Below are positions 1 to 64,000 of a stretch of 64,000 bases of DNA, piece by piece. This DNA comes from Taibaiella sp. (GTDB lineage: Bacteria > Bacteroidota > Bacteroidia > Chitinophagales > Chitinophagaceae). Numbering within the stretch: position 1 is the first letter of the stretch; each line of letters begins with the position of its first letter. The notes under the pieces are model-generated. The model worked only from the letters and a program-made list of their open reading frames with translations. It was not told the origin of the DNA and did no database searches. The translations under genes and the position numbers were made by a program. Location: positions 1 to 64,000 of the forward strand of contig JAHBTQ010000010.1 in assembly GCA_019638495.1 (NCBI GenBank), written 5' to 3'.

Positions 1-196
1 GACAGAAGACCAGGAGTTGCATGTAGATGTAACAGACATGCTGGGCCAGGTAGTATACCGTGGAGCGATCAACGTGAAGAACGGAGATATCAACAGCCGT
101 ATAGAGCTGAACAGCGGCCTTGCGAACGGCATGTATATGCTGACACTTCGCAGCGGTTCAGAAGCTAAGGTGTTCCATTTCGTACTGCAGCAGTAA
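1..196 (+). CDS. C-terminal end of a T9SS cargo protein (partial)
   Basis: Only the last 64 residues lie in the window; the frame enters at base 2 and stops at TAA 194-196. They form the back half of a type A T9SS sorting domain: a strand-rich segment with TDMLGQVVY, then LANGMYMLTL, and a closing strand VFHFVLQQ. In Bacteroidota this domain takes a protein through the outer membrane by T9SS and is then cleaved off. The body of the protein lies outside the window, so its function cannot be told. A hairpin terminator follows 28 bases after the stop. Confidence 0.8.
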   Translation, partial: TEDQELHVDVTDMLGQVVYRGAINVKNGDINSRIELNSGLANGMYMLTLRSGSEAKVFHFVLQQ

Positions 197-224
197 GCAT
201 CAACTTTGATTTTGAATAGTTAGT

Positions 225-252
225 CTGGGGCTGGCCGTTTGGTCAGCCCCAG
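225..252 (+). terminator. Terminator of the T9SS cargo gene
   Basis: A 12-base stem (CTGGGGCTGGCC against GGTCAGCCCCAG, one G-T wobble) with loop GTTT is followed by a T-rich run TTCATTTT. It sits 28 bases after the stop codon at 196. Confidence 0.75.
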
Positions 253-309
253 TTCATTTTAGTCATCCATGCAATGCATGGCGTTACTTATTTACTTTTA
301 CACACCATT

Positions 310-1605
310 ATGCGGCAAAGGAGATTAAACACCCTAATACTACTGACAGCGATTCTGATGGAGAATCTCTGTCTTCACATATTATACAAGCAGGGCATAC
401 TGACACAGGGCAAAAATGCCATACTCCTATTTTGCTCTTCTCTGACTTTTGGTATTGCCTTCCTGTTTAGCCGGCGAGATGGAAATGACGCTGATGACCG
501 CTCAGATGGGAAGTCGTTACCTGCATGGGCGGCACCGGCCTTGCTCACCGCGGCGATGATCGGGATGGCATTTCCTTATGCATCATTCCTCGCCTCACAC
601 CGGCTCGGTCCGGATATATCAGACGTGATACCATTGATACAGGTGGCCTGCCGGCGCTTACTTGCGGGAGAGTATCCCTACAGTGTAGTTACAGAGTTTG
701 GCTGGGACGAGAACATGACCTATCTGCCCATGCACTGGATGCCAATGACTATCGCACAGTTGCTACACATAGACCCCCGCTGGATTCCTTTTGGTATATG
801 GAGCATTACGGCGATCTTGCTCAGTTACCGTACTGCAAAGACGACCGGTAGAGTAATGCAGATAGGTGGTTCGCTGCTTTTCTTCAGTACGTGGCTCATG
901 ATCTTTATATTCAATAGTGGCTTTTTTGAGGCTACCGTGGAGTTGATGATGGCCGCTTACTACATGATATTTGTGGTGAGCCTCAATACCAAAAATCCAT
1001 GGTGGCAGGGCGCTATAATTGGTATTTGCCTGGTATCCCGGTATAGCCTGGTTCTTTGGCTGCCGCTCTATGCCTTTGTCTTGTTGCTGGAGGGTAGCCG
1101 CCGTCAGCTATTGGTAACTGTAGCGGTGTCGGTTGGTGTAGTGTTAGCCCTGTATGTATTGCCATTTATGACGCGCGACCCACACCTTTTCACAGATGGC
1201 TATCACTATTACGATAAGGCAGCTCTGTTTGAATGGACGCATCTGAATAATGACGGAAAGCCTTCCAATCTATTTGCCGGTACCGGCTTTGCATATTTCT
1301 TTTACACTCGCTTTACCGGCATTCCTGTCGAGCAGCGAATAGCGCTGCTTCAAAAGACCCATTTATTTGCCAGTATTGGTGTTTGCGTTGTGATGGGTGT
1401 CTGGTACTATCTTAAACGTAAGACGCTCGACTACAGGATATTTCTCATGGGGTCGTTCAAAATTTACTTTGCCGTATTTCTATTCTTTATACAGGTGCCC
1501 TATGAATATCTGATGAGCGTGGGCAATTTTGTCTCTGTGGCATTGTTTTGTGAGCTGATGCGCAAGCCAGGAAAGGTCACTACATCCCTACAAGTAACAT
1601 CATGA
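310..1605 (+). CDS. Polytopic membrane protein, GT-C / GT87-like
   Basis: This is a 431-residue protein with about ten hydrophobic segments. After the second or third segment there is a conserved-looking loop: a GPDISD acidic patch, then RLLAGEYPY, then YLPMHWMP. That layout (acidic loop, 'aGxxPY', aromatic/proline patch) is typical of GT-C membrane glycosyltransferases of the GT87/DUF2029 type, which use lipid-linked sugar donors. I infer the family from this pattern only. An upstream ATG at 274 is in frame, but the ATG at 310 follows a TACTTTTA box at 294-301 and puts the first membrane helix at the N-terminus, so I prefer it. The 3' end overlaps the convergent gene by 26 bases. Confidence 0.6.
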   Translation: MRQRRLNTLILLTAILMENLCLHILYKQGILTQGKNAILLFCSSLTFGIAFLFSRRDGNDADDRSDGKSLPAWAAPALLTAAMIGMAFPYASFLASHRLGPDISDVIPLIQVACRRLLAGEYPYSVVTEFGWDENMTYLPMHWMPMTIAQLLHIDPRWIPFGIWSITAILLSYRTAKTTGRVMQIGGSLLFFSTWLMIFIFNSGFFEATVELMMAAYYMIFVVSLNTKNPWWQGAIIGICLVSRYSLVLWLPLYAFVLLLEGSRRQLLVTVAVSVGVVLALYVLPFMTRDPHLFTDGYHYYDKAALFEWTHLNNDGKPSNLFAGTGFAYFFYTRFTGIPVEQRIALLQKTHLFASIGVCVVMGVWYYLKRKTLDYRIFLMGSFKIYFAVFLFFIQVPYEYLMSVGNFVSVALFCELMRKPGKVTTSLQVTS

Positions 1606-1990
1606 GCAACATAACGAGCAGGTAAAGCCCAATACAGATCAATACTACAATTACAATGTATCGAAAAAAGTTGCGGATGCACATGACCGCTTTGTGCAGT
1701 TCGTCACTATCGTTGGTAGTAGTGGCCAGGCGAATGTGTTTCCGGTAATTAAAGAGCTGCACTAACGGGTATATATGCGCGCCTATAGTGATGGCAGAAA
1801 TAAGCGCGGCGAATACCCCATAGAAACCATTTGTGTAAGTGGCCCGCGAAAAGGCAACGAACAGCAGGAAGGTAAGCGCACTCAGGGAAACTCCTATCAG
1901 CACTATCATAGCGAGGATATTAGTCCAGCGAGATGTGTCCTTTAATATGTTACTGGTTTCGGAGTCAATGTTAAGTTCTGTCTGTTGCAT
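1580..1990 (-). CDS. Small membrane protein, DUF5362-like
   Basis: A 136-residue protein with a polar N-terminus (about 20 residues), two adjacent hydrophobic helices (about residues 26-50 and 55-78), a basic stretch RKHIRLA, and a final long hydrophobic pair ending in LLMMLLVGM. The shape fits the DUF5362 family of Bacteroidota membrane proteins, whose function is unknown. It is the last gene of a minus-strand run: the thioredoxin-like gene ends 41 bases upstream, so the two are probably cotranscribed. Its 3' end overlaps the convergent membrane protein gene. The family call is tentative. Confidence 0.65.
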   Translation of the reverse strand: MQQTELNIDSETSNILKDTSRWTNILAMIVLIGVSLSALTFLLFVAFSRATYTNGFYGVFAALISAITIGAHIYPLVQLFNYRKHIRLATTTNDSDELHKAVMCIRNFFRYIVIVVLICIGLYLLVMLLMMLLVGM

Positions 1991-2031
1991 CAGAGGCGGT
2001 TTTACACTACAAAGATAGTTATCGAGTGGCC

Positions 2032-2589
2032 TTATTGTTTCTCGTCGCTATTGTGCAGGCAGTTGTAAATGTTCTCTGCACTTATAGTGATGCCGTCGGG
2101 CTTTAGGAGTGCAACAAACTTTAGGTTGCTATCAAAAAGTGCCAATTCGGGTGACCACCGGGGGCTGAAGTGACTCAGAAAAACGTAGTTGAGATCGGTG
2201 CCTACGGCTTTGATGTTCTTATATCGCTCCAGGTGGTGTTCTTTGCAGAATGCCCTAATGTCTGTGGTGTTCCGGGTATTGGTAAGGAAATAGAAATGCA
2301 CATCGCGGATGGATCGCATTTCCTTACGCAGTTCTTCCACCGCACGCCTGCAATGTCCACAACCGGGTGAGAAGTAGAACAGCGCCACTGGGTTGCCAGG
2401 CTTGATATCTGCACTGCTGAATACGGTAGTACTATCGGTTAGCAAGACCGTGAATGGTGGAATAGCAGTGTCCCTCGTGTAGGCTGCGGTGTCTTTTGCA
2501 GGGGCAGCGGGTCTCTGTTCGGATTGCTGGGCGCGAGCAAAAAAACAGAAAGCCAACAACACATAAAACAGAAGGCCGAACCTGAACAT
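2032..2589 (-). CDS. Secreted thioredoxin-fold protein
   Basis: A 185-residue protein with a signal peptide (hydrophobic residues 5-19, cut near ARAQQ), a linker, and a thioredoxin fold starting near residue 60. The redox motif is FSPGCGHCRRA with cysteines 77 and 80. TlpA/ResA-type proteins with CxxC motifs reduce or shuffle disulfides in the periplasm, often for cytochrome maturation or redox repair. The cis-proline region normally seen as 'tPt' is replaced by SPELALFD, so substrate binding may differ. Its ATG lies only 6 bases after the VOC gene stop, so the two form an operon. Confidence 0.8.
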   Translation of the reverse strand: MFRFGLLFYVLLAFCFFARAQQSEQRPAAPAKDTAAYTRDTAIPPFTVLLTDSTTVFSSADIKPGNPVALFYFSPGCGHCRRAVEELRKEMRSIRDVHFYFLTNTRNTTDIRAFCKEHHLERYKNIKAVGTDLNYVFLSHFSPRWSPELALFDSNLKFVALLKPDGITISAENIYNCLHNSDEKQ

Positions 2590-2595
2590 TAGTTG

Positions 2596-3009
2596 CTATT
2601 TCTGCTCCGTAGGAAATTTGCTCATATCCATGTAGAAGACCTCCCAGGTGTGCCCGTCGAAATCTTCAACGGTGCGTTGCTGCATGAAGCCATAGTCGCG
2701 CATTTCGTTTGGCTCAATGCCACCGGCGGCAACGGCATCATTTACTATCTTGTTTACATTGTCAAGGCTATCCACAGACAGTGAAAACAGGCCCGCTATT
2801 TGTCCCTTTGTATCAGCGATAGGTTTCGACGTAAATGCCTTGAATTTATCGTGGCTAAGGAGCATGACGAAAATGCTGTCACTCCAAACCATGCACTTGC
2901 CTGCATCGTCAGAGAACTGAGGGTTGTTGGTGAAGCCCATGGCAGTGTATAGATCCATAGACTTTTGAAGATTGGTGACGGCGAGGTTTATGAAAACTTG
3001 TTTGTTCAT
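2596..3009 (-). CDS. VOC superfamily (glyoxalase/bleomycin-resistance fold) protein
   Basis: A 137-residue cytoplasmic protein beginning MNKQVFINLAVTNLQKSM, the usual first strand and helix of a vicinal-oxygen-chelate (VOC) unit. A second half-repeat carries the metal-side elements DYGFMQQRTVEDFDGHTWEVFYMD. Members bind a divalent metal and act as isomerases, dioxygenases or drug-binding proteins; the substrate here is unknown. An upstream in-frame ATG at 3042 exists, but residue one at 3009 fits the fold and places a -7 box TAGCTTTG 20 bases upstream. It heads the VOC, thioredoxin, DUF5362 minus-strand run. Confidence 0.8.
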   Translation of the reverse strand: MNKQVFINLAVTNLQKSMDLYTAMGFTNNPQFSDDAGKCMVWSDSIFVMLLSHDKFKAFTSKPIADTKGQIAGLFSLSVDSLDNVNKIVNDAVAAGGIEPNEMRDYGFMQQRTVEDFDGHTWEVFYMDMSKFPTEQK

Positions 3010-3029
3010 GTTTGTGGTGTTTTGTGTTA

Positions 3030-3037
3030 CAAAGCTA
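3030..3037 (-). promoter_or_regulatory. -7 promoter box of the VOC operon
   Basis: Reads TAGCTTTG on the minus strand, matching the Bacteroidota -7 consensus TAnnTTTG, 20 bases before the ATG at 3009. No clear -33 TTTG was found. Confidence 0.45.
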
Positions 3038-3135
3038 ACCATTGCCTCGTGAAGATGTTTACATAGAAGTTACTGTTGCTGCCTGGTCGGTAGCAACAGG
3101 GGTTGGCCATACGCACACGTAACTTTCGTATTGGG

Positions 3136-3675
3136 CTACTTACTTTCCGGCACCGCGAATGCCTGGCCTTTCGCCTCTGATGCGCCCGGTCCGGTAAGAG
3201 GCTGGTCTACCATAAATATATATTCACCCGGCTCCAGTGGTTTTACCGGAGTAATGATATATACGCCATCCTGTACTTTGGTGAAATTTAGTTTTGGTGT
3301 TGGTAGCTCAATATCTTTCGCATTGCCGAAACCTACACCTGCAGTTACGATTTTTCGATACTTTTTCTCAACAGTGAAATTGTAAAGCGTTACAAGGGTC
3401 TCGGGGTCTGTATCCTTGACGATCTTCACGATGAACTTGTTGCCCGATGTGGGGTCGTACGTTGTGGAAGCATGTTGGCCATCTGCTTTTAGGAAGACAG
3501 AACCCTTACCAAAACCCGACTTTACACCATAGGTAAGTGTTGTCGTTTCAAGATTTTCCAGTGTGTTGTTTTTCGTAAGTACCATTACCTTGTTCTTAAA
3601 TTCAGGAATGGCTTGTTGCGCGTTTGCGAGGAACATACCCGCAGTAGCGAGTATTGTTAGGATCGTAGATTTCAT
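3136..3675 (-). CDS. Secreted protein of unknown function
   Basis: A 179-residue protein starting MKSTILTILATAGMFLANAQQ, a clear signal peptide cut after ANA. The mature part is strand-rich, with several lysine-rich turns and the closing segment PVKPLEPGEYIFMVDQPLTG, which resembles the 'L.PGEYiF' strand of immunoglobulin-like or transthyretin-like domains. There is no T9SS tail and no lipobox, so it is probably periplasmic. I do not recognise a named family. An upstream in-frame ATG at 3699 would lengthen the n-region awkwardly, so 3675 is chosen. Confidence 0.7.
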   Translation of the reverse strand: MKSTILTILATAGMFLANAQQAIPEFKNKVMVLTKNNTLENLETTTLTYGVKSGFGKGSVFLKADGQHASTTYDPTSGNKFIVKIVKDTDPETLVTLYNFTVEKKYRKIVTAGVGFGNAKDIELPTPKLNFTKVQDGVYIITPVKPLEPGEYIFMVDQPLTGPGASEAKGQAFAVPESK

Positions 3676-4266
3676 TTCAGTGTATTTTAGATGCTGCAAA
3701 ATAGTTTATTTTTATAAAAGACTGGTTATGTTTTGATTAACTACGCATCAATATGCTAAATCGTGAGCGATGAGGCCGTTTGGCGATATCGCATGATGAG
3801 GGGCGACGGTAATGTAATCGGTTGATATGGGGCCAAACAAGCATTGTATGAATGGCAGTTGCAAACTGGCATTCGGGCATGGGTTGGTCACGCCCGCGGT
3901 TTTGCCATAGACCCGGGCCAGACTGAAATTTTAGCATCGTTTTTCGGAAGCGGACGCTTCCAAAGTAAAAGGACCGAACGAGATGCTCGGACCAGGCGGG
4001 AGAGATAGTAAGACTATATTTAAGGACGTGTCTGCCTTACGGACAACTCCGGTAGGAGTTAAAGCTCTGTAGCGTGACAATGCCCCAACGTTCACGCGCT
4101 CCGTAGGTGCGCAACGACAATACTCAGGTCGATGTTGTGTGTGCGTTCGGTATGCCGTTTACGCTGGAGGGAATCCGGCTACCATGCTGGCTGTAGACGT
4201 AATCTACGGCCAACTGGTTGTGCTGTGCTAACATCCGTAGGATGCAGAAGAAGGTAAAAGCGATTA
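3676..4266. repeat. Non-coding stretch with three CCGTAGG-type palindromes
   Basis: No convincing gene lies in these 590 bases; the one 66-codon frame on the minus strand lacks codon bias or any motif. The right part holds short palindromes of one type: AACTCC-GGTA-GGAGTT at 4045-4060, GCGCTCC-GTA-GGTGCGC at 4096-4112 (one T-T mismatch) and CATCC-GTA-GGATG at 4232-4244. Another hairpin, GTAGA-TCTAC, spans 4193-4207. They look like decayed copies of a REP-type palindrome spaced by unrelated sequence. Confidence 0.5.
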
Positions 4267-5976
4267 CTATTCAATCTTGAGTTTGCGATAGAATGCTTTT
4301 TCCGCATAGGACACTTTAAGAAGGTATAAGCCGGTTGATAAATTTTTTAAGGTCAGTTGCGATGTGGCTTGAGTACTGGCGTAGGTGGCGAGGACACGGC
4401 CCGATACATCGGAGACTGTGATCGTAAAGCCGCCAGTACAGGATTCACACGCGACTGTGCAAGCCGCGGAGGCAGGATTTGGGAAAAGGCTTATGCCGTC
4501 GTGGTTATTGGTATTTTGTGTGACCGAAGATACGCAAGGAGTCTCCTGGGCATGAATATTGAAAGTATGTTTGCTTACTGCGCAGCCCGATATGCTGGTT
4601 ACAACAAATGAGCCGCTGCTACCTACAGTTCGGCTGTTCTCGGTGCTTCCATTGCCCCATAGCGAATAAGGGAAAGGGCTCACGAGCGTAACACTATCTA
4701 CATTTTCAAAACACACAATTGTGTCAGAAGCAGATGTGATAGTATCCCCAACCGGTGTGGGTAATTGATAAAGATTACCTATACCTAATTGCGCTGCGGT
4801 CAGGGCTAGGAGAGGAACGGCATCCGGCTGAAAGGTACACAGGGTACCGGTAGCATTGGGGGTAGCGATTCGGCTTAGAGATGAAGGTGAATTGCCCCAT
4901 CTGAAGTATATTTTATTATCCGGAGCCAGACGAAGGTCACTGAAGTTCCCATATGCACGCGCCACTACGTATTTGGAAGCTTGTATTGTAGCTGTATCGG
5001 TGATGTCAAATTGTACGAGCTCGCTTGTATCGCCGTCCAAATGTGTGATATAAAGCTTCTTGCTGTCCGGTGAAAACTCAAGGCCATAGGTTCTTTTGCC
5101 AGTTGATATCCGCACGCAGTTAGATAGAGTGCCGGTTAAAGCATCAAAATCAAACAGCTCTGAACCCAACTGGGTCGGGACAAGCGAGAAAGTGCCCGTC
5201 GGTGAGAATACGACTGTTTGCGAGTTAGTGGAGGCTACTTTGCTGTAATCGGGAGAGCATTTCAGTACACCCGCCCCATATGCCCAGAGGCCGGACATTT
5301 CTCCGCAATGGGAGATTACAGGAGTCGTATCAATACCCCAAGCATTGACGTTATACGCTTCAAACACGGGCTCCCCAAGTTTGTGAACGATGATCCATAA
5401 GTCGCAATTCGCCCCAGGGATAGCAATCATTCGCTCCGTGAGACCCGAAGCGAGATGTATGCCAGACATGCCAGGTACGATATCTCCGTGACCTCCGTTT
5501 AAGTCCATGTCAACAATGCTATAATAGAGGTTAACCGCAGATGTGTCTGCTCCGCTAATAAAATAATCAAAATTCTGAAGAGAGAAAATGTAATATTTGG
5601 TGGGGCCGCCTTCTGATAATGTGCTCAAAACCGGAGCGATAAGGGCTCCTTGGGAGCTACTCTGTGTGGAAAATGGGCAAATCGTGTCACCATTAGGCAT
5701 TACAGTATGTGTGCTATCCCATACGCTGCGGCCGTTAGTGTAGAACAAAAGCTTGCCATTACGATCACACACGCTGGCGCACCCTTCCGCACTAACTAAC
5801 TCTGTATGTAACGCCACCGGGCTGCCGGTGGCAAAACTGAGCCCAGCAAATACACCTAATGCCCACTCTCTGTTTTGCGGGGAGTTATACTGCCCATGTA
5901 CGGCAATTGAAAACAACAAAAGGGAAAAGACTTGCGGGATGATTTTGAGGAGACGGGTAATCTTTACAGAAAACAT
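4267..5976 (-). CDS. T9SS cargo protein with beta-propeller-like body
   Basis: A 569-residue protein with a signal peptide (hydrophobic residues about 15-27, cut after VHGQ), then a motif block around QYNSPQNREW and GKLLFYTNGRSVWD. The body repeats short strands such as SKVASTN, GLEFSPDSKKLYITH and LRLAPDNKIYFRW, typical of a beta-propeller. A cysteine-containing segment near residue 430-480 leads to a type A T9SS sorting domain: ISLFPNPAS, then DVSGRVLATY and LSTGLYLLKVSY, ending KLKIE. It is expected on the cell surface or secreted. A truncated relative starts at 39744 with the same QYNSP and GSPV blocks. No promoter box was found. Confidence 0.85.
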   Translation of the reverse strand: MFSVKITRLLKIIPQVFSLLLFSIAVHGQYNSPQNREWALGVFAGLSFATGSPVALHTELVSAEGCASVCDRNGKLLFYTNGRSVWDSTHTVMPNGDTICPFSTQSSSQGALIAPVLSTLSEGGPTKYYIFSLQNFDYFISGADTSAVNLYYSIVDMDLNGGHGDIVPGMSGIHLASGLTERMIAIPGANCDLWIIVHKLGEPVFEAYNVNAWGIDTTPVISHCGEMSGLWAYGAGVLKCSPDYSKVASTNSQTVVFSPTGTFSLVPTQLGSELFDFDALTGTLSNCVRISTGKRTYGLEFSPDSKKLYITHLDGDTSELVQFDITDTATIQASKYVVARAYGNFSDLRLAPDNKIYFRWGNSPSSLSRIATPNATGTLCTFQPDAVPLLALTAAQLGIGNLYQLPTPVGDTITSASDTIVCFENVDSVTLVSPFPYSLWGNGSTENSRTVGSSGSFVVTSISGCAVSKHTFNIHAQETPCVSSVTQNTNNHDGISLFPNPASAACTVACESCTGGFTITVSDVSGRVLATYASTQATSQLTLKNLSTGLYLLKVSYAEKAFYRKLKIE

Positions 5977-6218
5977 AAAGGCATATTTTGATAATGAAAT
6001 TAAGAAACTATATCTATTTGCGGGTGGATTTTATTCAATCGATGCTGTAGCCTTTACCCGCGTATTGGCACATACTTCCTGACGCTCAGCCCGGCGCAAC
6101 TTATTCCGACGACAGGAGTGGTCACCGGGATTTAGTCCGGCGCGAAGAAATGCTATCATATCTCTGCCTTCAATGAGGGTCTCTGACCGCCATCACCCAC
6201 CCATTCCCCCCAAAAACT

Positions 6219-6226
6219 TACCTTTG
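6219..6226 (+). promoter_or_regulatory. -7 promoter box of pruA
   Basis: TACCTTTG matches TAnnTTTG and lies 34 bases before the ATG at 6261, leaving a short leader. The rest of the 5977-6260 spacer shows only a pair of CCGGCGC words (around 6090 and 6138), with no gene. Confidence 0.55.
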
Positions 6227-6260
6227 CACTTCTGAAATATAAACGCATAACTGATTTATA

Positions 6261-7910
6261 ATGAATAACGCATATTTTGATTTTGCAGAACCGAAGAATG
6301 AGGTGGTACTGGGTTACGCACCGGGTAGTGCAGAGCGCAAGGCGCTAAAGGCGGCACTTGCTGAGATGAAGGGCCAGCTCCGTGACATACCCATGTATAT
6401 AGATGGGGAGGAGGTGCGCAGCGATGTGAAGCGCGAGATCCGTCCGCCGCATGAAACAGCACACCTGCTGGGCCACTACCACGAGGGCAGCGAGGAACAT
6501 GTACACGATGCAATTGACGCTGCACTGGCAGCGCGCGAAAAGTGGGCAGCTATGAACTGGGAGCACCGTGCATCCATCTTTATGAAGGCGGCAGAGTTGC
6601 TGGCTACCAAGTACCGCTTTCGCATGAATGCAGCAACCATGCTGGGCCAGAGCAAGAATGCCTATCAGGCAGAGATAGATAGCGCTTGTGAGCTGATAGA
6701 CTTCCTGCGCTTTAACGTATACTTCCTGAGCAAGATATATAAGCAGCAGCCAATATCGCCGGTGGGTATGAACAACCGCATGGAGTACAGGCCTCTGGAG
6801 GGCTTTGTACTGGCGGTGACACCGTTCAACTTTACAGCCATAGGCGGCAACCTGCCTACCAGTGCAGCTATGTGTGGTAACGTAGTGGTGTGGAAACCTG
6901 CAAACACGCAGATATACAGTGCGAGTGTATTCATGGAGATATTGATAGAGGCGGGCCTGCCGGCAGGTGTCATAAACCTGATATACCCAAGCGGTCCGGT
7001 AGTGGGTGATATCTGCTTTGCACACCCATCATTTGCGGGCGTACACTTTACGGGTTCTACGGGTGTGTTCCAGCACATGTGGAAGGCGATAGGTGATAAC
7101 ATTAGCCGCTACCGCAGCTATCCACGCATAGTGGGTGAGACGGGTGGTAAGGACTTTGTGTTCGCGCATCCATCCGCCAATGTAGATGCTGTAGTTGCGG
7201 CGCTGGCTCGTGGTGCGTTTGAGTACCAGGGGCAGAAGTGCTCGGCTGCTTCGCGCGCATACCTGCCGGCTAACCTGGCTGATGAGATAAAGAGCAAGTT
7301 GGTAGCGGAGATAAAGACCATGAAGCAGGGCATAGTGGACGACTTCGGCAACTTTGTGAATGCGGTCATAGATGAGAAAGCATTCAAGAGCATTACAAAG
7401 TATATAGACGGCGTGAAGAATGGCAATGGAGATGCCAAAATATTGGTAGGCGGCGGTTATGATAGCAGCAAGGGATGGTTTATAGAGCCTACGGTGATAG
7501 AGACGACAGACCCGCACTATGTAACGATGTGTGAAGAGATCTTTGGCCCTGTGCTGACGATATATACGTATGAGGCGGACATGTGGATACAGACGCTGGA
7601 GGTGCTGGATGAAACTTCTCCATATGCGCTTACGGGTGCTATCTTTTCACAAGACCGCTATGCAATAGAATACATGACCAAGGCGCTTGTAAACGCCGCT
7701 GGAAACTTCTATATCAACGACAAGCCTACGGGCGCAGTGGTGGGGCAACAGCCATTTGGCGGGGCTCGTGCCAGCGGCACCAACGACAAGGCGGGATCAA
7801 TACTGAACCTTTATCGCTGGCTGAGTGCGAGGACAATAAAGGAAACGCATGTACCACCAACGGACTACAGGTATTCGTTCCTGAATGAAGACAAAACCCC
7901 AAACCAATAA
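6261..7910 (+). CDS. pruA: L-glutamate gamma-semialdehyde dehydrogenase
   Basis: A 549-residue aldehyde dehydrogenase that oxidises glutamate semialdehyde (from proline or ornithine) to glutamate with NAD+. The general base is E293 in VGETGGKD and the catalytic thiol is C327 in GQKCSAASR, 34 residues apart as expected. The NAD-binding part shows VTPFNFTAIGGN and HFTGSTGVFQ. The length and N-terminus (about 550 residues, with an 'EPxNE...YaPGS' start) match the monofunctional, mitochondrial-type enzyme and not the bifunctional PutA. The proline dehydrogenase partner is not in the window. A good hairpin terminator follows the stop. Confidence 0.95.
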   Translation: MNNAYFDFAEPKNEVVLGYAPGSAERKALKAALAEMKGQLRDIPMYIDGEEVRSDVKREIRPPHETAHLLGHYHEGSEEHVHDAIDAALAAREKWAAMNWEHRASIFMKAAELLATKYRFRMNAATMLGQSKNAYQAEIDSACELIDFLRFNVYFLSKIYKQQPISPVGMNNRMEYRPLEGFVLAVTPFNFTAIGGNLPTSAAMCGNVVVWKPANTQIYSASVFMEILIEAGLPAGVINLIYPSGPVVGDICFAHPSFAGVHFTGSTGVFQHMWKAIGDNISRYRSYPRIVGETGGKDFVFAHPSANVDAVVAALARGAFEYQGQKCSAASRAYLPANLADEIKSKLVAEIKTMKQGIVDDFGNFVNAVIDEKAFKSITKYIDGVKNGNGDAKILVGGGYDSSKGWFIEPTVIETTDPHYVTMCEEIFGPVLTIYTYEADMWIQTLEVLDETSPYALTGAIFSQDRYAIEYMTKALVNAAGNFYINDKPTGAVVGQQPFGGARASGTNDKAGSILNLYRWLSARTIKETHVPPTDYRYSFLNEDKTPNQ

Positions 7911-8061
7911 CCCCAAACCCCTAAAGGGGCTTACCATCAATATTTAAAGCGGGAGTGGCTGACGCCGCTCCCGCTCTTTTTTATTAAATCGGAGTCCGGA
8001 GATATGGGCACTCCCCTTTAGGGGTTGGGGGTTGTAGCTCCCCTTTAGGGGCTGGGGGTTG
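7909..8061. repeat. Cluster of CCCCTAAAGGGG palindromes
   Basis: One copy (AACCCCAAACCCCTAAAGGG, 7909-7928) begins at the pruA stop. Two inverted copies (CCCCTTTAGGGG followed by a TTGGGGGTT or CTGGGGGTT tail) lie at 8012-8034 and 8039-8061, on the other side of the terminator. Opposite orientation around the pruA/yugP gap gives a REP-like pair. They are short, GC-rich and do not code. Confidence 0.6.
7948..7975 (+). terminator. pruA terminator
   Basis: A 12-base stem (AGCGGGAGTGGC against GCCGCTCCCGCT, one wobble) with loop TGAC, followed by CTTTTTT. It lies between the convergent pruA and yugP-like genes and could serve both. Confidence 0.8.
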
Positions 8062-8072
8062 GACTTGTGGGG

Positions 8073-8762
8073 TTAATCATCTCTCCTATTCATAAACACC
8101 ATCACAAAATAGAGCAATTGTGCTACTGAGGATATGGCGGCTACAAGGTAAGTGCGTGCTGCCCATTTCAGAGCGTCGGCGGCTTTGTCGTGTTCGTAAC
8201 CGGTTGTCAGGCGGGTGTTCTCCATCCACCGCAGTGCGCGGGCGCTTGCATCATACTCCACCGGCAGGGTGATGAGGGAAAAGATGGTGGACATGGCGAA
8301 CATAATGATGCCTATAAGCAACAGCGTTTGGTTGCCGCCGCCAAAGCCCCATACGCCAAGGCCGGCAAAGAGTACCCACTGACCCAGCGAGGTGCTTACC
8401 TGCACTATGGGCACCAGTGCACTACGCATTTTCAGAGGGGCGTAGGCGCGCGCGTGTTGCACAGCATGACCGCATTCGTGTGCGGCCACAGCGGCGGCAG
8501 AAATGCTGCGGCCGGCATATACATCCGGGCTCAGGTTCACTGTCTTATTGGCAGGATTGTAGTGGTCTGACAGGAAACCCTCTGATGTGGTTACTCGTAC
8601 GTCATGTATGCCGTTTTCTTCCAGCATGCGCTCGGCCACCTCTCGACCGCTTAGGCCGTTCGATAATGCTATCTGGCCGTATTCGTGAAACTTATTCTTA
8701 AGTGTAGAGCTTACTATCATGCCTATCAGCATGAGCAACCCGGTTAATACTAAATATCCCAT
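8073..8762 (-). CDS. YugP-type membrane zinc metallopeptidase
   Basis: A 229-residue integral membrane protein with hydrophobic segments at about residues 1-20, 110-130, 140-165 and 205-225. The zinc motif is H95-E-C-G-H99 in AVAAHECGHAVQH, preceded by the conserved DHYNPANKTVNLSPDVY block that is diagnostic of the YugP/zinc_peptidase_2 family. Family members are membrane-bound proteases thought to act in membrane protein quality control; the substrate is unknown. It is a single gene on the minus strand, convergent with pruA. Confidence 0.88.
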   Translation of the reverse strand: MGYLVLTGLLMLIGMIVSSTLKNKFHEYGQIALSNGLSGREVAERMLEENGIHDVRVTTSEGFLSDHYNPANKTVNLSPDVYAGRSISAAAVAAHECGHAVQHARAYAPLKMRSALVPIVQVSTSLGQWVLFAGLGVWGFGGGNQTLLLIGIIMFAMSTIFSLITLPVEYDASARALRWMENTRLTTGYEHDKAADALKWAARTYLVAAISSVAQLLYFVMVFMNRRDD

Positions 8763-8950
8763 TATACTGTGTTTAAACCCTGTCCGACTCTGACCCTAAA
8801 GGGAACCTTGCATTGGGCATTGGTGCCAATTTTCGGGTGCCGTCTTAAGATCAGGCTATCTTATCTATTGTATATCAAATTGCTTACCAAATGTAAAAAT
8901 GGCAGAGAAGATGAAATGTTAAAGCAGAATTGTAACTTTAAGACATACCA

Positions 8951-9220
8951 ATGACTACACCAAGTAGACGCAATATTGAGGTGATTTGTATAATTGGCGT
9001 TGCGACGTTGATGACGATGCTCGCGTTTCACCACGACTGGCAGTATGACCATGCTCCGGACGTGGACCCCGGACCATTTTCTATTGGCCTAAAGCAGCAC
9101 TGGCCCATATTTGTCTTTTACGTGGGGATCTTTTCCGCGATTTTAAGCGTCTTTTATCTTCTTCTGTGCGAGATATTGAGTTTCCTCGCTTTTCTCTGGA
9201 GAAAATTTATAGCACTATAA
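8951..9220 (+). CDS. Small two-helix membrane protein
   Basis: An 89-residue protein with a basic start (MTTPSRRN), a first helix at about residues 8-25, a polar loop with DHAPDVDPGPF, and a second helix at about residues 50-82. No family is recognised. It lies upstream of and on the same strand as the arsenic operon, but that operon has its own operator and promoter region, so a link is not implied. Its length, clean frame and hydrophobic pattern make it a plausible gene, but it could be spurious. Confidence 0.5.
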   Translation: MTTPSRRNIEVICIIGVATLMTMLAFHHDWQYDHAPDVDPGPFSIGLKQHWPIFVFYVGIFSAILSVFYLLLCEILSFLAFLWRKFIAL

Positions 9221-9249
9221 ACAAAACTTTTTTGACAGATTAGCCATTC

Positions 9250-9265
9250 ATCGTAATATTGCGAT
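9250..9265. promoter_or_regulatory. ArsR operator upstream of arsR
   Basis: ATCGTAATATTGCGAT, a near-perfect 16-base palindrome (one mismatch), ends 12 bases before the arsR start. An almost identical perfect palindrome lies before arsC, so both promoters are likely under ArsR control. Confidence 0.75.
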
Positions 9266-9277
9266 GGATTTAAGGAT

Positions 9278-9607
9278 ATGGGAGCGACGAAGACGGATTT
9301 GTTTACGAAGAGGCAGAATGAGCTGGCAACTATGGCAAAGGCAATAGCCCATCCTGCACGGATAGCTATATTGCAGTACCTGCTGAAAACAAATGCATGT
9401 GTGTGCGGAAGCTTAGTGGAAGAACTGGGACTGGCGCAGGCTACTATATCGCAACACCTTAAGGAGCTGAAAAACGCAGGGTTGATACAGGGCAATGTGG
9501 ATGGGACAAGCGTTTGCTATTGTATAGACCCCAAGGTGTGGAATGAGTACAGGGTAGTGTTCGCCGACCTTTTTAAGGTGATAGTGCCGGCAGAAAAGTG
9601 CTGCTAA
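9278..9607 (+). CDS. arsR: ArsR-family arsenic-responsive repressor
   Basis: A 109-residue winged-helix repressor. The domain runs from [21 protein letters not shown] through the recognition region [15 protein letters not shown] to the wing GTSVCYCID. The metal site is C41-V-C43 in [12 protein letters not shown], the classic CxC of As(III)/Sb(III)-sensing ArsR proteins, and the C-terminus ends KCC (residues 108-109), which could give a further thiol. In this family, arsenite binding releases the repressor from its palindrome. It is the first gene of arsR-arsC-arsM-aquaporin; operators flank it on both sides. Confidence 0.9.
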
Positions 9608-9625
9608 TTTTTTTTACTTTTAACC

Positions 9626-9641
9626 ATCGCAATATTGCGAT
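9626..9641. promoter_or_regulatory. ArsR operator upstream of arsC
   Basis: ATCGCAATATTGCGAT is a perfect 16-base palindrome between arsR and arsC, 14 bases before the arsC ATG. A TACTTTTA-type -7 box at 9615-9622 sits just upstream, so a bound repressor would block a second, internal promoter. Confidence 0.8.
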
Positions 9642-9655
9642 AAAAAGAACGAAGT

Positions 9656-10084
9656 ATGACAAGAGTACTATTTGTATGTATCCACAATTCCGCACGCAGC
9701 CAGATGGCCGAAGCATTTCTGAATCAGCTGGGTGCCGGCGAGTACGTTGCCGAAAGTGCAGGCATCGAGAGCGGTAAGCTAAACCCGCTGGTAGTGCGCT
9801 CTATGGCAGAGGTAGGCATAGATATGAGCGGCAACAAAACGAAGACAGTAGCCGATGTGCTGGGCGAGGGTAGGGTGTATGACACTGTGATAACGGTGTG
9901 CGATGCTGCCAATGCAGAGCGCTGCCCGGTGTTTCCCGGAAAGGTGAAGCGGCTTGCGTGGTTCTTCGACGACCCCTCGGCACTGCAGGGAACGGAAGAA
10001 GAGAAACTGGTGAGGATAGCTGAGATAAGGGACGAGATACGGGGGAAGGTAGGGGAGTTCGTAGAGCGGGAGCGGAGTGTGTAG
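9656..10084 (+). CDS. arsC: Arsenate reductase, low-molecular-weight phosphatase type
   Basis: A 142-residue protein that reduces arsenate to arsenite. The phosphatase loop is C8-IHNSA-R14, followed by SQMAEAF. Two further cysteines, C82 (in ITVCDAAN) and C90 (in AERCPVFPG), are spaced as in thioredoxin-coupled ArsC enzymes, where three cysteines relay the disulfide; WFFDDPSA supplies the general acid aspartate. The product arsenite is the substrate of the next two gene products, ArsM and the channel. It has its own operator and promoter. Confidence 0.93.
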   Translation: MTRVLFVCIHNSARSQMAEAFLNQLGAGEYVAESAGIESGKLNPLVVRSMAEVGIDMSGNKTKTVADVLGEGRVYDTVITVCDAANAERCPVFPGKVKRLAWFFDDPSALQGTEEEKLVRIAEIRDEIRGKVGEFVERERSV

Positions 10085-10095
10085 CCCCTCCCCAT

Positions 10096-10115
10096 CCCTC
10101 CCCAAAAAGGGAGGG
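10096..10115. repeat. CCCTCCC/GGGAGGG hairpin between arsC and arsM
   Basis: A 7-base perfect stem (CCCTCCC against GGGAGGG) with loop CAAAAA, just after the arsC stop. There is no T-run, so it is more likely a REP-like palindrome or an mRNA processing/stability hairpin than a terminator, since arsM lies 100 bases on in the same direction. Confidence 0.5.
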
Positions 10116-10211
10116 TGAATCGAATGAGTAGAGTACAAAGGAGTAGGTATTGATTAAAAGTGCGCGCTTTTCAATAAATAAACAACAATCAATCGTTTAA
10201 AAACAAGAACA

Positions 10212-11048
10212 ATGACAACGGATAGTGAACTGAAAGAACTGGTGAGGCAGAAGTATAGCGAAATAGCCTTGCAGGATAAGGAAACCAATGCAGCATCATG
10301 CTGCGGTGCGGGAGGTTGTAGCACGGAGGTGTACAACATAATGAGCGACGACTACACAAAACTGGAGGGTTACAACCCAGATGCTGACCTGGGGCTGGGG
10401 TGCGGTCTGCCTACCGAGTTTGCCGCTATTAAGCCCGGCGACGTGGTAATAGATCTGGGTAGTGGCGCAGGTAACGATTGCTTTGTGGCACGCTCGGCTA
10501 CAGGACCCACAGGCAAGGTGATAGGTATAGACTTCACCGAGGCCATGATAACGAAGGCGAGGGCCAATGCCGAGAAGCTGGGCTTCAATAATGTGGAGTT
10601 TCGCCTGGGCGATATAGAGAAGATGCCCGTAACGGCAAAGGTGGCGGACGTGGTGGTAAGTAATTGTGTGCTGAACCTGGTGCCCAATAAGCGGAACGTG
10701 ATCAACGAAATATTCCGTGTACTGAAATCGCGTGGACACTTCAGTATATCAGACGTGGTGCTGGTAGGCGAATTGCCCCAAAACCTGAAGCAGGCGGCAG
10801 AGATGTATGCAGGCTGTGTAAGCGGAGCTATACAGAAAGATGAATACCTGGCTCTGATAAAGGAGGCCGGCTTTGAAGCGATAACTGTGCAAAAAGAAAA
10901 GCCGATATACATACCGGATGACATTCTGCGCAACTATCTTAGCGAGCAGGAAATAGCAGACTTCCGCAACAGTGGAACGGGTATCTACAGTATTACCGTG
11001 TTTGGCCGCAAGCCGGATTGTTGCGATCCTGAAAAAGGATGCTGCTAA
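10212..11048 (+). CDS. arsM: Arsenite S-adenosylmethionine methyltransferase
   Basis: A 278-residue methyltransferase that converts As(III) to methylated arsenicals. The SAM site is VIDLGSGAGND (residues 79-89), then VIGIDFTEAM. Arsenic-binding cysteines appear at C36, C64, C152 (in SNCVLNL) and C202 (in GCVSGA); the spacings 36-64 and 152-202 fit characterised ArsM enzymes. Extra cysteines occur at 30-31 and in a C-terminal CCDPEKGCC tail, which may hold arsenic or supply thiols. It stands between arsC and the aquaporin gene, 10 bases before the latter, and shares their regulation. Confidence 0.93.
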   Translation: MTTDSELKELVRQKYSEIALQDKETNAASCCGAGGCSTEVYNIMSDDYTKLEGYNPDADLGLGCGLPTEFAAIKPGDVVIDLGSGAGNDCFVARSATGPTGKVIGIDFTEAMITKARANAEKLGFNNVEFRLGDIEKMPVTAKVADVVVSNCVLNLVPNKRNVINEIFRVLKSRGHFSISDVVLVGELPQNLKQAAEMYAGCVSGAIQKDEYLALIKEAGFEAITVQKEKPIYIPDDILRNYLSEQEIADFRNSGTGIYSITVFGRKPDCCDPEKGCC

Positions 11049-11058
11049 AAGAACAGAA

Positions 11059-11706
11059 ATGAGAAATTATGTATCGGAGCTTATAGGGACTTTCGCGCTG
11101 GTGTTTTGTGGCACCGGCGCGATTGTTATTAACCAGCAATCGGGCGGGGCCATAACGCATGTGGGCGTTGCCATTACGTTTGGGCTTATAGTCATGAGCA
11201 TGATATATGCGCTTGGCAGTGTATCGGGGGCGCATATGAACCCGGCTGTGAGTATTGCCTTTGTGGTGGCAAAACGATTTCCGGGAAAGGAGTTGCTGCC
11301 CTATGTGTTGAGCCAGGTAGCCGGTGCGGTTATGGCAAGTGGTACGTTACGGCTGCTGTTTCCTGCCAATGAATTACTCGGCGCTACATTGCCCGCAGGC
11401 AGCGACATGCAGAGTTTTGTGTTGGAGTTGCTACTCACCTTCTTCCTGATGCTCGTAATAATACAGGTGGCCACAGGTAGCAAGGAGCAGGGTATGTTTG
11501 CCGGGCTGGCTATTGGGGCTACAGTGGCGCTGGAGGCAATGTTCGCCGGGCCCATTTGTGGCGCATCTATGAACCCTGTGCGCTCGCTGGCACCGGCGCT
11601 CTTATCCGGTCACACGGAGCATTTATGGATATACCTGGCGGCGCCTGTCGCCGGCGCTGTGCTGGCAGTATTTACATGGATGTACCTGAATAAGAGCAGG
11701 GTTTGA
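11059..11706 (+). CDS. MIP-family channel (aquaporin/glyceroporin) of the ars operon
   Basis: A 215-residue protein with six hydrophobic helices and the two half-helix signatures of aquaporins: SGAHMNPAVS (first) and GASMNPVRS (second, with NPV in place of NPA). Aquaglyceroporins conduct undissociated arsenite; in Sinorhizobium meliloti, AqpS in an ars operon works as the arsenite exit route in place of ArsB. Position 10 bases after arsM and the absence of any arsB or ACR3 gene nearby suggest the same role here. The longer in-frame ATG at 10972 lies inside arsM, so 11059 is chosen. Confidence 0.88.
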   Translation: MRNYVSELIGTFALVFCGTGAIVINQQSGGAITHVGVAITFGLIVMSMIYALGSVSGAHMNPAVSIAFVVAKRFPGKELLPYVLSQVAGAVMASGTLRLLFPANELLGATLPAGSDMQSFVLELLLTFFLMLVIIQVATGSKEQGMFAGLAIGATVALEAMFAGPICGASMNPVRSLAPALLSGHTEHLWIYLAAPVAGAVLAVFTWMYLNKSRV

Positions 11707-11736
11707 TTTCTATAGGACGTTCGAATTGCAACTAAA

Positions 11737-12474
11737 ATGAGATTGTATATTTCTTCATTACTGCTATTGCTTGCTGTAGTGGCTCATGCGCAGCGTTCGC
11801 AGCATTATGGCATATTCCCCACCATAGACCACAGCGGCACCCTAACGGACAGGCTGGGTTATAGTTTCTATTATTTCGGAGGGGCAAACCTGTTGAACAA
11901 ACGTGATGATGGGATAAATGAACCTTCAGAGTTTTTCGTCTTTTATTCAGAGCAGGCGTTTACGTATAAAATGGGAAAAGGGTTTTCACTCGCCGGAAGC
12001 TATGTATATGAGCGCCAGCACCCGATGGGTGATAACTACCGGAATGAACACCGCTTTTACCTGCAGGGCGCTTACTCATACAACCTCGGCAATACCACGC
12101 TGAGGCATAGGTTGCGCTTCGATGGAAGATTTATCGGGGACAGAATAACCGGTGACTATCCTTATACCCATCGGCTACGATACTTGTTTGGTTTGTCTGC
12201 GCCACTTCAGGGCAAGCAAGGAAGGTGGTACCTTAATGCCTACAACGAGTTCTTCTTCAACACACATAGCAGTTCGCCCGTCTTATACGCCGAAGATTGG
12301 GCATATGCGGGTGTTGGTTATAAGACACAGAAAGCCGGGAATTTTGAGGTCGGGCCATTGTATATGTTCTGGATGAACAGCGGTGGCCGCAGGGACGTTA
12401 CTAACTTTTACTACCTGCAACTGACGTGGGCCACCCACGTCGATTTCAGGAGAAAAAATGTGGAATCCCGGTAG
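11737..12474 (+). CDS. Outer-membrane beta-barrel, DUF2490-like
   Basis: A 245-residue protein with a signal peptide (MRLYISSLLLLLAVVAHAQ). The mature chain alternates aromatic and polar residues in strand-like blocks (FSLAGSYVYER, HRFYLQGAYSYNL, HRLRFDGRF, WYLNAYNEFFF) and closes with FYYLQLTWATHVDF, the look of an 8- to 12-strand outer-membrane barrel of the DUF2490 family. It begins 30 bases after the aquaporin gene and may be the last ars operon member, but no arsenic role is known for the family. Confidence 0.7.
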   Translation: MRLYISSLLLLLAVVAHAQRSQHYGIFPTIDHSGTLTDRLGYSFYYFGGANLLNKRDDGINEPSEFFVFYSEQAFTYKMGKGFSLAGSYVYERQHPMGDNYRNEHRFYLQGAYSYNLGNTTLRHRLRFDGRFIGDRITGDYPYTHRLRYLFGLSAPLQGKQGRWYLNAYNEFFFNTHSSSPVLYAEDWAYAGVGYKTQKAGNFEVGPLYMFWMNSGGRRDVTNFYYLQLTWATHVDFRRKNVESR

Positions 12475-12515
12475 GAGCCGGAGCCCCAACGCAGATAACT
12501 GTTTCTAGCGTACCG

Positions 12516-12950
12516 TTAGAAGAACGGAGCATACGCGCCGAATACTACTAACGCAATAGCCACCACGCCCATGGTAAAGCCCAGCACAGCCATCATTCTG
12601 CCGCTGCAGAACCTCTTCATGCCTATGAAGCCGAATGCTACCGCGGGGATAGCGAAAACGGGTGCCAGAAAGCCAAGAATGCCAAACAGGAAGGCAAATA
12701 GCCCTACAGTGCCATTACGCGCCCAACGTACGAACAGGCCAGAAGGAGATTGTGACTTCTGACTAAGCTTGTTTAAAAATTGCTCTGCCGACGCCGACGC
12801 CCTTTCTGACGATGTCAAATTAGAAAGTGCGGCCGAAGTGGACGCTGATTGTGTAGTCGCCTGCTTTTTGACTGCAAATCCCGCATGTGCAGGTGCAGAG
12901 GTGCAAGTGAGCAAAAGCGCGGACAAGAGGCAAAGCAGGATGTTTTTCAT
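12516..12950 (-). CDS. DUF4190-type membrane protein with signal peptide
   Basis: A 144-residue protein starting MKNILLCLLSALLLT with cleavage near APAHAG. A low-complexity Ser/Ala linker (residues about 30-75) leads to two membrane helices: TVGLFAFLFGILGFL...GFIGMKR and MMAVLGFTMGVVAIALVV, the two-helix layout of DUF4190. The function is unknown. The start at 12950 is set by the signal peptide and a TATATTTG box 21 bases upstream; an upstream in-frame ATG at 13076 would add 42 atypical residues. Confidence 0.75.
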   Translation of the reverse strand: MKNILLCLLSALLLTCTSAPAHAGFAVKKQATTQSASTSAALSNLTSSERASASAEQFLNKLSQKSQSPSGLFVRWARNGTVGLFAFLFGILGFLAPVFAIPAVAFGFIGMKRFCSGRMMAVLGFTMGVVAIALVVFGAYAPFF

Positions 12951-12970
12951 ATCTCTATGATTTCTAGGGT

Positions 12971-12978
12971 CAAATATA
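12971..12978 (-). promoter_or_regulatory. -7 promoter box of the DUF4190-type gene
   Basis: Minus-strand TATATTTG matches TAnnTTTG, 21 bases upstream of the ATG at 12950. Confidence 0.45.
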
Positions 12979-13025
12979 GTGTTTTGAGTGGCAAACACAT
13001 AGCGTGCCACAAGAACAACGTTTTT

Positions 13026-13138
13026 AACCGCAAAGGACGCTAAGGTTTCGCAAAGAAGGCGCAAAGACACGTACACAGCGGCGATTATTCCATAATCAAC
13101 TTTGCGATACTTCGCGGATCTTCGCGTGCTTTGCGGTT
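13026..13138. repeat. Inverted repeat built on AACCGCAAAG
   Basis: AACCGCAAAGGACGCTAAGG... at 13026-13067 faces its imperfect reverse complement ...CTTTGCGGTT ending at 13138. Both arms are made of recurring GCAAAG/CGCGAAG words. It lies in the divergent gap between the DUF4190 gene and the ALDH7 gene and does not code. Confidence 0.6.
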
Positions 13139-13179
13139 GGCTTTTGCCCCCGCAAACATCAATACCTCATAAATACCCG

Positions 13180-13187
13180 TAATTTTG
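13180..13187 (+). promoter_or_regulatory. -7 promoter box of the ALDH7-type gene
   Basis: TAATTTTG, 17 bases before the ATG at 13205. No -33 TTTG is evident. Confidence 0.5.
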
Positions 13188-13204
13188 CACGCAAATTCAA
13201 CAAT

Positions 13205-14737
13205 ATGAAAATGGATAAGGTGCTCGATAAGCTGAGCATAAGTAAGCATAATGAGGGTGCTGCCACCGGAACGAAGTGGCTGAAAGCAGGGGGAGAGAAA
13301 ATCGAATCATATTCGCCGGTAGACGGCAAAAAGATAGCAACTGTAACTTCAGTAACCCGTGGCGACTATGATGCGGTTGTAGCGAAGGCGCAGGAAGCAT
13401 TTGCCGAGTGGCGCATGTGGCCGGCACCGAAGCGTGGTGAAGTAGTGCGCCAGGTAGGTGAGGCATTGCGTAAGTATAAAGAACCACTGGGCCGCCTGGT
13501 TTCATACGAGATGGGCAAAAGCCTGCAGGAAGGCCTGGGCGAAGTGCAGGAAATGATAGATATATGCGATCTGGCAGTTGGTATGTCGCGCCAGTTATAC
13601 GGTCTTACTATGCATAGTGAGCGACCACTGCACAGGATGTACGAGCAGTGGCATCCGCTGGGTGTGGTGGGCATCATCAGTGCATTCAACTTTCCGGTGG
13701 CGGTGTGGAGCTGGAACAGTATGATCGCCTTCATATGCGGCAACACCTGCGTGTGGAAGCCTAGCGAAAAGACTCCTATGTCTGCGGTGGCGTGCCAGCA
13801 TATCATTGCAGAAGTGTTTAAGGCAAACAGCGTGCCCGAGGGCGTATGTGGCCTGGTTGTAGGCGGTCGTGAGACAGGTGAGTGGATGAGCGCTGACGCT
13901 CGTATACCGCTGGTTTCTGCTACCGGCTCTACGCGGATGGGCAAGGCCGTGGGTGCTGCGGTGGCGGCCCGTCTCGGTCGTTCGCTTTTAGAGTTGGGCG
14001 GCAACAATGCTATTATAGTAACAGAATATGCTGATCTCAATATTGCACTGCGTGCTGCCATTTTCGGTGCAGTAGGCACCGCCGGTCAGCGCTGCACTAC
14101 TACACGCAGGCTCATAATACACGACAGCATTTACGATGCATTCAAAAAGAAACTGGTTGCCGCGTATAAGCAACTTGTAATAGGGGACCCATTGGATGAG
14201 AAGAGCCACGTGGGGCCACTAATAGACAAGGATGCAGTTGCGGCGTACCAGCAGGCCATAGCCACTGTGAAAAAAGCAGGAGGCAAGGCCGTTGTAGCGG
14301 GTGGTATACTTGAAGGTAAGGGTTATGAAAGCGGCTGCTATGTGAAGCCTGCGATTTTCGAAGTGCAGAACGAATGGCCGATTGTGCAGCACGAGACGTT
14401 TGCGCCTATACTGTACATAATGAAGTATAGTAAGCTTGAAGATGCTATTGCGATGCAGAACAATGTGCCGCAGGGCCTTTCTTCTTCTATCATGACGCTG
14501 AACATGCGCGAGGCCGAAACTTTCCTGTCTCACAAGGGCAGCGACTGTGGTATCGCCAACGTAAACATCGGCACCAGCGGTGCAGAAATTGGTGGCGCCT
14601 TTGGCGGTGAGAAGGAAACAGGCGGTGGCCGTGAAAGCGGCTCTGATAGCTGGAAGGCGTATATGCGTCGCCAGACGAACACGCTCAACTGGAGCGACCA
14701 GCTTCCGCTGGCGCAGGGCATTAAGTTTACTGTTTAG
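13205..14737 (+). CDS. ALDH7-family (antiquitin-like) semialdehyde dehydrogenase
   Basis: A 510-residue aldehyde dehydrogenase. The general base is E263 in LLELGGNNA and the thiol is C297 in GQRCTTTRRL, a combination characteristic of ALDH7 (alpha-aminoadipate semialdehyde or piperideine-6-carboxylate dehydrogenase), the lysine-degradation counterpart of PruA. ISAFNFPVAVWSWN and VSATGSTRMG mark the NAD site, and GGGRESGSDSWKAYMRRQTNT the oligomerisation tail. It probably oxidises aminoadipate semialdehyde. A second in-frame ATG two codons later (13211) is equally possible. A hairpin follows the stop. Confidence 0.9.
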   Translation: MKMDKVLDKLSISKHNEGAATGTKWLKAGGEKIESYSPVDGKKIATVTSVTRGDYDAVVAKAQEAFAEWRMWPAPKRGEVVRQVGEALRKYKEPLGRLVSYEMGKSLQEGLGEVQEMIDICDLAVGMSRQLYGLTMHSERPLHRMYEQWHPLGVVGIISAFNFPVAVWSWNSMIAFICGNTCVWKPSEKTPMSAVACQHIIAEVFKANSVPEGVCGLVVGGRETGEWMSADARIPLVSATGSTRMGKAVGAAVAARLGRSLLELGGNNAIIVTEYADLNIALRAAIFGAVGTAGQRCTTTRRLIIHDSIYDAFKKKLVAAYKQLVIGDPLDEKSHVGPLIDKDAVAAYQQAIATVKKAGGKAVVAGGILEGKGYESGCYVKPAIFEVQNEWPIVQHETFAPILYIMKYSKLEDAIAMQNNVPQGLSSSIMTLNMREAETFLSHKGSDCGIANVNIGTSGAEIGGAFGGEKETGGGRESGSDSWKAYMRRQTNTLNWSDQLPLAQGIKFTV

Positions 14738-14745
14738 TTTATTCT

Positions 14746-14772
14746 GCTCCCGGTGTATTTCATGCCGGGAGC
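14746..14772 (+). terminator. Hairpin after the ALDH7-type gene
   Basis: GCTCCCGG pairs with CCGGGAGC around an 11-base loop, followed by TACTTTCTG. The T-run is weak, so read-through into the next gene (ATG 14801) is possible. Confidence 0.5.
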
Positions 14773-14800
14773 TACTTTCTGTTTGCTAATTTTTCTCGAA

Positions 14801-16078
14801 ATGAAGAAAATACCCTTGCTCCTGTGTTGCCTTATCCTGGCGGGAGCCGTTCGTGCGCAGGTGTCCGACACTGCTATTAAGGTCTTGATGCAACACCGCA
14901 TGTACCCATGTAATGAGGTGGAGTATAATTCGATTGTATTGGCCCAGCGCTTTTTTGACAATGGTGCTCCGCCGGACTCTATGGATGCACTTGTTGCTTT
15001 CTGGAAACGGCACTGCGATGTGGGCGAGCGTCCGTTTACACTTTCTTTGCTGAACGAGATCCGCAACAATAAGTTCCACGAATGGATGGACGGCAATGAC
15101 TACGTTATGTCCCGCGATAAGAGCACATTTACAGGTGGGAACCTATACCCGGATTACGTTCTCGCTTACCTCAACGAATACAAAGTATCCTGCCAGGGAG
15201 GGTTTGCAGACGAACATTTTGATGACTGGAAGAGCTGGAATTATCCCTTGCCTGCGACAGTAGAAAGCTATTACAAGTTTTACACACAATATTATGCATT
15301 CCTGAGACGCATGGCGGCCTCAATGATAGGCAAGCGAAAGTATACGCCCGTAGAGGATTTTCTATTGCACTTTTATGCAAATCCCGATAGCGTACACTTT
15401 GCATCCCTTAGCACCCTGGAGGGCGACACATCGGTGCTTGCGAAGCGCTATGCCGATTTTAAGACATTCAATAACAGCGTTCACGGTTTTTCCAGCAGCC
15501 TGCATATGGGCATGTGGTTGCCCAATGGTCCACTGGCTACAGTAGGCAGCCATCCTTACTTCACCTATGCCATCGGCGGCAGGACCAATAATCTGATGTT
15601 TGACTTTCTGATTGGGTTCCGCGCGGGAACATCTCCCAATAGCTACTATACCGAGCGGTTCGATTCTGTTTATAAGACAGACAACTTCCTAAGTTGGTAT
15701 ACAGGGTTTGACTTTGGTGCAAGGCTGGCGGGGCATGGAAAGCACGAACTGGACCTGTTGTGGGGCGTAGGTTATGAAGAGCTGCAGGTGCTCAGTGTTA
15801 GCTACGATGATCCTAATGCGTCTAATTCTACCAATACCATCAATAAGTCGCTGAAGTCATTCTATGCAAACGCCGGCTTGGGTTATCGTATTTATGTGAC
15901 GAACAAAGAGACAAAGAACAAAAACCACCTGAGAAGGTATTTTTCTTTGCAAGCGAAGTATAACCACATAAACTACAACAATACCGGAGGCACCGACCTC
16001 ACCGGCGGCTACGCAACAATAGGCGTGGCCTATGGTATTTACACTCATGCACAGAAAAGGTACACCTTTAAGGATTAA
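14801..16078 (+). CDS. Secreted protein with a probable beta-barrel C-terminus
   Basis: A 425-residue protein starting MKKIPLLLCCLILAGAVRAQ, a clear signal peptide; the in-frame ATG at 14753 lies inside the hairpin and is rejected. Residues about 25-230 are helix-rich with many aromatic and charged residues (FWKRHCDVGER, YYKFYTQYYAFLRR). Residues about 240-425 turn into alternating strands (SSSLHMGMWLPNG, WYTGFDFGARLAG, GYATIGVAYGIY), as in an outer-membrane barrel. No family is recognised. It follows the ALDH7 gene on the same strand and converges with the porin gene 8 bases away. Confidence 0.65.
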   Translation: MKKIPLLLCCLILAGAVRAQVSDTAIKVLMQHRMYPCNEVEYNSIVLAQRFFDNGAPPDSMDALVAFWKRHCDVGERPFTLSLLNEIRNNKFHEWMDGNDYVMSRDKSTFTGGNLYPDYVLAYLNEYKVSCQGGFADEHFDDWKSWNYPLPATVESYYKFYTQYYAFLRRMAASMIGKRKYTPVEDFLLHFYANPDSVHFASLSTLEGDTSVLAKRYADFKTFNNSVHGFSSSLHMGMWLPNGPLATVGSHPYFTYAIGGRTNNLMFDFLIGFRAGTSPNSYYTERFDSVYKTDNFLSWYTGFDFGARLAGHGKHELDLLWGVGYEELQVLSVSYDDPNASNSTNTINKSLKSFYANAGLGYRIYVTNKETKNKNHLRRYFSLQAKYNHINYNNTGGTDLTGGYATIGVAYGIYTHAQKRYTFKD

Positions 16079-16086
16079 GGGTACAT

Positions 16087-17451
16087 CTATATACTCACCT
16101 GGTACTGCATAAACACACAATTCGCGTTTGCTGTGTGCGTTATGTCGCTATTGGTTTGTGTGTTGTAGATGGGGCGTAGCTGATAGTTAAGCGACAGCTT
16201 GCTCTGGTGGTTGGTGATGAGCCAGTTTACACCTGCGTCTATAACATTTACCGGGTCTTTCAACTTGTCAAATTTGCCCATGCGGTAGGAAACATAGGGC
16301 ATCAGTGTGCCATTGTCTCCAAAGAGGTCTTTGGGCAGGCGAATGCCAGCCTGTGCATAGATGCTACTGCCCGTGCCAAACATAGGGTAGGCATTGCCAC
16401 CGCCGTTAAACAGGGTAGCGCTGGTGCTGCCATTGGCAGGGTTCATCTGGCCCACGTTGCGAGTGTAGTTGTGGCCATAGTCGGTAGAGAAATAACCTAC
16501 GTAGGCATTGATAGCAAACCTGTTATTACTCACTGGCATATCTGCAAATATAGCTGCCCCCCACAGCGTCATGTTGTCGAAGGCTGTATCGGCGCCATTC
16601 TGATACCATGTGGCATCCGGCTGGTAGATGGCGCCTGCTTCTATGTTCAATATCTTCTTGTCGCCCAGGTAGGTGCCGGCCATGTAGGGCGTGGTGTGTG
16701 GCTCCTTGTCTAGTATGTTGTAGATAAGCATGCCGGAATATTGGTGGGTATGGCCAAAGGGGGTGAACTGTGCATCCTTGTTTATAGCTACTGTGCCGCC
16801 GCCGTTGGTCTGAATGGGGAACGGATCTGCAACGGCAACGCGATAGTCAAGCTTACCCACCTGCCCACGTGCATAGATCGCCAACCTGCGTGCGAACTCG
16901 TCTGTCTGGTCTACAGTAGCCTGCAGGAATACAGGCACATCAGTGGTCATAATAGAGCCGATGGAGGGCTGCGTAAACCGGCTGAGCCCATTGGTGATCG
17001 TGAGGCCTCCGCCCAGCTTCAGCCAGTCGTGCCCTTTAAATACTTTGTACTCGCCAAGGGCATCGTGGAAGAATGCCTGCAATTTACGGTTCCCGCTATT
17101 CTGCGCCAGGAAGTTGAAGTTGTTCATGCCAAACTGCATGTAGAAAAATACATGGTCGGACACCTGGCCGAAGAGTTGCATGCGCGTGCGGCGCAAGCCA
17201 ATATCGAAAGTATTGTCCTTGGGGGCGCCGTTTACCGTGGTGCCGGGGTTGCTTTGGTTCCAGCGGGCCCATATCTGGTTCAGAAAGGTGAACTTTACGT
17301 ACTTGGTGCCATCCGCCGAGAGATTGTATTTGAGTTCATTTTTAATCTTTTCTTTCGGGGAGCCGGCCGAATCGGCCTGTGCAAATGACATGGCCGGTGC
17401 CAATATGGCAGCAGCAATTATTGCGCCGGTGCACTTTCTTAATCTGGTCAT
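16087..17451 (-). CDS. Porin-like outer-membrane protein
   Basis: A 454-residue protein with a signal peptide (MTRLRKCTGAIIAAAILAPA, cut after SFA). The body has the strand pattern of a 16- to 18-strand porin: KYVKFTFLNQIWARW, RRTRMQLFGQVSDHVFFYMQFG, WLKLGGGLTI and a closing strand ending FMQYQVSI. It resembles the phosphate-selective porin O/P group common in Bacteroidota. Signal-peptide logic favours the start at 17451 over the ORF's first ATG at 17529. It is divergent from the response-regulator gene, 229 bases away. Confidence 0.75.
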   Translation of the reverse strand: MTRLRKCTGAIIAAAILAPAMSFAQADSAGSPKEKIKNELKYNLSADGTKYVKFTFLNQIWARWNQSNPGTTVNGAPKDNTFDIGLRRTRMQLFGQVSDHVFFYMQFGMNNFNFLAQNSGNRKLQAFFHDALGEYKVFKGHDWLKLGGGLTITNGLSRFTQPSIGSIMTTDVPVFLQATVDQTDEFARRLAIYARGQVGKLDYRVAVADPFPIQTNGGGTVAINKDAQFTPFGHTHQYSGMLIYNILDKEPHTTPYMAGTYLGDKKILNIEAGAIYQPDATWYQNGADTAFDNMTLWGAAIFADMPVSNNRFAINAYVGYFSTDYGHNYTRNVGQMNPANGSTSATLFNGGGNAYPMFGTGSSIYAQAGIRLPKDLFGDNGTLMPYVSYRMGKFDKLKDPVNVIDAGVNWLITNHQSKLSLNYQLRPIYNTQTNSDITHTANANCVFMQYQVSI

Positions 17452-17656
17452 TCCTTGCAGTTTGGGTGATTGCTGGGGCAATATTAAGCAGTAAAACTTT
17501 TGCTCGCCCGGCAGCAATGTGGAATTCATTGCCCGAAGGCCTCATTTGTCAATCTGATAAAACTAAAGAGATGTGATCAATCTAAGGCGAATGCTGTGCG
17601 GTTCATACAGTTACACCTTAACAAAATATTGTACTAAAAAACAACGTGTACGGTAT

Positions 17657-17664
17657 TATATTTG
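17657..17664 (+). promoter_or_regulatory. -7 promoter box of the response regulator
   Basis: TATATTTG, 16 bases before the ATG at 17681. Confidence 0.5.
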
Positions 17665-17680
17665 ATGGACAATTAACAAT

Positions 17681-18382
17681 ATGGAAAAGGAAAAAAACAA
17701 AATACTGTTGGTTGAAGATGACACCAACTTCGGAACGGTTCTGAAAAGCTACCTGGAGCTTAATGGCTTTGTAGTAGAACTGGCGCGCGATGGTATATTG
17801 GGTCTGGCAGCGTTCCGCAGGGAGCGTTTTGATATATGTCTTCTCGATGTGATGATGCCAAATATGGATGGTTTTACGCTGGCGGAGGAAATTCGCAATG
17901 TAGACCCGGATGTACCTCTGTTCTTCCTTTCTGCCAAGAGCATGAAGGACGATATCCTTACGGGCTACAAACTGGGCGCAGATGACTATATCACCAAGCC
18001 ATTTGACAGTGAGGTGCTGCTGCATAAGATAAAGGCGATTCTGAAGCGCAACCAGGAAATGCACGATAAGAACCATTCGCAGGTTGAGTTCCACATCGGC
18101 AGTTACCACTTCAACAGCAAGCTACGCACGCTGAAGCATGGCGACGAGTCGCACACACTGTCTCCTAAGGAGAACGAGCTGTTGCTGATGCTATGCGAAT
18201 ACAAAAACGACCTGTTGCCACGCGAAACGGCTCTGAAGCGCATATGGGGTAGCGATACCTATTTCAACGGCCGCAGCATGGACGTTTACATCGCTAAGCT
18301 GCGTAAGTACCTGAAGGACGACAGCGCAGTGGAAATTGTGAACATCCACGGTAATGGTTTCCGCCTGGTGGTGCCGGAGTAA
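17681..18382 (+). CDS. OmpR/PhoB-family response regulator
   Basis: A 233-residue two-domain regulator. The receiver domain (residues 7-122) shows VEDDTN, the phospho-acceptor D56 in CLLDVMMPNMDG and the lysine in DDYITKPFD. The winged-helix output domain (about residues 135-232) contains LSPKENELLLMLCEY, GRSMDVYIAKLRKYLK and the wing NIHGNGFRLVV. No histidine kinase gene adjoins it; the neighbours are a divergent porin gene and a convergent superoxide dismutase gene, so its partner must be encoded elsewhere. Control of the porin is possible but not shown. Confidence 0.9.
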   Translation: MEKEKNKILLVEDDTNFGTVLKSYLELNGFVVELARDGILGLAAFRRERFDICLLDVMMPNMDGFTLAEEIRNVDPDVPLFFLSAKSMKDDILTGYKLGADDYITKPFDSEVLLHKIKAILKRNQEMHDKNHSQVEFHIGSYHFNSKLRTLKHGDESHTLSPKENELLLMLCEYKNDLLPRETALKRIWGSDTYFNGRSMDVYIAKLRKYLKDDSAVEIVNIHGNGFRLVVPE

Positions 18383-18425
18383 ACACCCTCTGCCCCTCTA
18401 CGGGAGATGATATTAGATACTAAAG

Positions 18426-18455
18426 GGCGCAACGAGAGTTGTGCCTTTTTTTTTG
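18426..18455 (+). terminator. Terminator of the response regulator gene
   Basis: GGCGCAAC-GAGA-GTTGTGCC (one wobble) followed by a run of nine or more T. Confidence 0.85.
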
Positions 18456-18564
18456 CGCATACCGCTCCGGCGGGGCTTTGTGTGGTGGAGTTTGGTTGTT
18501 TCAATAGGCTTCACCCATCGCTGGTTTATGTCGCCCTTTCAGGGATTGCCGGCTGCTAAATAGT

Positions 18565-18600
18565 AAAAAGAGGTTGCAACAACCGTTGCAACCTCTTTTT
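18565..18600. terminator. Bidirectional terminator
   Basis: A perfect 16-base stem (AAAAAGAGGTTGCAAC against its complement) with loop AACC. It has A-run and T-run ends in both directions, between the convergent regulator and superoxide dismutase genes. Confidence 0.85.
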
Positions 18601-18651
18601 ACCTTTCACAGCAGAAGGGAGCTGCCAACTGCTGCTGCAAGCTGCCCCTCA

Positions 18652-19254
18652 CTAAAGAGCCGCTTCGTAGCGCCTGCCTACTTCTTCCCAGTTTATTACG
18701 TTCCAGATAGCGCTCAGGTAGTCCGGGCGTTTGTTCTGGTATTTCAGGTAGTATGCATGTTCCCATACGTCTATGCCCAGGATGGGTGTGCCCTTTGTTT
18801 CGGCTATATCCATCAGCGGGTTGTCCTGGTTAGGAGTAGAGCTCACGGCCAGTGTGCCATTGCTCACGCTGAGCCATGCCCAGCCGCTTCCGAAGCGAGT
18901 AGCTCCTGCTGTGTTCATTTTCTCTTTCAATCCATCAAGAGAGCCAAACGTAGAGTTAATCGCATCTGCCAGCTTGCCCGATGGCGCACCGCCGCCCGGG
19001 CCCAGGATAGTCCAGAACAGTGAGTGGTTGAAGTGGCCGCCGCCATTGTTGCGTACTGCCATTGGGTAAGAAGAGATGTTTGCCATAAGCTCTTCCAGTG
19101 ATTTGTTTTCACCATCAGTACCCGCCAGTGCCTTGTTCAGATTGTCTACATATGCCTGGTGATGCTTGCCATGGTGTATCTGCATGGTCTGTGCGTCAAT
19201 ATGTGGTTCCAATGCGTCGTAGCCGTAGGGCAGAGCGGGAAGTGTGTGTGCCAT
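18652..19254 (-). CDS. Iron/manganese superoxide dismutase
   Basis: A 200-residue enzyme that dismutates superoxide. Metal ligands are visible in order: H in [13 protein letters not shown] in GHFNHSLFW, then D and H in [10 protein letters not shown]. The GGGAPSG segment and [17 protein letters not shown] fit Fe/Mn-SOD; Fe and Mn forms cannot be told apart by eye. No signal peptide is present, so it is cytoplasmic. [11 protein letters not shown] is the standard N-terminus, so 19254 is the start and not the ORF's earlier ATG. A TAACTTTG box lies 21 bases upstream. Confidence 0.93.
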
Positions 19255-19275
19255 AGTTTTTCGTTTTATTTTTCT

Positions 19276-19283
19276 CAAAGTTA
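19276..19283 (-). promoter_or_regulatory. -7 promoter box of the superoxide dismutase gene
   Basis: Minus-strand TAACTTTG, 21 bases upstream of the ATG at 19254. Confidence 0.5.
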
Positions 19284-19505
19284 CGCCAAGCAGAACGGAA
19301 TAGGGTTGTAGTTTGTGATAATAAATTTGCATGGAAGTATAGAGAATTGTTTGCCGCAAGGTTTTATGTTGTGTTAATCAAAGGCTTACCTGTGCCGGCA
19401 TGATAATAACCGACTTTACACCGCCGTTTACCGAAGGATATTTTTGCCGCATTGAGGCAGTTCCTACTTTTACAGTAAATTGAAATCATCAAAACACCAT
19501 TACTT

Positions 19506-20294
19506 ATGCTTAATCACGAAATAGACTATCAGATCTTCGGCGAGGAGATGCAATATGTGGAAGTGGAACTGGATCCACAGGAGACCGCCATTGCTGAAGC
19601 AGGGAGCTTCATGATGATGGAAGAGGGAATCAGCATGGAAACCATTTTTGGCGATGGCAGCCAGCAGCAAAGCAGTATTATGGGCAAGCTGTTTTCGGCA
19701 GGCAAACGCCTGCTGGTGGGTGAGAGCCTTTTTATGACAGCTTACACCAATGTGGGTGTAGGTAAGAAGCGCGTGTCATTTGCCTCTCCTTATCCGGGTA
19801 AGATCATTCCGCTGGACCTGGCGCGTTTGGGTGGCAGGGTTATTTGCCAGAAGGACGCCTTCCTTTGTGCAGCAAAGGGTGTATCAGTGGGTATAGAATT
19901 CCAGAAGCGACTGGGTACAGGCCTGTTTGGAGGTGAGGGCTTTATTATGGAAAAGCTGGAGGGTGATGGTATGGCCTTCGTGCATGCCGGCGGTCATGTG
20001 CTGGAAAGACACCTTGTGCCCGGCGAAATGCTGAAGGTGGACACAGGATGTATCGTTGGCTTTACGGGCAACGTACACTACGACATACAGTTCGTAGGGG
20101 GAATTAAAAATACACTGTTTGGTGGTGAAGGCGTGTTCTTCGCAACGCTTCGTGGACCGGGCACAGTGTGGATACAAACATTGCCTATCAGCCGCCTTGC
20201 CGGTCGCATCCTGCAATACGGGACTGGCAAGCGCAAGGAAGAGGGTAGTATACTCGGTGGCCTCGGCAACTTGCTCGATGGGGACGGGTATTAA
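19506..20294 (+). CDS. AIM24/TIGR00266-family protein
   Basis: A 262-residue beta-rich protein of the AIM24 (TIGR00266) family. Seen: the [24 protein letters not shown] start, [64 protein letters not shown], and the tail [16 protein letters not shown]. The duplicated strands form a trypsin-inhibitor-like or cupin-like barrel in solved relatives. The function in bacteria is unknown; the yeast homologue acts in mitochondrial inner-membrane organisation. It is a single gene, ending at a strong terminator shared with ilvE. Confidence 0.9.
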
Positions 20295-20315
20295 TAGAGA
20301 TAAGTACTAAAAATG

Positions 20316-20345
20316 GAAATGGACGGGTTTTCGCCCGTCCATTTC
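20316..20345. terminator. Bidirectional terminator
   Basis: A perfect 12-base stem (GAAATGGACGGG against CCCGTCCATTTC) with loop TTTTCG. It lies between the convergent AIM24 and ilvE genes. Confidence 0.8.
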
Positions 20346-20365
20346 TTATTGGTCAAAAAATATCG

Positions 20366-21436
20366 TTACGCCCTCACTATCCAGCCGTGCGTATCTTCCT
20401 TGCGGCCGTAACGGATATCTGCAAGTTCCTTTTTCAGGAAGTTTGCTGTTTCCCATGTTTCCAGTGCCGGAAGTTCCATTGTCTCGTCGTGATAAGTGAG
20501 CGCCCTTATCGGAGCAATAGAAGCCGCGGTACCTGTTCCAAATGCTTCTTTCAATTCGCCGGCGCGGTAAGCTGCCTGAATCTCATCTATAGACAGGCGG
20601 CGCTCCTCTACTGTTACGCCCTTCTCGCGTAGCAGTGTTATTACACTGTCACGTGTCACACCGGCAAGGATGGTGCCTTGTGACAGGTCAGGAGTTATTA
20701 CCTTATCGCCAAGCTTAAAGAATACGTTCATGGTGCCTATCTCCTGTACATACTTATGCTCAAAGCCGTCTGTCCACAGTATCTGGTCATAGCCCATAGC
20801 CTTTATCTGTGCAGTAGGGTACATGCTCATGCCATAGTTGCCTGCAGCCTTGGTATAGCCTATGCCACCCGGGAAAGCGCGAACATACTGGTCCTGTACG
20901 TATATAGATACCGGCTTGCTGTAGTATGGTCCTGCCGGGCTGGTAATAATGATGAACATGAATTTCTCCGCCGGGCGCACGCCTATAAACTCATCAACGG
21001 CAAACAAGAATGGTCTGATATACAGGGAAGTGTCTTCAGAGGTTGGTATCCATGCCTTGTCCAGGTTCACCAGTTGGCGAATGCCATCTACGAAGATATC
21101 TTCGGGTACATAGGGCAGTGCCATACGCTCCGCCGACTTGTTCATTCGCTTCCAGTTGTCCTGTGGGCGAAAGATGATCGGGTTACCCTGGGGGTCTTTG
21201 TATGCTTTGATGCCTTCAAATATCGCCTGGCCATAGTGCATGAACGTCGTTGCCGGACTAAGGGACAGGTTGCTGAAAGGCATTATTTCCGGTTGTTTCC
21301 ACTCACCGTCTTCGTAATGCGCCACCAGCATATGGTCTGAGTAGATTTTGCCAAACTGTATGTTGGCTGGGTCTACCTCGCCTATCCGGCTGTGTGCAAT
21401 TTTTGTAACGGGGAACTGTGATGTGGAAACACTCAT
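20366..21436 (-). CDS. ilvE: Branched-chain amino acid aminotransferase
   Basis: A 356-residue class IV PLP-dependent transaminase interconverting Leu, Ile and Val with their 2-oxo acids. The PLP lysine is K196 in GIGYTKAAGNYG. Other family marks are HYGQAIFEGIKAYK (residues 67-80), YIRPFLFA and the phosphate-binding GTGTAASIAPI. The length fits the eukaryote-like, Bacteroidota IlvE of about 355 residues. It is a monocistronic minus-strand gene; the 187-base gap to the next, divergent gene shows no clear -7 box. Confidence 0.94.
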   Translation of the reverse strand: MSVSTSQFPVTKIAHSRIGEVDPANIQFGKIYSDHMLVAHYEDGEWKQPEIMPFSNLSLSPATTFMHYGQAIFEGIKAYKDPQGNPIIFRPQDNWKRMNKSAERMALPYVPEDIFVDGIRQLVNLDKAWIPTSEDTSLYIRPFLFAVDEFIGVRPAEKFMFIIITSPAGPYYSKPVSIYVQDQYVRAFPGGIGYTKAAGNYGMSMYPTAQIKAMGYDQILWTDGFEHKYVQEIGTMNVFFKLGDKVITPDLSQGTILAGVTRDSVITLLREKGVTVEERRLSIDEIQAAYRAGELKEAFGTGTAASIAPIRALTYHDETMELPALETWETANFLKKELADIRYGRKEDTHGWIVRA

Positions 21437-21623
21437 GATTTAAAATTTAATAGAAATTGATAATGTTACTACTTCCTTATTTTTGCGCAAAGAAACGATT
21501 TTTTCAGGGATTACCCCCCATAGAAACGTGTCATACGACGGCAATATTGCCCGGATGGGTACATTACTGACGGTCTAAATAACCTACTCTGTTTTCTTAA
21601 AAGGATAATAATTAGCACATTGT

Positions 21624-22079
21624 ATGAATGTTATAAATACTGATATTGTATATTCATCTTGCGATGTGTTCTGGAATGAATTGCCGGAGCAAATGGCTGG
21701 TCTGAAGCCGGCAAAGGTTTTAGTAATTGGTACAACTGAGGATGCCGAACCTCGCGTTCGGCGTATGTTGGACGCCTGCAAACTTGCTCCAGAAGAGTAC
21801 AACCTGGTTTTTCTTGGTCCGGATGAGCATGTGTCCTGGCATAAACTTAAGGCATTCTTTCAGCCGGCAGTCGTTTTTTTAATAGGTGTATTGCCGTCTC
21901 AGCTCGGTGTTTCGTCACTTTTCAGACTGCACGACATCAATCGATATGACGAGTTGGTGTTGCTACCCACCCGTTCAATTGCCTACCTTGATCAGCATGA
22001 GAGCGAAAAGAAGCATTTGTGGTCCAATTCTATGAAACCACTGCTTTTGGACCGAAGCTTTCCGAAGTACTTTTCTTAA
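21624..22079 (+). CDS. Conserved-looking cytoplasmic protein of unknown function
   Basis: A 151-residue soluble protein with no signal peptide or membrane helix. An alpha/beta pattern is visible: AKVLVIGTTEDAEPRVRRMLDACKL, then YNLVFLGPDEHVSWHKLKAFFQPAVVFLIG, then a leucine-rich DELVLLPTRS and a basic/tryptophan tail KKHLWSNSMKPLLLDRSFPKYF. The last part resembles a short peptide-recognition tail. I do not recognise the family. It precedes oxyR on the same strand by 85 bases, but oxyR has its own strong promoter. Confidence 0.65.
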   Translation: MNVINTDIVYSSCDVFWNELPEQMAGLKPAKVLVIGTTEDAEPRVRRMLDACKLAPEEYNLVFLGPDEHVSWHKLKAFFQPAVVFLIGVLPSQLGVSSLFRLHDINRYDELVLLPTRSIAYLDQHESEKKHLWSNSMKPLLLDRSFPKYFS

Positions 22080-22114
22080 TGAGGATTTAAAATACCTTCT
22101 TGTGGCTTATAGAT

Positions 22115-22146
22115 TTTGACTATATCATGCTAAATTAGTATGTTTG
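22115..22146 (+). promoter_or_regulatory. Full Bacteroidota promoter of oxyR
   Basis: A -33 TTTG (22115-22118), a 20-base spacer and a -7 TATGTTTG (22139-22146) match the phylum's consensus well. The ATG at 22165 follows after 18 bases. The box overlaps a possible TTG start at 22144, which rules that start out. Confidence 0.7.
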
Positions 22147-22164
22147 TCTGATAATCCATTTGTC

Positions 22165-23121
22165 ATGACCATAACTCAACTAGAATACGTAGTAGCCGTA
22201 GCGACTTACAAAAGTTTTGTAGCCGCAGCCGAAAAATGTTTTGTGACTCAGCCCACGCTGAGTATGCAGATCCAGAAGCTGGAAGATGAATTGGGCGTAA
22301 AGATTTTTGACCGCAATAAGCACCCGATTGCCGTTACGGATATGGGGGCCATTATTGTAGAGCAGGCCCAGATAGCACTGGCGGAGGCAGAAAGGATTCA
22401 TGAATTGATTCAGAAACAGCAGAAACTGCTTTCGGGCACATTCAGGTTTGCGGCTATACCCACGGTGGCGCCAAACATATTGCCGGCACTATTGGAAAAC
22501 TACTCAAAAGCTTTCCCGGGAATCAAGCTGGAGGTGCGCGAGATGGAGACCAACCAGATAATAGTTGCGCTGCGCAATAACGAAATAGACGCCGCATTGC
22601 TAAGTACTCCACTAGAGGAAAACGGTATCAAAGAATATCCACTTTTTTACGAGCCTTTCGTAGGCTATTTCAGTGAAGGTGAGCCGGCTCTGAAAAAGCG
22701 AATGATTACGCCGGACGATATTTCTCTCGACAGGATATGGTTGCTGAACGAGGGCCATTGTATGCGCAACCAGATCATAAATCTCTGCAGCGATCACATA
22801 CAGAAACTGCAGGCCGAGCGCCCATACAGATACGAGTCCAGTAATGTAGAGACACTACGCAGAATGGTAGAGAAAAATGGAGGTATGGCCGTGCTGCCTG
22901 AACTGGCTACATTGGAGTTTAACGAAGATCAGATAGAGCACATACGCTACTTCGACGGGCAGGAGCCTGTGCGCGAGATTAGCCTCGTAACCAGTAGCTA
23001 TTTCGTGAAGGATACAGTGTTGCAGAGCCTGATGGACGAAATACTAAAGCTTGTGCCTGAGAAGATGCGAGTGCAGAAGAAGAACAGGAAAGTGTTGCGT
23101 ATACAGAGCGCTAAATTGTAG
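22165..23121 (+). CDS. oxyR: OxyR-type peroxide-sensing LysR regulator
   Basis: A 318-residue LysR regulator. The helix-turn-helix is MTITQLEYVVAVATYKSFVAAAEKCFVTQ... (residues 1-60), and the effector domain starts near residue 90. With the ATG at 22165 the redox cysteines fall at C199 and C208 in EGHCMRNQIINLC, the same numbers and 9-residue spacing as E. coli OxyR; peroxide oxidises them to a disulfide and switches the regulator on. A highly basic C-tail (KMRVQKKNRKVLR) follows. No catalase or peroxidase gene adjoins it; superoxide dismutase lies 3 kb away. Confidence 0.92.
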   Translation: MTITQLEYVVAVATYKSFVAAAEKCFVTQPTLSMQIQKLEDELGVKIFDRNKHPIAVTDMGAIIVEQAQIALAEAERIHELIQKQQKLLSGTFRFAAIPTVAPNILPALLENYSKAFPGIKLEVREMETNQIIVALRNNEIDAALLSTPLEENGIKEYPLFYEPFVGYFSEGEPALKKRMITPDDISLDRIWLLNEGHCMRNQIINLCSDHIQKLQAERPYRYESSNVETLRRMVEKNGGMAVLPELATLEFNEDQIEHIRYFDGQEPVREISLVTSSYFVKDTVLQSLMDEILKLVPEKMRVQKKNRKVLRIQSAKL

Positions 23122-23165
23122 TCCGGAATTTTTACTGTTAATGTTCTGTTGCATCGGAGCGATGA

Positions 23166-23193
23166 TGGTGGCAAATATGTAAATTTGCCACCA
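23166..23193 (+). terminator. Hairpin between oxyR and the L,D-transpeptidase gene
   Basis: A perfect 11-base stem (TGGTGGCAAAT against ATTTGCCACCA) with loop ATGTAA. There is little T-run, so termination is uncertain. Confidence 0.5.
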
Positions 23194-23212
23194 TTAAGAT
23201 GAAACTGTGAAA

Positions 23213-24061
23213 ATGAAAGTGAGGCACTACAACAAATTACTGCTATGCCTGTCGGTGTATATAATGCTGACGGTTTCCTACAAGATAGTAAAGGCCAATG
23301 AGGTGAACGCGGTGAACGAAGCCACGCGCGTTGATTCGTATATTTCTTCATTGTACAAGAAGATAGATTTCGGAAACGCCACGCGTCTTTCGTTTGATGT
23401 TTTCAGTAAGGCCATGCGCGGATACATAAACCTGAAAAATGCGGGTAAACTGAACGGAGCAAAAGAAATTATTTCCATTTGCGACTTCAACCAGCCCTCC
23501 GTAGTGGAGCGTTTGTGGGTCATAGACCTGGTGGCTAAGAAGGTGCTTTTCAATACATATGTAGCACATGGGGCAGCTACCGGTGAGGATTGTGCAGTGC
23601 AGTTTTCTAATGTTCAGAATTCGCACAAGTCGAGCCTGGGATTTTATGTGACGTTGCAATCATATCAGGGCGACCATGGCACATCCCTTCGTTTACAGGG
23701 CGTTGACCAGGGGTTCAACGACGCTGCGCTGAAACGCGACATAGTAGTGCACGGTGCAGACTATGTCAGCGACGATTTCATTTGCAGTAATCAGCGCCTT
23801 GGTAGGAGCTGGGGATGCCCTGCCGTTCCTGTTTGCTATGCAGAGCCGATTGTGAATACGATCAAAGACGGTACTTGTCTTTTCATATACTACCCTGATA
23901 CAAAATATCTCGCATCCGCCTACTGGATGAATAAGAAGATTGCGTCATTGCCCGACTACAATGTGGTGGATGACATGCTGCCTTACGAGATCAATCGTCC
24001 GCCGTTTAAGGCTATACGTTATGCACCTGCACCTATAGACAGCATGAGGGGGCAGATGTAG
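23213..24061 (+). CDS. Murein L,D-transpeptidase (YkuD-type catalytic domain)
   Basis: A 282-residue exported protein with an N-terminal hydrophobic signal/anchor (residues 6-26). The catalytic part shows YVAHGAATGED and the active-site pair H180-G181 in IVVHGADYV, then C202 in GRSWGCPAVP, the HXX..SxGC motif of L,D-transpeptidases that crosslink peptidoglycan 3-3 or attach lipoproteins. It belongs to the 'murein L,D-transpeptidase catalytic domain family' typical of Bacteroidota. The start at 23213 follows an in-frame GTG at 23207 that I consider less likely. It converges with abiEii 22 bases on. Confidence 0.9.
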   Translation: MKVRHYNKLLLCLSVYIMLTVSYKIVKANEVNAVNEATRVDSYISSLYKKIDFGNATRLSFDVFSKAMRGYINLKNAGKLNGAKEIISICDFNQPSVVERLWVIDLVAKKVLFNTYVAHGAATGEDCAVQFSNVQNSHKSSLGFYVTLQSYQGDHGTSLRLQGVDQGFNDAALKRDIVVHGADYVSDDFICSNQRLGRSWGCPAVPVCYAEPIVNTIKDGTCLFIYYPDTKYLASAYWMNKKIASLPDYNVVDDMLPYEINRPPFKAIRYAPAPIDSMRGQM

Positions 24062-24083
24062 TCTCTTGTTCTGGTTTGCGGAC

Positions 24084-24707
24084 TTATTTAAGGTAGTGTC
24101 TGACCTTGTTTTGTATTGTTTTTTTTATGGATGCCCACGTCTGACCTTTGAGGCTTACAGGGTCTTCGCTGCCTTCTGCTTCGTCAAAGTACGTTAGCGC
24201 CTGGGGAATGGATATAAGCAGTTGCTGACTGGGGTATTTTTGTTTGTAACAGTCGATTAATGTTTCGATAGAAAAGTGTTCAAGCAATTCGGCAATGTCC
24301 CAAAAGTCCTTTTTTACCGCACGTTTCAGTATTGCTGCAATTTTCATTGCTGCGATGTCTTTTTTGCCTGATATCCTGATACCATCATAAACGGCTGTCG
24401 CTTCAATAGTTGGGTGATGATGAAACCGGACAAAATCTACCTTGACGTTACGTATGAATCCGAATATTCCTACAGTGCTTGGTCTGCTGTAGTTAAAATC
24501 TGGGAACGCTTTTTCCAGCGCGGGAAGAAGTGTTTCTGCCTGAAAGTCCGTTGTAGAAAACAAGTCGAGATCTACCGATAACCGGTGGCCGTAGTATAAA
24601 GCTAAGGCCGTACCCCCAACGAGGTTAAAATGCTCAAGTTCTGTTAATGACATCAAGTCTTTTAGTAGCTCCAGTGTCCCGGGTTCAACTGTGCCGTATT
24701 GTAACAT
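24084..24707 (-). CDS. AbiEii-type nucleotidyltransferase toxin
   Basis: A 207-residue protein of the AbiEii/AbiGii toxin family, a nucleotidyltransferase fold. Seen: VGGTALALYYGHRLSVDLDLFS, with the GG-T at 31-33 and two aspartates D46 and D48 as metal ligands; KDIAAMKIAAILKRAVKKDFWDIAELL, the family's second conserved block. Relatives are type IV toxins or tRNA-modifying toxins, abortive-infection parts that protect against phage. Its start overlaps the preceding DUF6922-like gene by 46 bases, so the pair is translated together and the upstream gene is the likely antitoxin. Confidence 0.88.
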   Translation of the reverse strand: MLQYGTVEPGTLELLKDLMSLTELEHFNLVGGTALALYYGHRLSVDLDLFSTTDFQAETLLPALEKAFPDFNYSRPSTVGIFGFIRNVKVDFVRFHHHPTIEATAVYDGIRISGKKDIAAMKIAAILKRAVKKDFWDIAELLEHFSIETLIDCYKQKYPSQQLLISIPQALTYFDEAEGSEDPVSLKGQTWASIKKTIQNKVRHYLK

Positions 24708-24964
24708 CTATAATCGGTTAATTCGTTATCCAATACTGCGCAGGCCAGGTAGATGGTTTGCAGTGAAAGCCATTTGGCATTAGTCAATACTTCCCTTATT
24801 TTTTCGTCTCCGTAATATCTCCTGCATGCTCTGATGTCTGGCACATCACCACGTTCGAAAACACGTTCGATGACAAAGGAAGACTTTTTATCGAAGTCGA
24901 GTTCGTCAAAATTTACATCCCAGAAAATACGTCTGTTAAAGAGCGGCTTTTGATTGTCCGGCAT
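24662..24964 (-). CDS. DUF6922-like putative antitoxin of AbiEii
   Basis: A 100-residue protein: NRRIFWDVNFDELDFDKKSSFVIERVFERGD near the start and RRYYGDEKIREVLTNAKWLS after it, then LACAVL..N and a C-terminal tail NTAQLNPGHWSY. The 'FWDvnfdelDfdk' plus 'ViERVfErG' pattern is that of DUF6922, which often precedes AbiEii genes. No helix-turn-helix is obvious, though a small DNA-binding domain would be expected of an antitoxin. The start at 24964 is the first ATG giving a compact protein; the earlier in-frame ATG at 24997 is possible. Overlap with abiEii suggests translational coupling. Confidence 0.75.
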   Translation of the reverse strand: MPDNQKPLFNRRIFWDVNFDELDFDKKSSFVIERVFERGDVPDIRACRRYYGDEKIREVLTNAKWLSLQTIYLACAVLDNELTDYRCYNTAQLNPGHWSY

Positions 24965-25001
24965 GTTTAAAGTTAAGGCTTTTTGGCGCTGTAACACATA
25001 A

Positions 25002-25643
25002 TCATCCTTTCACAAAAGGATTGTGTCTTTTTTCTTCTCCTATTGTCGTCGGGTCTCCGTGGCCGGATAGAACAGTTGTATTGTCAGGTAGTGCATATAA
25101 TTGCGTGCTAATGGAGTTGATAAGCGTGTCAAAGTCTCCACCCGGTAGATCTGTGCGGCCAATGCTACCATTAAACAACACGTCGCCGGCGATAACCCAG
25201 TTGCCTGCGGCATGGTAGAAGGAAATGCTTCCGGGCGAGTGGCCGGGCGTCAGCAGCACTTTCAGCTCGTCCTCGCCAAGTGTAAGGGCTTTGTCGTGCG
25301 GCGTGTAGGCATCGGCTATCGGAACGTTTCCAAAATCAAAGCCAAACATCGCAGCGGTGTCCTTTCCGCGGTCCAGCACTGGTTGCTCCAGGGCATGTAT
25401 CTGAAACGGTATATTGTATTTCTCCTTAAGTGCCTGAACACCAAAGATATGGTCCAGATGGGCGTGGGTATTGATGATAGCCTTTGGGGTAAGCTGTTTT
25501 TGCTCCAGAAATGAAATAAATTCTTCTAACTCACGTTCTTCATACATGCCGGGGTCTACTATCCAGCATTCATTTTTGTGGTTGCTGATGACGTATGTAT
25601 TTTCCTGGAAGGCATTAAAAGTGAAAAAATGGACATTTAACAT
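25002..25643 (-). CDS. MBL-fold metallo-hydrolase (glyoxalase II-like)
   Basis: A 213-residue metallo-beta-lactamase-fold hydrolase. The metal motif is H60-A-H62-L-D64-H65 in INTHAHLDHIFG; further ligands appear in LLTPGHSPGS, the aspartate in VIAGDVLF and the histidine in VLSGHGDPTT. This is the compact glyoxalase II-like/persulfide-dioxygenase-like group with no recognition domain for glutathione. Substrate unknown; thioester or sulfur hydrolysis is likely. The start at 25643 fits the N-terminal 'VxxFtFNafqENtYV' strand, and an upstream TACATTTG box supports it. Confidence 0.88.
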   Translation of the reverse strand: MLNVHFFTFNAFQENTYVISNHKNECWIVDPGMYEERELEEFISFLEQKQLTPKAIINTHAHLDHIFGVQALKEKYNIPFQIHALEQPVLDRGKDTAAMFGFDFGNVPIADAYTPHDKALTLGEDELKVLLTPGHSPGSISFYHAAGNWVIAGDVLFNGSIGRTDLPGGDFDTLINSISTQLYALPDNTTVLSGHGDPTTIGEEKRHNPFVKG

Positions 25644-25676
25644 ATCGAAACAAGGTGATTTGTGTAATTTGTACTG

Positions 25677-25684
25677 CAAATGTA
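25677..25684 (-). promoter_or_regulatory. -7 promoter box of the MBL-fold hydrolase gene
   Basis: Minus-strand TACATTTG, 33 bases upstream of the ATG at 25643. Confidence 0.45.
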
Positions 25685-25765
25685 GTGAATACAAAACCCG
25701 CGGCATCGCAATATACATCGGTGCCGAATGGGTAACCGACCTTATCAGATTAAAGAGCATACCGA

Positions 25766-28700
25766 ATGAATAAAGCGCGTTCGTGGTTTGATGGATTCTG
25801 CACTCTGATGTTTAGGATGCAGGAGCAAAGTTATGTTGCCGGTCTAAGATGCTGCAATGTGGCGACCTTTGTCTTGGTGGCCGTGTTACTGCCGTCGATT
25901 TCTTTTTCCCAATCGAATATTGAAGTGTTCGGGCAAAACCGGATACAAGACCGGAAGTTCGACTGGAAGTATTTTGATACAAAGCATTTCAGGGTATATC
26001 ACTACGACAAGTCGGGTAGGGAGTTGGGGCGCTATGTGGCTGAGGAGTCTGAGTACGACATTTCTATCATCGAAAAGAAGATGGGGGGACAGTTCCCTCA
26101 GCGGTTCAACATCATCCTGTATAACACCTACGATGAATATCGCCAATGTAATGTGGGGCTCAAGGAAGAGAACCCGGTAATGGGCAATTCGCGTGCCGGG
26201 TCAGTGAAACTTGTAGACGATAAGCTTGTGGTTTACTTTACCGGTCAGCATGCCGACCTGAGGCACCAGATACGTTCAGGAATGGCTACAGTGGTAATGC
26301 AGCGCATGGTGTATGGCGACGACCTGAAGAAGGCGGTTAAGAACGCGCTCCTGCTAAATTTACCGCAATGGGTTACTGAGGGATATATAGCCTACCTCGT
26401 AGATGGCTGGGACCAGAAGAGTAACAGTGAATGGAAGGGTATGCTGGATGCTAATCCGAAAAAAGGGTTTTACGAGTTTGCTGAAGAAAACCCTGAGCTT
26501 GCAGGTAAGGCTTTCTGGAAGTTTGTTCATGCCAAGTTTGGCATGAACACCGTAAAGAGCTTGCTTTATAGCATGCAGCAGAAGACGAGTCTTAATAAGG
26601 CCGTGAAGGAGCCGGCTAACCTGAATATGAAGGTGACGAAGGCTTACGACTCCTGCATCAATTTTTATAAGAATACCTATGCTGCGGATGCAAAGTTTCA
26701 GGATAGGGTAGATAGTGCAAACGGCGTTACCTTCATAAAAGTGCCGCGGGACAACAGCGAGCTTCGCAATATTCGTGTGTCACCTGCAGGAACGGATCTG
26801 GCATATGTTTCCTGGAAAAACGGCCGCTATCAGATATGCACACAAAAGACAGGCGGTGCGTCGCCGGTAACGGTCCTGCTGGAGGGTGGCAAGCGCGACC
26901 TTACAGAGCAAACAGACCCTAACTATCCCATGCTTTGCTGGTCTATAACGGGTAGCAAGCTGGCTATCATGTACCGGAGGAAGAAGGAAGTTTACCTGCG
27001 CATATACAATAATAAGCGTGGCCGAATAGAGACGCACAAGATACCACCTAACCGTTTTGATCGTGTTCTGTCAATGACCTTTACGCAGGATGATGATAAG
27101 CTTGTTTTCTCTGCCATTAAGAAGAGCCAGACAGACTTGTACCTTTTTAATATTAAGGGTAGTAAGATGACGAATATCACCGACGATGCCTGGGATGATA
27201 TTTCTCCATCGTTCGTGAGCGGCGGGGCGCGCACAGGTATCGTTTTCTTGTCTAACAGGCCTCAGCCCGATATGAAAGTGCCAGTGGGGGTAAATGAGCT
27301 CCCCGCCGGGCCGCTAAATGTATTCTTCTACAATACGGTAACCGAAAGTTCGGAGTTGCTTCAATGCTCTAATGTGAAAGTGGGCCATATCTCGCAGCCT
27401 GTGCAATACGGTGCTGAGGGTTTTGCCTACCTGCACGATAGCAATGGTGTAAACAACAGGTACGTTGTGCAGTTTGCCAGGACGGTAGACAATAAAGATT
27501 CAGCTTATGCACTTCCGGTCACAAACTACAGCACCAGCATCATCAGGCATCAGTACAATGCCGTGGCGGGCGACATGAGCGATGTGGTGCAGCAGGGTAA
27601 TAGATTTGTAGTCTATTTTCATGATGTGGAAGACCTTGGAGACACGATCAAGACTCGACGCCTGCATCCCACCACGCTCTCCTCAGAGCACGTGGATATT
27701 GCCCCACCTAAAAGCCCGATAGTAGCGCCGAAAACGGAAGAAGTAAAAAAGCCCGCGGCGGAGCCAGCTCCAAGATTCCCCGGCAGATTTGCGAATGAAG
27801 AAGAGGAGCAACGCAAGCCCGAGATAAAGGGAGGAAATGTGTTTCAAAGCGAGTTCACTGACAATGAGCCGCCTGCGCGGAAGCGTGCAAAGCGCCCACT
27901 TATTACAGAGGAGGATGATGAGAAGATAGAAGAGGCATCGGCTGCAGATAGTTCAGTGCTTACTGAGATAACGGATAGTGCGTACCTGAAGATGAAGCCT
28001 TCTCGGTACAGGAAGAGCTTTAAACCGGATTACCTCTCTGCAAAGCTGGATAACAGTATACTCTTTAATCAATACCAATCCATTGCGGCAAATGGCGGTC
28101 AGTTCCAGAACCCCACCCTGGGAGCCCTTACCACTATCAGCCTTAACGAGCTAATGGAGAATCAGCGAATAACGGCAGGATTCCAATTGCCTCTCCAGCT
28201 AAATTACTCTGCCTATTTCCTGCAGTACCAGAATTTTACCCGGCGATTTGACTGGGGTGGTTTTCTTTATCGTAAACAGACAAAAGAAAAAGAGAACGTC
28301 GGATACACTTCCGGTGGGGTGGTAATTTATCAGAAAGAGCAGTTGTTCCGTACCATGTCGGATATGGCGCAGCTCGATTTCGGTTATCCGCTCGATCGCC
28401 GTAAAGCGATCCGTCTGCATACCGCAGTTCGCGGAGACCGGTTCGTGCAGAAGATCACCGATACGCTGAGTCTTGCCATCGATTTTCCCAAGACAAATTA
28501 CTACACATCTGTTAGCAGGCTTGAGTTTGTATTCGACAACACCATTAGCCCGGCAACTAACATCTGGAAGGGTACCCGCTATAAGGTCTATAGTGAGTAT
28601 ATGTCTGGGCTCAACAACGGCAACAAGTATTGCTACAATGTGGGTGTAGACCTGCGGAACTATGAGAAGCTTTACAAGAATATGATATTGGCTACGCGTC

Positions 28701-29239
28701 TTGCCTATGCCCACTCTGAGGGAAACTACATGGTACAGTACCTGCTGGGAGGCGTGGACAACTGGATGCGTGGCGGAGCAGATGCTGTTACGCCTTATTC
28801 AGGGCCCAACTTCGGATTCCAGATGCTGGCCACCTCGCTTCGCGGCTATGACAAGTATGCGCGGGTAGGAAATAGCTTTGGTGTATTGTCGAATGAGGTG
28901 AGACTACCTATAGCCTCCACGTTTTTCAATCGCCCGGCACAATCGGCGTTGCTGAAGAACCTGCAGCTCGTGGCATTTGCTGATGCAGGATGTGCGTGGA
29001 AGGGTTGGCTGCCAAATCCTGACTCCTTATTCCAGACAACTACTTTCCCGCAGTATGCATCATCCGGAGGGCTAAACAATGTATTGCTCGAGTTCAGGAA
29101 AGATGCTGGCCTGGCTGTTGGCTATGGTGCAGGGATCAGAACAGCCTTGTTTGGCTATTTTGTCCGGTTCGACGTTGCATGGAACATTGAAGGAGACAAG
29201 AAACCAATGGCCTACTTTGCATTGGGTACCGATTTCTGA
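25766..29239 (+). CDS. Large periplasmic propeller / outer-membrane barrel protein (TolB-like)
   Basis: A 1157-residue protein with a signal peptide cut near SISFSQ (residues about 30-49). Residues about 50-290 resemble a peptidase-MA-like region (FRVYHYDKSGRELGRYVAEE), but no HExxH was seen. Residues about 310-640 show TolB-type propeller strands (SPAGTDLAYVSW, KLAIMYRRKKEVYL, DDDKLVFSAIKK, DISPSFVSGG). After a charged, proline-rich linker (about 660-770) come barrel strands to the C-terminal DVAWNIEGDKKPMAYFALGTDF, like Omp85/surface-antigen barrels. Family members in Bacteroidota are annotated as TolB precursors. The first ATG gives a long n-region; ATG 25808 or 25817 would be tighter. Confidence 0.78.
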   Translation: MNKARSWFDGFCTLMFRMQEQSYVAGLRCCNVATFVLVAVLLPSISFSQSNIEVFGQNRIQDRKFDWKYFDTKHFRVYHYDKSGRELGRYVAEESEYDISIIEKKMGGQFPQRFNIILYNTYDEYRQCNVGLKEENPVMGNSRAGSVKLVDDKLVVYFTGQHADLRHQIRSGMATVVMQRMVYGDDLKKAVKNALLLNLPQWVTEGYIAYLVDGWDQKSNSEWKGMLDANPKKGFYEFAEENPELAGKAFWKFVHAKFGMNTVKSLLYSMQQKTSLNKAVKEPANLNMKVTKAYDSCINFYKNTYAADAKFQDRVDSANGVTFIKVPRDNSELRNIRVSPAGTDLAYVSWKNGRYQICTQKTGGASPVTVLLEGGKRDLTEQTDPNYPMLCWSITGSKLAIMYRRKKEVYLRIYNNKRGRIETHKIPPNRFDRVLSMTFTQDDDKLVFSAIKKSQTDLYLFNIKGSKMTNITDDAWDDISPSFVSGGARTGIVFLSNRPQPDMKVPVGVNELPAGPLNVFFYNTVTESSELLQCSNVKVGHISQPVQYGAEGFAYLHDSNGVNNRYVVQFARTVDNKDSAYALPVTNYSTSIIRHQYNAVAGDMSDVVQQGNRFVVYFHDVEDLGDTIKTRRLHPTTLSSEHVDIAPPKSPIVAPKTEEVKKPAAEPAPRFPGRFANEEEEQRKPEIKGGNVFQSEFTDNEPPARKRAKRPLITEEDDEKIEEASAADSSVLTEITDSAYLKMKPSRYRKSFKPDYLSAKLDNSILFNQYQSIAANGGQFQNPTLGALTTISLNELMENQRITAGFQLPLQLNYSAYFLQYQNFTRRFDWGGFLYRKQTKEKENVGYTSGGVVIYQKEQLFRTMSDMAQLDFGYPLDRRKAIRLHTAVRGDRFVQKITDTLSLAIDFPKTNYYTSVSRLEFVFDNTISPATNIWKGTRYKVYSEYMSGLNNGNKYCYNVGVDLRNYEKLYKNMILATRLAYAHSEGNYMVQYLLGGVDNWMRGGADAVTPYSGPNFGFQMLATSLRGYDKYARVGNSFGVLSNEVRLPIASTFFNRPAQSALLKNLQLVAFADAGCAWKGWLPNPDSLFQTTTFPQYASSGGLNNVLLEFRKDAGLAVGYGAGIRTALFGYFVRFDVAWNIEGDKKPMAYFALGTDF

Positions 29240-29323
29240 TGACCACTACGCGTACTGCCCGATAGCCCTTCCTGATTTTTGTCTTACCTTACCTTCAGAT
29301 TTGCCTTTATCCGGTTTTTGAGG

Positions 29324-30559
29324 ATGAATAGCGTTGACAAAGCAGACATAATATTTGCCCGTTTTTTGTTGATGTGCCTGTTTATGCCGGCACATTTGCA
29401 GGTATTTGTCGTCATGGTTGCTGCACTCTGGTTCGTGTACAGAACGGTGCGTGTGGGCCAGCGACCGGCACGCAACGCACTTTTGTGGGCGCTATTTCTG
29501 GGAGGGGGATATTTCCTGTACCTGGCGGCAATTCCGCTAAGTCCACCGGAGTGGCGCCGCGAAGTAGGCCACCTTTGCGAGCGGCGTGTCTCTTTCCTGC
29601 TAATGCCTGTTTTATTTGCGGTAATGGCCCCCAGGTTTCGACAAGTGCTTATGGGGCAGCTTATGTACTTTGTATACGGTACGCTGGTGGCAAGCCTGGT
29701 GGTAAATGCTGCCTACGCATGGCACTACTTTCTGGCGCACGATCTTCCCGGCGGCCCCTCGCATGTTATCTACAGGATAGTGATAGAGCGTTTTACGGGC
29801 ATCCATCCCACGTACCTTTCCATGTATCTGTGCTTCTCTATAGGCATCACCATGGTATACCTGTCGGCATCTTCCTTCAGGCAGGCCGTTTGGAAATGGG
29901 GACTTATAGGGCTCATGCTTGCGATGATGCTGGCCATGTTTGCCAAGGCGCCACTTTTTGCCTTAGTGGTCCTAGCAATGATCATAGCCGTGGCGGAGCG
30001 CAGGAATCTCCGCAGATATAGATGGGGTTTTGCCGGGCTGGGAGGAGTCGTGGCGTTAGTCTACCTTTTTATTCCCTTCTTTCGCCAGCGTGCGGGGGAG
30101 ATGCTTGGCCTCTTTGGCGCAAGCAGGGATGCGCACATCACAGATAATTCTGTAAACGTCAGGAAGCTATTGTTAAATACCGACGCGGCTATGCTCAAAC
30201 ATCATTGGGTTGCAGGTGTGGGGCCCGGACGCTTGCTCAATGCACTCCATCAACGCTATTTTTTTCAATCTCTGTATCGTGGCTATTGGGTGGGCTATTT
30301 CGACCCGCATAGCCAGTATTTTTATGAGTGGCTTTCATTTGGCCTCATTGGTATAGCCTGCCTCATAACGGTGCTTGTGGTTCAACTTGTTAAGGCCGTT
30401 AGGCGACAGGATATCCTGCATTTGTGGCTTCTGGTCATCGTCATTGTTACCTTCTTTACGGAATCGTTACTGGCCAGGCAGCAGGGCGTGTTGTTCTATT
30501 CCATCTTCACATCCTTATTGTTCTTTGCCGGGCAGACTCGCCGTCAGGAAATGCGATAA
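29324..30559 (+). CDS. O-antigen ligase-family membrane protein (Wzy/WaaL)
   Basis: A 411-residue polytopic protein with about eleven hydrophobic segments. The large periplasmic loop contains GIHPTYLSMYLCFSIG and, later, HHWVAGVGPGRLLNALHQRY and FDPHSQYFYEWLSFGLIG, the conserved H/R region of Wzy_C-type O-antigen ligases and polymerases. These enzymes join or polymerise undecaprenyl-linked glycans at the periplasmic face. The ORF's earlier start (TTG at 29279) has no support; ATG 29324 is chosen. It overlaps the convergent dprA by 16 bases. It stands alone, away from the glycan genes at 53-61 kb. Confidence 0.85.
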   Translation: MNSVDKADIIFARFLLMCLFMPAHLQVFVVMVAALWFVYRTVRVGQRPARNALLWALFLGGGYFLYLAAIPLSPPEWRREVGHLCERRVSFLLMPVLFAVMAPRFRQVLMGQLMYFVYGTLVASLVVNAAYAWHYFLAHDLPGGPSHVIYRIVIERFTGIHPTYLSMYLCFSIGITMVYLSASSFRQAVWKWGLIGLMLAMMLAMFAKAPLFALVVLAMIIAVAERRNLRRYRWGFAGLGGVVALVYLFIPFFRQRAGEMLGLFGASRDAHITDNSVNVRKLLLNTDAAMLKHHWVAGVGPGRLLNALHQRYFFQSLYRGYWVGYFDPHSQYFYEWLSFGLIGIACLITVLVVQLVKAVRRQDILHLWLLVIVIVTFFTESLLARQQGVLFYSIFTSLLFFAGQTRRQEMR

Positions 30560-31668
30560 AACTTGCCGGGCATTGCCTTTACCAGGCCCTGCATTTCTAA
30601 TTGCAGCAGTGTGGCAGCCAATACGTTGCTGGCGAGCCCTGTGTGGTATAGCAGTTCATCGGCATGCGCATTTTCTTTGGTTTGCAGCATGTCAATGATA
30701 CTTTGCTCCGCAGCAGAGAGATTAAGGAAAAGCTGCTTTTGCACGGGTTTTTTCTTAGTTCCTGCGTCCCAACTCATCATGCGTATGATGTCATCGGCAC
30801 TCGTGACTAATGCCGCGAGGTTGATCTTGATAAGATCGTTACAGCCGGCGCTGCGTGCGTCATTTACCCTGCCCGGGAAAGCCGCGACTTCCCTGTTGTA
30901 GCCTGCGGCAAGCTTTGCTGTTATAAGCGCGCCACCGGAGTCGTGGCTCTCCACCACTACAGTTACATCGCTCATGCCGGCTACTATTCTATTGCGCATC
31001 GGGAAGTTGCCCCTGTCTGGTAGTGTACCTGACGGAAATTCAGTGAGCAATCCTCCGTTTTCCAGCATTTGTTGTGCCAGGCCCTTGTTAGTGAATGGAT
31101 AGATATTATCCAGCCCATGACCCAACACGCCTATTGTTGGTATGCCTTTTGCCACGCAGCGCTTGTGGGCTATGGCATCAATGCCAAGTGCAAGTCCGCT
31201 TACTATCGTCAGGTTTTCAGTCCCTGCCAATCCGTCCACCAGGTCTTCGGTCAGCTTCAGCCCGTAGTCGGTGTTTTTGCGTGTTCCTACCACAGCCACT
31301 ATCCGTTCACTGTTCAGCGGAACTGAACCGCGGTAGTATAGGACCAGGGGCGCATCTGCACACCGGGCCAGCCTGGTGGGGTAGGCTTCATCGTTTATGG
31401 AGTAGACGTTGATGTCTGTTTTTAGAACAAAATTCAGCTCTTTTTCGGCCGCTGAGAGAATCCCGGCATCGCGAAAGCTCCTGGCTTTCGTTTCCGTTAT
31501 GCCATCTACGGTCTTTAGCTCCTTTAAGGGAGTCCGGAAAATTTCTGCTGCTGACCCATAGCGTTCCAAAAGGGTTCTGCCAATGCGGGAACCCACGCCC
31601 GGAACCATAGTAAGGGCTATGCGGCGATGAATTTCATCATGTTGGGTTTCCGGTGCGGCGACAGACAT
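30544..31668 (-). CDS. dprA: DNA-processing protein DprA
   Basis: A 374-residue DprA that loads RecA onto incoming single-stranded DNA in natural transformation. An N-terminal helix-hairpin-helix region (VPGVGSRIGRTLLERYG) precedes the Rossmann domain with VVGTRKNTDYGLKL, VSGLALGIDAIAHK, GVLGHGLDNIYP and ESHDSGGALITA. A C-terminal winged helix (about residues 305-374: AAEQSIIDMLQ...YRIS) completes the usual three-part architecture. No other competence gene lies in the window. Monocistronic; the start codon at 31668 follows no clear -7 box. Confidence 0.94.
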   Translation of the reverse strand: MSVAAPETQHDEIHRRIALTMVPGVGSRIGRTLLERYGSAAEIFRTPLKELKTVDGITETKARSFRDAGILSAAEKELNFVLKTDINVYSINDEAYPTRLARCADAPLVLYYRGSVPLNSERIVAVVGTRKNTDYGLKLTEDLVDGLAGTENLTIVSGLALGIDAIAHKRCVAKGIPTIGVLGHGLDNIYPFTNKGLAQQMLENGGLLTEFPSGTLPDRGNFPMRNRIVAGMSDVTVVVESHDSGGALITAKLAAGYNREVAAFPGRVNDARSAGCNDLIKINLAALVTSADDIIRMMSWDAGTKKKPVQKQLFLNLSAAEQSIIDMLQTKENAHADELLYHTGLASNVLAATLLQLEMQGLVKAMPGKFYRIS

Positions 31669-31723
31669 TGGTATTATAACGTTTTACAAGCAATACGGGC
31701 GATGTGCATCAGTTTCTAAACAC

Positions 31724-31731
31724 TATCTTTG
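31724..31731 (+). promoter_or_regulatory. -7 promoter box of the DUF6438 gene
   Basis: TATCTTTG, 19 bases before the ATG at 31751, in the divergent gap with dprA. Confidence 0.55.
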
Positions 31732-31750
31732 ACCGCGTAAATTAGAAAAA

Positions 31751-32260
31751 ATGAAGAAAATCGTTCCCGTTATTTTGGTGGCAGTTATGGCATTTGTTGT
31801 CACTTCAGCGGCGGCCTGCACATTTATTTTTGGCAAGGGGAAGAAGAAGACCAGGGGTGCGAAAGGACTTACGTCAGTGGGCATCCATCACACAGTTTGC
31901 TTTGGCAAGTGTCCTGACTACAGAATAGAGGTAGACCGTGATGGTAATGTTACCTATACTTCCATGCGCTTTTGCGACGATACCGGTATCTTTAAAAAGA
32001 ATGTGGGTAAGGCAAAGGTGAAGTCCATCTTTGCGCTCTGTGAAAAATACAGGATCGATACTTGCCGCGAGATGTATGAGAATCAGATTCCTGATCTGCC
32101 GGGGCTGAACTTTACATTGAAATCGGGCAAAAAGAAGCAGATGATCTTCAATGCTAGTTTTGGGCCGATGTTCCTGCAGGAGATAGCTGCTGAGATCGAT
32201 GCGGTGGGTAAGAAGACCGACAATACCTGGAAAAAGGTGGGCATGCCTAAGCTCGACTAA
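31751..32260 (+). CDS. Exported DUF6438-domain protein
   Basis: A 169-residue protein with a signal peptide (VILVAVMAFVVTSAAAC; a cysteine just after AAA could make it a lipoprotein). The DUF6438 signature is HHTVCFGKCPDYRIEVDRDGNVTYTS, followed by FALCEKYRIDT and a closing PGLNFTLKSGKKKQM. It contains five cysteines in the mature part, so disulfides are likely. The function of the family is unknown. The gene ends at a perfect terminator shared with the ferredoxin gene. Confidence 0.83.
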   Translation: MKKIVPVILVAVMAFVVTSAAACTFIFGKGKKKTRGAKGLTSVGIHHTVCFGKCPDYRIEVDRDGNVTYTSMRFCDDTGIFKKNVGKAKVKSIFALCEKYRIDTCREMYENQIPDLPGLNFTLKSGKKKQMIFNASFGPMFLQEIAAEIDAVGKKTDNTWKKVGMPKLD

Positions 32261-32302
32261 GGTGCCGGCGATGAGTTTTGTAATCTAAGTACTGTATATA
32301 GA

Positions 32303-32326
32303 GAAGGCGGCCACGTGGCCGCCTTC
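32303..32326. terminator. Bidirectional terminator
   Basis: A perfect 12-base-arm palindrome (GAAGGCGGCCAC and its complement, no loop bases), followed on the plus strand by AATGTTTTTT. It lies between the convergent DUF6438 and ferredoxin genes. Confidence 0.8.
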
Positions 32327-32349
32327 AATGTTTTTTCTATACACCGATT

Positions 32350-32697
32350 TTACAGGTGCAACTTTTCTTTCTTTGCCAGCAATTCGTCTACCGTTTCCTG
32401 GTACATTTCGTCTGGTATGCAGCAGTCTACCGGGCATACAGCAGCACACTGAGGCTCGTCATGAAATCCCTGGCACTCGGTACATTTGTTAGCTGTGATA
32501 TAGTAGGTGTCTACTGCTATAGGTTGGTGACGCGCGGCAGCATCGGTTGTAGATCCGTCCATCAGTGTAAAGGCACCTTTTACTGATGTGCCATCCGATA
32601 TTGCCCATTCTACTCCGCCTTCATAGATCGCATTATTAGGGCATTCTGGTTCGCATGCGCCGCAGTTGATACACTCATCTGTTATTTTAATAGCCAT
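32350..32697 (-). CDS. Dicluster 4Fe-4S ferredoxin
   Basis: A 115-residue cytoplasmic electron carrier. The first cluster motif is C9-IN-C12-GA-C15-EPE-C19-P. The second is [23 protein letters not shown], where an eight-residue loop separates the second and third cysteines, as in the Azotobacter/Chlorobium-type YfhL-like ferredoxins. It passes low-potential electrons to an unidentified partner. It is divergent from an acyl-CoA reductase gene 95 bases away, a layout I recall from other Bacteroidota genomes. Confidence 0.92.
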
Positions 32698-32730
32698 AGC
32701 TGGTCTTGTTTATTTGGAATAATTTCGCGC

Positions 32731-32738
32731 CAAAGGTA
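32731..32738 (-). promoter_or_regulatory. -7 promoter box of the ferredoxin gene
   Basis: Minus-strand TACCTTTG, 33 bases upstream of the ATG at 32697. Confidence 0.5.
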
Positions 32739-32791
32739 CAATTTCACGCAGAATAGCGCACTGAATCTTACATAGTAAAAAACGATTGAAA

Positions 32792-33796
32792 ATGACATCA
32801 AATCCATTGTCGCTGTCGGCACGTATAGAATTGTTAGATTCATTAGGTCGCTACATGCGCTCCGACGATGACCAGTGGCAGCAAGTGAAGCTACATGCAG
32901 CCCAGGCCAACCCGTGGTTTTCAACGGACCATGTGGAAGCGGCAGCCCATGGTATTGCAACGCAGTTCCTGGACGGGGCTTTGCTGGAAAAGTGGGTGAG
33001 CGGTTATGAGCAGTCAGGCTCACAGCGCACGGTGGGCATTGTGATGGCCGGAAATATTCCAATGGTGGGTTTTCATGATCTTTTATGTGGCTTCATCTCC
33101 GGGCATAACCTTTCATTAAAATTGTCGTCTAAAGACGAGGTGCTGATGAAGCATGTCGTGGCTAAGATGATAAGCCTGGGGCCCTCGCTGGAGGGCACAA
33201 TCTCCATCGCCGACAGGCTAACAGGAGCCGACGCCTACATTGCCACCGGCAGCAACAACACAGCCCGGTATTTTGAGCAATATTTTGGAAAGTACCCGCA
33301 CATCATTCGCAAGAACAGAACTTCTGTGGCTGTTCTGGACGGTAGCGAGACCGATGAGGAGTTGAAGGCCCTGGGAAGCGATATTTACCTGTATTATGGG
33401 CTGGGGTGCAGAAACGTGACGCAGATATGCGTGCCGCGTGGCTACGATTTTGAAAGGCTGCTTAATGCGCTGAAGGCATATAACAGCTACGCTGATTTCT
33501 CTAAGTACAAGAATAACTATGATTATCATCTTGCCATTTATCTGCTGAATAAGGTGCCATATATGAGCAATGAATCGCTGTTGCTGGTGGAGAATGAACT
33601 GCCGTTTTCTGCTGTGAGCGTGCTGCACTACAGGTACTATGATGGCAAGGACGAGCTAATGAAGAGCCTGGCGGAAAGTGAAGACATCCAGGCTGTCGTG
33701 GGGCATGGGGCTATCCCCTTTGGCGAGGCGCAGCGGCCCTCGCTCAGCGACTATGCCGATGGTGTGGATACGATGAAGTTTCTGACATCCCTTTAA
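32792..33796 (+). CDS. LuxC-like acyl-CoA reductase
   Basis: A 334-residue protein of the LuxC acyl-CoA/acyl-protein reductase family, an aldehyde-dehydrogenase-like fold that reduces fatty acyl thioesters to aldehydes with NADPH. Seen: VGIVMAGNIPMVGFHDLLCGFISGHN (nucleotide site), LKLSSKDEVLM, ATGSNNTARYFEQYF and YYGLGCRNVTQ, where the cysteine is the candidate nucleophile. A proper start is ATG 32792; the TTG two codons before it is not needed. It ends at a strong hairpin. No luciferase or LuxE-like gene is nearby, so a bioluminescence role is not implied. Confidence 0.87.
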   Translation: MTSNPLSLSARIELLDSLGRYMRSDDDQWQQVKLHAAQANPWFSTDHVEAAAHGIATQFLDGALLEKWVSGYEQSGSQRTVGIVMAGNIPMVGFHDLLCGFISGHNLSLKLSSKDEVLMKHVVAKMISLGPSLEGTISIADRLTGADAYIATGSNNTARYFEQYFGKYPHIIRKNRTSVAVLDGSETDEELKALGSDIYLYYGLGCRNVTQICVPRGYDFERLLNALKAYNSYADFSKYKNNYDYHLAIYLLNKVPYMSNESLLLVENELPFSAVSVLHYRYYDGKDELMKSLAESEDIQAVVGHGAIPFGEAQRPSLSDYADGVDTMKFLTSL

Positions 33797-33802
33797 AAAG
33801 AA

Positions 33803-33826
33803 AAGAGAGCGGCTTGCCGCTCTCTT
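33803..33826. terminator. Bidirectional terminator
   Basis: An 11-base stem, AAGAGAGCGGC against GCCGCTCTCTT with a two-base loop, preceded by an A-run on the left. It lies between the convergent LuxC-like and type B T9SS genes. Confidence 0.7.
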
Positions 33827-33851
33827 CTATGAATAGTCTTATTTGCTTCTT

Positions 33852-36530
33852 TTATTTCAGTAGGGTAATGTTGCCCTGCTTGTGTATCACCTGGCCAGTG
33901 CTTGTCAGTGCTTCGGCTTCATACACATATACGCCGGATGGTTGTGGCTTGCCGTCAATCGTGCCATCCCAGCCCTCTGTAATATCCGTACTCTCATATA
34001 CCATTACTCCCCACCTGTTGAAGATGCGGAAGTACCTGAGACGCGCTATACCGCGAAGTTGCACTTTCAGGTTGCCGGAGTAGCCACCGGGTACGTACGC
34101 GTTAGCTACTGTTATCACGGAGTTTTCCATTACACGCACCCTTACTGAGTCGGTAGCTATGCAGCCATCTTCGGTCACTGCCCGCAGTTTGTAGATCGTA
34201 GTCACGGAAGGGTCGGCTACCGGGTTTATGGTATTAGTATCCGTCAGCCCTATTGGCGGGCTCCATGTATGATAGTGTGCATTGGTTATTGGCAATAACT
34301 GGTAAGTCTCTCCGGGAAATAATACTACCGAGTCGATGAGCGATATCACCGCTGCCGGGTACATATGTACGCTGAACTTAAGCGTATCCTTACATCCGAA
34401 ACTACTGGTGGCAATACCGGTGTAGTTGATGTCGTTGATCGGCTTTACTACTGCGTTCGTTAGCGTAGAATCATTAAGATAGGTAGCGGGATGCCACACA
34501 TAACTGGTGACGCCCGGTTCCGTCGAAATAGGATTCAGAACTATACTGTCGCCGGGGCAAAGTGAAGTGTCAATGCTCATGGATGCAAAGTCACCATTCA
34601 GCTTCCATATCATGATGGAGTCGATGCTGGAGCACCCTGCAGGGGTCTTCACCTCAAGTACAAGCTTTGTAGTGTCGCCAGCGGTATAGACTGTATATGG
34701 GCTTGCAGAGTCGCTGAGGAAGGTGCCCGGGGTCCAGTCATAGATGTATGACCCATACCATGCCGGTGTTACTCCGGAGTTTATCCGCAATGTGTCATAT
34801 TTACAGACAAATCGATTACCACCCATATTAATCTTCGGAATGGGCTGCACTTCGATAAAAACGGAGTCGTACGTTCGACAGTTAAGTAGCGAGCCCGAAA
34901 GCGTGATGGTGCCCTCGAGTACATACATTGCTGATGTATCCGGCGTTATGGTAGTAGCTGGGATGTTAGAAAGCGGTATGCCTGCTGTTGGCAGCCATTG
35001 GTAGTTTATGGCAGGCGAGGATGTGGCGCGAATAATTACAAAGTCACCCGCACAGATAGATGTATCCGGATTGAAGACAGTAAGTGTATCCCACACTATT
35101 ACCACGTTTACCGTGTCAGATGCCTTACAGGCACTGTCCGTAACCTCAAGCCAGTAGGTGCCCGTTGTGGAAACGACAAAAGAATCGTCTGTCGTAATGC
35201 CATCGCTCCAGCGGTAAGTAGGATTGAAATAGGTGTAAGAAGATCTAAGTGTAACAGTACCACCCTTGCAAAGCGTATCATCTGGCCCAAGATCAACATG
35301 GGTAAGTGGCGACACAGAAATAATAGCAGTGTCGCGTGCTATACAGCCTAAGCTATCGGCAGTACAGGCATAAGTGCCGGATGTGCTTACTACGATAGAC
35401 GGTGAAGTGGCACCGGTATTCCATGTATAAAGTACACCCGGTGTAGGCGATGGATTAAGCGTAACAGAAGATCCAGTGCAGAAAACCGTATCCGGACCAA
35501 TGTATAGGCTGGGAATAACGTGGTGAACGGTGATGGCATCCTGGAAAGGACACGATAGGTCGCGTGAGATGGTTAGAGACCTGGTGCTATCCGGAGTAAC
35601 GACCGACGGGAACGTTATCGTTTTGTAAGAGGACGAATCGCCGGTAGACCATTGGTACTTATAGCCTATGTACCACGCCGAAGTTGCAGGGGTTGTATAG
35701 CTCCGATTTGGGTAGCGAGTAGTGTCAACCATTGTTCCTGCAGATGGGTGAGCGCCAATGTAAATGACATTTGGACAAATAGCGGTATCTGACCCAAGCG
35801 AAAATTCAATGTTCGGATCGAAGTCGCGGACGAGGGCACAATCTGGAGTGGATAACTGGCGATCATATATTGCTATGTCGTCAATTTTTCCCGTAAAGAA
35901 TTTATTGCCCGCTGTAAAGTCGTTGCCCAATTGGAAGAAGCCGGTCGGCGGGTTGTAACCTGGCGTTATCGCCGGAATATAGGTATCCACCAGTATTCCG
36001 TTTAGCAGCATCAGGTAGCTGTTCCCGTTCCTACGCATTACAAGGTGGCTCCATGCATTAAGCGGAACGTCTACTCCGGTAGACTGGGTAATGCCGCCAA
36101 ACAGCATGGAAACATGCACGCCTGCGCCACCGCCGAAAGCACCATTATTCATAATAAGGCCCAGTCCGTCGTTGGTAGGATCGCCATTATACAGAATAAT
36201 GGCATTCTGGGCTATTGTTGGATATATATGAACCGAATAACTGAAGTCAGCAATGCCAAATGCAGGGATGGTGAAGGTCGTACTGAAGTGCATCTCACTG
36301 TTAACACCGTTAAACTGGTAGGCCCTGTTAAGGTGGCCATAGCGGTCTGAAGTAGGCGTAAGGTTTGCTCCTAGCAGGTCAAAGCCCGTAAAAGTACGGT
36401 CAAACAGGTCTGTGGCGCTGCAAAAAGGATACCAGTGCTGAAGGTTCAGAGAAGGAAGCAGGTGCATTGGCTGCGCGAACGCGGCTGAAAACGACATCAA
36501 TGCAAACAGGGTAACAAAAATTTTTCTCAT
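33852..36530 (-). CDS. Large T9SS type B cargo protein with LamG and PKD-like repeats
   Basis: An 892-residue surface protein. A signal peptide (MRKIFVTLFALMSFSAAFAQ) precedes a LamG/concanavalin-like domain (about residues 30-225: HLNRAYQFNGVNSEM..., WSHLVMRRNGN, GKIDDIAIYDR). Then come four to six Ig/PKD-like repeats, each with the pattern 'LGxDTxxCxGxxVTLxxS...W' (for example LGSDTAICPN, IGPDTVFCTG, LGPDDTLCKG). The C-terminus is the type B T9SS sorting domain: YFRIFNRWGVMVYES..TEGWDGTIDGKPQPSGVYVYEA. Such proteins are anchored on the outside, often called gliding-motility-associated. The ATG at 36530 begins the signal peptide; the earlier 36548 is an alternative. Confidence 0.92.
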   Translation of the reverse strand: MRKIFVTLFALMSFSAAFAQPMHLLPSLNLQHWYPFCSATDLFDRTFTGFDLLGANLTPTSDRYGHLNRAYQFNGVNSEMHFSTTFTIPAFGIADFSYSVHIYPTIAQNAIILYNGDPTNDGLGLIMNNGAFGGGAGVHVSMLFGGITQSTGVDVPLNAWSHLVMRRNGNSYLMLLNGILVDTYIPAITPGYNPPTGFFQLGNDFTAGNKFFTGKIDDIAIYDRQLSTPDCALVRDFDPNIEFSLGSDTAICPNVIYIGAHPSAGTMVDTTRYPNRSYTTPATSAWYIGYKYQWSTGDSSSYKTITFPSVVTPDSTRSLTISRDLSCPFQDAITVHHVIPSLYIGPDTVFCTGSSVTLNPSPTPGVLYTWNTGATSPSIVVSTSGTYACTADSLGCIARDTAIISVSPLTHVDLGPDDTLCKGGTVTLRSSYTYFNPTYRWSDGITTDDSFVVSTTGTYWLEVTDSACKASDTVNVVIVWDTLTVFNPDTSICAGDFVIIRATSSPAINYQWLPTAGIPLSNIPATTITPDTSAMYVLEGTITLSGSLLNCRTYDSVFIEVQPIPKINMGGNRFVCKYDTLRINSGVTPAWYGSYIYDWTPGTFLSDSASPYTVYTAGDTTKLVLEVKTPAGCSSIDSIMIWKLNGDFASMSIDTSLCPGDSIVLNPISTEPGVTSYVWHPATYLNDSTLTNAVVKPINDINYTGIATSSFGCKDTLKFSVHMYPAAVISLIDSVVLFPGETYQLLPITNAHYHTWSPPIGLTDTNTINPVADPSVTTIYKLRAVTEDGCIATDSVRVRVMENSVITVANAYVPGGYSGNLKVQLRGIARLRYFRIFNRWGVMVYESTDITEGWDGTIDGKPQPSGVYVYEAEALTSTGQVIHKQGNITLLK

Positions 36531-36558
36531 AAATATTTCAACAAACAAGAACAGAATA

Positions 36559-36566
36559 CAAATATA
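36559..36566 (-). promoter_or_regulatory. -7 promoter box of the type B cargo gene
   Basis: Minus-strand TATATTTG, 29 bases upstream of the ATG at 36530. Confidence 0.5.
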
Positions 36567-36708
36567 TCAAACTAAAGCGAACGCACCCCTATTATTTCAA
36601 TCATTTGGAAATTCATGAAATAGGTATGCGCTTTTTCAAAATGCAACGGTTTGAGGCGTCAAAAGAATAGACGCTGGAAACCAGCTATTCGTTTGGATTT
36701 CGGGCAGA

Positions 36709-37674
36709 TTACCAGGCAAACGGGTTCGCGTGTGCCGTCTTAAACTCAGTCCAGATATTTTTTACCACGTCGGCTGCCGGCAATATGTCATTTATGATGG
36801 CACTAGCCTGGCCTATTTCCAGTTCACCTTCGTGCATATCGCCTTCAAACATGCCCTTTTTTGCCCTGCCGCGTCCCAGCAGCGCCTCCAGTTCGGGCAG
36901 CGATGCCCCGCCACTCTCTGCGGCAGCTACCTCGTTGAAAAATTTGTTCTTTATCAGTCTCACGGGGGTCAGCTTTTTCAGCGACAGGCTTGTATCTCCC
37001 TCTTTGGCCTCTACCACAGCTTGCTTAAACGCCGCGTGGCTCGATGCCTCGTTGGTGCACACAAACCGGCTACCCACCTGCACGCCCTCGGCGCCCAGCG
37101 CCATCATAGCATACATGGCCCTGCCGGTGGCAATTCCCCCGGCGGCTATCAGCGGAATGTCGATACTTGCCCGCACGGAGGGTATCAGGCACAGGGTGGT
37201 AGTCTCTTCGCGGCCGTTATGTCCGCCGGCTTCAAAGCCCTCAGCCACTACTGCATCCACGCCCGCCTCCTGGCACTTCACCGCAAATTTGGCACTGCTC
37301 ACCACGTGCACCACCGTTATGCCATGTTCTTTCAGCTTTGCCGTCCATGTCTTGGGGTTGCCGGCAGAGGTGAAAACTATTGGCACCTTCGCCTCAATAA
37401 TCGATGCCACATGCTCCTCAATAGAAGGGTAGAGCAGTGGCAGGTTCACCGCAAATGGCTTATCGGTCGCTTCCTTGCATTTTGCCAGATGCTCCCGCAA
37501 TACATCCGGATACATGCTGCCGGCACCTATTATGCCCAGGCCGCCTGCGTTACTCACAGCCGATGCCAGCCGCCAGCCCGATGCCCAGATCATACCTGCC
37601 TGAATTATCGGGTATTGCACGCTAAACAGACGCGTAATGCGATTGTCAAAACCGCTTTCTGTAAATGTGGACAT
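36709..37674 (-). CDS. Nitronate monooxygenase / NMO-type FMN TIM barrel
   Basis: A 321-residue FMN-dependent TIM barrel of the nitronate monooxygenase (NMO)/enoyl-ACP reductase-like group. Seen: YPIIQAGMIWASGWRLASAVSNAGGLGIIG at the N-terminus, AVVAEGFEAGGHNGR around the conserved histidine, PLIAAGGIATGRAMYAMMALGAEGVQVGSRF for FMN phosphate binding, and SGGASLPELEALLG. It may oxidise alkyl nitronates or act on an unknown substrate. The gene starts 12 bases after the M16 peptidase stop, so the two form an operon transcribed leftward from the M16 promoter. Confidence 0.88.
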   Translation of the reverse strand: MSTFTESGFDNRITRLFSVQYPIIQAGMIWASGWRLASAVSNAGGLGIIGAGSMYPDVLREHLAKCKEATDKPFAVNLPLLYPSIEEHVASIIEAKVPIVFTSAGNPKTWTAKLKEHGITVVHVVSSAKFAVKCQEAGVDAVVAEGFEAGGHNGREETTTLCLIPSVRASIDIPLIAAGGIATGRAMYAMMALGAEGVQVGSRFVCTNEASSHAAFKQAVVEAKEGDTSLSLKKLTPVRLIKNKFFNEVAAAESGGASLPELEALLGRGRAKKGMFEGDMHEGELEIGQASAIINDILPAADVVKNIWTEFKTAHANPFAW

Positions 37675-37686
37675 AGTTGTGATCTG

Positions 37687-38937
37687 TTATGCTGGTACTG
37701 ATTCCTTTTTCCTGTAGAAGAGGGTATTGGTATTGCCGGGCCTGAATATTTCGGCTGCTGTTTCCTGCAGCGAGGCTGCGGTTACGGCATCATACTTGTC
37801 CCACTCTGCATTTATCAATGCGGCATCACCTATCAGCTCGTAGAACGCAAGATTATTTGCCCGGTTCAGCAGGCTCATATCTTCAAACGCTATCATCGAT
37901 TCTATCTTGTTCTTTGCCTTGCGCAGTTCCTGCTCCGTTACGCCCTCTGCCGCCAGCGTTGCCATCTCATGCTCCACAGCAGCATTGGCTTCTTCCAGCG
38001 TCCGGCCCTCGCGCAGTTTGCCTTCCACCACTATCAGACCGGGGTCCAGGCTGCCTGTGTGGTAGCAGTTGATGTTGCTGAACAGTTGATCTTCCTTCAC
38101 CAACTTGCGGTAGAGCCGCGATGAATGTCCGCTGCCCATGATCTCGGTTATCAGGTCTGCCGCATAATAGGTAGGGTGCAGGCGGCCCTGTATGTGCCAT
38201 GCTTTATACAGTGCATCTAGTGGCACATTGGCCTCTGTTTCTTTAAGCCTTGGCTGTTCCTGGCGCGGTTCGCTCGTGAGCCGGCGAATGTATTTATCAC
38301 CCGCAGGTATGCCGCCAAACCATTTTTCTGCCAGTGTTTTCACCTGCTCTGTCGTCACATTGCCCGCCACACATAGTATAGCATTGGTAGGGTTATAGTG
38401 TTTCTTAAAGAATGCCTTTACATGCTCCAGGTCGGCGGTTTCTATCTGCTCCAGGTTTTCACCTATTGTGGGCCACATATAGGGGTGAGTGGTGTAGGCC
38501 ACCTTGCGCAGCAGGTGCCACGCATCGCCATATGGCTTGTTCAGGTAGTGCTCTTTAAACTCTTCGCAAACCACCTTGCGCTGCACGTCCAGGCTCTTTT
38601 CGCTGAAGGCCAGCGACAGCATACGGTCGCTTTCCAGCCAGAAGGCCGTTTCCAGGTTCTGCAGCGGCAGTTGAATATAGTAGTTCGTTATGTCGTTGGT
38701 AGTATAGGCATTGTTCTCGCCGCCTGCCATCTGCAGCGGCTCGTCATACTCCGGTATGTTCACGCTGCCGCCAAACATCAAGTGCTCAAACAGGTGGGCA
38801 AAGCCCGTGCGGCTGCGCTCCTCATCCCGTGCGCCCACATCATACAGCACATTTATGGCCGCCATAGGTGTGGCCGTATCCGTATGCACCAATACCCGCA
38901 AACCATTAGCAAGCGTAAACCGTTCAAATTGTAACAT
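37687..38937 (-). CDS. M16-family zinc metallopeptidase
   Basis: A 416-residue peptidase of the insulinase/mitochondrial-processing-peptidase family. The inverted zinc motif is H48-L-F-E51-H52 in FAHLFEHLMF, and the third ligand is the glutamate in FSEKSLDVQRKVVCEE. The second half-domain (about residues 180-400) repeats the fold with HYNPTNAILCVAGN. It lacks a signal peptide, so it is cytoplasmic, unlike many exported M16 proteins. It is the first gene of an operon with the nitronate monooxygenase gene. The start at 38937 avoids nine extra residues of an earlier in-frame ATG at 38964, which would overlap the promoter box. Confidence 0.9.
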   Translation of the reverse strand: MLQFERFTLANGLRVLVHTDTATPMAAINVLYDVGARDEERSRTGFAHLFEHLMFGGSVNIPEYDEPLQMAGGENNAYTTNDITNYYIQLPLQNLETAFWLESDRMLSLAFSEKSLDVQRKVVCEEFKEHYLNKPYGDAWHLLRKVAYTTHPYMWPTIGENLEQIETADLEHVKAFFKKHYNPTNAILCVAGNVTTEQVKTLAEKWFGGIPAGDKYIRRLTSEPRQEQPRLKETEANVPLDALYKAWHIQGRLHPTYYAADLITEIMGSGHSSRLYRKLVKEDQLFSNINCYHTGSLDPGLIVVEGKLREGRTLEEANAAVEHEMATLAAEGVTEQELRKAKNKIESMIAFEDMSLLNRANNLAFYELIGDAALINAEWDKYDAVTAASLQETAAEIFRPGNTNTLFYRKKESVPA

Positions 38938-38961
38938 AGATGTTCCTTTTAAAAGGGTGGT

Positions 38962-38969
38962 CAAAGTTA
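38962..38969 (-). promoter_or_regulatory. -7 promoter box of the M16 peptidase operon
   Basis: Minus-strand TAACTTTG, 24 bases upstream of the ATG at 38937. The edge of repeat copy A lies 58 bases further upstream. Confidence 0.5.
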
Positions 38970-39026
38970 ATGGAAAATGGGTGGGGAGTGTGAATAGGCA
39001 AAATGCTCACGTCGACCTGCTGGTCA

Positions 39027-39225
39027 AGCCGGGTCTTTTTGGGCTTAGCAGCGCATAGAAGGGACCAGGCGACATGGAAGAACTGTCACCCAAGGTTGGA
39101 CAGAAGCTTTATCTTTATTTCATAGTTGTTTCGGCGACGGCAACTTACTTCGTCTTTTGTAAGTCATCGCCGGCGGGTCTCGCCACACACAGGGCTAAAC
39201 GGTGAAGACCCGCCAGGGACAGGAA
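39027..39225 (+). repeat. Double-hairpin repeat, copy A (long form)
   Basis: Homologous to copies B and C from AGCCGGGTCT to GGGACAGGAA, but with 44 extra bases after TTTATTTCAT, bounded by a repeated CAT (39121 and 39165). The second hairpin GGCGGGTCT/AGACCCGCC is intact (39172-39180 with 39206-39214); the first is diverged and re-forms as CTGGTC/GACCAG (39020-39025 with 39063-39068). It includes a 43-codon reading frame at 39074-39205. It fills most of the 330-base gap before the next gene. Confidence 0.85.
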
Positions 39226-39267
39226 CCCGAACACACTTTGGAATTTTGGTAATTTAATTTGGTGAAA

Positions 39268-39723
39268 ATGCTAGTTGAAAATAAAGTGATTAGGGAAATT
39301 GATCTACCTCAAACATTACATGAAGAGTTAGTGGTTAATAACTCTGTTGTAATGAAACTGAATATGCCAGGCGGCGCCTGTAAAAGCATGGTGAAAATTA
39401 TGAACTCAATTATTCATGATTTTGTTGCAGTCGGAAGGTTCTTCGAACGAGGCTTGGAAGTGTCCAATTGCATTTTTATTAATAGTGTTTCTTTTGAGGC
39501 GGGTGGTCATAACGACATCGATGCCGAAATTAGAATTGAAAACAATGTCTTTAAATGTTTTGTTGATTTTTATGATGCGCAGTACCACGGCCCGGTAACT
39601 TTTAAAAATAATATTTTGCTCCAGGGAAGTAGTTTATTAGGAAATATTGGTACTCCAATGGCGACCCTTTTTGATGCTGGGTTAGTAAATGAGAGCAATA
39701 TCGGAAACTTGCATATTGATTGA
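39268..39723 (+). CDS. Orphan protein with beta-helix-like repeats
   Basis: A 151-residue cytoplasmic protein without signal peptide. After a short charged start it reads as short strands of the right-handed parallel beta-helix type: IMNSIIHDFVAVGRF, LEVSNCIFINSVSFEA, IRIENNVFKCFVDFYDA, GPVTFKNNILLQGSSLLGN, each turn ending near N. The codons are visibly AT-richer than those of the flanking M16 and fbp genes. No family is recognised; beta-helical immunity-type proteins have this look, but that is a guess. It lies directly after repeat copy A and 20 bases before a truncated gene. The in-frame TTG at 39259 is an unlikely start. Confidence 0.55.
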   Translation: MLVENKVIREIDLPQTLHEELVVNNSVVMKLNMPGGACKSMVKIMNSIIHDFVAVGRFFERGLEVSNCIFINSVSFEAGGHNDIDAEIRIENNVFKCFVDFYDAQYHGPVTFKNNILLQGSSLLGNIGTPMATLFDAGLVNESNIGNLHID

Positions 39724-39743
39724 TTGTGTATAATTATATATTT

Positions 39744-39945
39744 ATGCGTTCGGCTAAAAAACTAACATTTGTAGTAGCTTTTATATTGTGTAAAGTATAT
39801 TCCCACGCCCAATACAATTCCCCCCGCAACAATGTGTGGACAGCTTTAAAAAGGGTATCACTGGATTTCAACAGTGGTAGCCCGGTTTTTGATACGTCAG
39901 CTATTTGGTTGGGTGGCGGCACGGCAGCGGTATCCGATACTTTCC
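39744..39945 (+). pseudogene. Truncated T9SS cargo gene (N-terminal fragment)
   Basis: The ATG at 39744 starts a signal peptide (MRSAKKLTFVVAFILCKVYSHA) followed by QYNSPRNNVW, then a GSPV block and GTAAVSD. This matches the start of the intact protein encoded at 4267-5976 (QYNSPQNREW, GSPV, GCASVCD) in order and spacing. Homology stops at DT, exactly where repeat copy B begins (39946); the frame then runs into the repeat and stops at 40028. The remaining roughly 500 codons, including the sorting domain, are absent downstream. This is a gene remnant cut by the repeat. Confidence 0.8.
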
Positions 39946-40110
39946 CTCGTCCTAGCCGGGTCTCCTATAGCATAGCCCGGTGCGTAGCAGGGACCCGGCG
40001 ACAGGGAAGTACTGTCACCCAAGGTTGAACAGAAGCTTTATCTTTATTTCATCACCGGCGGGTCTCGCCACACACAGGGCTAAACGGTGAAGACCCGCCT
40101 TGGACAGGGA
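39946..40110 (+). repeat. Double-hairpin repeat, copy B
   Basis: A 165-base unit. Hairpin 1: GCCGGGTC (39955-39962) with GACCCGGC (39992-39999). An AT-richer middle follows (AAGCTTTATCTTTATTTCATC). Hairpin 2: GGCGGGTCT (40057-40065) with AGACCCGCC (40091-40099). It is nearly identical to copy C, offset by 910 bases with no length change. It begins inside the truncated T9SS gene. The start codon of the internal reading frame has become AGG (40003-40005). Confidence 0.9.
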
Positions 40111-40306
40111 AACGCAAGGGTATGCGTGAGCTTTCTTACTACCTGCGGGCAATAGTGCCCTGAATTCCGTTCATTGAACGGCTTATATTCGCAGTACCTG
40201 ACGCCCTTCGGAAAATCAGGAACAACGGCGAAATGGAAAACGGAACGCAAACCCAAATTTGTTTTCCAATTTGGCGAATATTAAAAAAACAGTATTCTTA
40301 GTGTTT
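40111..40306. other. Non-coding spacer with small hairpins
   Basis: No gene seen. Three short inverted repeats follow each other: GGGCA/TGCCC (40147-40160), CCGTTC/GAACGG (40167-40181) and CCTGA/TCAGG (about 40197-40220). The 3' half of the truncated gene was looked for here and not found. Confidence 0.4.
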
Positions 40307-40840
40307 ATGAAACGGCATTTCTTTATTATTCTAATATTATGTCATTTTGGCCTTTCTGTTGGATGTCGAAAGTTCTGCAAAGACATGGAATTATCCGTAA
40401 AAAGAAACGCGTATTCGGGGACGCTGAAGACGGATGGTTACTATTTTGAGGCTGCTGATGACACCTCAAAATATTCGGAAATATTTTTTTTATATCGAAA
40501 CGGCATATTGCAAGGGGGATATAGTGAACTGGTGGAGAAAGCGGAAACTGGTACTATTACAATTGATAACGTTCAACGTAAACAAATAAAATATTACTGG
40601 GGCGCTTTTAATATCGATGCAAGTGAATTGCAAATTGAAAGCTGGCTACCTCTGTATGCAGGTTGTTTAAGAACAAAATTGCGAAAAGGACGGGTGCTGG
40701 ATGATACTACATTTCTTATAACCAAGGTGGTGCTATTTGAGCGGAAAGGCAAAGTGTCAAGTGAATTCGATGTCAGTGACACATTTCATTTCCATGCGAC
40801 ATTGCAAAAGCCTGACAGCACTAATGATTTTATTAAATGA
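40307..40840 (+). CDS. Orphan lipoprotein
   Basis: A 177-residue protein with a lipoprotein signal peptide: MKRHFFIILILCHFGLSVGC, lipobox LSVG-C. The mature part has LKTDGYYFEAADDTS, IFFLYRNGILQGGYSELV, IKYYWGAFNIDASELQIESW and a closing strand region TFHFHATLQ, a small beta-rich fold like lipocalins. I do not recognise a named family. Codon use is AT-richer than in the surrounding housekeeping genes. It is framed by repeat B (about 200 bases before) and repeat C (15 bases after its stop). The ATG at 40307 begins the signal peptide; the earlier in-frame codon at 40259 adds a needless leader. Confidence 0.7.
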   Translation: MKRHFFIILILCHFGLSVGCRKFCKDMELSVKRNAYSGTLKTDGYYFEAADDTSKYSEIFFLYRNGILQGGYSELVEKAETGTITIDNVQRKQIKYYWGAFNIDASELQIESWLPLYAGCLRTKLRKGRVLDDTTFLITKVVLFERKGKVSSEFDVSDTFHFHATLQKPDSTNDFIK

Positions 40841-40855
40841 CCAAATCTTTGCAAT

Positions 40856-41020
40856 CTCGTCCTAGCCGGGTCTCCTATAGCATAGCCCGGTGCGTAGCAG
40901 GGACCCGGCGACATGGAAGTACTGTCACCCACGGTTGAACAGAAGCTTTATCTTTATTTCATCACCTGCGGGTCTCGCCATGCACAAGGCTAAACGGTGA
41001 AGACCCGCCCGGGACGGGAA
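40856..41020 (+). repeat. Double-hairpin repeat, copy C
   Basis: A 165-base copy in the same orientation as B, about 95 percent identical by eye. Hairpin 1 is perfect (40865-40872 with 40902-40909). Hairpin 2 has lost its first pair (TGCGGGTCT, 40967-40975, with 41001-41009). A 26-codon frame (ATG 40913 to TAA 40993) is present. A -7 box starts four bases after its end. Confidence 0.9.
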
Positions 41021-41024
41021 ATGC

Positions 41025-41032
41025 TATATTTG
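41025..41032 (+). promoter_or_regulatory. -7 promoter box directly after repeat C
   Basis: TATATTTG ends five bases before the ATG at 41038, so a transcript would start at or next to the start codon. The -33 region would fall inside repeat C. Confidence 0.5.
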
Positions 41033-41037
41033 AGTTT

Positions 41038-41568
41038 ATGAGTAAAGGTTGCCAGAGAAAAATCCTGATACTAATAACCTTTTTTCAAACCTTGGTTAGC
41101 CATGCACAAAATCAAGACCGGGCGTGGCTGCCTAAAGAATATGTATCGGCTATAAGCCATGGAGATACGACAGCTTACAAAAAATTGCAGCTGTTTACTG
41201 GTTTTATGCGGGATAGTAAGGGGAAACTTTTTCTGTTGACATATGGCGGTGAGACTACTCCCGTGAGGACAAAACGTATGCTGGATGACGGTAAGGTGAA
41301 ACTGCAGTTGTTAATCACAAAATTTCCAATTAACCTGATGTATAATAGTCGGCACATTGCGGATAGCATTGCGAAATCGACGGTATATTTTTCTCAATCC
41401 GGTAATACAGCCGTTTTAGAGGTAGTAAGCGGAAATCAAAGGAATGAATACGTTTTTGTAGATCATGACGGTGATTACCATTTTAAGAATATCAGGGAGT
41501 CGCTTGCTCACCTTCGCAACAAGTATAACATCCATAACGGACCGCAGGCTATAAAAATAGAAAGGTGA
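41038..41568 (+). CDS. Orphan secreted protein
   Basis: A 176-residue protein with a signal peptide (ILILITFFQTLVSHA, cut before QNQD). The mature chain is alpha/beta mixed: WLPKEYVSAISHGDTTAYKKLQLF, GKLFLLTYGGETTPV, STVYFSQSGNTAVLEVV, NEYVFVDHDGDYHFKN and a basic tail QAIKIER. No family is recognised. Third gene of the repeat-bounded series, starting 17 bases after repeat C, on the same strand as the other orphan genes. It may be transcribed as a leaderless mRNA. Confidence 0.65.
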   Translation: MSKGCQRKILILITFFQTLVSHAQNQDRAWLPKEYVSAISHGDTTAYKKLQLFTGFMRDSKGKLFLLTYGGETTPVRTKRMLDDGKVKLQLLITKFPINLMYNSRHIADSIAKSTVYFSQSGNTAVLEVVSGNQRNEYVFVDHDGDYHFKNIRESLAHLRNKYNIHNGPQAIKIER

Positions 41569-41628
41569 TATACTGTATTCGTTGTGTATGCACAGTTACT
41601 CAAAGCGAGTATTGTCTGCAAACTAAAA

Positions 41629-41655
41629 AAACGGGCCGCCCACAGCAGCCCGTTT
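41629..41655. terminator. Bidirectional terminator
   Basis: AAACGGGC/GCCCGTTT with an 11-base loop and A-run/T-run ends, between the last orphan gene and fbp. Confidence 0.75.
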
Positions 41656-41676
41656 CATTTATATACGTAAGTTTAT

Positions 41677-42696
41677 TTACACCGTCTGCGGTGCCTTCAC
41701 AAACTCCAGCGCCTTTTCAACCATGGTCTTAGAACCTATGAATATGGGCACGCGTTGGTGCAGTTCTGTTGGCACTACGTCCAGTATGTTTGTGGTGCCG
41801 GTAGATGCCTTGCCGCCTGCGGCCTCCATGATGAAGGCCATTGGGTTGCACTCATATTGCAGGCGCAGCTTGCCATTGGGGTTGCTCTTGTCACCCGGGT
41901 ATATGAATATGCCGCCCTTTATCAGTGTGCGGTGCATGTCTGCCACCATAGAGCCTATGTAGCGCTGCGAGTAGGGGCGTCCTTCTTCCTTATTGCTTTC
42001 CATACAATAGCTCAGGTAAGACATCATGCCTTCGTCATACTTCACGCTGTTGCCCTGGTTTATGGAGTATATCTTGCCCTTCTCAGCACATTTCATATTG
42101 GGGTGAGACAGGCAGAACTCGCCGATAGAAGGCTCCAGCGTAAAACCGTTCACACCCAGCTTGGTAGCATACACCATCATCGTGCTGCTGCCATAAATGA
42201 TGTAGCCCGCAGCTACTTGCTTATTGCCAGGCTGCAGAAAGTCTTCCTTGGTACATGGGGTGCCAATCGGGCTCACCCTGCGGTAGATGGCAAATATGGT
42301 GCCTATAGATGCATTCACATCAATGTTTGATGAACCGTCAAGCGGGTCAAATAGTACTACGTATTTTGAGTTGTGCGAGTAGGTGTCTTCGTATACCAGG
42401 TGGTCATCGTTCTCTTCCGATGCTATGCCTGCGCACTCGGTACAGTTCTTTAGTATCTGAATCAGCGTTTCGTTGGCAAACACATCCAGCTTCATCACTT
42501 CTTCGCCCTGTACGTTGGTAGCGCCGTGCTTACCCAGTATATCTACCAGGCCTGCTTTGCGCACTTGTTTATTGATGATCTTACCTGCCAGCCCCAGGTC
42601 GCGCAGCAACGCTGAGAGGTCGCCGGTGGCCTGTGGAAATTTTCTTGTCTCCTGGATGGTAAACTCATCCATCGTAATCAGTTTGCTCTGTGACAT
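41677..42696 (-). CDS. fbp: Class I fructose-1,6-bisphosphatase
   Basis: A 339-residue class I FBPase, the gluconeogenic enzyme that hydrolyses fructose-1,6-bisphosphate. Metal and substrate motifs: GIASEENDD (metal glutamate), [13 protein letters not shown] (the hallmark), [31 protein letters not shown], and [32 protein letters not shown] is the natural start at 42696; the ORF's upstream ATG (42744) crosses the promoter box. Monocistronic, with a hairpin terminator. Confidence 0.95.
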
Positions 42697-42721
42697 ATGA
42701 CGCGCTAAGTATTTTGACCTG

Positions 42722-42729
42722 CAAAAATA
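42722..42729 (-). promoter_or_regulatory. -7 promoter box of fbp
   Basis: Minus-strand TATTTTTG, 25 bases upstream of the ATG at 42696. Confidence 0.45.
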
Positions 42730-42843
42730 CCACCTTGCCGGCAAAGATGGGTGTATTATATGCCCATTTTCCTGTTTTTGTGAACTATATATTTTTGATT
42801 GGTTTCTATGTAACTAACATTACCTACATATGCGAAAGGTTAT

Positions 42844-42851
42844 TAACTTTG
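42844..42851 (+). promoter_or_regulatory. -7 promoter box of the serine hydrolase gene
   Basis: TAACTTTG, 37 bases before the ATG at 42889. Confidence 0.5.
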
Positions 42852-42888
42852 AATAAATACCCACCAGACACACCTAATCTTTCCGCTC

Positions 42889-43893
42889 ATGTTTAAACGC
42901 AAAATTTCGATCTTTTACCTGCTTATTGCTGCTGCTTCGGGGAGCCTTGCCGGTATAGGGGCCTACCAGTTCATCAATAAGAAGGTAGTGGAGTCGCGCC
43001 CGGCACTGCCGCCTACGCCTGAAAATTGTGAATACACAATTTCAAGGCTGGAGGGATTCAAGTACACGCAGCCGGTATATATGGCGGAGCCAAAGTGTGA
43101 ATCGAAAAACTTCATAGGCCTGAAGACGTCCATCTCAGACATGCTGGAAGGCTACAAGGCGTCCGGAGACCTGCAGTTTGCATCCGTATTTGTAAAGGAC
43201 CTCAATACCAATGACTGGATGGATCTGAACCCGGAGGAGAAATACCATCCGGGCTCGCTCTTTAAGATAATAACCATGACCACGCTGCTGAAAATGGCAG
43301 AGAGCAACATGGCTATCCTGGACAAGGAAGTATTATTCAACCAGCCATTAAAGGCCCCGCTGCAAACGTTCAATTCCCGTACTATAGAGCCGGGGCATAA
43401 GTACAAGATCAAGGAACTCATATACTACATGATTGTCTATTCAGACAATAATGCCACCATGTTGCTGCATAATTATATGGACGTGGATCTGTTTCAAAAG
43501 ATATTTACAGATCTGGGCCTGCCAAAGCCCAACGTTGCCGATAATAGCTATTCGCTCCCTGTAAAAGACTACTCGCGCTTTGTCTCAATCCTTTATGATG
43601 GCAGCTACCTCAGCATTCCTTCATGCGAGTTTGCAATATCGCTGCTGTGCGAGAGCAGTTTTGCGCAGGGTGTCACAAGGGAGTTGCCTAAGAACCTGCG
43701 TGTGGCCCACAAATTCGGCGAGGCTGGTCGCGCCGGCGACCGCGAACTGCATGAGAGCGCTATAGTGTATCTGCATGGTCGTCCCTACCTCATTACCATA
43801 ATGACTCGCGGCAAGGAGGTAGAGAAACTTGCTGAGATCATAAGTCATATCTCCAAAATGACTTATGACCATATGGCGGGGTTTGCCGCATAG
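42889..43893 (+). CDS. Class A beta-lactamase-like serine hydrolase
   Basis: A 334-residue protein with an N-terminal signal/anchor helix (residues 8-27). The penicillin-recognising fold shows S123-L-F-K126 (SxxK) in YHPGSLFK and S185-D-N187 (SDN) in VYSDNNAT. The third motif, normally KTG, reads K275-F-G277 in VAHKFGEAG. Class A enzymes need the threonine or serine there for beta-lactam binding, so an antibiotic-hydrolysing role is doubtful; a peptidase or wall-related esterase is possible. Also lacking a clear E166-type residue in the expected place. Convergent, abutting the next gene by one base. Confidence 0.85.
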   Translation: MFKRKISIFYLLIAAASGSLAGIGAYQFINKKVVESRPALPPTPENCEYTISRLEGFKYTQPVYMAEPKCESKNFIGLKTSISDMLEGYKASGDLQFASVFVKDLNTNDWMDLNPEEKYHPGSLFKIITMTTLLKMAESNMAILDKEVLFNQPLKAPLQTFNSRTIEPGHKYKIKELIYYMIVYSDNNATMLLHNYMDVDLFQKIFTDLGLPKPNVADNSYSLPVKDYSRFVSILYDGSYLSIPSCEFAISLLCESSFAQGVTRELPKNLRVAHKFGEAGRAGDRELHESAIVYLHGRPYLITIMTRGKEVEKLAEIISHISKMTYDHMAGFAA

Positions 43894-44409
43894 TTATCGG
43901 GCCCGTCGCATAGCAAATTGCTCGCTCTCAGTTTTGCCCTTTATGGTACCCCATATCCGTGCCACCATGGCGGTGTCTCCCTGTTTTTTATAGCATATCG
44001 CCTGGGGAAAATCGTGCGCCGGATTTTCAAATACAAAACTATCACTGGCAATGCTGGTGAGCCGGAAGGCGATAGGCGCTCCGCCGTTTTGATTTTTCAC
44101 GGTGGGGATATAGAAGATGCCCGTGTCATTGGCGGTAAGCACTATCGTTTCGCTCACTGACGTATCCATGCCTCGTATCAGGCCGCCTGCACCTTTTAAA
44201 GTGTCGCCGTCCGGCACCCATTCTTCAAATAAGATGCCTTCGGGCATTGGCATCTCCCAGCGGCCCTGCAACCAACTAAAGTCAGAAAGAGTTAGCGCAT
44301 GACTTTCTTTTCCGATGCTGTCTGTTTCTTTGCCGGTCTGACGTTCGCCGCACGAAGCACACAAAATAACCATGGCAAATGCTAACAGGCATATGATATG
44401 TTTGGTCAT
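43894..44409 (-). CDS. Lipoprotein, DUF6265-like
   Basis: A 171-residue lipoprotein; the signal peptide MTKHIICLLAFAMVILCASC ends in a lipobox (CASC, cysteine then GERQ). The mature domain begins SDFSWLQGRWEMPMPEGILFEEWV, then GDTLKGAGG, ETIVLT and a closing FENPAHDFPQAICYKKQGD, the pattern of DUF6265, a lipocalin-like beta-barrel with unknown ligand. The start at 44409 is preferred; ATGs at 44418 and 44505 are alternatives. It ends one base from the convergent serine hydrolase gene with no terminator between them. Confidence 0.78.
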   Translation of the reverse strand: MTKHIICLLAFAMVILCASCGERQTGKETDSIGKESHALTLSDFSWLQGRWEMPMPEGILFEEWVPDGDTLKGAGGLIRGMDTSVSETIVLTANDTGIFYIPTVKNQNGGAPIAFRLTSIASDSFVFENPAHDFPQAICYKKQGDTAMVARIWGTIKGKTESEQFAMRRAR

Positions 44410-44541
44410 CGTTGTCATTTGTGAGGTAAAGGTAAACATATTAGCAAATGATGCTATTGAACGGGGCCTGTAATTTTCAGCGACAAAAAATTTCCTTCGT
44501 CTCATCCTTAAGATTAGTTTTACGCCTCTTTACCCGGGCAT

Positions 44542-45174
44542 ATGTTGAGGTCATGGCGCGCACGATTTTTGTTTGTTCTGCTGATAATATCAGTGGTGGT
44601 TGCCGTTGTGAACTTTGAGGTGATAAGGACCACAGAGCACCAGGTGTTCTCAGATGTGAAGAAGATACCCTGGAACCGTGTGGGCCTGCTGCTGGGCACC
44701 GCCAAGTACGAGGACAAAGGCAAGGGTGTTATGAATCGCTATTATCAATATCGGATAGACGCGGCCGTGCAACTATACATGGCCGGCAAGATCGACTATA
44801 TCATCGTTAGCGGCGACAATTCGCCCCACTATAATGAGCCCAACCTGATGAAGAAAGACCTGGTGGCACGTGGTGTGCCTGCCGAGCGTATAGTGCTGGA
44901 CAATGCTGGCTACCGCACGCTCGATAGCATTTTGCGGGCGCGCGATGTCTTTGGGCAAAAGAGTTTTACCATTATCTCACAGAAGTTTCACAACGAGCGC
45001 GCCCTGTACATCGCTAATCATAAGGGTGTGCTGACTGTGGGCTACAACGCACAGGACGGCGATTCATTCTTTGATGTGGGTGTACGCGAGAAGCTGGCCC
45101 GCGTTAAAATGATGATAGACCTGCTCACCAATAAACGGGCACAGGTATATGGCCCGGCTATAGAGGTGCCATAG
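44542..45174 (+). CDS. SanA/YdcF-family membrane protein
   Basis: A 210-residue protein with an N-terminal membrane helix (residues 9-24) and a DUF218 alpha/beta domain outside. Family marks: LLLGTAKYEDKGKGVMNRYYQYRIDAAVQLY, YIIVSGDNSPHYNEPNLMKKDLVARGVPAERIVLDNAGYRTLDSILRA and FTIISQKFHNERALYIA. SanA-type proteins affect envelope permeability and drug (vancomycin) resistance in enterobacteria; the biochemical activity is unknown. It stands alone between a divergent lipoprotein gene and the M13 peptidase gene. Confidence 0.88.
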   Translation: MLRSWRARFLFVLLIISVVVAVVNFEVIRTTEHQVFSDVKKIPWNRVGLLLGTAKYEDKGKGVMNRYYQYRIDAAVQLYMAGKIDYIIVSGDNSPHYNEPNLMKKDLVARGVPAERIVLDNAGYRTLDSILRARDVFGQKSFTIISQKFHNERALYIANHKGVLTVGYNAQDGDSFFDVGVREKLARVKMMIDLLTNKRAQVYGPAIEVP

Positions 45175-45231
45175 CTATCCCCCATGTAGAGGTATATTTG
45201 TAGGGAACAGAGAAGCAATTAGTTATATAGC

Positions 45232-45239
45232 TACTTTTG
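45232..45239 (+). promoter_or_regulatory. -7 promoter box of the M13 peptidase gene
   Basis: TACTTTTG, 22 bases before the ATG at 45262. A second match, TATATTTG, lies at 45193-45200. Confidence 0.5.
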
Positions 45240-45261
45240 CGTCCTTAACTCAATGTGTAAC

Positions 45262-47298
45262 ATGTACAAACAGTTATTAGCGCTGGCAATGGTATCTATG
45301 CTGGCTAGCGCATGTGGAAATGGTGAAAAACAAAAGGAAGCAAAGGAAGATCCACTCGCTGCCCACCTCGATACCACAGTAAACCCTGCAGAAGATTTCT
45401 TTGAATATGCCAACGGTGGCTGGATAAAGAATAACCCCATACCCTCGGAGGAGATTTCTTACGGCATAGGCCAACTTGTGGATAAGGAATTGCGTGTGCG
45501 ACTGCTGAAGATAAATGAGGATGCAGTGGCAAAAGCCGAAAAAACCGGGGCCGGCCAGCAGATAGGCGATTTCTGGTACAGCGCCATGGATACCGTATCT
45601 ATAGAAAAGAACGGATACTCGCCACTGAAACCTGAGCTGGACAAAATAGCTGCCCTCACTACACGCGCACAGGTAATGGAGCAGGCCGTGCGCATGCACA
45701 ACTATGGCGTAGACGTATTTTTCTCTGAGGGTGTAGCACAGGATCCCAAAAACAGCGATGTGGAGGCCTATCACCTGCAGCAGGGTGGGCTGGGATTGCC
45801 CAACAGGGACTACTATTTCAGCACCACACCACGCACCGAGAAGATACTTGCCCTTTATCCTGCCTACATCACAAAGCTGTTTACGCTCATAGGCACGGAT
45901 GAGGCCACAGCGGCTGCTAAAGCGAAGGCTATTGTGGCACTTGAAACGCAAATGGCAAAATCATCGCGCAAGCTGGAAGACCTGCGCGACCCGTATAAGA
46001 ACTACAACAAGATCGCAATTGCAGGACTTAAATCGATAGCGCCGGGCACTGACTGGCCACACTACCTGCAGATGCTGGGTGTGCAGCATGTGGATAGTGT
46101 AATAGTGGGCCAGCCTGAGTTTTATAAAACACTGGACAAGATCATGGCTACAGCCGATCTTCAGACCTTGAAAGATTACCTCACCTTTCACCTGTTGGTA
46201 GACTATGGCAGTTGTCTCAGCAAGCCTTTTGTGGACGCCAATTTCGACTTCTACTCGCGTGCCATTCGTGGTGCTGAGCAGCAGAAAGAGCGTTCGCGCC
46301 GCATGCTGGAGGCTGAAGAAGGTGTGATAGGCGAGGCGCTGGGCCAACTGTTTGTAAAGGAATATTTCAGCGCCGCGGCCAAGGCCCGTTATGAGCAGAT
46401 AGTGGAGAATGTGCGTAATGCATACAAGGCGCGCATAGAGAAGCTGGACTGGATGAGCGACAGCACGAAACAAAAAGCCATAAGTAAGCTCATGGCTATT
46501 CAGAAAAAAGTCGGCTACCCAGATAAGTGGAAGGATTTCTCTTCACTGAAAATAGATCGCGGCCCCTATTTGCTGAACATGATGCGTGCTGCTGAGTGGT
46601 GGAACCAATATGAAATGAATAAACTGGGCAAGCCGGTGAACCGTGAAGAATGGGACATGACACCACAGACCTACAATGCCTACTACAACGAGTCAAACAA
46701 CGAGATAGTACTACCTGCAGCCATGATGAGCGTGCCGGGCTATACGGATGAGGAGCTTGATGATGCGCTTGTATACGGCTACATGGCTGCCTCCACAGTT
46801 GGGCATGAGATAACCCATGGCTTTGACGACCAGGGCCGCCAGTATGACCAGAAAGGGAACCTTTGTATGTGGTGGTCTGCGGCAGATACCGCTCAGTTCA
46901 ATCACAGAGCAGATGTGCTGGTGCAACAGTTTAACAAGATGGTGCCTATCGACACCATTCATATCAACGGCCATGCTACGCTGGGCGAGAACCTCGCCGA
47001 CCTTGGCGGTATCCTCATTGGCCTGGATGCCTTTAAGCAAACCGAGGCCTACAAAAAGGGCGAGAAGATAGCCGGCCTCACTCAGACACAGCGATTCTTC
47101 CTGGGCTATGCGCTGGGCTGGATGATGACACAGCGTCCGGAAAGCCTTGCCGACAGGCTGCTGACAGATGTACACTCACCGGCCAAGTATCGTGTCAACG
47201 GTCCGTTCCCGAATGTGCCGGAGTTTTATGAGGCATTCAATATACCTGCAGGCAGCAAAATGTACCTTCCGGATAGCCTCAGGGTACATCTTTGGTAA
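45262..47298 (+). CDS. M13-family (PepO/neprilysin-like) zinc endopeptidase lipoprotein
   Basis: A 678-residue peptidase. The N-terminus (MYKQLLALAMVSMLASAC) is a lipoprotein signal ending in a lipobox cysteine. The zinc site is H515-E516-I-T-H519 in VGHEITHGFDDQGRQ and E576 in GENLADLGG, the M13 hallmarks; NAYYNESNNEIVLPAAM and the tail VNGPFPNVPEFYEAFNIPAGSKMYL are also typical. It cleaves short peptides at the cell envelope. Monocistronic. An in-frame start three codons earlier (45253) is possible. Confidence 0.94.
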   Translation: MYKQLLALAMVSMLASACGNGEKQKEAKEDPLAAHLDTTVNPAEDFFEYANGGWIKNNPIPSEEISYGIGQLVDKELRVRLLKINEDAVAKAEKTGAGQQIGDFWYSAMDTVSIEKNGYSPLKPELDKIAALTTRAQVMEQAVRMHNYGVDVFFSEGVAQDPKNSDVEAYHLQQGGLGLPNRDYYFSTTPRTEKILALYPAYITKLFTLIGTDEATAAAKAKAIVALETQMAKSSRKLEDLRDPYKNYNKIAIAGLKSIAPGTDWPHYLQMLGVQHVDSVIVGQPEFYKTLDKIMATADLQTLKDYLTFHLLVDYGSCLSKPFVDANFDFYSRAIRGAEQQKERSRRMLEAEEGVIGEALGQLFVKEYFSAAAKARYEQIVENVRNAYKARIEKLDWMSDSTKQKAISKLMAIQKKVGYPDKWKDFSSLKIDRGPYLLNMMRAAEWWNQYEMNKLGKPVNREEWDMTPQTYNAYYNESNNEIVLPAAMMSVPGYTDEELDDALVYGYMAASTVGHEITHGFDDQGRQYDQKGNLCMWWSAADTAQFNHRADVLVQQFNKMVPIDTIHINGHATLGENLADLGGILIGLDAFKQTEAYKKGEKIAGLTQTQRFFLGYALGWMMTQRPESLADRLLTDVHSPAKYRVNGPFPNVPEFYEAFNIPAGSKMYLPDSLRVHLW

Positions 47299-47432
47299 GA
47301 AGTGCTTGTCGTGTAGATACGTAAATTATAGCCCTGCTAAAGAATATCAGCTTAAGTGGGGATTAGGTTACACCTCAATCATGAAGCCAGTGACAAGTTG
47401 AGTTGATAAGGGAAGCGAAATCAGGGAAGGCT

Positions 47433-47483
47433 GTCCTCCTGCGAAGGAGGACCGACTATTGAAAAGCGAAGTCTTTTCAATAG
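47433..47483. repeat. Two tandem hairpins in the M13/DUF1272 gap
   Basis: GTCCTCCT-GCGA-AGGAGGAC (47433-47452) is followed by CTATTGAAAA...TTTTCAATAG (47456-47483, loop GCGAAGTC). Neither has a typical T-run. They lie in a 238-base gap between convergent genes that otherwise shows no gene. Confidence 0.5.
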
Positions 47484-47536
47484 GCAGGTGGTGGACATTG
47501 GCTTTGCGAACGCGGGGTACGCGGGTTAGCGTATGC

Positions 47537-47842
47537 CTATCGTTCATTCGGCGGAATAGACCTCATCGCGTCACGGAGTGTCGCAAATGTCTCCGCATTT
47601 ATCGGTCTGTTCTTGTGCACTGTGCCCGAGGGATAATTCTCAATGCAGTAGCGTGTTTCGCATCGCGACGGGCGCGTCGGGCGTTTTTCAAAACCGCCAA
47701 CACAGTTGGGGCATACGTTTTGCAGCACCTTGTCCACACAGTCTTTACAGAAGGTGCATTCAAATGTGCAGATCATGGCGTCAGGGCTACCATTGGGCAA
47801 TGGCTTTGCGCAGTGTTCGCAGGATGGGCGTAGTTCCAGCAT
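47537..47842 (-). CDS. DUF1272 zinc-ribbon-like protein with C-terminal extension
   Basis: A 101-residue cytoplasmic protein. Residues 1-58 are a DUF1272 domain: MLELRPSCEHC, ICTFECTFCKDCVDKVLQNVCPNCGG-type pairs of cysteines and RPTRPSR, enough for two zinc sites. About 40 further residues (from CETRYCIENYPSG onward) extend beyond the usual 60-residue family length. The function of the family is unknown. It ends the minus-strand cluster downstream of the yoeB-like toxin gene, 13 bases apart, and may be read through with it. Confidence 0.82.
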   Translation of the reverse strand: MLELRPSCEHCAKPLPNGSPDAMICTFECTFCKDCVDKVLQNVCPNCVGGFEKRPTRPSRCETRYCIENYPSGTVHKNRPINAETFATLRDAMRSIPPNER

Positions 47843-47855
47843 GGAGTGGTGTTTA

Positions 47856-48113
47856 CTAGTAATGATAACGGCACGATAGAATTAATATCTCATTGCCCTT
47901 TACTTCATAAACCAGCCGATGTTCCTGGTTGATGCGTCTGGACCATTTGCCGCGTAGGTCATGCTTAAGTGGTTCCGGTTTTCCGGTACCGGTAAAGGGA
48001 TTCGATGCGATTTCTGTAATTAGAGATATTATCTTGATGAGTGTCTTTGCATCTGCCTTTTTCCACTCATCAAGCTGTTGCAGCGCTATAGGGCTTAGCG
48101 TTACCAGGTTCAT
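47856..48113 (-). CDS. yoeB: Txe/YoeB-family ribosome-dependent mRNA interferase toxin
   Basis: An 85-residue toxin of the RelE superfamily. The family pattern is visible: LSPIALQQLDEWKKADAKTLIKIISLITEIASNPFTGTGKPEPLKHDLRGKWSRRINQEHRLVYEVKGNEILILSCRYHY, with R-R-I-N and E-H-R-L at the active face and the C-terminal SCRYHY, which carries the catalytic histidine and tyrosine pair of YoeB. YoeB cuts mRNA in the ribosomal A site. The start overlaps the antitoxin gene by four bases. Confidence 0.92.
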   Translation of the reverse strand: MNLVTLSPIALQQLDEWKKADAKTLIKIISLITEIASNPFTGTGKPEPLKHDLRGKWSRRINQEHRLVYEVKGNEILILSCRYHY

Positions 48114-48352
48114 TCGCCACCGTATTTACGTTGAAGTTCTTCCATCGTAAACGATATTCCCTTTCCTGCTTCCAGGTCGTCCATTGCTTTGTAGAGTTGG
48201 TCCTTATTTGCCGATGATTGAAGGAGGTATTCCGTCTCATCAACTGTGTCTGTTACAGTAATATTAATCGTCTTATCTTTAAAAGCAGCCTTTATCGAGT
48301 TGATTATCTCGACAGTAAGCTCATTGACGTTCATTTGATAGATGGTTGTCAT
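48110..48352 (-). CDS. Antitoxin of the YoeB pair
   Basis: An 80-residue acidic protein: MTTIYQMNVNELTVEIINSI, then KAAFKDKTINITVTDTVDETEYLLQSSANKDQLYKAMDDLEAGKGISFTMEELQRKYGGE. The charged tail and position before yoeB, overlapping by four bases (ATGA), identify it as the antitoxin. The usual YefM fold is not obvious; it fits the Bacteroidota group of toxin-partner proteins. Either ATG 48352 or ATG 48334 could be the start; the former lies four bases after a -7 box and would be leaderless, the latter would have a short leader. Confidence 0.8.
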   Translation of the reverse strand: MTTIYQMNVNELTVEIINSIKAAFKDKTINITVTDTVDETEYLLQSSANKDQLYKAMDDLEAGKGISFTMEELQRKYGGE

Positions 48353-48356
48353 ATTG

Positions 48357-48364
48357 CAAAGGTA
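48357..48364 (-). promoter_or_regulatory. -7 promoter box of the antitoxin-yoeB operon
   Basis: Minus-strand TACCTTTG ending four bases before the ATG at 48352. No operator palindrome is evident. Confidence 0.5.
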
Positions 48365-48440
48365 AGGAACAATAATTGCTATGTCATTCGGATACAGGCG
48401 TACTTTGTACTTTCTACTATTTACTTTCTACTTTTAGATA

Positions 48441-48920
48441 ATGAGAACGAATTTTGAACGAATGATGGAAGTGGTGAACGAAACGTTCGACACGCGCAAT
48501 GACCCTGAGCAGGTGAGCGTATCGCCGGAGGAACAGGCCATGCTGGAAGCCATACACCCCGCTACACTATCCGAGCTTGCAAATGATGCCGGACCCATAG
48601 TGTGGATACTGCTCATACCCACTACCGCAGAGCTGATGGATGACTTTTTAGAAGGGCGCATCACTGAAAAGGAACTTCTCCACAATACCACCCCCGGGCA
48701 TCAATACGATTCAGTTTATCTCTGCTCAGCAAGTGTTCTGCCTGAGTTTCGTGGGCAAGGCCTGGCTAAGAAGCTAACCGTACAGGCGCTGGAACGCATA
48801 CGCAAAGACCATCCTGTAAAAACACTCTTCTATTGGCCCTTTACCGATGAGGGTAAGCACTTGGCAGGCGCAGTTGCCAAGGAGCTTGGGCTGAAACTAC
48901 GTGTGAGGGTAGTGGCCTGA
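48441..48920 (+). CDS. GNAT-family N-acetyltransferase
   Basis: A 159-residue acetyltransferase. The acetyl-CoA motif A is visible in SASVLPEFRGQGLAKKLTVQALERI (the R/Q-x-x-G-x-A/G pattern RGQGLA). The first 80 residues are helix-rich and acidic, which may be the substrate-binding part; the C-terminal region is FYWPFTDEGKHLAGAVAKELGLKLRVRVVA. The acceptor substrate is unknown. A single gene, with a T-rich stretch after the stop but no clear hairpin. Confidence 0.85.
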   Translation: MRTNFERMMEVVNETFDTRNDPEQVSVSPEEQAMLEAIHPATLSELANDAGPIVWILLIPTTAELMDDFLEGRITEKELLHNTTPGHQYDSVYLCSASVLPEFRGQGLAKKLTVQALERIRKDHPVKTLFYWPFTDEGKHLAGAVAKELGLKLRVRVVA

Positions 48921-48979
48921 TACTTTAGCTTTTTTTCTGGCGCGATATTTGATGTGGGATAGTTGCCAAAACACCGCTG

Positions 48980-50644
48980 ATGCGAAAAATATACCTGTTA
49001 TTTACCCTGATTCTCTTTTCGTTCGTTGGCAAAATTTCTGCTCAGACGATACCTCCCTACAGTTTCACCCGGATGGTGGCCGACAAGGCAAAGAACATGA
49101 TAATCTTTTCTTCGTTTCAAAACGGCATTGATTTCACAGACTCAACTATTGGCATAGGATATTATTGGGATACCTGGCCGCGTCAATTTATCGCAAAATC
49201 TGATTCGGAAATGAATCTATTGTGGCACAGGTCTTTGGGCCATTGGTCACCAGGCAAGTTCAGAGACGCTCAGTTGGCATCAGATAATCATGGTTGCACC
49301 TATTTTGCCTGTTTGTTTGCTTCTACTATTTATATTGATGATACTGTAATGATTACGGCAGAGGGTAGACTTGACTCGGCGCGGCTTGCTTTGATGAAAT
49401 TTGACGCCGAGGGTCGTTTACTCTGGTACAGAAAGTCTCCACTATTAGTAATTACAAACAGTAGAGTTGGTCTGGGAGTGGATTCAAGTAGCAATGTGTT
49501 TGTTAGTTATAATTTTAGTAGGGCTGTCACTTTCGGGAGCGATACTTTGCGTGAATCTTTAACCGATAGTGGGACCTACGTCGCTAAGTTCGATTCATCA
49601 GGAAATGAGCAATGGCTCGCCGGCTTTTCGGGTTATAAGCAAAATAACGACTTCTGCGTTTCACGCTCGGGTGTGGCTCATATCGCAGGTACCGCATCTT
49701 CGGTCCAAGGCATTGGACCTTTCGTGTTCACTATTCCCGACGGACCGGTGCCTTCACTATCGGTTTGCAACGCGATGGGAGTTCCCTATTGGCAAGCTAA
49801 TTGCAGCGGTAGGAAAAATGGGCATAAAGCGGTTGGCGTCGGGCCTAACGAGTGTCCCGTCGTCGCGGGTATATTTTACCATTCACTGGGTTTTTCATCA
49901 CTCCCGTCATTCAGCACGAGCGATAGCTCTGCTTTTATTGTTAGCTACAACACAGATGGAACAGAGCGATGGGCAAAGCAGGCGCATGGCATAGATTTTT
50001 TTGACTTAGGTGTTACGTCGTCTAATTGTGTCTTTCTTGTAGGGGACGTTTCTAATCCTGTGGTAAGGGTAGATACTACTCACGTTTCCATTCCTGGATC
50101 CGAGGGCGCAATAGTACGACTTGATTCCAGCGGCAATTATGTCTGTAACTTCAAGTATTCAAACTTTTTTGTTGAGTCTAGTTGCATCGGCCCCTCCGAT
50201 GAGTTTATTATTTGTGGCAGGGCGGCTTTGGAAAATTGGTTTTATAATTCGTTTTGGAATCCAATTTTCGCTGGAGATACGATGACACCGGCTAGTGACG
50301 CCTGTATATACATTCTCTCCATCGGTGCTAATTGTGAATTGAGAAAAATCGACAGTTTAAGTAATTGGTATACTCCTACCGAAAAAGTCGTTGACCATTC
50401 CACAAGATCTAAAATGCTTTTTTTTCCGAACCCTGTAGGTGGAACATTGAACATAAAAATTGAGGCTCAGGTTTCTTCAGATGGAACGCTTGTTATTCGT
50501 GACATTGCAGGTAGGTTATTGCATTCGCAGCCCGTTAGAAGCAGGAAAGTCGAGGTAGATGTTAGCGCCCTGCCTCCCGGCCTTTACACTTTGGAGTATC
50601 TGAGCGGAACTGAAATGGTTGTAGAAAAATTTATTAAGCGGTAG
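48980..50644 (+). CDS. T9SS type A cargo protein with propeller-like repeats
   Basis: A 554-residue secreted protein with a signal peptide (MRKIYLLFTLILFSFVGKISAQ). The body has repeated strand blocks of the SBBP/propeller type, each resembling 'fvaKfDssGneqWlagf': KFDAEGRLLWYRKS, KFDSSGNEQWLAGFSG, SYNTDGTERWAKQAHG, RLDSSGNYVC. A type A T9SS sorting domain closes it: LFFPNPVGGTLNIKIE, DIAGRLLHSQPV, LPPGLYTLEYLSG and a basic FIKR end. It is expected at the surface. It precedes the first 138-base repeat. Confidence 0.9.
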   Translation: MRKIYLLFTLILFSFVGKISAQTIPPYSFTRMVADKAKNMIIFSSFQNGIDFTDSTIGIGYYWDTWPRQFIAKSDSEMNLLWHRSLGHWSPGKFRDAQLASDNHGCTYFACLFASTIYIDDTVMITAEGRLDSARLALMKFDAEGRLLWYRKSPLLVITNSRVGLGVDSSSNVFVSYNFSRAVTFGSDTLRESLTDSGTYVAKFDSSGNEQWLAGFSGYKQNNDFCVSRSGVAHIAGTASSVQGIGPFVFTIPDGPVPSLSVCNAMGVPYWQANCSGRKNGHKAVGVGPNECPVVAGIFYHSLGFSSLPSFSTSDSSAFIVSYNTDGTERWAKQAHGIDFFDLGVTSSNCVFLVGDVSNPVVRVDTTHVSIPGSEGAIVRLDSSGNYVCNFKYSNFFVESSCIGPSDEFIICGRAALENWFYNSFWNPIFAGDTMTPASDACIYILSIGANCELRKIDSLSNWYTPTEKVVDHSTRSKMLFFPNPVGGTLNIKIEAQVSSDGTLVIRDIAGRLLHSQPVRSRKVEVDVSALPPGLYTLEYLSGTEMVVEKFIKR

Positions 50645-50825
50645 CCCCTGAAATTTTATCGTACCCTGTTTTTCGCTCTGTCACAAACCGCCTGCGTCTT
50701 ATCATAGAAATTCGTTTTTGCGGTTTAGATTAGGTAAGCCACCTTTATGCTGCCGTGGTGTTGTGCATCGCTGCTGATTGCATTTTTCGCCAAACAGAGT
50801 TGAAACCTTGCTGCGTCAAATTGTG

Positions 50826-50963
50826 ATAAAAACAAATTAGTCGCTTAACAAAACCGGAAATAGATGCCACCAGCAGAAAACCGGAAGTTGTAGCCTGAAA
50901 GCATTGCTGGTATTGCATTGCAGCTGCTTCCGGTTTTTGTCGGTGCCGGAAGAAACCGGAAGT
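50826..50963 (+). repeat. 138-base CCGGAAG repeat, copy 1
   Basis: Identical in length and about 96 percent identical (six differences counted) to 52622-52759, in the same orientation. A perfect 11-base stem AAAACCGGAAG (50877-50887) with CTTCCGGTTTT (50927-50937) forms the core; ACCGGAA also occurs before it and twice after it. It is the main feature of the 413-base gap 50645-51057, in which nothing else was seen. Confidence 0.9.
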
Positions 50964-51057
50964 GCCTCGTCTTTTATACGTTTTGAAAAGGTAATTAATA
51001 TAAAATAATGTTGTAGGGTTCTCTAAAATGCTGTAAATGAAAAAAAGTGTTCTTACT

Positions 51058-51972
51058 TCAATGCGTCACAACTAGCCGGCAGTAAAGCCGGTTCCCATTA
51101 TTGTCGTTCCATTTCATGAGATAATAACCGGCTCCAATGCTTTTCATAGTTAGAGAAAAAGCTCCTTTTTGCACTTGTTGTGAAACTACGGTTCTGCCGT
51201 CGGGACCTATCAGCGTTAGTAGACCGTCACCTGGTGCCTCCACGGTCACCAGATCGTCGGCCGGAATGGGGTAGGCTGAAAAGCTGTTTTCCTTTTGGAT
51301 TTGTCCCACAGACACTGGTGGCTCACAAGGTCCGCTTATTAGCTTCACTTCATAGGCGGCATCGTGGTAGCAATTTAGCTGTCCTATACACCCGCAGTCT
51401 TCAGGAATAATGACACAGTTCATGCAGTTAGGGTAAATGCCTGCCTGTACATTCCCAATGCGTTCAGCATAAGCACCCAGCGGCTGCCAGATGGTGCCAT
51501 ATGTAGACAATTTGGGGCCGGAACTGCCAGACATGCTCGTTTCTATGTTTTGCAGGTACACTGTTTTGAGCATAGCAGTGTCATAGACCACCATGCGAAC
51601 GGAGTCTATACGGAACCGGCTCAGTACGGCCGATTGAAGGTCAGGTATGGTTATGGTGTCTCCATCTGTGACATTGAAAATATACAGTGGAGTGAACGCA
51701 CTGAAGTATTTGTTGTAGACAAAAACAGTATCGTTCGAGGCATATGTGTAAAGCGTGGGGAACGTACCTGCCCAGGATGTCGGAGATACTACCGTTTCCT
51801 GTTTTATTTTTCGACATGTTTTTCCGGAAATGATTGTGTCGCCTGTGATGTAGCTATGAAAGTAACCGTCTCTGTGATAGTGATGCCACTCGGCGCCGGT
51901 AGGCGCAAATGTTGTTTGTGAGTGTGCTGAGAGCGCCGACAGGATTAGAGTCAAGTAAAGAACAAGCCTCAT
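51058..51972 (-). CDS. T9SS type A cargo protein
   Basis: A 304-residue secreted protein starting MRLVLYLTLILSALSAHSQ (signal peptide); the in-frame ATG ten codons earlier is not needed. The body is strand-rich with HHYHRDGYFHSYITGDTI and a cysteine-rich loop (CMNCVIIPEDCGCIGQLNCYHDAA). The end is a type A T9SS domain with an altered entry, AYPIPADDL where YPNPA is usual, then LIGPDGRTVV, SIGAGYYLMKW and CRLVVTH. It is framed by the two 138-base direct repeats (about 95 and 650 bases away), on the strand opposite its neighbours. Confidence 0.85.
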   Translation of the reverse strand: MRLVLYLTLILSALSAHSQTTFAPTGAEWHHYHRDGYFHSYITGDTIISGKTCRKIKQETVVSPTSWAGTFPTLYTYASNDTVFVYNKYFSAFTPLYIFNVTDGDTITIPDLQSAVLSRFRIDSVRMVVYDTAMLKTVYLQNIETSMSGSSGPKLSTYGTIWQPLGAYAERIGNVQAGIYPNCMNCVIIPEDCGCIGQLNCYHDAAYEVKLISGPCEPPVSVGQIQKENSFSAYPIPADDLVTVEAPGDGLLTLIGPDGRTVVSQQVQKGAFSLTMKSIGAGYYLMKWNDNNGNRLYCRLVVTH

Positions 51973-52981
51973 TTGAGATATATTTTTGCTGATTTTATGC
52001 AAAAACTGTGCCAGTTGTTGATGTGCGGACGCGACAATCGCAACCGCTTCCCGTGGAAACTTACAAGTTGTTCCGGTTCTTCCCGCAGGGGTGAACCGGA
52101 ACTCGGAATAAAGCCCGTTCTCCGAATGTGTTCACATTGATTTCGCTTTATCTTCTTGATGACGTTTAGTCCCGATTGCTGGCGCGTTGCTGCCAATAAA
52201 AATGTGAATATCTCTTTTTGCCCCGCAACAAAGCTCATCTTACCTTTGTGCCTACTCTAAGTGCCTTGCGTTCTGCTATCCCAACGATACCCAAAATCTC
52301 ACCAGCGTCACAGCATCACAATTCTGCCCATTCTTAAATTCTGACTATTCCGCCTGCCCGTGCTCAGTCGGGATTCAGACAAACTCGTGGGAAGAAAGTA
52401 GGAAGTAACTGAGCAGTAATCGGGCAGAAAGTGGGAAGTTTTTGGGCAGATTTGTCCGGCCTGAGTTGTATAAAAAATTGATTGTCAATTTTAGACTGAG
52501 CAATAAACACTTAGAAGGTCTTAAGGAAGACGTGAGAAGTGCAAGGGCGAGTCCTTAAGAACGTTTTGGGTATCATAGTAATCTTTGTGTATTAGCATTG
52601 CGACTTTTGTTTTGAATTGGAATAAAAACACATTAGTTCCTTAACAAAACCGGAAGTAGATGCCACCAGCAGAAAACCGGAAGTTGTAGCCTGAAAGTAT
52701 TGCTGGTATTGCATTGCAGCTGCTTCCGGTTTTTGCCGGTGCCGGAAGAAACCGGAAGTAGCGAGAAAATTTGATAGTTGTCGTATAAAATTTATATTTT
52801 TTTGTACTTGCCGTGGATGCAGATTTCACTTACAGAACGTGACAAACGTTTTCAATCCGAGCCCCAAAATGTCACGCCAGTCGCAGATAACACCTCCCTC
52901 TCCTTCGGAGAGGGTCGGGGAGAGGTTTTTCGCTATGCCGCAAAAGGATAAATAATTACATTTGGCTATTACTATTTACTC
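51973..52981. other. One-kilobase non-coding region with nested inverted repeats
   Basis: No gene supported; frames of 60-89 codons on the minus strand have no motif or codon pattern. It holds the second 138-base repeat, CTGCCCG-TGCTCAGT (52354-52368) facing ACTGAGCA-gtaat-CGGGCAG (52408-52427), an outer CTGCCCA/TGGGCAG pair (52324 and about 52444), TCTTAAGGA/TCCTTAAGA (52519-52527 with 52552-52560) and a CCCTCTCC/GGAGAGGG hairpin (52896-52914). Structured RNA or repeat debris is the likely content. Confidence 0.5.
52622..52759 (+). repeat. 138-base CCGGAAG repeat, copy 2
   Basis: Direct copy of 50826-50963, 1796 bases apart, with no insertions or deletions. The stem AAAACCGGAAG (52673-52683) with CTTCCGGTTTT (52723-52733) is conserved without change, while five of six differences fall outside it. 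Confidence 0.9.
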
Positions 52982-54934
52982 ATGGCTAAAAAGACAAATA
53001 ATACAGGCAAGGCACCCGCACCGGCACCCCAGGTTAAGAAGCCGGTTGTCGCCGAACCGGTTCAATCCGTTAAAGACCAGTTTATACCCGCATGGCTCTA
53101 TACCTTCAGGAACCAGGCAATTATCGTAGCGTTGCTCGCGTTTGCACTTTATTGCAATACTTTTCAGCATGAATATGCACTGGACGATACCATAGTAATC
53201 GTAAAGAACGAATATGTTCATGAGGGGTTTGCCGGTATCAAGGATATTCTTACCAAGGACGCCTTCGATAGCTACTATCGCCAGTTCAACTCTTCTAACC
53301 AGCTTTCCGGTGGCCGCTACCGTCCACTTTCCATTCTCACTTTCGCTATAGAGCAGCAGTTTTTTGGTGCCGTGCCCAAGGAGGCCGTAGATAGTGTGCT
53401 GGAGCGCGGACTCAGTTACGAGATGAAGTCAAAGGAGGAGCAGCAGTTTCTCCGGAATATGCACACCCGTCACGTCTTTAATGTGCTCTGGTACATGGGC
53501 TGTGTCGTCACCCTGCTTTATTTCCTGCGCTACATAGTCTTCAAGGACAATCACATAATGGCACTGATTGCTGCCCTGCTGTTTACCGCCCACCCTATAC
53601 ACACAGAGGTGGTAGCTAATGTGAAGAGTAGGGATGAGATAATGTCGCTATTGTTGCTATCTGCTACGTACATTTTCGCTTTCCGGCACCTGGAAACGGA
53701 GAACAAGAAGTACATGTACCTGGGTATGGTCAGCCTGTTCCTTGCCTTCCTGGCCAAGGAGTATGCCATATCTATGCTCGTCTTGCTACCGCTGGCGTTC
53801 TACCTGTTCAATGGCTATGATCTTGGCAAGAGTATCAAGGCTGCAATTCCTTACTTCATAGTCACCGCCGTGTACCTGGTGATGCGTAAGGCTATCGTGG
53901 CGCCAATGAATGCGGCGTCTGATAACGATATCCTGAACAACCCCTACGCAAACGCAACGGACCCCGAGAAACTGGCTACCAAGATATCTACCAGTCTCAA
54001 CTACATTAAGTTGCTCATTTTCCCCCATCCACTCAGTTCAGACTATTCTTACAATACTATCCCTTACAAGTCGTTCTCACACTGGTCGGTATGGGTGTCA
54101 CTGCTTTTCCACGGAGTGCTCTTCCGGTATATGTTCAAGTACTTTAAGGAGCGCAGCGTGCTGTGTTTTGCCATTTCGTTCTATGTGCTAAACCTGTTGC
54201 TGGTTTGTAACATCATCTTCAACATTGGTGGTACTATGGGTGAGCGTCTTATTTTCCACTCATCTGTGGGCTTCTGTATAGCACTCGCTTACTTCCTGTA
54301 CAAGGGTATGGAAAAGATCAAGCCTGCAGCTACAGGCCGGATGGCGCTGGCTGCAGCGGTGGTGCTGATAGTAGGCCTTTATGGTTTCAAGACCATAGAG
54401 CGCAACCCTGATTGGAAGAATGACGAAACCCTCTTTAATCACGATATTGAGAATGCACCAAACAGCGTGCTGGTAAATGCAAACGTGGCTTCTTCTTATG
54501 TAAACAAATCTGAAGCCGAACAGGATACCGCCAAGAAGTATGAGATGCTAAGGACGAGCCTCAAATACTACAATAAGGCACTGGAAGTTCACCCAACATT
54601 TGTATCGGGCTATATGAACCGCGGCGTTGCTTACCTGAAACTGAACATGCCGGACAGCGCCAAGGCAAACTATGACATGGCTGCGATGTACTATCCTAAC
54701 TATCCAAAGCTTTACGAGGTGTACTATAACCTGGGTGTGTGCTATTACCTCCAGGGTCGCGTGCAGGAGGCTATTGGCATATGGCAGAAGGTAATGAAGA
54801 TGGAGCCTAAGTACATTCTGGCGCAGCAAAGCATAAACACTGCCATACAGGCGCTGCAGGCTGCACAGCAGCAGGCCGCGCAGCAACAAGCCGGCCAGCC
54901 GGCGCAGGGCGCAGCGCCTCCCCAACCAAAGTAA
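52982..54934 (+). CDS. TMTC-like GT-C protein with C-terminal TPR repeats
   Basis: A 650-residue membrane protein. After an Ala/Pro-rich cytoplasmic start, about ten helices run from residue 42 to about 470. The GT-C type acidic motif EYALDDT (D68-D69) lies after the first helix, and NVKSRDEIMSLLLL and HPIHTEVVANV are typical of TMTC proteins. The C-terminal 160 residues hold TPR units (YYNKALEVHPTFVSGYMNRGVAYLKL; YNLGVCYYLQGRVQEAIGIWQKVMKMEP) and a Gln/Ala-rich end. In animals TMTC proteins O-mannosylate surface proteins; the bacterial acceptor is unknown. The permease gene follows 10 bases later. Confidence 0.82.
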   Translation: MAKKTNNTGKAPAPAPQVKKPVVAEPVQSVKDQFIPAWLYTFRNQAIIVALLAFALYCNTFQHEYALDDTIVIVKNEYVHEGFAGIKDILTKDAFDSYYRQFNSSNQLSGGRYRPLSILTFAIEQQFFGAVPKEAVDSVLERGLSYEMKSKEEQQFLRNMHTRHVFNVLWYMGCVVTLLYFLRYIVFKDNHIMALIAALLFTAHPIHTEVVANVKSRDEIMSLLLLSATYIFAFRHLETENKKYMYLGMVSLFLAFLAKEYAISMLVLLPLAFYLFNGYDLGKSIKAAIPYFIVTAVYLVMRKAIVAPMNAASDNDILNNPYANATDPEKLATKISTSLNYIKLLIFPHPLSSDYSYNTIPYKSFSHWSVWVSLLFHGVLFRYMFKYFKERSVLCFAISFYVLNLLLVCNIIFNIGGTMGERLIFHSSVGFCIALAYFLYKGMEKIKPAATGRMALAAAVVLIVGLYGFKTIERNPDWKNDETLFNHDIENAPNSVLVNANVASSYVNKSEAEQDTAKKYEMLRTSLKYYNKALEVHPTFVSGYMNRGVAYLKLNMPDSAKANYDMAAMYYPNYPKLYEVYYNLGVCYYLQGRVQEAIGIWQKVMKMEPKYILAQQSINTAIQALQAAQQQAAQQQAGQPAQGAAPPQPK

Positions 54935-54944
54935 CTGCCTACAG

Positions 54945-56654
54945 ATGGACGAAGGAATATTCCGGAAGAAGACACTGCAACACATAAACAAAGAGGTTGC
55001 TGAGGGCTATAGTGACGGGCATGCAAGCAGCATGCACAAAGTGCTGGGCGTGCGAGACCTTACCTTTATGGGTATCGCTGCCATAGTGGGCGCAGGTATT
55101 TTTTCCACCATTGGCAAGGCAAGCTTTGACGGAGGGCCGGGCATCATTTTGCTGTTCCTGTTCGTGTCTGTTGCTTGTGGCTTCTCGGCTATTTGCTACG
55201 CAGAGTTCGCGAGTATGGTTCCCGTTTCGGGCAGTGCTTATACATACTCCTATGTAGCATTCGGCGAGGTCATTGCCTGGATAATAGGGTGGGACCTCCT
55301 GATGGAATACGCCATTGGCAACATAGCTGTGGCTATTTCATGGAGTAGTTACTTTACATCCCTTGTCAATAGTATTAAGATTGGGTCAATGCAATTGCAT
55401 ATACCCGAATACCTCGCAACGGACTACTGGACTGCGAAAGCAGGTGCTACAGAAGCCGCAAAGCTGGCGTGGTCCAATGCACCCCTACTTGGTGGGCTCA
55501 GGGTTATCTGTAATTTACCTGCGTTCTTCATCACGGCCATCATTACGTGGATCATCTATGTAGGCATCAAAGAGTCGCGCCGCAGCACCAACATTATGGT
55601 GATGCTCAAGATTGGCATCATCATCCTTGTTATGGTCGCAGGCTGTTTTTATGTAAACACAGCCAACTGGACACCGTTCCTGCCTAATGGTATTGGCGGT
55701 GTACTGGCCGGTACATCGGCGGTGTTCTTCTCCTATATCGGCTTCGATGCTATCTCTACTACTGCCGAAGAGTGTCGCAATCCTCAGCGAGACCTTCCAA
55801 AGGCAATGTTCAATTCACTTATCATTTGCACTGCGATTTATGTGATCGTTGCCCTGGTGCTTACGGGAATGACCAGCTACAAAAACCTTGACGTTGGCGA
55901 TCCGCTTGCTTATGTATTCACAGCTATGAATAGCCCGGTGGCGAGCTGGATAGCAGGCGTGATCTCCATCAGTGCGGTCATAGCTACTGCCAGTGTGCTC
56001 CTCGTTTTCCAGCTAGGGCAGCCACGCATCTGGATGAGCATGAGCCGCGATGGACTTTTGCCGCCGATCTTTTCGCGTATCCATCCTAAGTACAAAACAC
56101 CGTCTTTTTCTACTATACTTACAGGGCTGGTTGTGGGCATACCCGCTTTGTTTATGGACCTCACGGTTGTTGTGGACCTTACAAGTGTGGGTACTCTTTT
56201 TGCGTTTGTGTTAGTATGCGGTGGCATCCTGCGCCTGCAGAATGACCCTCATCGCCCCGCAAGCAAGTTTAAGACTCCGTACATAAATGCACGTTACATC
56301 GTCCCGGCTATGTTCCTTGTGGCAGTGGTACTGTTCGGGATGTATTATCCCGGAGGGTATAAGGCAGCCTTCTCACTTACCGATGCGTCAGGTGCCGGTG
56401 GGTGGGAAGTGATAAGAGGTAAAGTGCCGTTCTGGTTGTTTGGCGGGGTGTTTCTTGTTACTGCAGTCATGTCCTATCTGCGCAGCTATTCGCTGATACC
56501 GGTATTGGGTTTTCTGAGTTGTGCATATCTGCTTTCAGAGTCCGGTGTTTCAAACTGGGAACGCTTCCTGATATGGCTGGTAATAGGTCTGCTGGTTTAC
56601 TTTCTGTATGGCTCCGGGCATAGCAAGTTGAAAAACAAGACGATAAATCAGTAG
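54945..56654 (+). CDS. APC-family amino acid permease (YfnA/CAT-like)
   Basis: A 569-residue transporter of the amino acid-polyamine-organocation superfamily with 13-14 helices. Typical marks: DLTFMGIAAIVGAGIFSTIGKA, GPGIILLFLFVSVACGFSAICYAEFASMVPVSGSAYTYSY, the FFSYIGFDAISTTAEECRNPQRDLPKA block and FSRIHPKYKTPSFSTILTGL. This resembles YfnA-type cationic or general amino acid importers. It starts 10 bases after the TMTC-like gene, so the two share a transcript. The substrate cannot be told from sequence. Confidence 0.92.
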   Translation: MDEGIFRKKTLQHINKEVAEGYSDGHASSMHKVLGVRDLTFMGIAAIVGAGIFSTIGKASFDGGPGIILLFLFVSVACGFSAICYAEFASMVPVSGSAYTYSYVAFGEVIAWIIGWDLLMEYAIGNIAVAISWSSYFTSLVNSIKIGSMQLHIPEYLATDYWTAKAGATEAAKLAWSNAPLLGGLRVICNLPAFFITAIITWIIYVGIKESRRSTNIMVMLKIGIIILVMVAGCFYVNTANWTPFLPNGIGGVLAGTSAVFFSYIGFDAISTTAEECRNPQRDLPKAMFNSLIICTAIYVIVALVLTGMTSYKNLDVGDPLAYVFTAMNSPVASWIAGVISISAVIATASVLLVFQLGQPRIWMSMSRDGLLPPIFSRIHPKYKTPSFSTILTGLVVGIPALFMDLTVVVDLTSVGTLFAFVLVCGGILRLQNDPHRPASKFKTPYINARYIVPAMFLVAVVLFGMYYPGGYKAAFSLTDASGAGGWEVIRGKVPFWLFGGVFLVTAVMSYLRSYSLIPVLGFLSCAYLLSESGVSNWERFLIWLVIGLLVYFLYGSGHSKLKNKTINQ

Positions 56655-56737
56655 TATTTTTTGTGATGCAGATTAATGAATTCCATTAACTTTATGTTGC
56701 TAATTAATGGAGCTCTCCCGCTCGCGGATATAATAGA

Positions 56738-57355
56738 ATGGTAACCTTTATTGCGCCTTCCTTTGCGGAAGAATTTGATCCTTACGTTTTCATTGGGTCT
56801 ATGCTATGCCAGAAGAATGAAAACTGGAAAGCAATCATCTATAACAACGGTCCTAACCCCTGGCTTCGCAGGGTAGTAGAGGAGTCTGAAACGCCAAAAA
56901 CACGTTATGTGCCATGGCTGAAGACGGTCATTGAAAGTGTAAACGACCCGCGCTTCATCTACCGTGAGTCAGCAGAGAACAGGGGAGGGTGGGGATGTTA
57001 TAACCGTCAGGATGCTATTGATAATATTGTTGACACAGAATACGTGGTGCAGACATCAATACAAGACTACTGGCTTCCCAATGCGGTCGATAGTGTCCTT
57101 GAGCACGCGGGGAAGGACTTTATTTACTGGGATTCAATTCATCACCATCTTGGCCATCGTGTATTACACTCGCTTCCCAGGGTGAATTATATAGATTGGG
57201 GCAATTTTGCAGTAAAAACGAGTATCGCCAGGGCTGTGGGTATTCAGCACCCGGAAGCATTCACCGCCGACTGGTTTTTCGTACGCGATTGTATATCATC
57301 CGGGCTCATAAAGCAACCGGCGAAGATTGAAAGGATATTGACGATTCACAACTAG
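56738..57355 (+). CDS. Short GT-A glycosyltransferase, family 2-like
   Basis: A 205-residue protein resembling a minimal GT2 fold. MVTFIAPSFAEEFDPYVFIGSMLCQKNENWKAIIYNNGP forms the nucleotide-binding strand, then SAENRGGWGCYNRQDAIDNI (the conserved 'GxxxARN'-like block), and a QTSIQDYWLPNAVDSVLEH stretch where the DxD-like site would be. The usual length is 250-300 residues, so it is short and may lack the acceptor part. It lies 83 bases after the permease gene. The function is inferred from fold pattern only. Confidence 0.65.
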   Translation: MVTFIAPSFAEEFDPYVFIGSMLCQKNENWKAIIYNNGPNPWLRRVVEESETPKTRYVPWLKTVIESVNDPRFIYRESAENRGGWGCYNRQDAIDNIVDTEYVVQTSIQDYWLPNAVDSVLEHAGKDFIYWDSIHHHLGHRVLHSLPRVNYIDWGNFAVKTSIARAVGIQHPEAFTADWFFVRDCISSGLIKQPAKIERILTIHN

Positions 57356-57377
57356 AGTAATATTTTGTCACAAAATG

Positions 57378-57409
57378 AAAGAGCCATCTGCAATCGCAAA
57401 TGGCTCTTT
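57378..57409. terminator. Bidirectional terminator
   Basis: AAAGAGCCAT pairs with ATGGCTCTTT around an inner CTGC-AATC-GCAA, with T-run and A-run ends. It lies between the convergent GT2 and thioredoxin genes. Confidence 0.8.
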
Positions 57410-57429
57410 TAATATTATTGTTTTGGACG

Positions 57430-58881
57430 TTAGCCCTTTTTGTTCTTGTCTTTTTCTTTCTTCTCAATCATATCTATAAGGCCTGCAATGTTGTTGTGGT
57501 CCAGCCTCTTGCCTTTGATGATTTTTTTCTCATCCAGCAGATAAATAGTTGGGGTGCTATAGACGTCATACTTGTTGTGGTAGTCGCTGGTGTGGTCGCT
57601 ATCCCAGGTATTTGTCCATTCGCCCATGTTATACTTCTTTATGAAGTCTGTGATCGCTTTCTGGTCTCCTTCTGTAGCAACTGTGTAGATCTTTACACCT
57701 TTACCCTTCAGCACTTCCTTGTACAGTGAGTCTATGGATGGCATTTCGTGCTGGCAGTGACCGCAGGTAGGAGAGTAGAATAATACCAGCGTGTACTTTG
57801 CCTTCATAGCATTCATGTCTTCCACCTTCTGCGTATTCACGTTTGGCATCTTCAGCGCCGGTGCAACATTGCCAATCACGTTTGGTGCAATTTTCTGAGC
57901 GCGGTCGATATACTTGCTCAGCTCATCGCTCTTCAGCCAGAAGGCATCGCCCTTCATGTAATAGTTCTCAACCAGATAAACGAACACTTCGTCCATGCCC
58001 ATCACCTTGCTGTTTTCTACATAGCGGGTGATCCACCAAAGTGTGTAGTGGAACATGTCTTTTGTGCCCTTGGTCTTTTTAAGGAGCACGTCCGCTTCTT
58101 TTTCTACACTATCCGTCCATGGCAAAACGAGCTTGCTGAAATACTCTTCCAGGCGCGCATCATAGATAGGCGTGTATATCAAACGGTCGTCACGAAAATC
58201 GAAACCATCCCAGAAGTGTGACTTGTAGTAACGGTAAGCAAATGTTGAGTCCTTTGTCTTTCCGTCTTCCAGGAAGTGATCGCCCTCAGGAACCTGCGGT
58301 GTTTCAATAGCGTTGAATATTGTAGCGAGCAATGAACCCGGATATTGCTTTACATAATCGCGGCGATACTTGTTCAATTCTTTCGACGCAGCAACAGCCT
58401 TCTTGCGAACAACTGCAGTGTCATCAGCATCTTTTGCTTTTTCCAGTTCCTTTTTCAGTTTCTCTTCGTTTCCGCTGTAGTCTTTCAGGTATTTTACATA
58501 TTCTGCGAAACGCGCGTTCTCGGGAGAGTTCTTGTATTGTATGCCGTCCGGGATATCGTTTTTCGGAGCAATAATTGTGATGTCATCACCCTTATTCAGC
58601 AGTACTTCGAAGTTGGTCTGCAGGTCAGAAAGGTAGAGGATGTAAATGCCTCCTGTGAATTCATTGCTGGTGCTATTGAAAATAGCTGTGCCGTTCTTAT
58701 CGAACCTTGCAGAGTCGGTTTTGAAAATGGTAGGCCTGTTCTTTCCATAATAGTGTGCCAGGAATACCATAGAATCCTTGACTCCGGGCATCTTCAATAC
58801 AATGTGGTAGCCATCCTTTGCAAATACCTTGGTTGAGATGGATGCCAGTAACATAGTGGCAATAAGTGACAATCGCTTCAT
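57430..58881 (-). CDS. Exported thioredoxin-fold protein with DUF4369/DUF5106-like N-terminus
   Basis: A 483-residue protein. A signal peptide (MKRLSLIATMLLASISTKVFA) precedes a DUF4369-like beta domain (residues about 25-110: MVFLAHYYGKNRPTIFKTDSARFD..), then a long helical DUF5106-type region (110-335), and a thioredoxin fold with FYSPTCGHCQHE (C373 and C376), followed by the cis-proline turn YSTPTIYLLDEKK. This is the TlpA-like reductase group of Bacteroidota, acting in the periplasm on disulfides. It is a single gene; the tail is lysine-rich. Confidence 0.88.
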   Translation of the reverse strand: MKRLSLIATMLLASISTKVFAKDGYHIVLKMPGVKDSMVFLAHYYGKNRPTIFKTDSARFDKNGTAIFNSTSNEFTGGIYILYLSDLQTNFEVLLNKGDDITIIAPKNDIPDGIQYKNSPENARFAEYVKYLKDYSGNEEKLKKELEKAKDADDTAVVRKKAVAASKELNKYRRDYVKQYPGSLLATIFNAIETPQVPEGDHFLEDGKTKDSTFAYRYYKSHFWDGFDFRDDRLIYTPIYDARLEEYFSKLVLPWTDSVEKEADVLLKKTKGTKDMFHYTLWWITRYVENSKVMGMDEVFVYLVENYYMKGDAFWLKSDELSKYIDRAQKIAPNVIGNVAPALKMPNVNTQKVEDMNAMKAKYTLVLFYSPTCGHCQHEMPSIDSLYKEVLKGKGVKIYTVATEGDQKAITDFIKKYNMGEWTNTWDSDHTSDYHNKYDVYSTPTIYLLDEKKIIKGKRLDHNNIAGLIDMIEKKEKDKNKKG

Positions 58882-59007
58882 ACTTAAGAAGTTCGTTTTT
58901 TCCGTCCTCTAAGACGGACGCTAATTAATAGAAGTTGGTTCAGAAAAACCAAAAATAGGCTTTAATATCCTTGAATAAAACTAAAATAAAAGTCTGTACA
59001 CAGAAAT

Positions 59008-60606
59008 TCACAAAGTTTTAGAAGTGTTGGTCGCCGCGTCTGCCGGGGCCTGATGGATCCTGATGTAGATAAGGGCTGTAGTTTCACCTTTGTGAGCCTT
59101 GAACCGGAGACTGTAGCGTTTGGGGTCGAAACCGACGGGGTATTGGATGTCAGTTGTTTCGGCATTGTCAACTATCACGTAATCAGTGCTATGGGTGATG
59201 TTCGCAGATATATTAGTGAATTTCTCCGGGCTTGATCGGAATCCTGTTTTGGGGTCGGCAAGGTGAATCCGTTCAAAAAAGGATGGCGCGCAAATGTTGG
59301 CCCGGTAAAGCGAATTTTTTTCCATGAATTTTACCACTGCACTTTGTACCCACATACGGTCGAACTCGACAAAGTGTCGATTATTAAGTGTTAAAGGAAG
59401 GGGGATAAGCAGGATTATTGCATACCGCAGCGGTTTTCGCATCCCCGTCTTTTTCATGAGCCACAAGGCCAGAACGGGTGTGAGTACTACTTGAATCAGC
59501 AGCAAGGAGGGAAACAGGTATCGTTTTTCGAAGAAGTTTACGCAGCAAAAATACAAGTACACCGAGGCGCAGATCAATGCTGTCTGGAGGAACAGTGCGT
59601 TGTTTGATGAAAGCGAAACCGTAATGCGGTGCGTGTAGCGAATTGCCAGTGCTATGCAGAATATTGGGAACGCATAAAAGATGGCATCCTTATACGAGAA
59701 TAAGTGCATGTTGGCGAAAAGTGCTGCGACGAATAGAGCAGGCGCCAGGTATTTCTTTTGTCTTGAAGTGAAAAATACGACAAGGCACAAAGTGGGAATT
59801 AAAATAGTCAGGTACGATTCTCCTGATTCTGAGAATATAAATCTAAGACTTTGCTGAAGCTTGTCCAGCGTGCTAAGTATCCCCGGTGCAATGCTCTCGA
59901 TGTGGTTTGGGTAAAGATACCAGCCCATTAGGTGCTTCTGAAGTAGCAGGAAAATGAGAAGTACTGAGGCAGGTAAGGTGGCGATTGGCCATGCAGTTTT
60001 TAATTGCATTAGCTGTTTGCGTTGGCGCCATACTTCAATGCCACATATTGCAAGCCAAATGGCTATGCCGCTTTCCTTTGTCAGGACAAGTAATGTCAGG
60101 GCGATGGATGCTTTTCTGTAACTACCCGCAGCATAAAGATGTATGGAAAGTAAGGCAAGCCCACCAAGGAGAATATCGTTCAATACAAAAGTTGAGGCCA
60201 TGAAGAACTCGTGGGTGGATAGTAAAACCAGTACTGCGAGCAATGCGGTCTCATCATCAAACCTTTTTGCCAGGACGTAGAATACTAACAATGCGAGTCC
60301 TATCGAAAGTGTTAGAGACATGAGGTGCATCGAAAAATTCGTAGGCCCCGCAACGTTCATCCAGAGCGCATACATTGCATGAAAAATGAGTGGATGTCCT
60401 CTTGAAAGCTCGGGCGGAATGGCGTTCGGCATTATGCTTGCACCATGCTCATACATCGAGAATATAGCGGGCGCATAGACCCAGCTTTCGTCCCAGTAGA
60501 ACGCGTAGTGCAGCAAAGGAATCTTTAGTAGAATAAAGACAAGCAAGGCTACGTACAGCAGGGTACGTGAGCTAAGAGAGGGGCTGGGCATACCAGGTAA
60601 ACCCAT
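59008..60606 (-). CDS. GT39-like (ArnT/PMT) membrane glycosyltransferase
   Basis: A 532-residue membrane protein with about twelve helices. The GT-C acidic site is FYWDESWVYAP (residues 36-46), and a second conserved block is PELSRGHPLIFHAMYALW with a histidine. These are typical of GT39/ArnT-type enzymes that transfer sugar from lipid-linked donors to lipids or proteins outside the membrane. The last 110 residues form a soluble domain with YVIVDNAE. It is in an operon with the upstream MBL-fold gene (18 bases apart). Confidence 0.83.
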   Translation of the reverse strand: MGLPGMPSPSLSSRTLLYVALLVFILLKIPLLHYAFYWDESWVYAPAIFSMYEHGASIMPNAIPPELSRGHPLIFHAMYALWMNVAGPTNFSMHLMSLTLSIGLALLVFYVLAKRFDDETALLAVLVLLSTHEFFMASTFVLNDILLGGLALLSIHLYAAGSYRKASIALTLLVLTKESGIAIWLAICGIEVWRQRKQLMQLKTAWPIATLPASVLLIFLLLQKHLMGWYLYPNHIESIAPGILSTLDKLQQSLRFIFSESGESYLTILIPTLCLVVFFTSRQKKYLAPALFVAALFANMHLFSYKDAIFYAFPIFCIALAIRYTHRITVSLSSNNALFLQTALICASVYLYFCCVNFFEKRYLFPSLLLIQVVLTPVLALWLMKKTGMRKPLRYAIILLIPLPLTLNNRHFVEFDRMWVQSAVVKFMEKNSLYRANICAPSFFERIHLADPKTGFRSSPEKFTNISANITHSTDYVIVDNAETTDIQYPVGFDPKRYSLRFKAHKGETTALIYIRIHQAPADAATNTSKTL

Positions 60607-60624
60607 GCAAAATTTATGCCAAAT

Positions 60625-61941
60625 CTATGCTTCCATTCTTTTTAGCTGATAGAAAAGCTGGTTAAGGCCACCTTGCATCCTGGCCCTGACGAATGCAATG
60701 TTGTCTTTAGTAAAGAGATATTTCAGTTTCAGATACATCTCGGCATTATTCAGAGAGGTGACGATCCTGTACCATTTCCACACACCGTGTTTGCTCTTTA
60801 TGCGAAACCGGGCGCCCACACCCATGGTTTGCAGTCCCCATGTGGTTTCAAAAGAGAAGTGTAGTGGCTGAGAATAGATTTCCAGATCAAAGTCGGTGCC
60901 CTTATCTATTTCTTTCAGTTCCCCTGTATACAGGCACAACTCCACTGTTTTGCCCAGGTCAGGTATCCTTACAATGACCGGCTGTAGCTTCTTGAGTATC
61001 CACCGTGGAAATTTTGTGTGAAGCTGTTCGGATCGCTTTTTCAGGGCTTCATGGATCTTGTCAAGTTGAATGAGCGGCGGTGTGTCAATGATCTTTTCGC
61101 CATGCGCGTACATGTCATCATACTTCGCAATTGACTCAATGGTATTGTGCGCCTCAGGATGGTCTGTATCAAGTGTTTCGCCGGCGAACAGCACGATCAT
61201 TCCCAGATTTTCTTTGTGAAACCGGTCATAGACCTTGCCGGGAGTATTGCCAAAGTCATTCATGTACTTGTTGTCTTCTGTACAGAAGTACAGATTGCTG
61301 GCGAAGGGAATAGAGTATTTTGCGCCCAGGTCGCGATGGTTCTCGATCATGTTGTTGATGATCGTTTGTGCAGTTCCCGGCAGGTGATTCTCATAATCGT
61401 AGAAGCCGTTGTATCCTGCCATAGAGAACTGATTAAAGACGTAATCGACTTTTCCGAGGTCTTTAAGGAAGTTCTTGCAGTCAATGGCATTTGCCTCACA
61501 GTCATTTAGATTCAGTAATGTGCAGCCTTTGTTGAGTACAGCCAGGGAAGAGTCCATCTGACCTATCTGGGAAACGTAGACTCTTGTCTCCGCTGTTACT
61601 GGATATATTTTGCGGTTATCAAGTAGCCTGATGTTTTTGAACCCCAGTTTGCGAAATGCGTTAGGCATCTTGTCGGTATTGTTCTTCTGGAATAACAGTA
61701 TGACACGGTCTTTGAATGCCTGTGGAAACGACTTGAGGGTTGGAATATGAAAGTGGTCCGGGTGTTCGTGTGAGATCCAGAGATGGTCTACCTGATCCAG
61801 CATACTGTTGTCCCATGCGGACGCGGGTAACAATTTCCATGCGTCGTTGAATGCTGTACCCATATACCATGGGTCAGTAAGGATGGTGCAATCAGAAGTC
61901 TTAATAAGCAGCGACGCTTGAGATATAAAAGTTACTTTCAT
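60625..61941 (-). CDS. MBL-fold protein, CMAH-like but without a Rieske domain
   Basis: A 438-residue protein. An MBL-type fold begins at residue 1 (TFISQASLLIKTSDCTILTDPW) with the metal motif H58-E-H60-P-D62-H63 (LWISHEHPDHFH). The central region, with PFASNLYFCTEDNKYMND, resembles the corresponding segment of CMP-N-acetylneuraminate hydroxylase (CMAH), but the N-terminal Rieske cluster domain of CMAH is missing. The C-terminal 100 residues (from about 330) are a separate beta-rich unit ending LFYQLKRMEA. A hydrolase of a lipid or glycan is plausible; the substrate is unknown. It heads an operon with GT39 and has a TATCTTTG box upstream. Confidence 0.75.
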   Translation of the reverse strand: MKVTFISQASLLIKTSDCTILTDPWYMGTAFNDAWKLLPASAWDNSMLDQVDHLWISHEHPDHFHIPTLKSFPQAFKDRVILLFQKNNTDKMPNAFRKLGFKNIRLLDNRKIYPVTAETRVYVSQIGQMDSSLAVLNKGCTLLNLNDCEANAIDCKNFLKDLGKVDYVFNQFSMAGYNGFYDYENHLPGTAQTIINNMIENHRDLGAKYSIPFASNLYFCTEDNKYMNDFGNTPGKVYDRFHKENLGMIVLFAGETLDTDHPEAHNTIESIAKYDDMYAHGEKIIDTPPLIQLDKIHEALKKRSEQLHTKFPRWILKKLQPVIVRIPDLGKTVELCLYTGELKEIDKGTDFDLEIYSQPLHFSFETTWGLQTMGVGARFRIKSKHGVWKWYRIVTSLNNAEMYLKLKYLFTKDNIAFVRARMQGGLNQLFYQLKRMEA

Positions 61942-61992
61942 TTATTCGATTTTTCAGGCAATGAACTATGGGTGGGTTTGCGTTTTATTTCC

Positions 61993-62000
61993 CAAAGATA
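61993..62000 (-). promoter_or_regulatory. -7 promoter box of the MBL-GT39 operon
   Basis: Minus-strand TATCTTTG, 51 bases upstream of the ATG at 61941. Confidence 0.45.
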
Positions 62001-62072
62001 GTCAGCCCTTGCCGGGAATTATATGATGTTTGTCACAACATGTAGTGCAGGAAGTCGCAAGTAGATTTAAAA

Positions 62073-62104
62073 TTTGCCTACCTACTAAAAGGTAGGTACA
62101 TTTG
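62073..62104 (+). promoter_or_regulatory. Promoter and palindromic operator of tetR
   Basis: A -33 TTTG (62073-62076), a 20-base spacer and a -7 TACATTTG (62097-62104) make a full promoter. The spacer contains the palindrome TACCTAC-N6-GTAGGTA (62079-62098), a typical TetR site overlapping the -7 box. Autoregulation is therefore likely. Confidence 0.7.
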
Positions 62105-62108
62105 TCAG

Positions 62109-62660
62109 GTGACTACCAGGGATAGAATTGTTGCATTGGCAGACGACCTCATCAGGGATCGCGGCATAAATGCTTTCAGTTTTGCAGACATTTCGGAAGA
62201 AATGGGGATCAAGAACGCCTCCGTTCACTATTATTTCCCGACAAAGTCCAGTTTATGCCTTGCCGTAATTAAGCGTCAGCAGGTGGCATTAGAAGAAATG
62301 ATCTCGCTGGCAAAAAAGTCGGCTCCTCTTGATCGTTTAGAGCAATATATGTCCATTTATGACCGGTCGAAAGAGGCCGACCGTGTGTGCCTGGTTGGCT
62401 CCCTTGCGCCCGACTTGCATACGCTGAATGAAGATATCAGGGTGGCACTTAAAGAAGTGGCGGCCCGTATACTGGAGTGGGTAACGGAAATATTGGAGGA
62501 AGGAAGGGATGAAGGTGTGTTTAGGTTTGGCGGTAACGCCAGGAGTCGTGCATTGCTAATTGTCACAAACATGCTTGCTTCCCTTCAGTTAACAAGGCTC
62601 ACTAAAAGCGAGGATTTTAGCATCATTAAAAAATCAATCATTAAAGACCTGACCTCATGA
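62109..62660 (+). CDS. TetR/AcrR-family repressor
   Basis: A 183-residue regulator. The helix-turn-helix is TTRDRIVALADDLIRDRGINAFSFADISEEMGIKNASVHYYFPTKSSLC (residues 2-50). The ligand-binding half (51-183) has MISLAKKS, YMSIYDRSK and VCLVGSLAPDLHTLN, like the YxaF/AcrR group whose ligands are often acyl or aromatic compounds. The GTG start at 62109 lies four bases after the -7 box, so the mRNA is leaderless; no in-frame ATG occurs until residue 32. It overlaps the FabF-like gene by four bases and probably controls that gene. Confidence 0.9.
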   Translation: MTTRDRIVALADDLIRDRGINAFSFADISEEMGIKNASVHYYFPTKSSLCLAVIKRQQVALEEMISLAKKSAPLDRLEQYMSIYDRSKEADRVCLVGSLAPDLHTLNEDIRVALKEVAARILEWVTEILEEGRDEGVFRFGGNARSRALLIVTNMLASLQLTRLTKSEDFSIIKKSIIKDLTS

Positions 62661-63898
62661 CGAGAGTAGTAGTAACCGGCCTGGGCGCTTTGACGCCGAT
62701 AGGTAACGACGTATCAACTTTCTGGACAAACGCTGTAAATGGAACAAGTGGCGCAGCAACGATCACTCGCTTTGATCCGACATTATTCAAGAATAGGTTT
62801 GCCTGTGAAGTGAAGGGCTACACGCCTGAAAAATACCTGGACCGCAACGAGATAAAACGAAGTGATACGTTCACACAGTATGCGCTGTACGTGGCATCTG
62901 AGGCGCTGGCTGATAGTGGGCTGGATATTTCAAAAATGGATCCTTTTGAAATTGGCGTGATATGGGGCTCGGGGCAGGGAGGTATGGAAACATTTGAGCA
63001 GGAGGTGAAAGAGTATGCCCGTGGAAATGGAACCCCCAGATTCAGCCCGTTTTTTGTGCCGAGGCTGATCACGAATATGGCATCTGGAATGATATCGATG
63101 AAGTTCGGTTTGATGGGTATAAACTACACGGCAGTATCAGCGTGTGCTACTTCCAACACAGCTATCATGGATGCATACAATTACATAAGGCTTGGTAAGG
63201 CAAAAGTGTTTGTAACCGGTGGGTCGGAGTCGCCCATTACCGAGGCGTCTATGGGTGGCTTTTCTTCGATGAAGGCCATGTCTGCGCGCAATGATGACCC
63301 CGCGAGTGCCTCAAGGCCATTTGATGTGCATCGCGACGGTTTTGTGATGGGTGAGGGGGCAGGCGCGCTGATACTTGAGGAATATGAACATGCGCGTGCG
63401 CGCGGTGCGCGAATCTATGCAGAGGTAGTAGGGGCCGCGATGACGGCTGATGCCTATCATATGACGGCCACACATCCTGAGGGGCTGGGTGCGGCTCATG
63501 CAATGAACAGTGCACTGAAGGAGGCGGGTATAAGCCCTGCTGAAGTTGACTACCTGAATGCACATGCAACATCAACACCTGTAGGGGACATCAGCGAGGT
63601 GAAGGCTATTCTGAAAACGTTTGGTGCGGACCCGAGAAATCTTTCGATAAGCGGTACGAAATCTATGACCGGGCATCTGCTTGGTGGTGCCGGTGCTATA
63701 GAGAGCATTCTATGTATAAAGGCAATCAACAACAACATCGTTCCGCCAACCATAAACACTACTGAAATTGATGCAGAGATACCCGGCAGCCTTGATATTG
63801 TGATAGGTGCCGCAAGGGAAAGGCGGGTGGACATAGCAATGAACAATACATTTGGGTTCGGCGGACATAATTCAATAGTCGTTTATCGGAGGATATAG
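62657..63898 (+). CDS. Beta-ketoacyl-ACP synthase II (FabF-like)
   Basis: A 413-residue condensing enzyme. The Cys-His-His triad is C163 (SACATSNTA), H303 (NAHATSTPVGD) and H340 (SMTGHLLGG), as in FabF-type KAS II enzymes; the GVIWGSGQGGMETFE and NNTFGFGGHNS blocks match. It extends acyl-ACP chains, either in general fatty acid synthesis or in a special lipid or polyketide pathway. Being under a private TetR repressor and not in a fab cluster argues for a dedicated pathway. The adjoining downstream genes lie beyond the window edge. Confidence 0.92.
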   Translation: MTRVVVTGLGALTPIGNDVSTFWTNAVNGTSGAATITRFDPTLFKNRFACEVKGYTPEKYLDRNEIKRSDTFTQYALYVASEALADSGLDISKMDPFEIGVIWGSGQGGMETFEQEVKEYARGNGTPRFSPFFVPRLITNMASGMISMKFGLMGINYTAVSACATSNTAIMDAYNYIRLGKAKVFVTGGSESPITEASMGGFSSMKAMSARNDDPASASRPFDVHRDGFVMGEGAGALILEEYEHARARGARIYAEVVGAAMTADAYHMTATHPEGLGAAHAMNSALKEAGISPAEVDYLNAHATSTPVGDISEVKAILKTFGADPRNLSISGTKSMTGHLLGGAGAIESILCIKAINNNIVPPTINTTEIDAEIPGSLDIVIGAARERRVDIAMNNTFGFGGHNSIVVYRRI

Positions 63899-63943
63899 GA
63901 ATGGCCTGATTGCATACGGTGAAATGGCAAGCCGAAGCAAATC

Positions 63944-64000
63944 ATGTATAGCCCAAGAAAATTGGTGGAGAGCGTTGGTTTCGTAAATTGCCGATTGATA
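63944..64000 (+). other. Possible start of the next gene (cut by the window edge)
   Basis: An ATG at 63944 opens 19 codons without stop, beginning MYSPRKLVESVGF, up to the window end, 45 bases after the FabF stop. Too short to judge; chance is possible. A competing frame from ATG 63924 closes after 20 codons. Confidence 0.25.

Follow-up and report, generated by a model that had tools for sequence, protein, structure and literature searches.

CGTC-tagged REP doublets, very probably of the REPIN/BIME type, alternate with accessory genes in a Taibaiella insertion hot spot

In the window, which is the whole 64,000-nucleotide stretch of Taibaiella sp. contig JAHBTQ010000010.1 that we analysed, three same-strand copies of a 165-base repeat alternate with AT-rich genes, confirming what the earlier note had described. 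The repeat is very probably a REPIN/BIME-type element, a doublet of two CGTC-tagged REP hairpins. As for the array as a whole, we favour, with some reserve, the reading that accessory genes accreted at a hot spot and that recombination between REP doublets built the alternating order. The feature is real and the identity of its repeat is explained; a function as a cassette system is unproven.

The first copy occupies 39022-39223 on the plus strand, with a left REP at about 39019-39081 (+) and a right REP at 39162-39224 (-), which score 25 and 53.7 bits with model R2. The second copy lies at 39946-40111 (+; REPs at 39945-40010 + and 40047-40109 -) and the third at 40856-41020 (+; REPs at 40855-40920 + and 40957-41019 -). 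The three places had been located correctly before; the ends of the first two copies were adjusted here and those of the third are unchanged. Over 165-166 bp, the second copy matches the third at 94-95% identity. Copy 1, segments of which are 74-95% identical to the other two, reaches ~200 bp because its spacer holds a 48-base palindromic insert (~39124-39171), of which no second copy was recognised. Within the window the array copies are 84-93% identical, compared with 51-69% against copies elsewhere, and the window has three occurrences of the 22-mer AGAAGCTTTATCTTTATTTCAT, where shuffles lead one to expect none. Each copy consists of two outward-facing hairpins, with the stems GCCGGGTCTCC..GGGACCCGGC and GGCGGGTCTCG..GAAGACCCGCC, and an Rfam search of the window gave no match. 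Between the second and third copies there is also a hairpin repeat of another family (40158-40233, +), which has further copies at C1:1236889, C6:107741, C7:176372, C5:624468 and C6:425629, the C5 copy being ~0.9 kb away from two RAYT-like genes in tandem. At locus L152 (G000:C5:620000-632000, positions 5248-7553), two RAYT-like genes ~1.5 kb apart share 300-base stretches of 90% identity and have TIR-like ends TTCCGCCGCTGTTGGTG..CACCAACAGC, resembling a duplicated REP/TIR transposase unit.

The spread of REPIN/BIME elements is ascribed to RAYT, an HUH tyrosine transposase acting on single-stranded DNA. The repeat has the plan of such elements, with two REP hairpins in inverted (head-to-head) arrangement, each with an unpaired 5' CGTC tag, separated by a spacer of ~50 bases, and with copies dispersed in intergenic sites. 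The inverted pair with its tags at the outer ends was observed in all three window copies and also in copies on contigs C5, C6 and C1. A single-hairpin model was built from 24 sequences, and the consensus TTCCGTC-nn-AGCCGGGTCTCC..GGGACCCGGCG is common to 24 hairpins from seven genomes. GTC is invariant in 24 of 24 in this set, whose members were partly picked by the tag itself, and the full tag reads CGTC in 20 and TGTC in four. The element differs from REPIN/BIME elements with RAYT in its tag, since the GTAG/GTGG of GTAG-type REPINs is not present in these hairpins, in the absence of a cognate RAYT from the host genome, and in that its three copies here interleave with accessory genes in a single orientation.

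The tag invites comparison with the CGTC REP superfamily described by Di Nocera et al. in 2013 (PMC3733652), who list CGTC REPs in Bacteroidetes, report them to be without associated transposase genes, and give as superfamily features a stem of 8-9 bp opening with A-T pairs, a loop of 4-5 bases and a CCA tail. Our element shares with this superfamily the unpaired terminal CGTC/TGTC tag, the head-to-head dimers and the dispersed intergenic sites. However, its stem does not open with A-T pairs, its loop measures ~25 bases (short in some relatives), and its tail reads approximately CATCArGG rather than CCA. Because stem, loop and tail differ, we file the element as CGTC-tagged but outside the four families of PMC3733652. 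A further difference lies in the partner, as the present hairpins flank RAYT genes whereas that study found no transposase partner.

In the sister species G021, four hairpins of the repeat type surround a 192-aa RAYT, which matches NF047646 (E 1e-13, 51.3 bits, cut-off 80) and PF01797 (21.5 bits, cut-off 23) significantly but below the cut-offs. Orthologs of this RAYT with 56-64% identity occur in G034, G012 and G018, each with inverted hairpins of like plan on its flanks, and the HUH and catalytic tyrosine motifs, NH[VL]H and Y[IM]HxNP, are kept in all four proteins. Since the hairpins are of the same type as those flanking RAYT in sister species, we assign the element to the REP doublets of REPIN/BIME type, and the suggestion that the repeats are mobile-element DNA is supported. 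PMC6006769 describes a Bacteroidetes TnpA-REP subclass 2.6 (RAYT group 5) flanked by atypical, non-GT[AG]G hairpins. The proteins found here are like it in being Bacteroidetes RAYTs with NHxH and YIHxNP-like motifs and in having non-GT[AG]G flanking hairpins, a likeness to the subclass description rather than to a subclass profile.

No close ortholog of the G021 RAYT was detected in the host genome, where the best match has 27% identity. The host's own RAYT-type genes (on C1, C10, C12 and C5) were considered as partners of the repeat and rejected, other hairpins being found near each. With the cognate RAYT in sister species and not in the host, the repeat copies here are, judging from gene content, probably fossils or able to act only in trans. 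Neither PF00589 (tyrosine recombinase) nor PF01797 (Y1 transposase) has a match on the contig holding the window, and PF00589 matches in the host genome are confined to contigs C5 and C9. The earlier note had seen no integrase or transposase in the window, which for these two families holds for the whole contig, and its view that any enzyme must act in trans is likewise borne out. The alternation of repeats and genes in one orientation, together with a bottom strand that folds into a long hairpin (z -4.1), would also suit an integron-like system with attC-type sites. This we regard as hardly credible, as the repeat ends have CGTC tags instead of GTTRRRY/RYYYAAC cores, RAYT genes have these same hairpins on their flanks, and no integrase was found near. 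An attC identity for the repeat was accordingly rejected, since its ends do not fit and the RAYT association contradicts it.

A search of the host genome for the repeat, as the earlier note had proposed, revealed divergent copies elsewhere, in total a small family of 26 hairpins at ~19 loci under the single-hairpin model. Of 35 genomes in the genus, only the host, G021 and G034 have the exact hairpin pattern, and the GenBank records matching it belong to Flavipsychrobacter-type and Chitinophagaceae MAGs; three matches in Streptomyces/Planomonospora were taken as chance occurrences in GC-rich DNA. Five pairs of neighbours lie less than 2.5 kb apart, versus 0.15 expected under random placement over the whole chromosome. 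Arrays on C5 and C6 and a pair at C1:1052-1053 kb likewise enclose same-strand genes, and the flanks of the C5 and C6 arrays are rearranged among relatives. Single REPs without cargo are also common, such as the element at C2:117597 downstream of an SAH hydrolase gene, around which no REP was detected in three relatives. The orientation of the repeats relative to neighbouring genes, a check the earlier note had called for, proved non-random, with 26 of 36 hairpins in four genomes lying downstream of a same-strand gene (p = 0.006; genes called by a simple longest-ORF rule). Known REPs also favour the 3' ends of genes with a same-strand downstream bias (PMC3733652), so the pattern is partly ordinary and orientation alone is weak evidence.

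Other members of the family have accessory genes as neighbours. In L060 (G000:C5:500000-519000, positions 10503-12776), a 2.1-kb module encoding a 296-aa protein, a DUF4325 STAS-like protein and a PIN-like protein has a REP doublet on either side, the two in the same orientation, and a type IIG restriction gene nearby. In G017, the doublets at L176, L177 and L179 stand beside genes of toxin-antitoxin type (ParE/RelE-like on visual inspection, PIN according to Pfam), which suggests that this REP type marks accessory islands.

The inserted block (38990-41570, borders approximate) lies between genes for an M16 peptidase (37687-38964, -) and fbp (41677-42744, -), which together with the gene adjoining M16 keep their synteny in a large part of the genus. 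The fbp-M16 gap spans 2.7 kb in the window versus about 60-205 bp in nine relatives, the nearest included, in a comparison of one genome per species; the block is absent from the nearest relatives, and these empty sites support the proposal of a hot-spot insertion. Its right end is without a repeat. The gap is filled in other species too, by a ParE-type toxin pair in G005 and G020 and by nucleotidyltransferase/HepT-type genes in G015 and G001, and no REP of the window type was detected in the gap of these four genomes. Because other species fill it repeat-free, the M16-fbp gap is a hot spot for insertion whether the repeat is there or not. The same observation favours independent insertion, in which genes entered a tolerant gap by ordinary horizontal transfer and doublets hopped later into the spacers, the repeats playing no part in gene movement. 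We hold this to be a genuine possibility, albeit one we would put at well below even. It gains from the frequency of cargo-free single REPs and from the preference of REPs for 3' gene ends (PMC3733652), and it fits most of the facts that fit accretion. The clustering of the hairpins, which is far above random, speaks against it, though insertion limited to tolerant islands might give as much.

Four genes or gene fragments, all on the plus strand, make up the cargo. The first, o39259 (39259-39723, ~151 aa), encodes a beta-helix-like accessory protein with a 50% identical homolog in G017 and no Pfam family. It is followed by a 5' fragment of a gene for a T9SS-type secreted protein (39735-39944), in which homology stops at 39941, right beside the second doublet. 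As this is four bases before the start of copy 2 at 39945, the copy marks a real junction, and its truncation of a gene is what late, independent insertion would produce. The third, o40259 (40307-40840, 177 aa), encodes a lipoprotein predicted to be mostly beta, with five homologous genes in four relatives, and the fourth, o41038 (41038-41568, 176 aa), a small secreted protein with a 32% identical homolog in G029. The close spacing noted previously is correct, the stop of o40259 at 40840 lying 15 bases before copy 3 and the end of copy 3 at 41020 lying 17 bases before o41038. The array genes have a GC content of 36-42% versus 50-56% in the flanking genes (36.3, 37.8 and 40.7% for the ~151-, 177- and 176-codon genes and 42.4% for the truncated gene), in line with the AT-richness reported for them. 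A Pfam search of the four ORFs found no family match, PADLOC and NCBIfam searches of the window cargo gave nothing useful, and AlphaFold models of o41038 (pLDDT 72) and o40259 (pLDDT 79) had no PDB match at E 0.001. The label of orphans therefore stands as far as Pfam families are concerned and falls with the homologs in other species of the genus; by sequence homology, the cargo is drawn from genus-level accessory families.

The strongest evidence for a durable link between the repeats and these genes comes from locus L168 of G017, a different locus at which two homologs of o40259 and one of o39259 occur together. Decayed doublets in one orientation stand before, between and after these genes (5927-5954, 7182-7270 and 7787-7902; E 2e-4, 5e-17 and 1e-16 by BLAST with a G017 doublet as query). 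Two families of cargo homologs thus recur with co-oriented repeats, as the idea of a cassette system had implied, and two loci in two species that interleave homologous cargo with co-oriented doublets argue against independent insertion. In contrast, seven other loci with cargo homologs had no adjacent REP under model R2, with which species-specific REPs may be missed; one of them, L174, has a REP ~3 kb away. That most cargo-homolog loci have no REP beside them is what independent insertion would lead one to expect. Of the proposal of an undescribed cassette system, the recurrence of cargo homologs with repeats in G017 survives; its novelty is not supported, as the repeat belongs to the REP doublets and has a recognisable RAYT partner in sister species, and the repeat-free filling of the same gap and the seven loci without an adjacent REP tell against it.

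At L169 (G029:C29, positions 5498-7693), a gene for an Rhs-core protein with a Tae4 C-terminus precedes homologs of both o41038 and the T9SS fragment, the o41038 homolog starting 28 bases after the gene of the Rhs protein that ends in this amidase domain. The locus is a candidate toxin-immunity neighbourhood and suggests an immunity role for the cargo homologs. This linkage would agree with an orphan-immunity array of the kind named rAID (recombinase-associated acquired interbacterial defence), in which a recombinase gathers immunity genes and the repeats serve as recombination sites. rAID arrays are described as short, co-oriented, AT-rich genes with conserved intergenic sequence and a defining recombinase (PMC12247911), and the co-oriented genes of ~151, 177 and 176 codons with 36-41% GC, separated by conserved repeats, fall within the published range of 100-300 codons and less than 41% GC. 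Here, however, a REP doublet that has a RAYT partner forms the intergenic sequence, the family also has REPs outside arrays of this kind, and no tyrosine recombinase is linked to the array or present on the contig. With a single Rhs linkage and a putative immunity function, we consider a rAID-like array quite improbable.

The accretion that we favour could have proceeded as follows, its mechanism and direction being offered tentatively, at somewhat less than even confidence. A block of accessory genes would be acquired in the M16-fbp hot spot, and incoming DNA carrying a REP doublet would recombine with a resident doublet, either through homologous recombination or through the joining of single-strand ends by RAYT, leaving the new gene between two direct copies of the doublet. 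Serial accretion of this kind would yield the alternation and the shared orientation of the array, and accretion between doublets would account for the common orientation, the similarity of copies within the array and the differing cargo. A bolder reading is that CGTC-tagged REP doublets are, or once were, exchange sites which gather accessory genes, possibly orphan immunity genes, into co-oriented arrays by means of a dedicated Bacteroidota RAYT that is also the missing transposase of CGTC REPs. We think this unlikely; if true, the array would be a counterpart, built on REPs, of rAID or integron arrays.

The 2013 description of CGTC-tagged REPs knew of no dedicated transposase for them, and for this reason a RAYT flanked by CGTC-tagged REPs is of interest. 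Hairpins with the same tag surround RAYT in four species, and, provided that they may be classed as CGTC REPs, purified protein could now be used to test the question of a transposase for that type. Should REP doublets help to gather accessory genes, REPINs would have a role beyond their own spread. If neither the RAYT pairing nor the gathering holds, the case would still show REPs piling up in accessory-gene hot spots.
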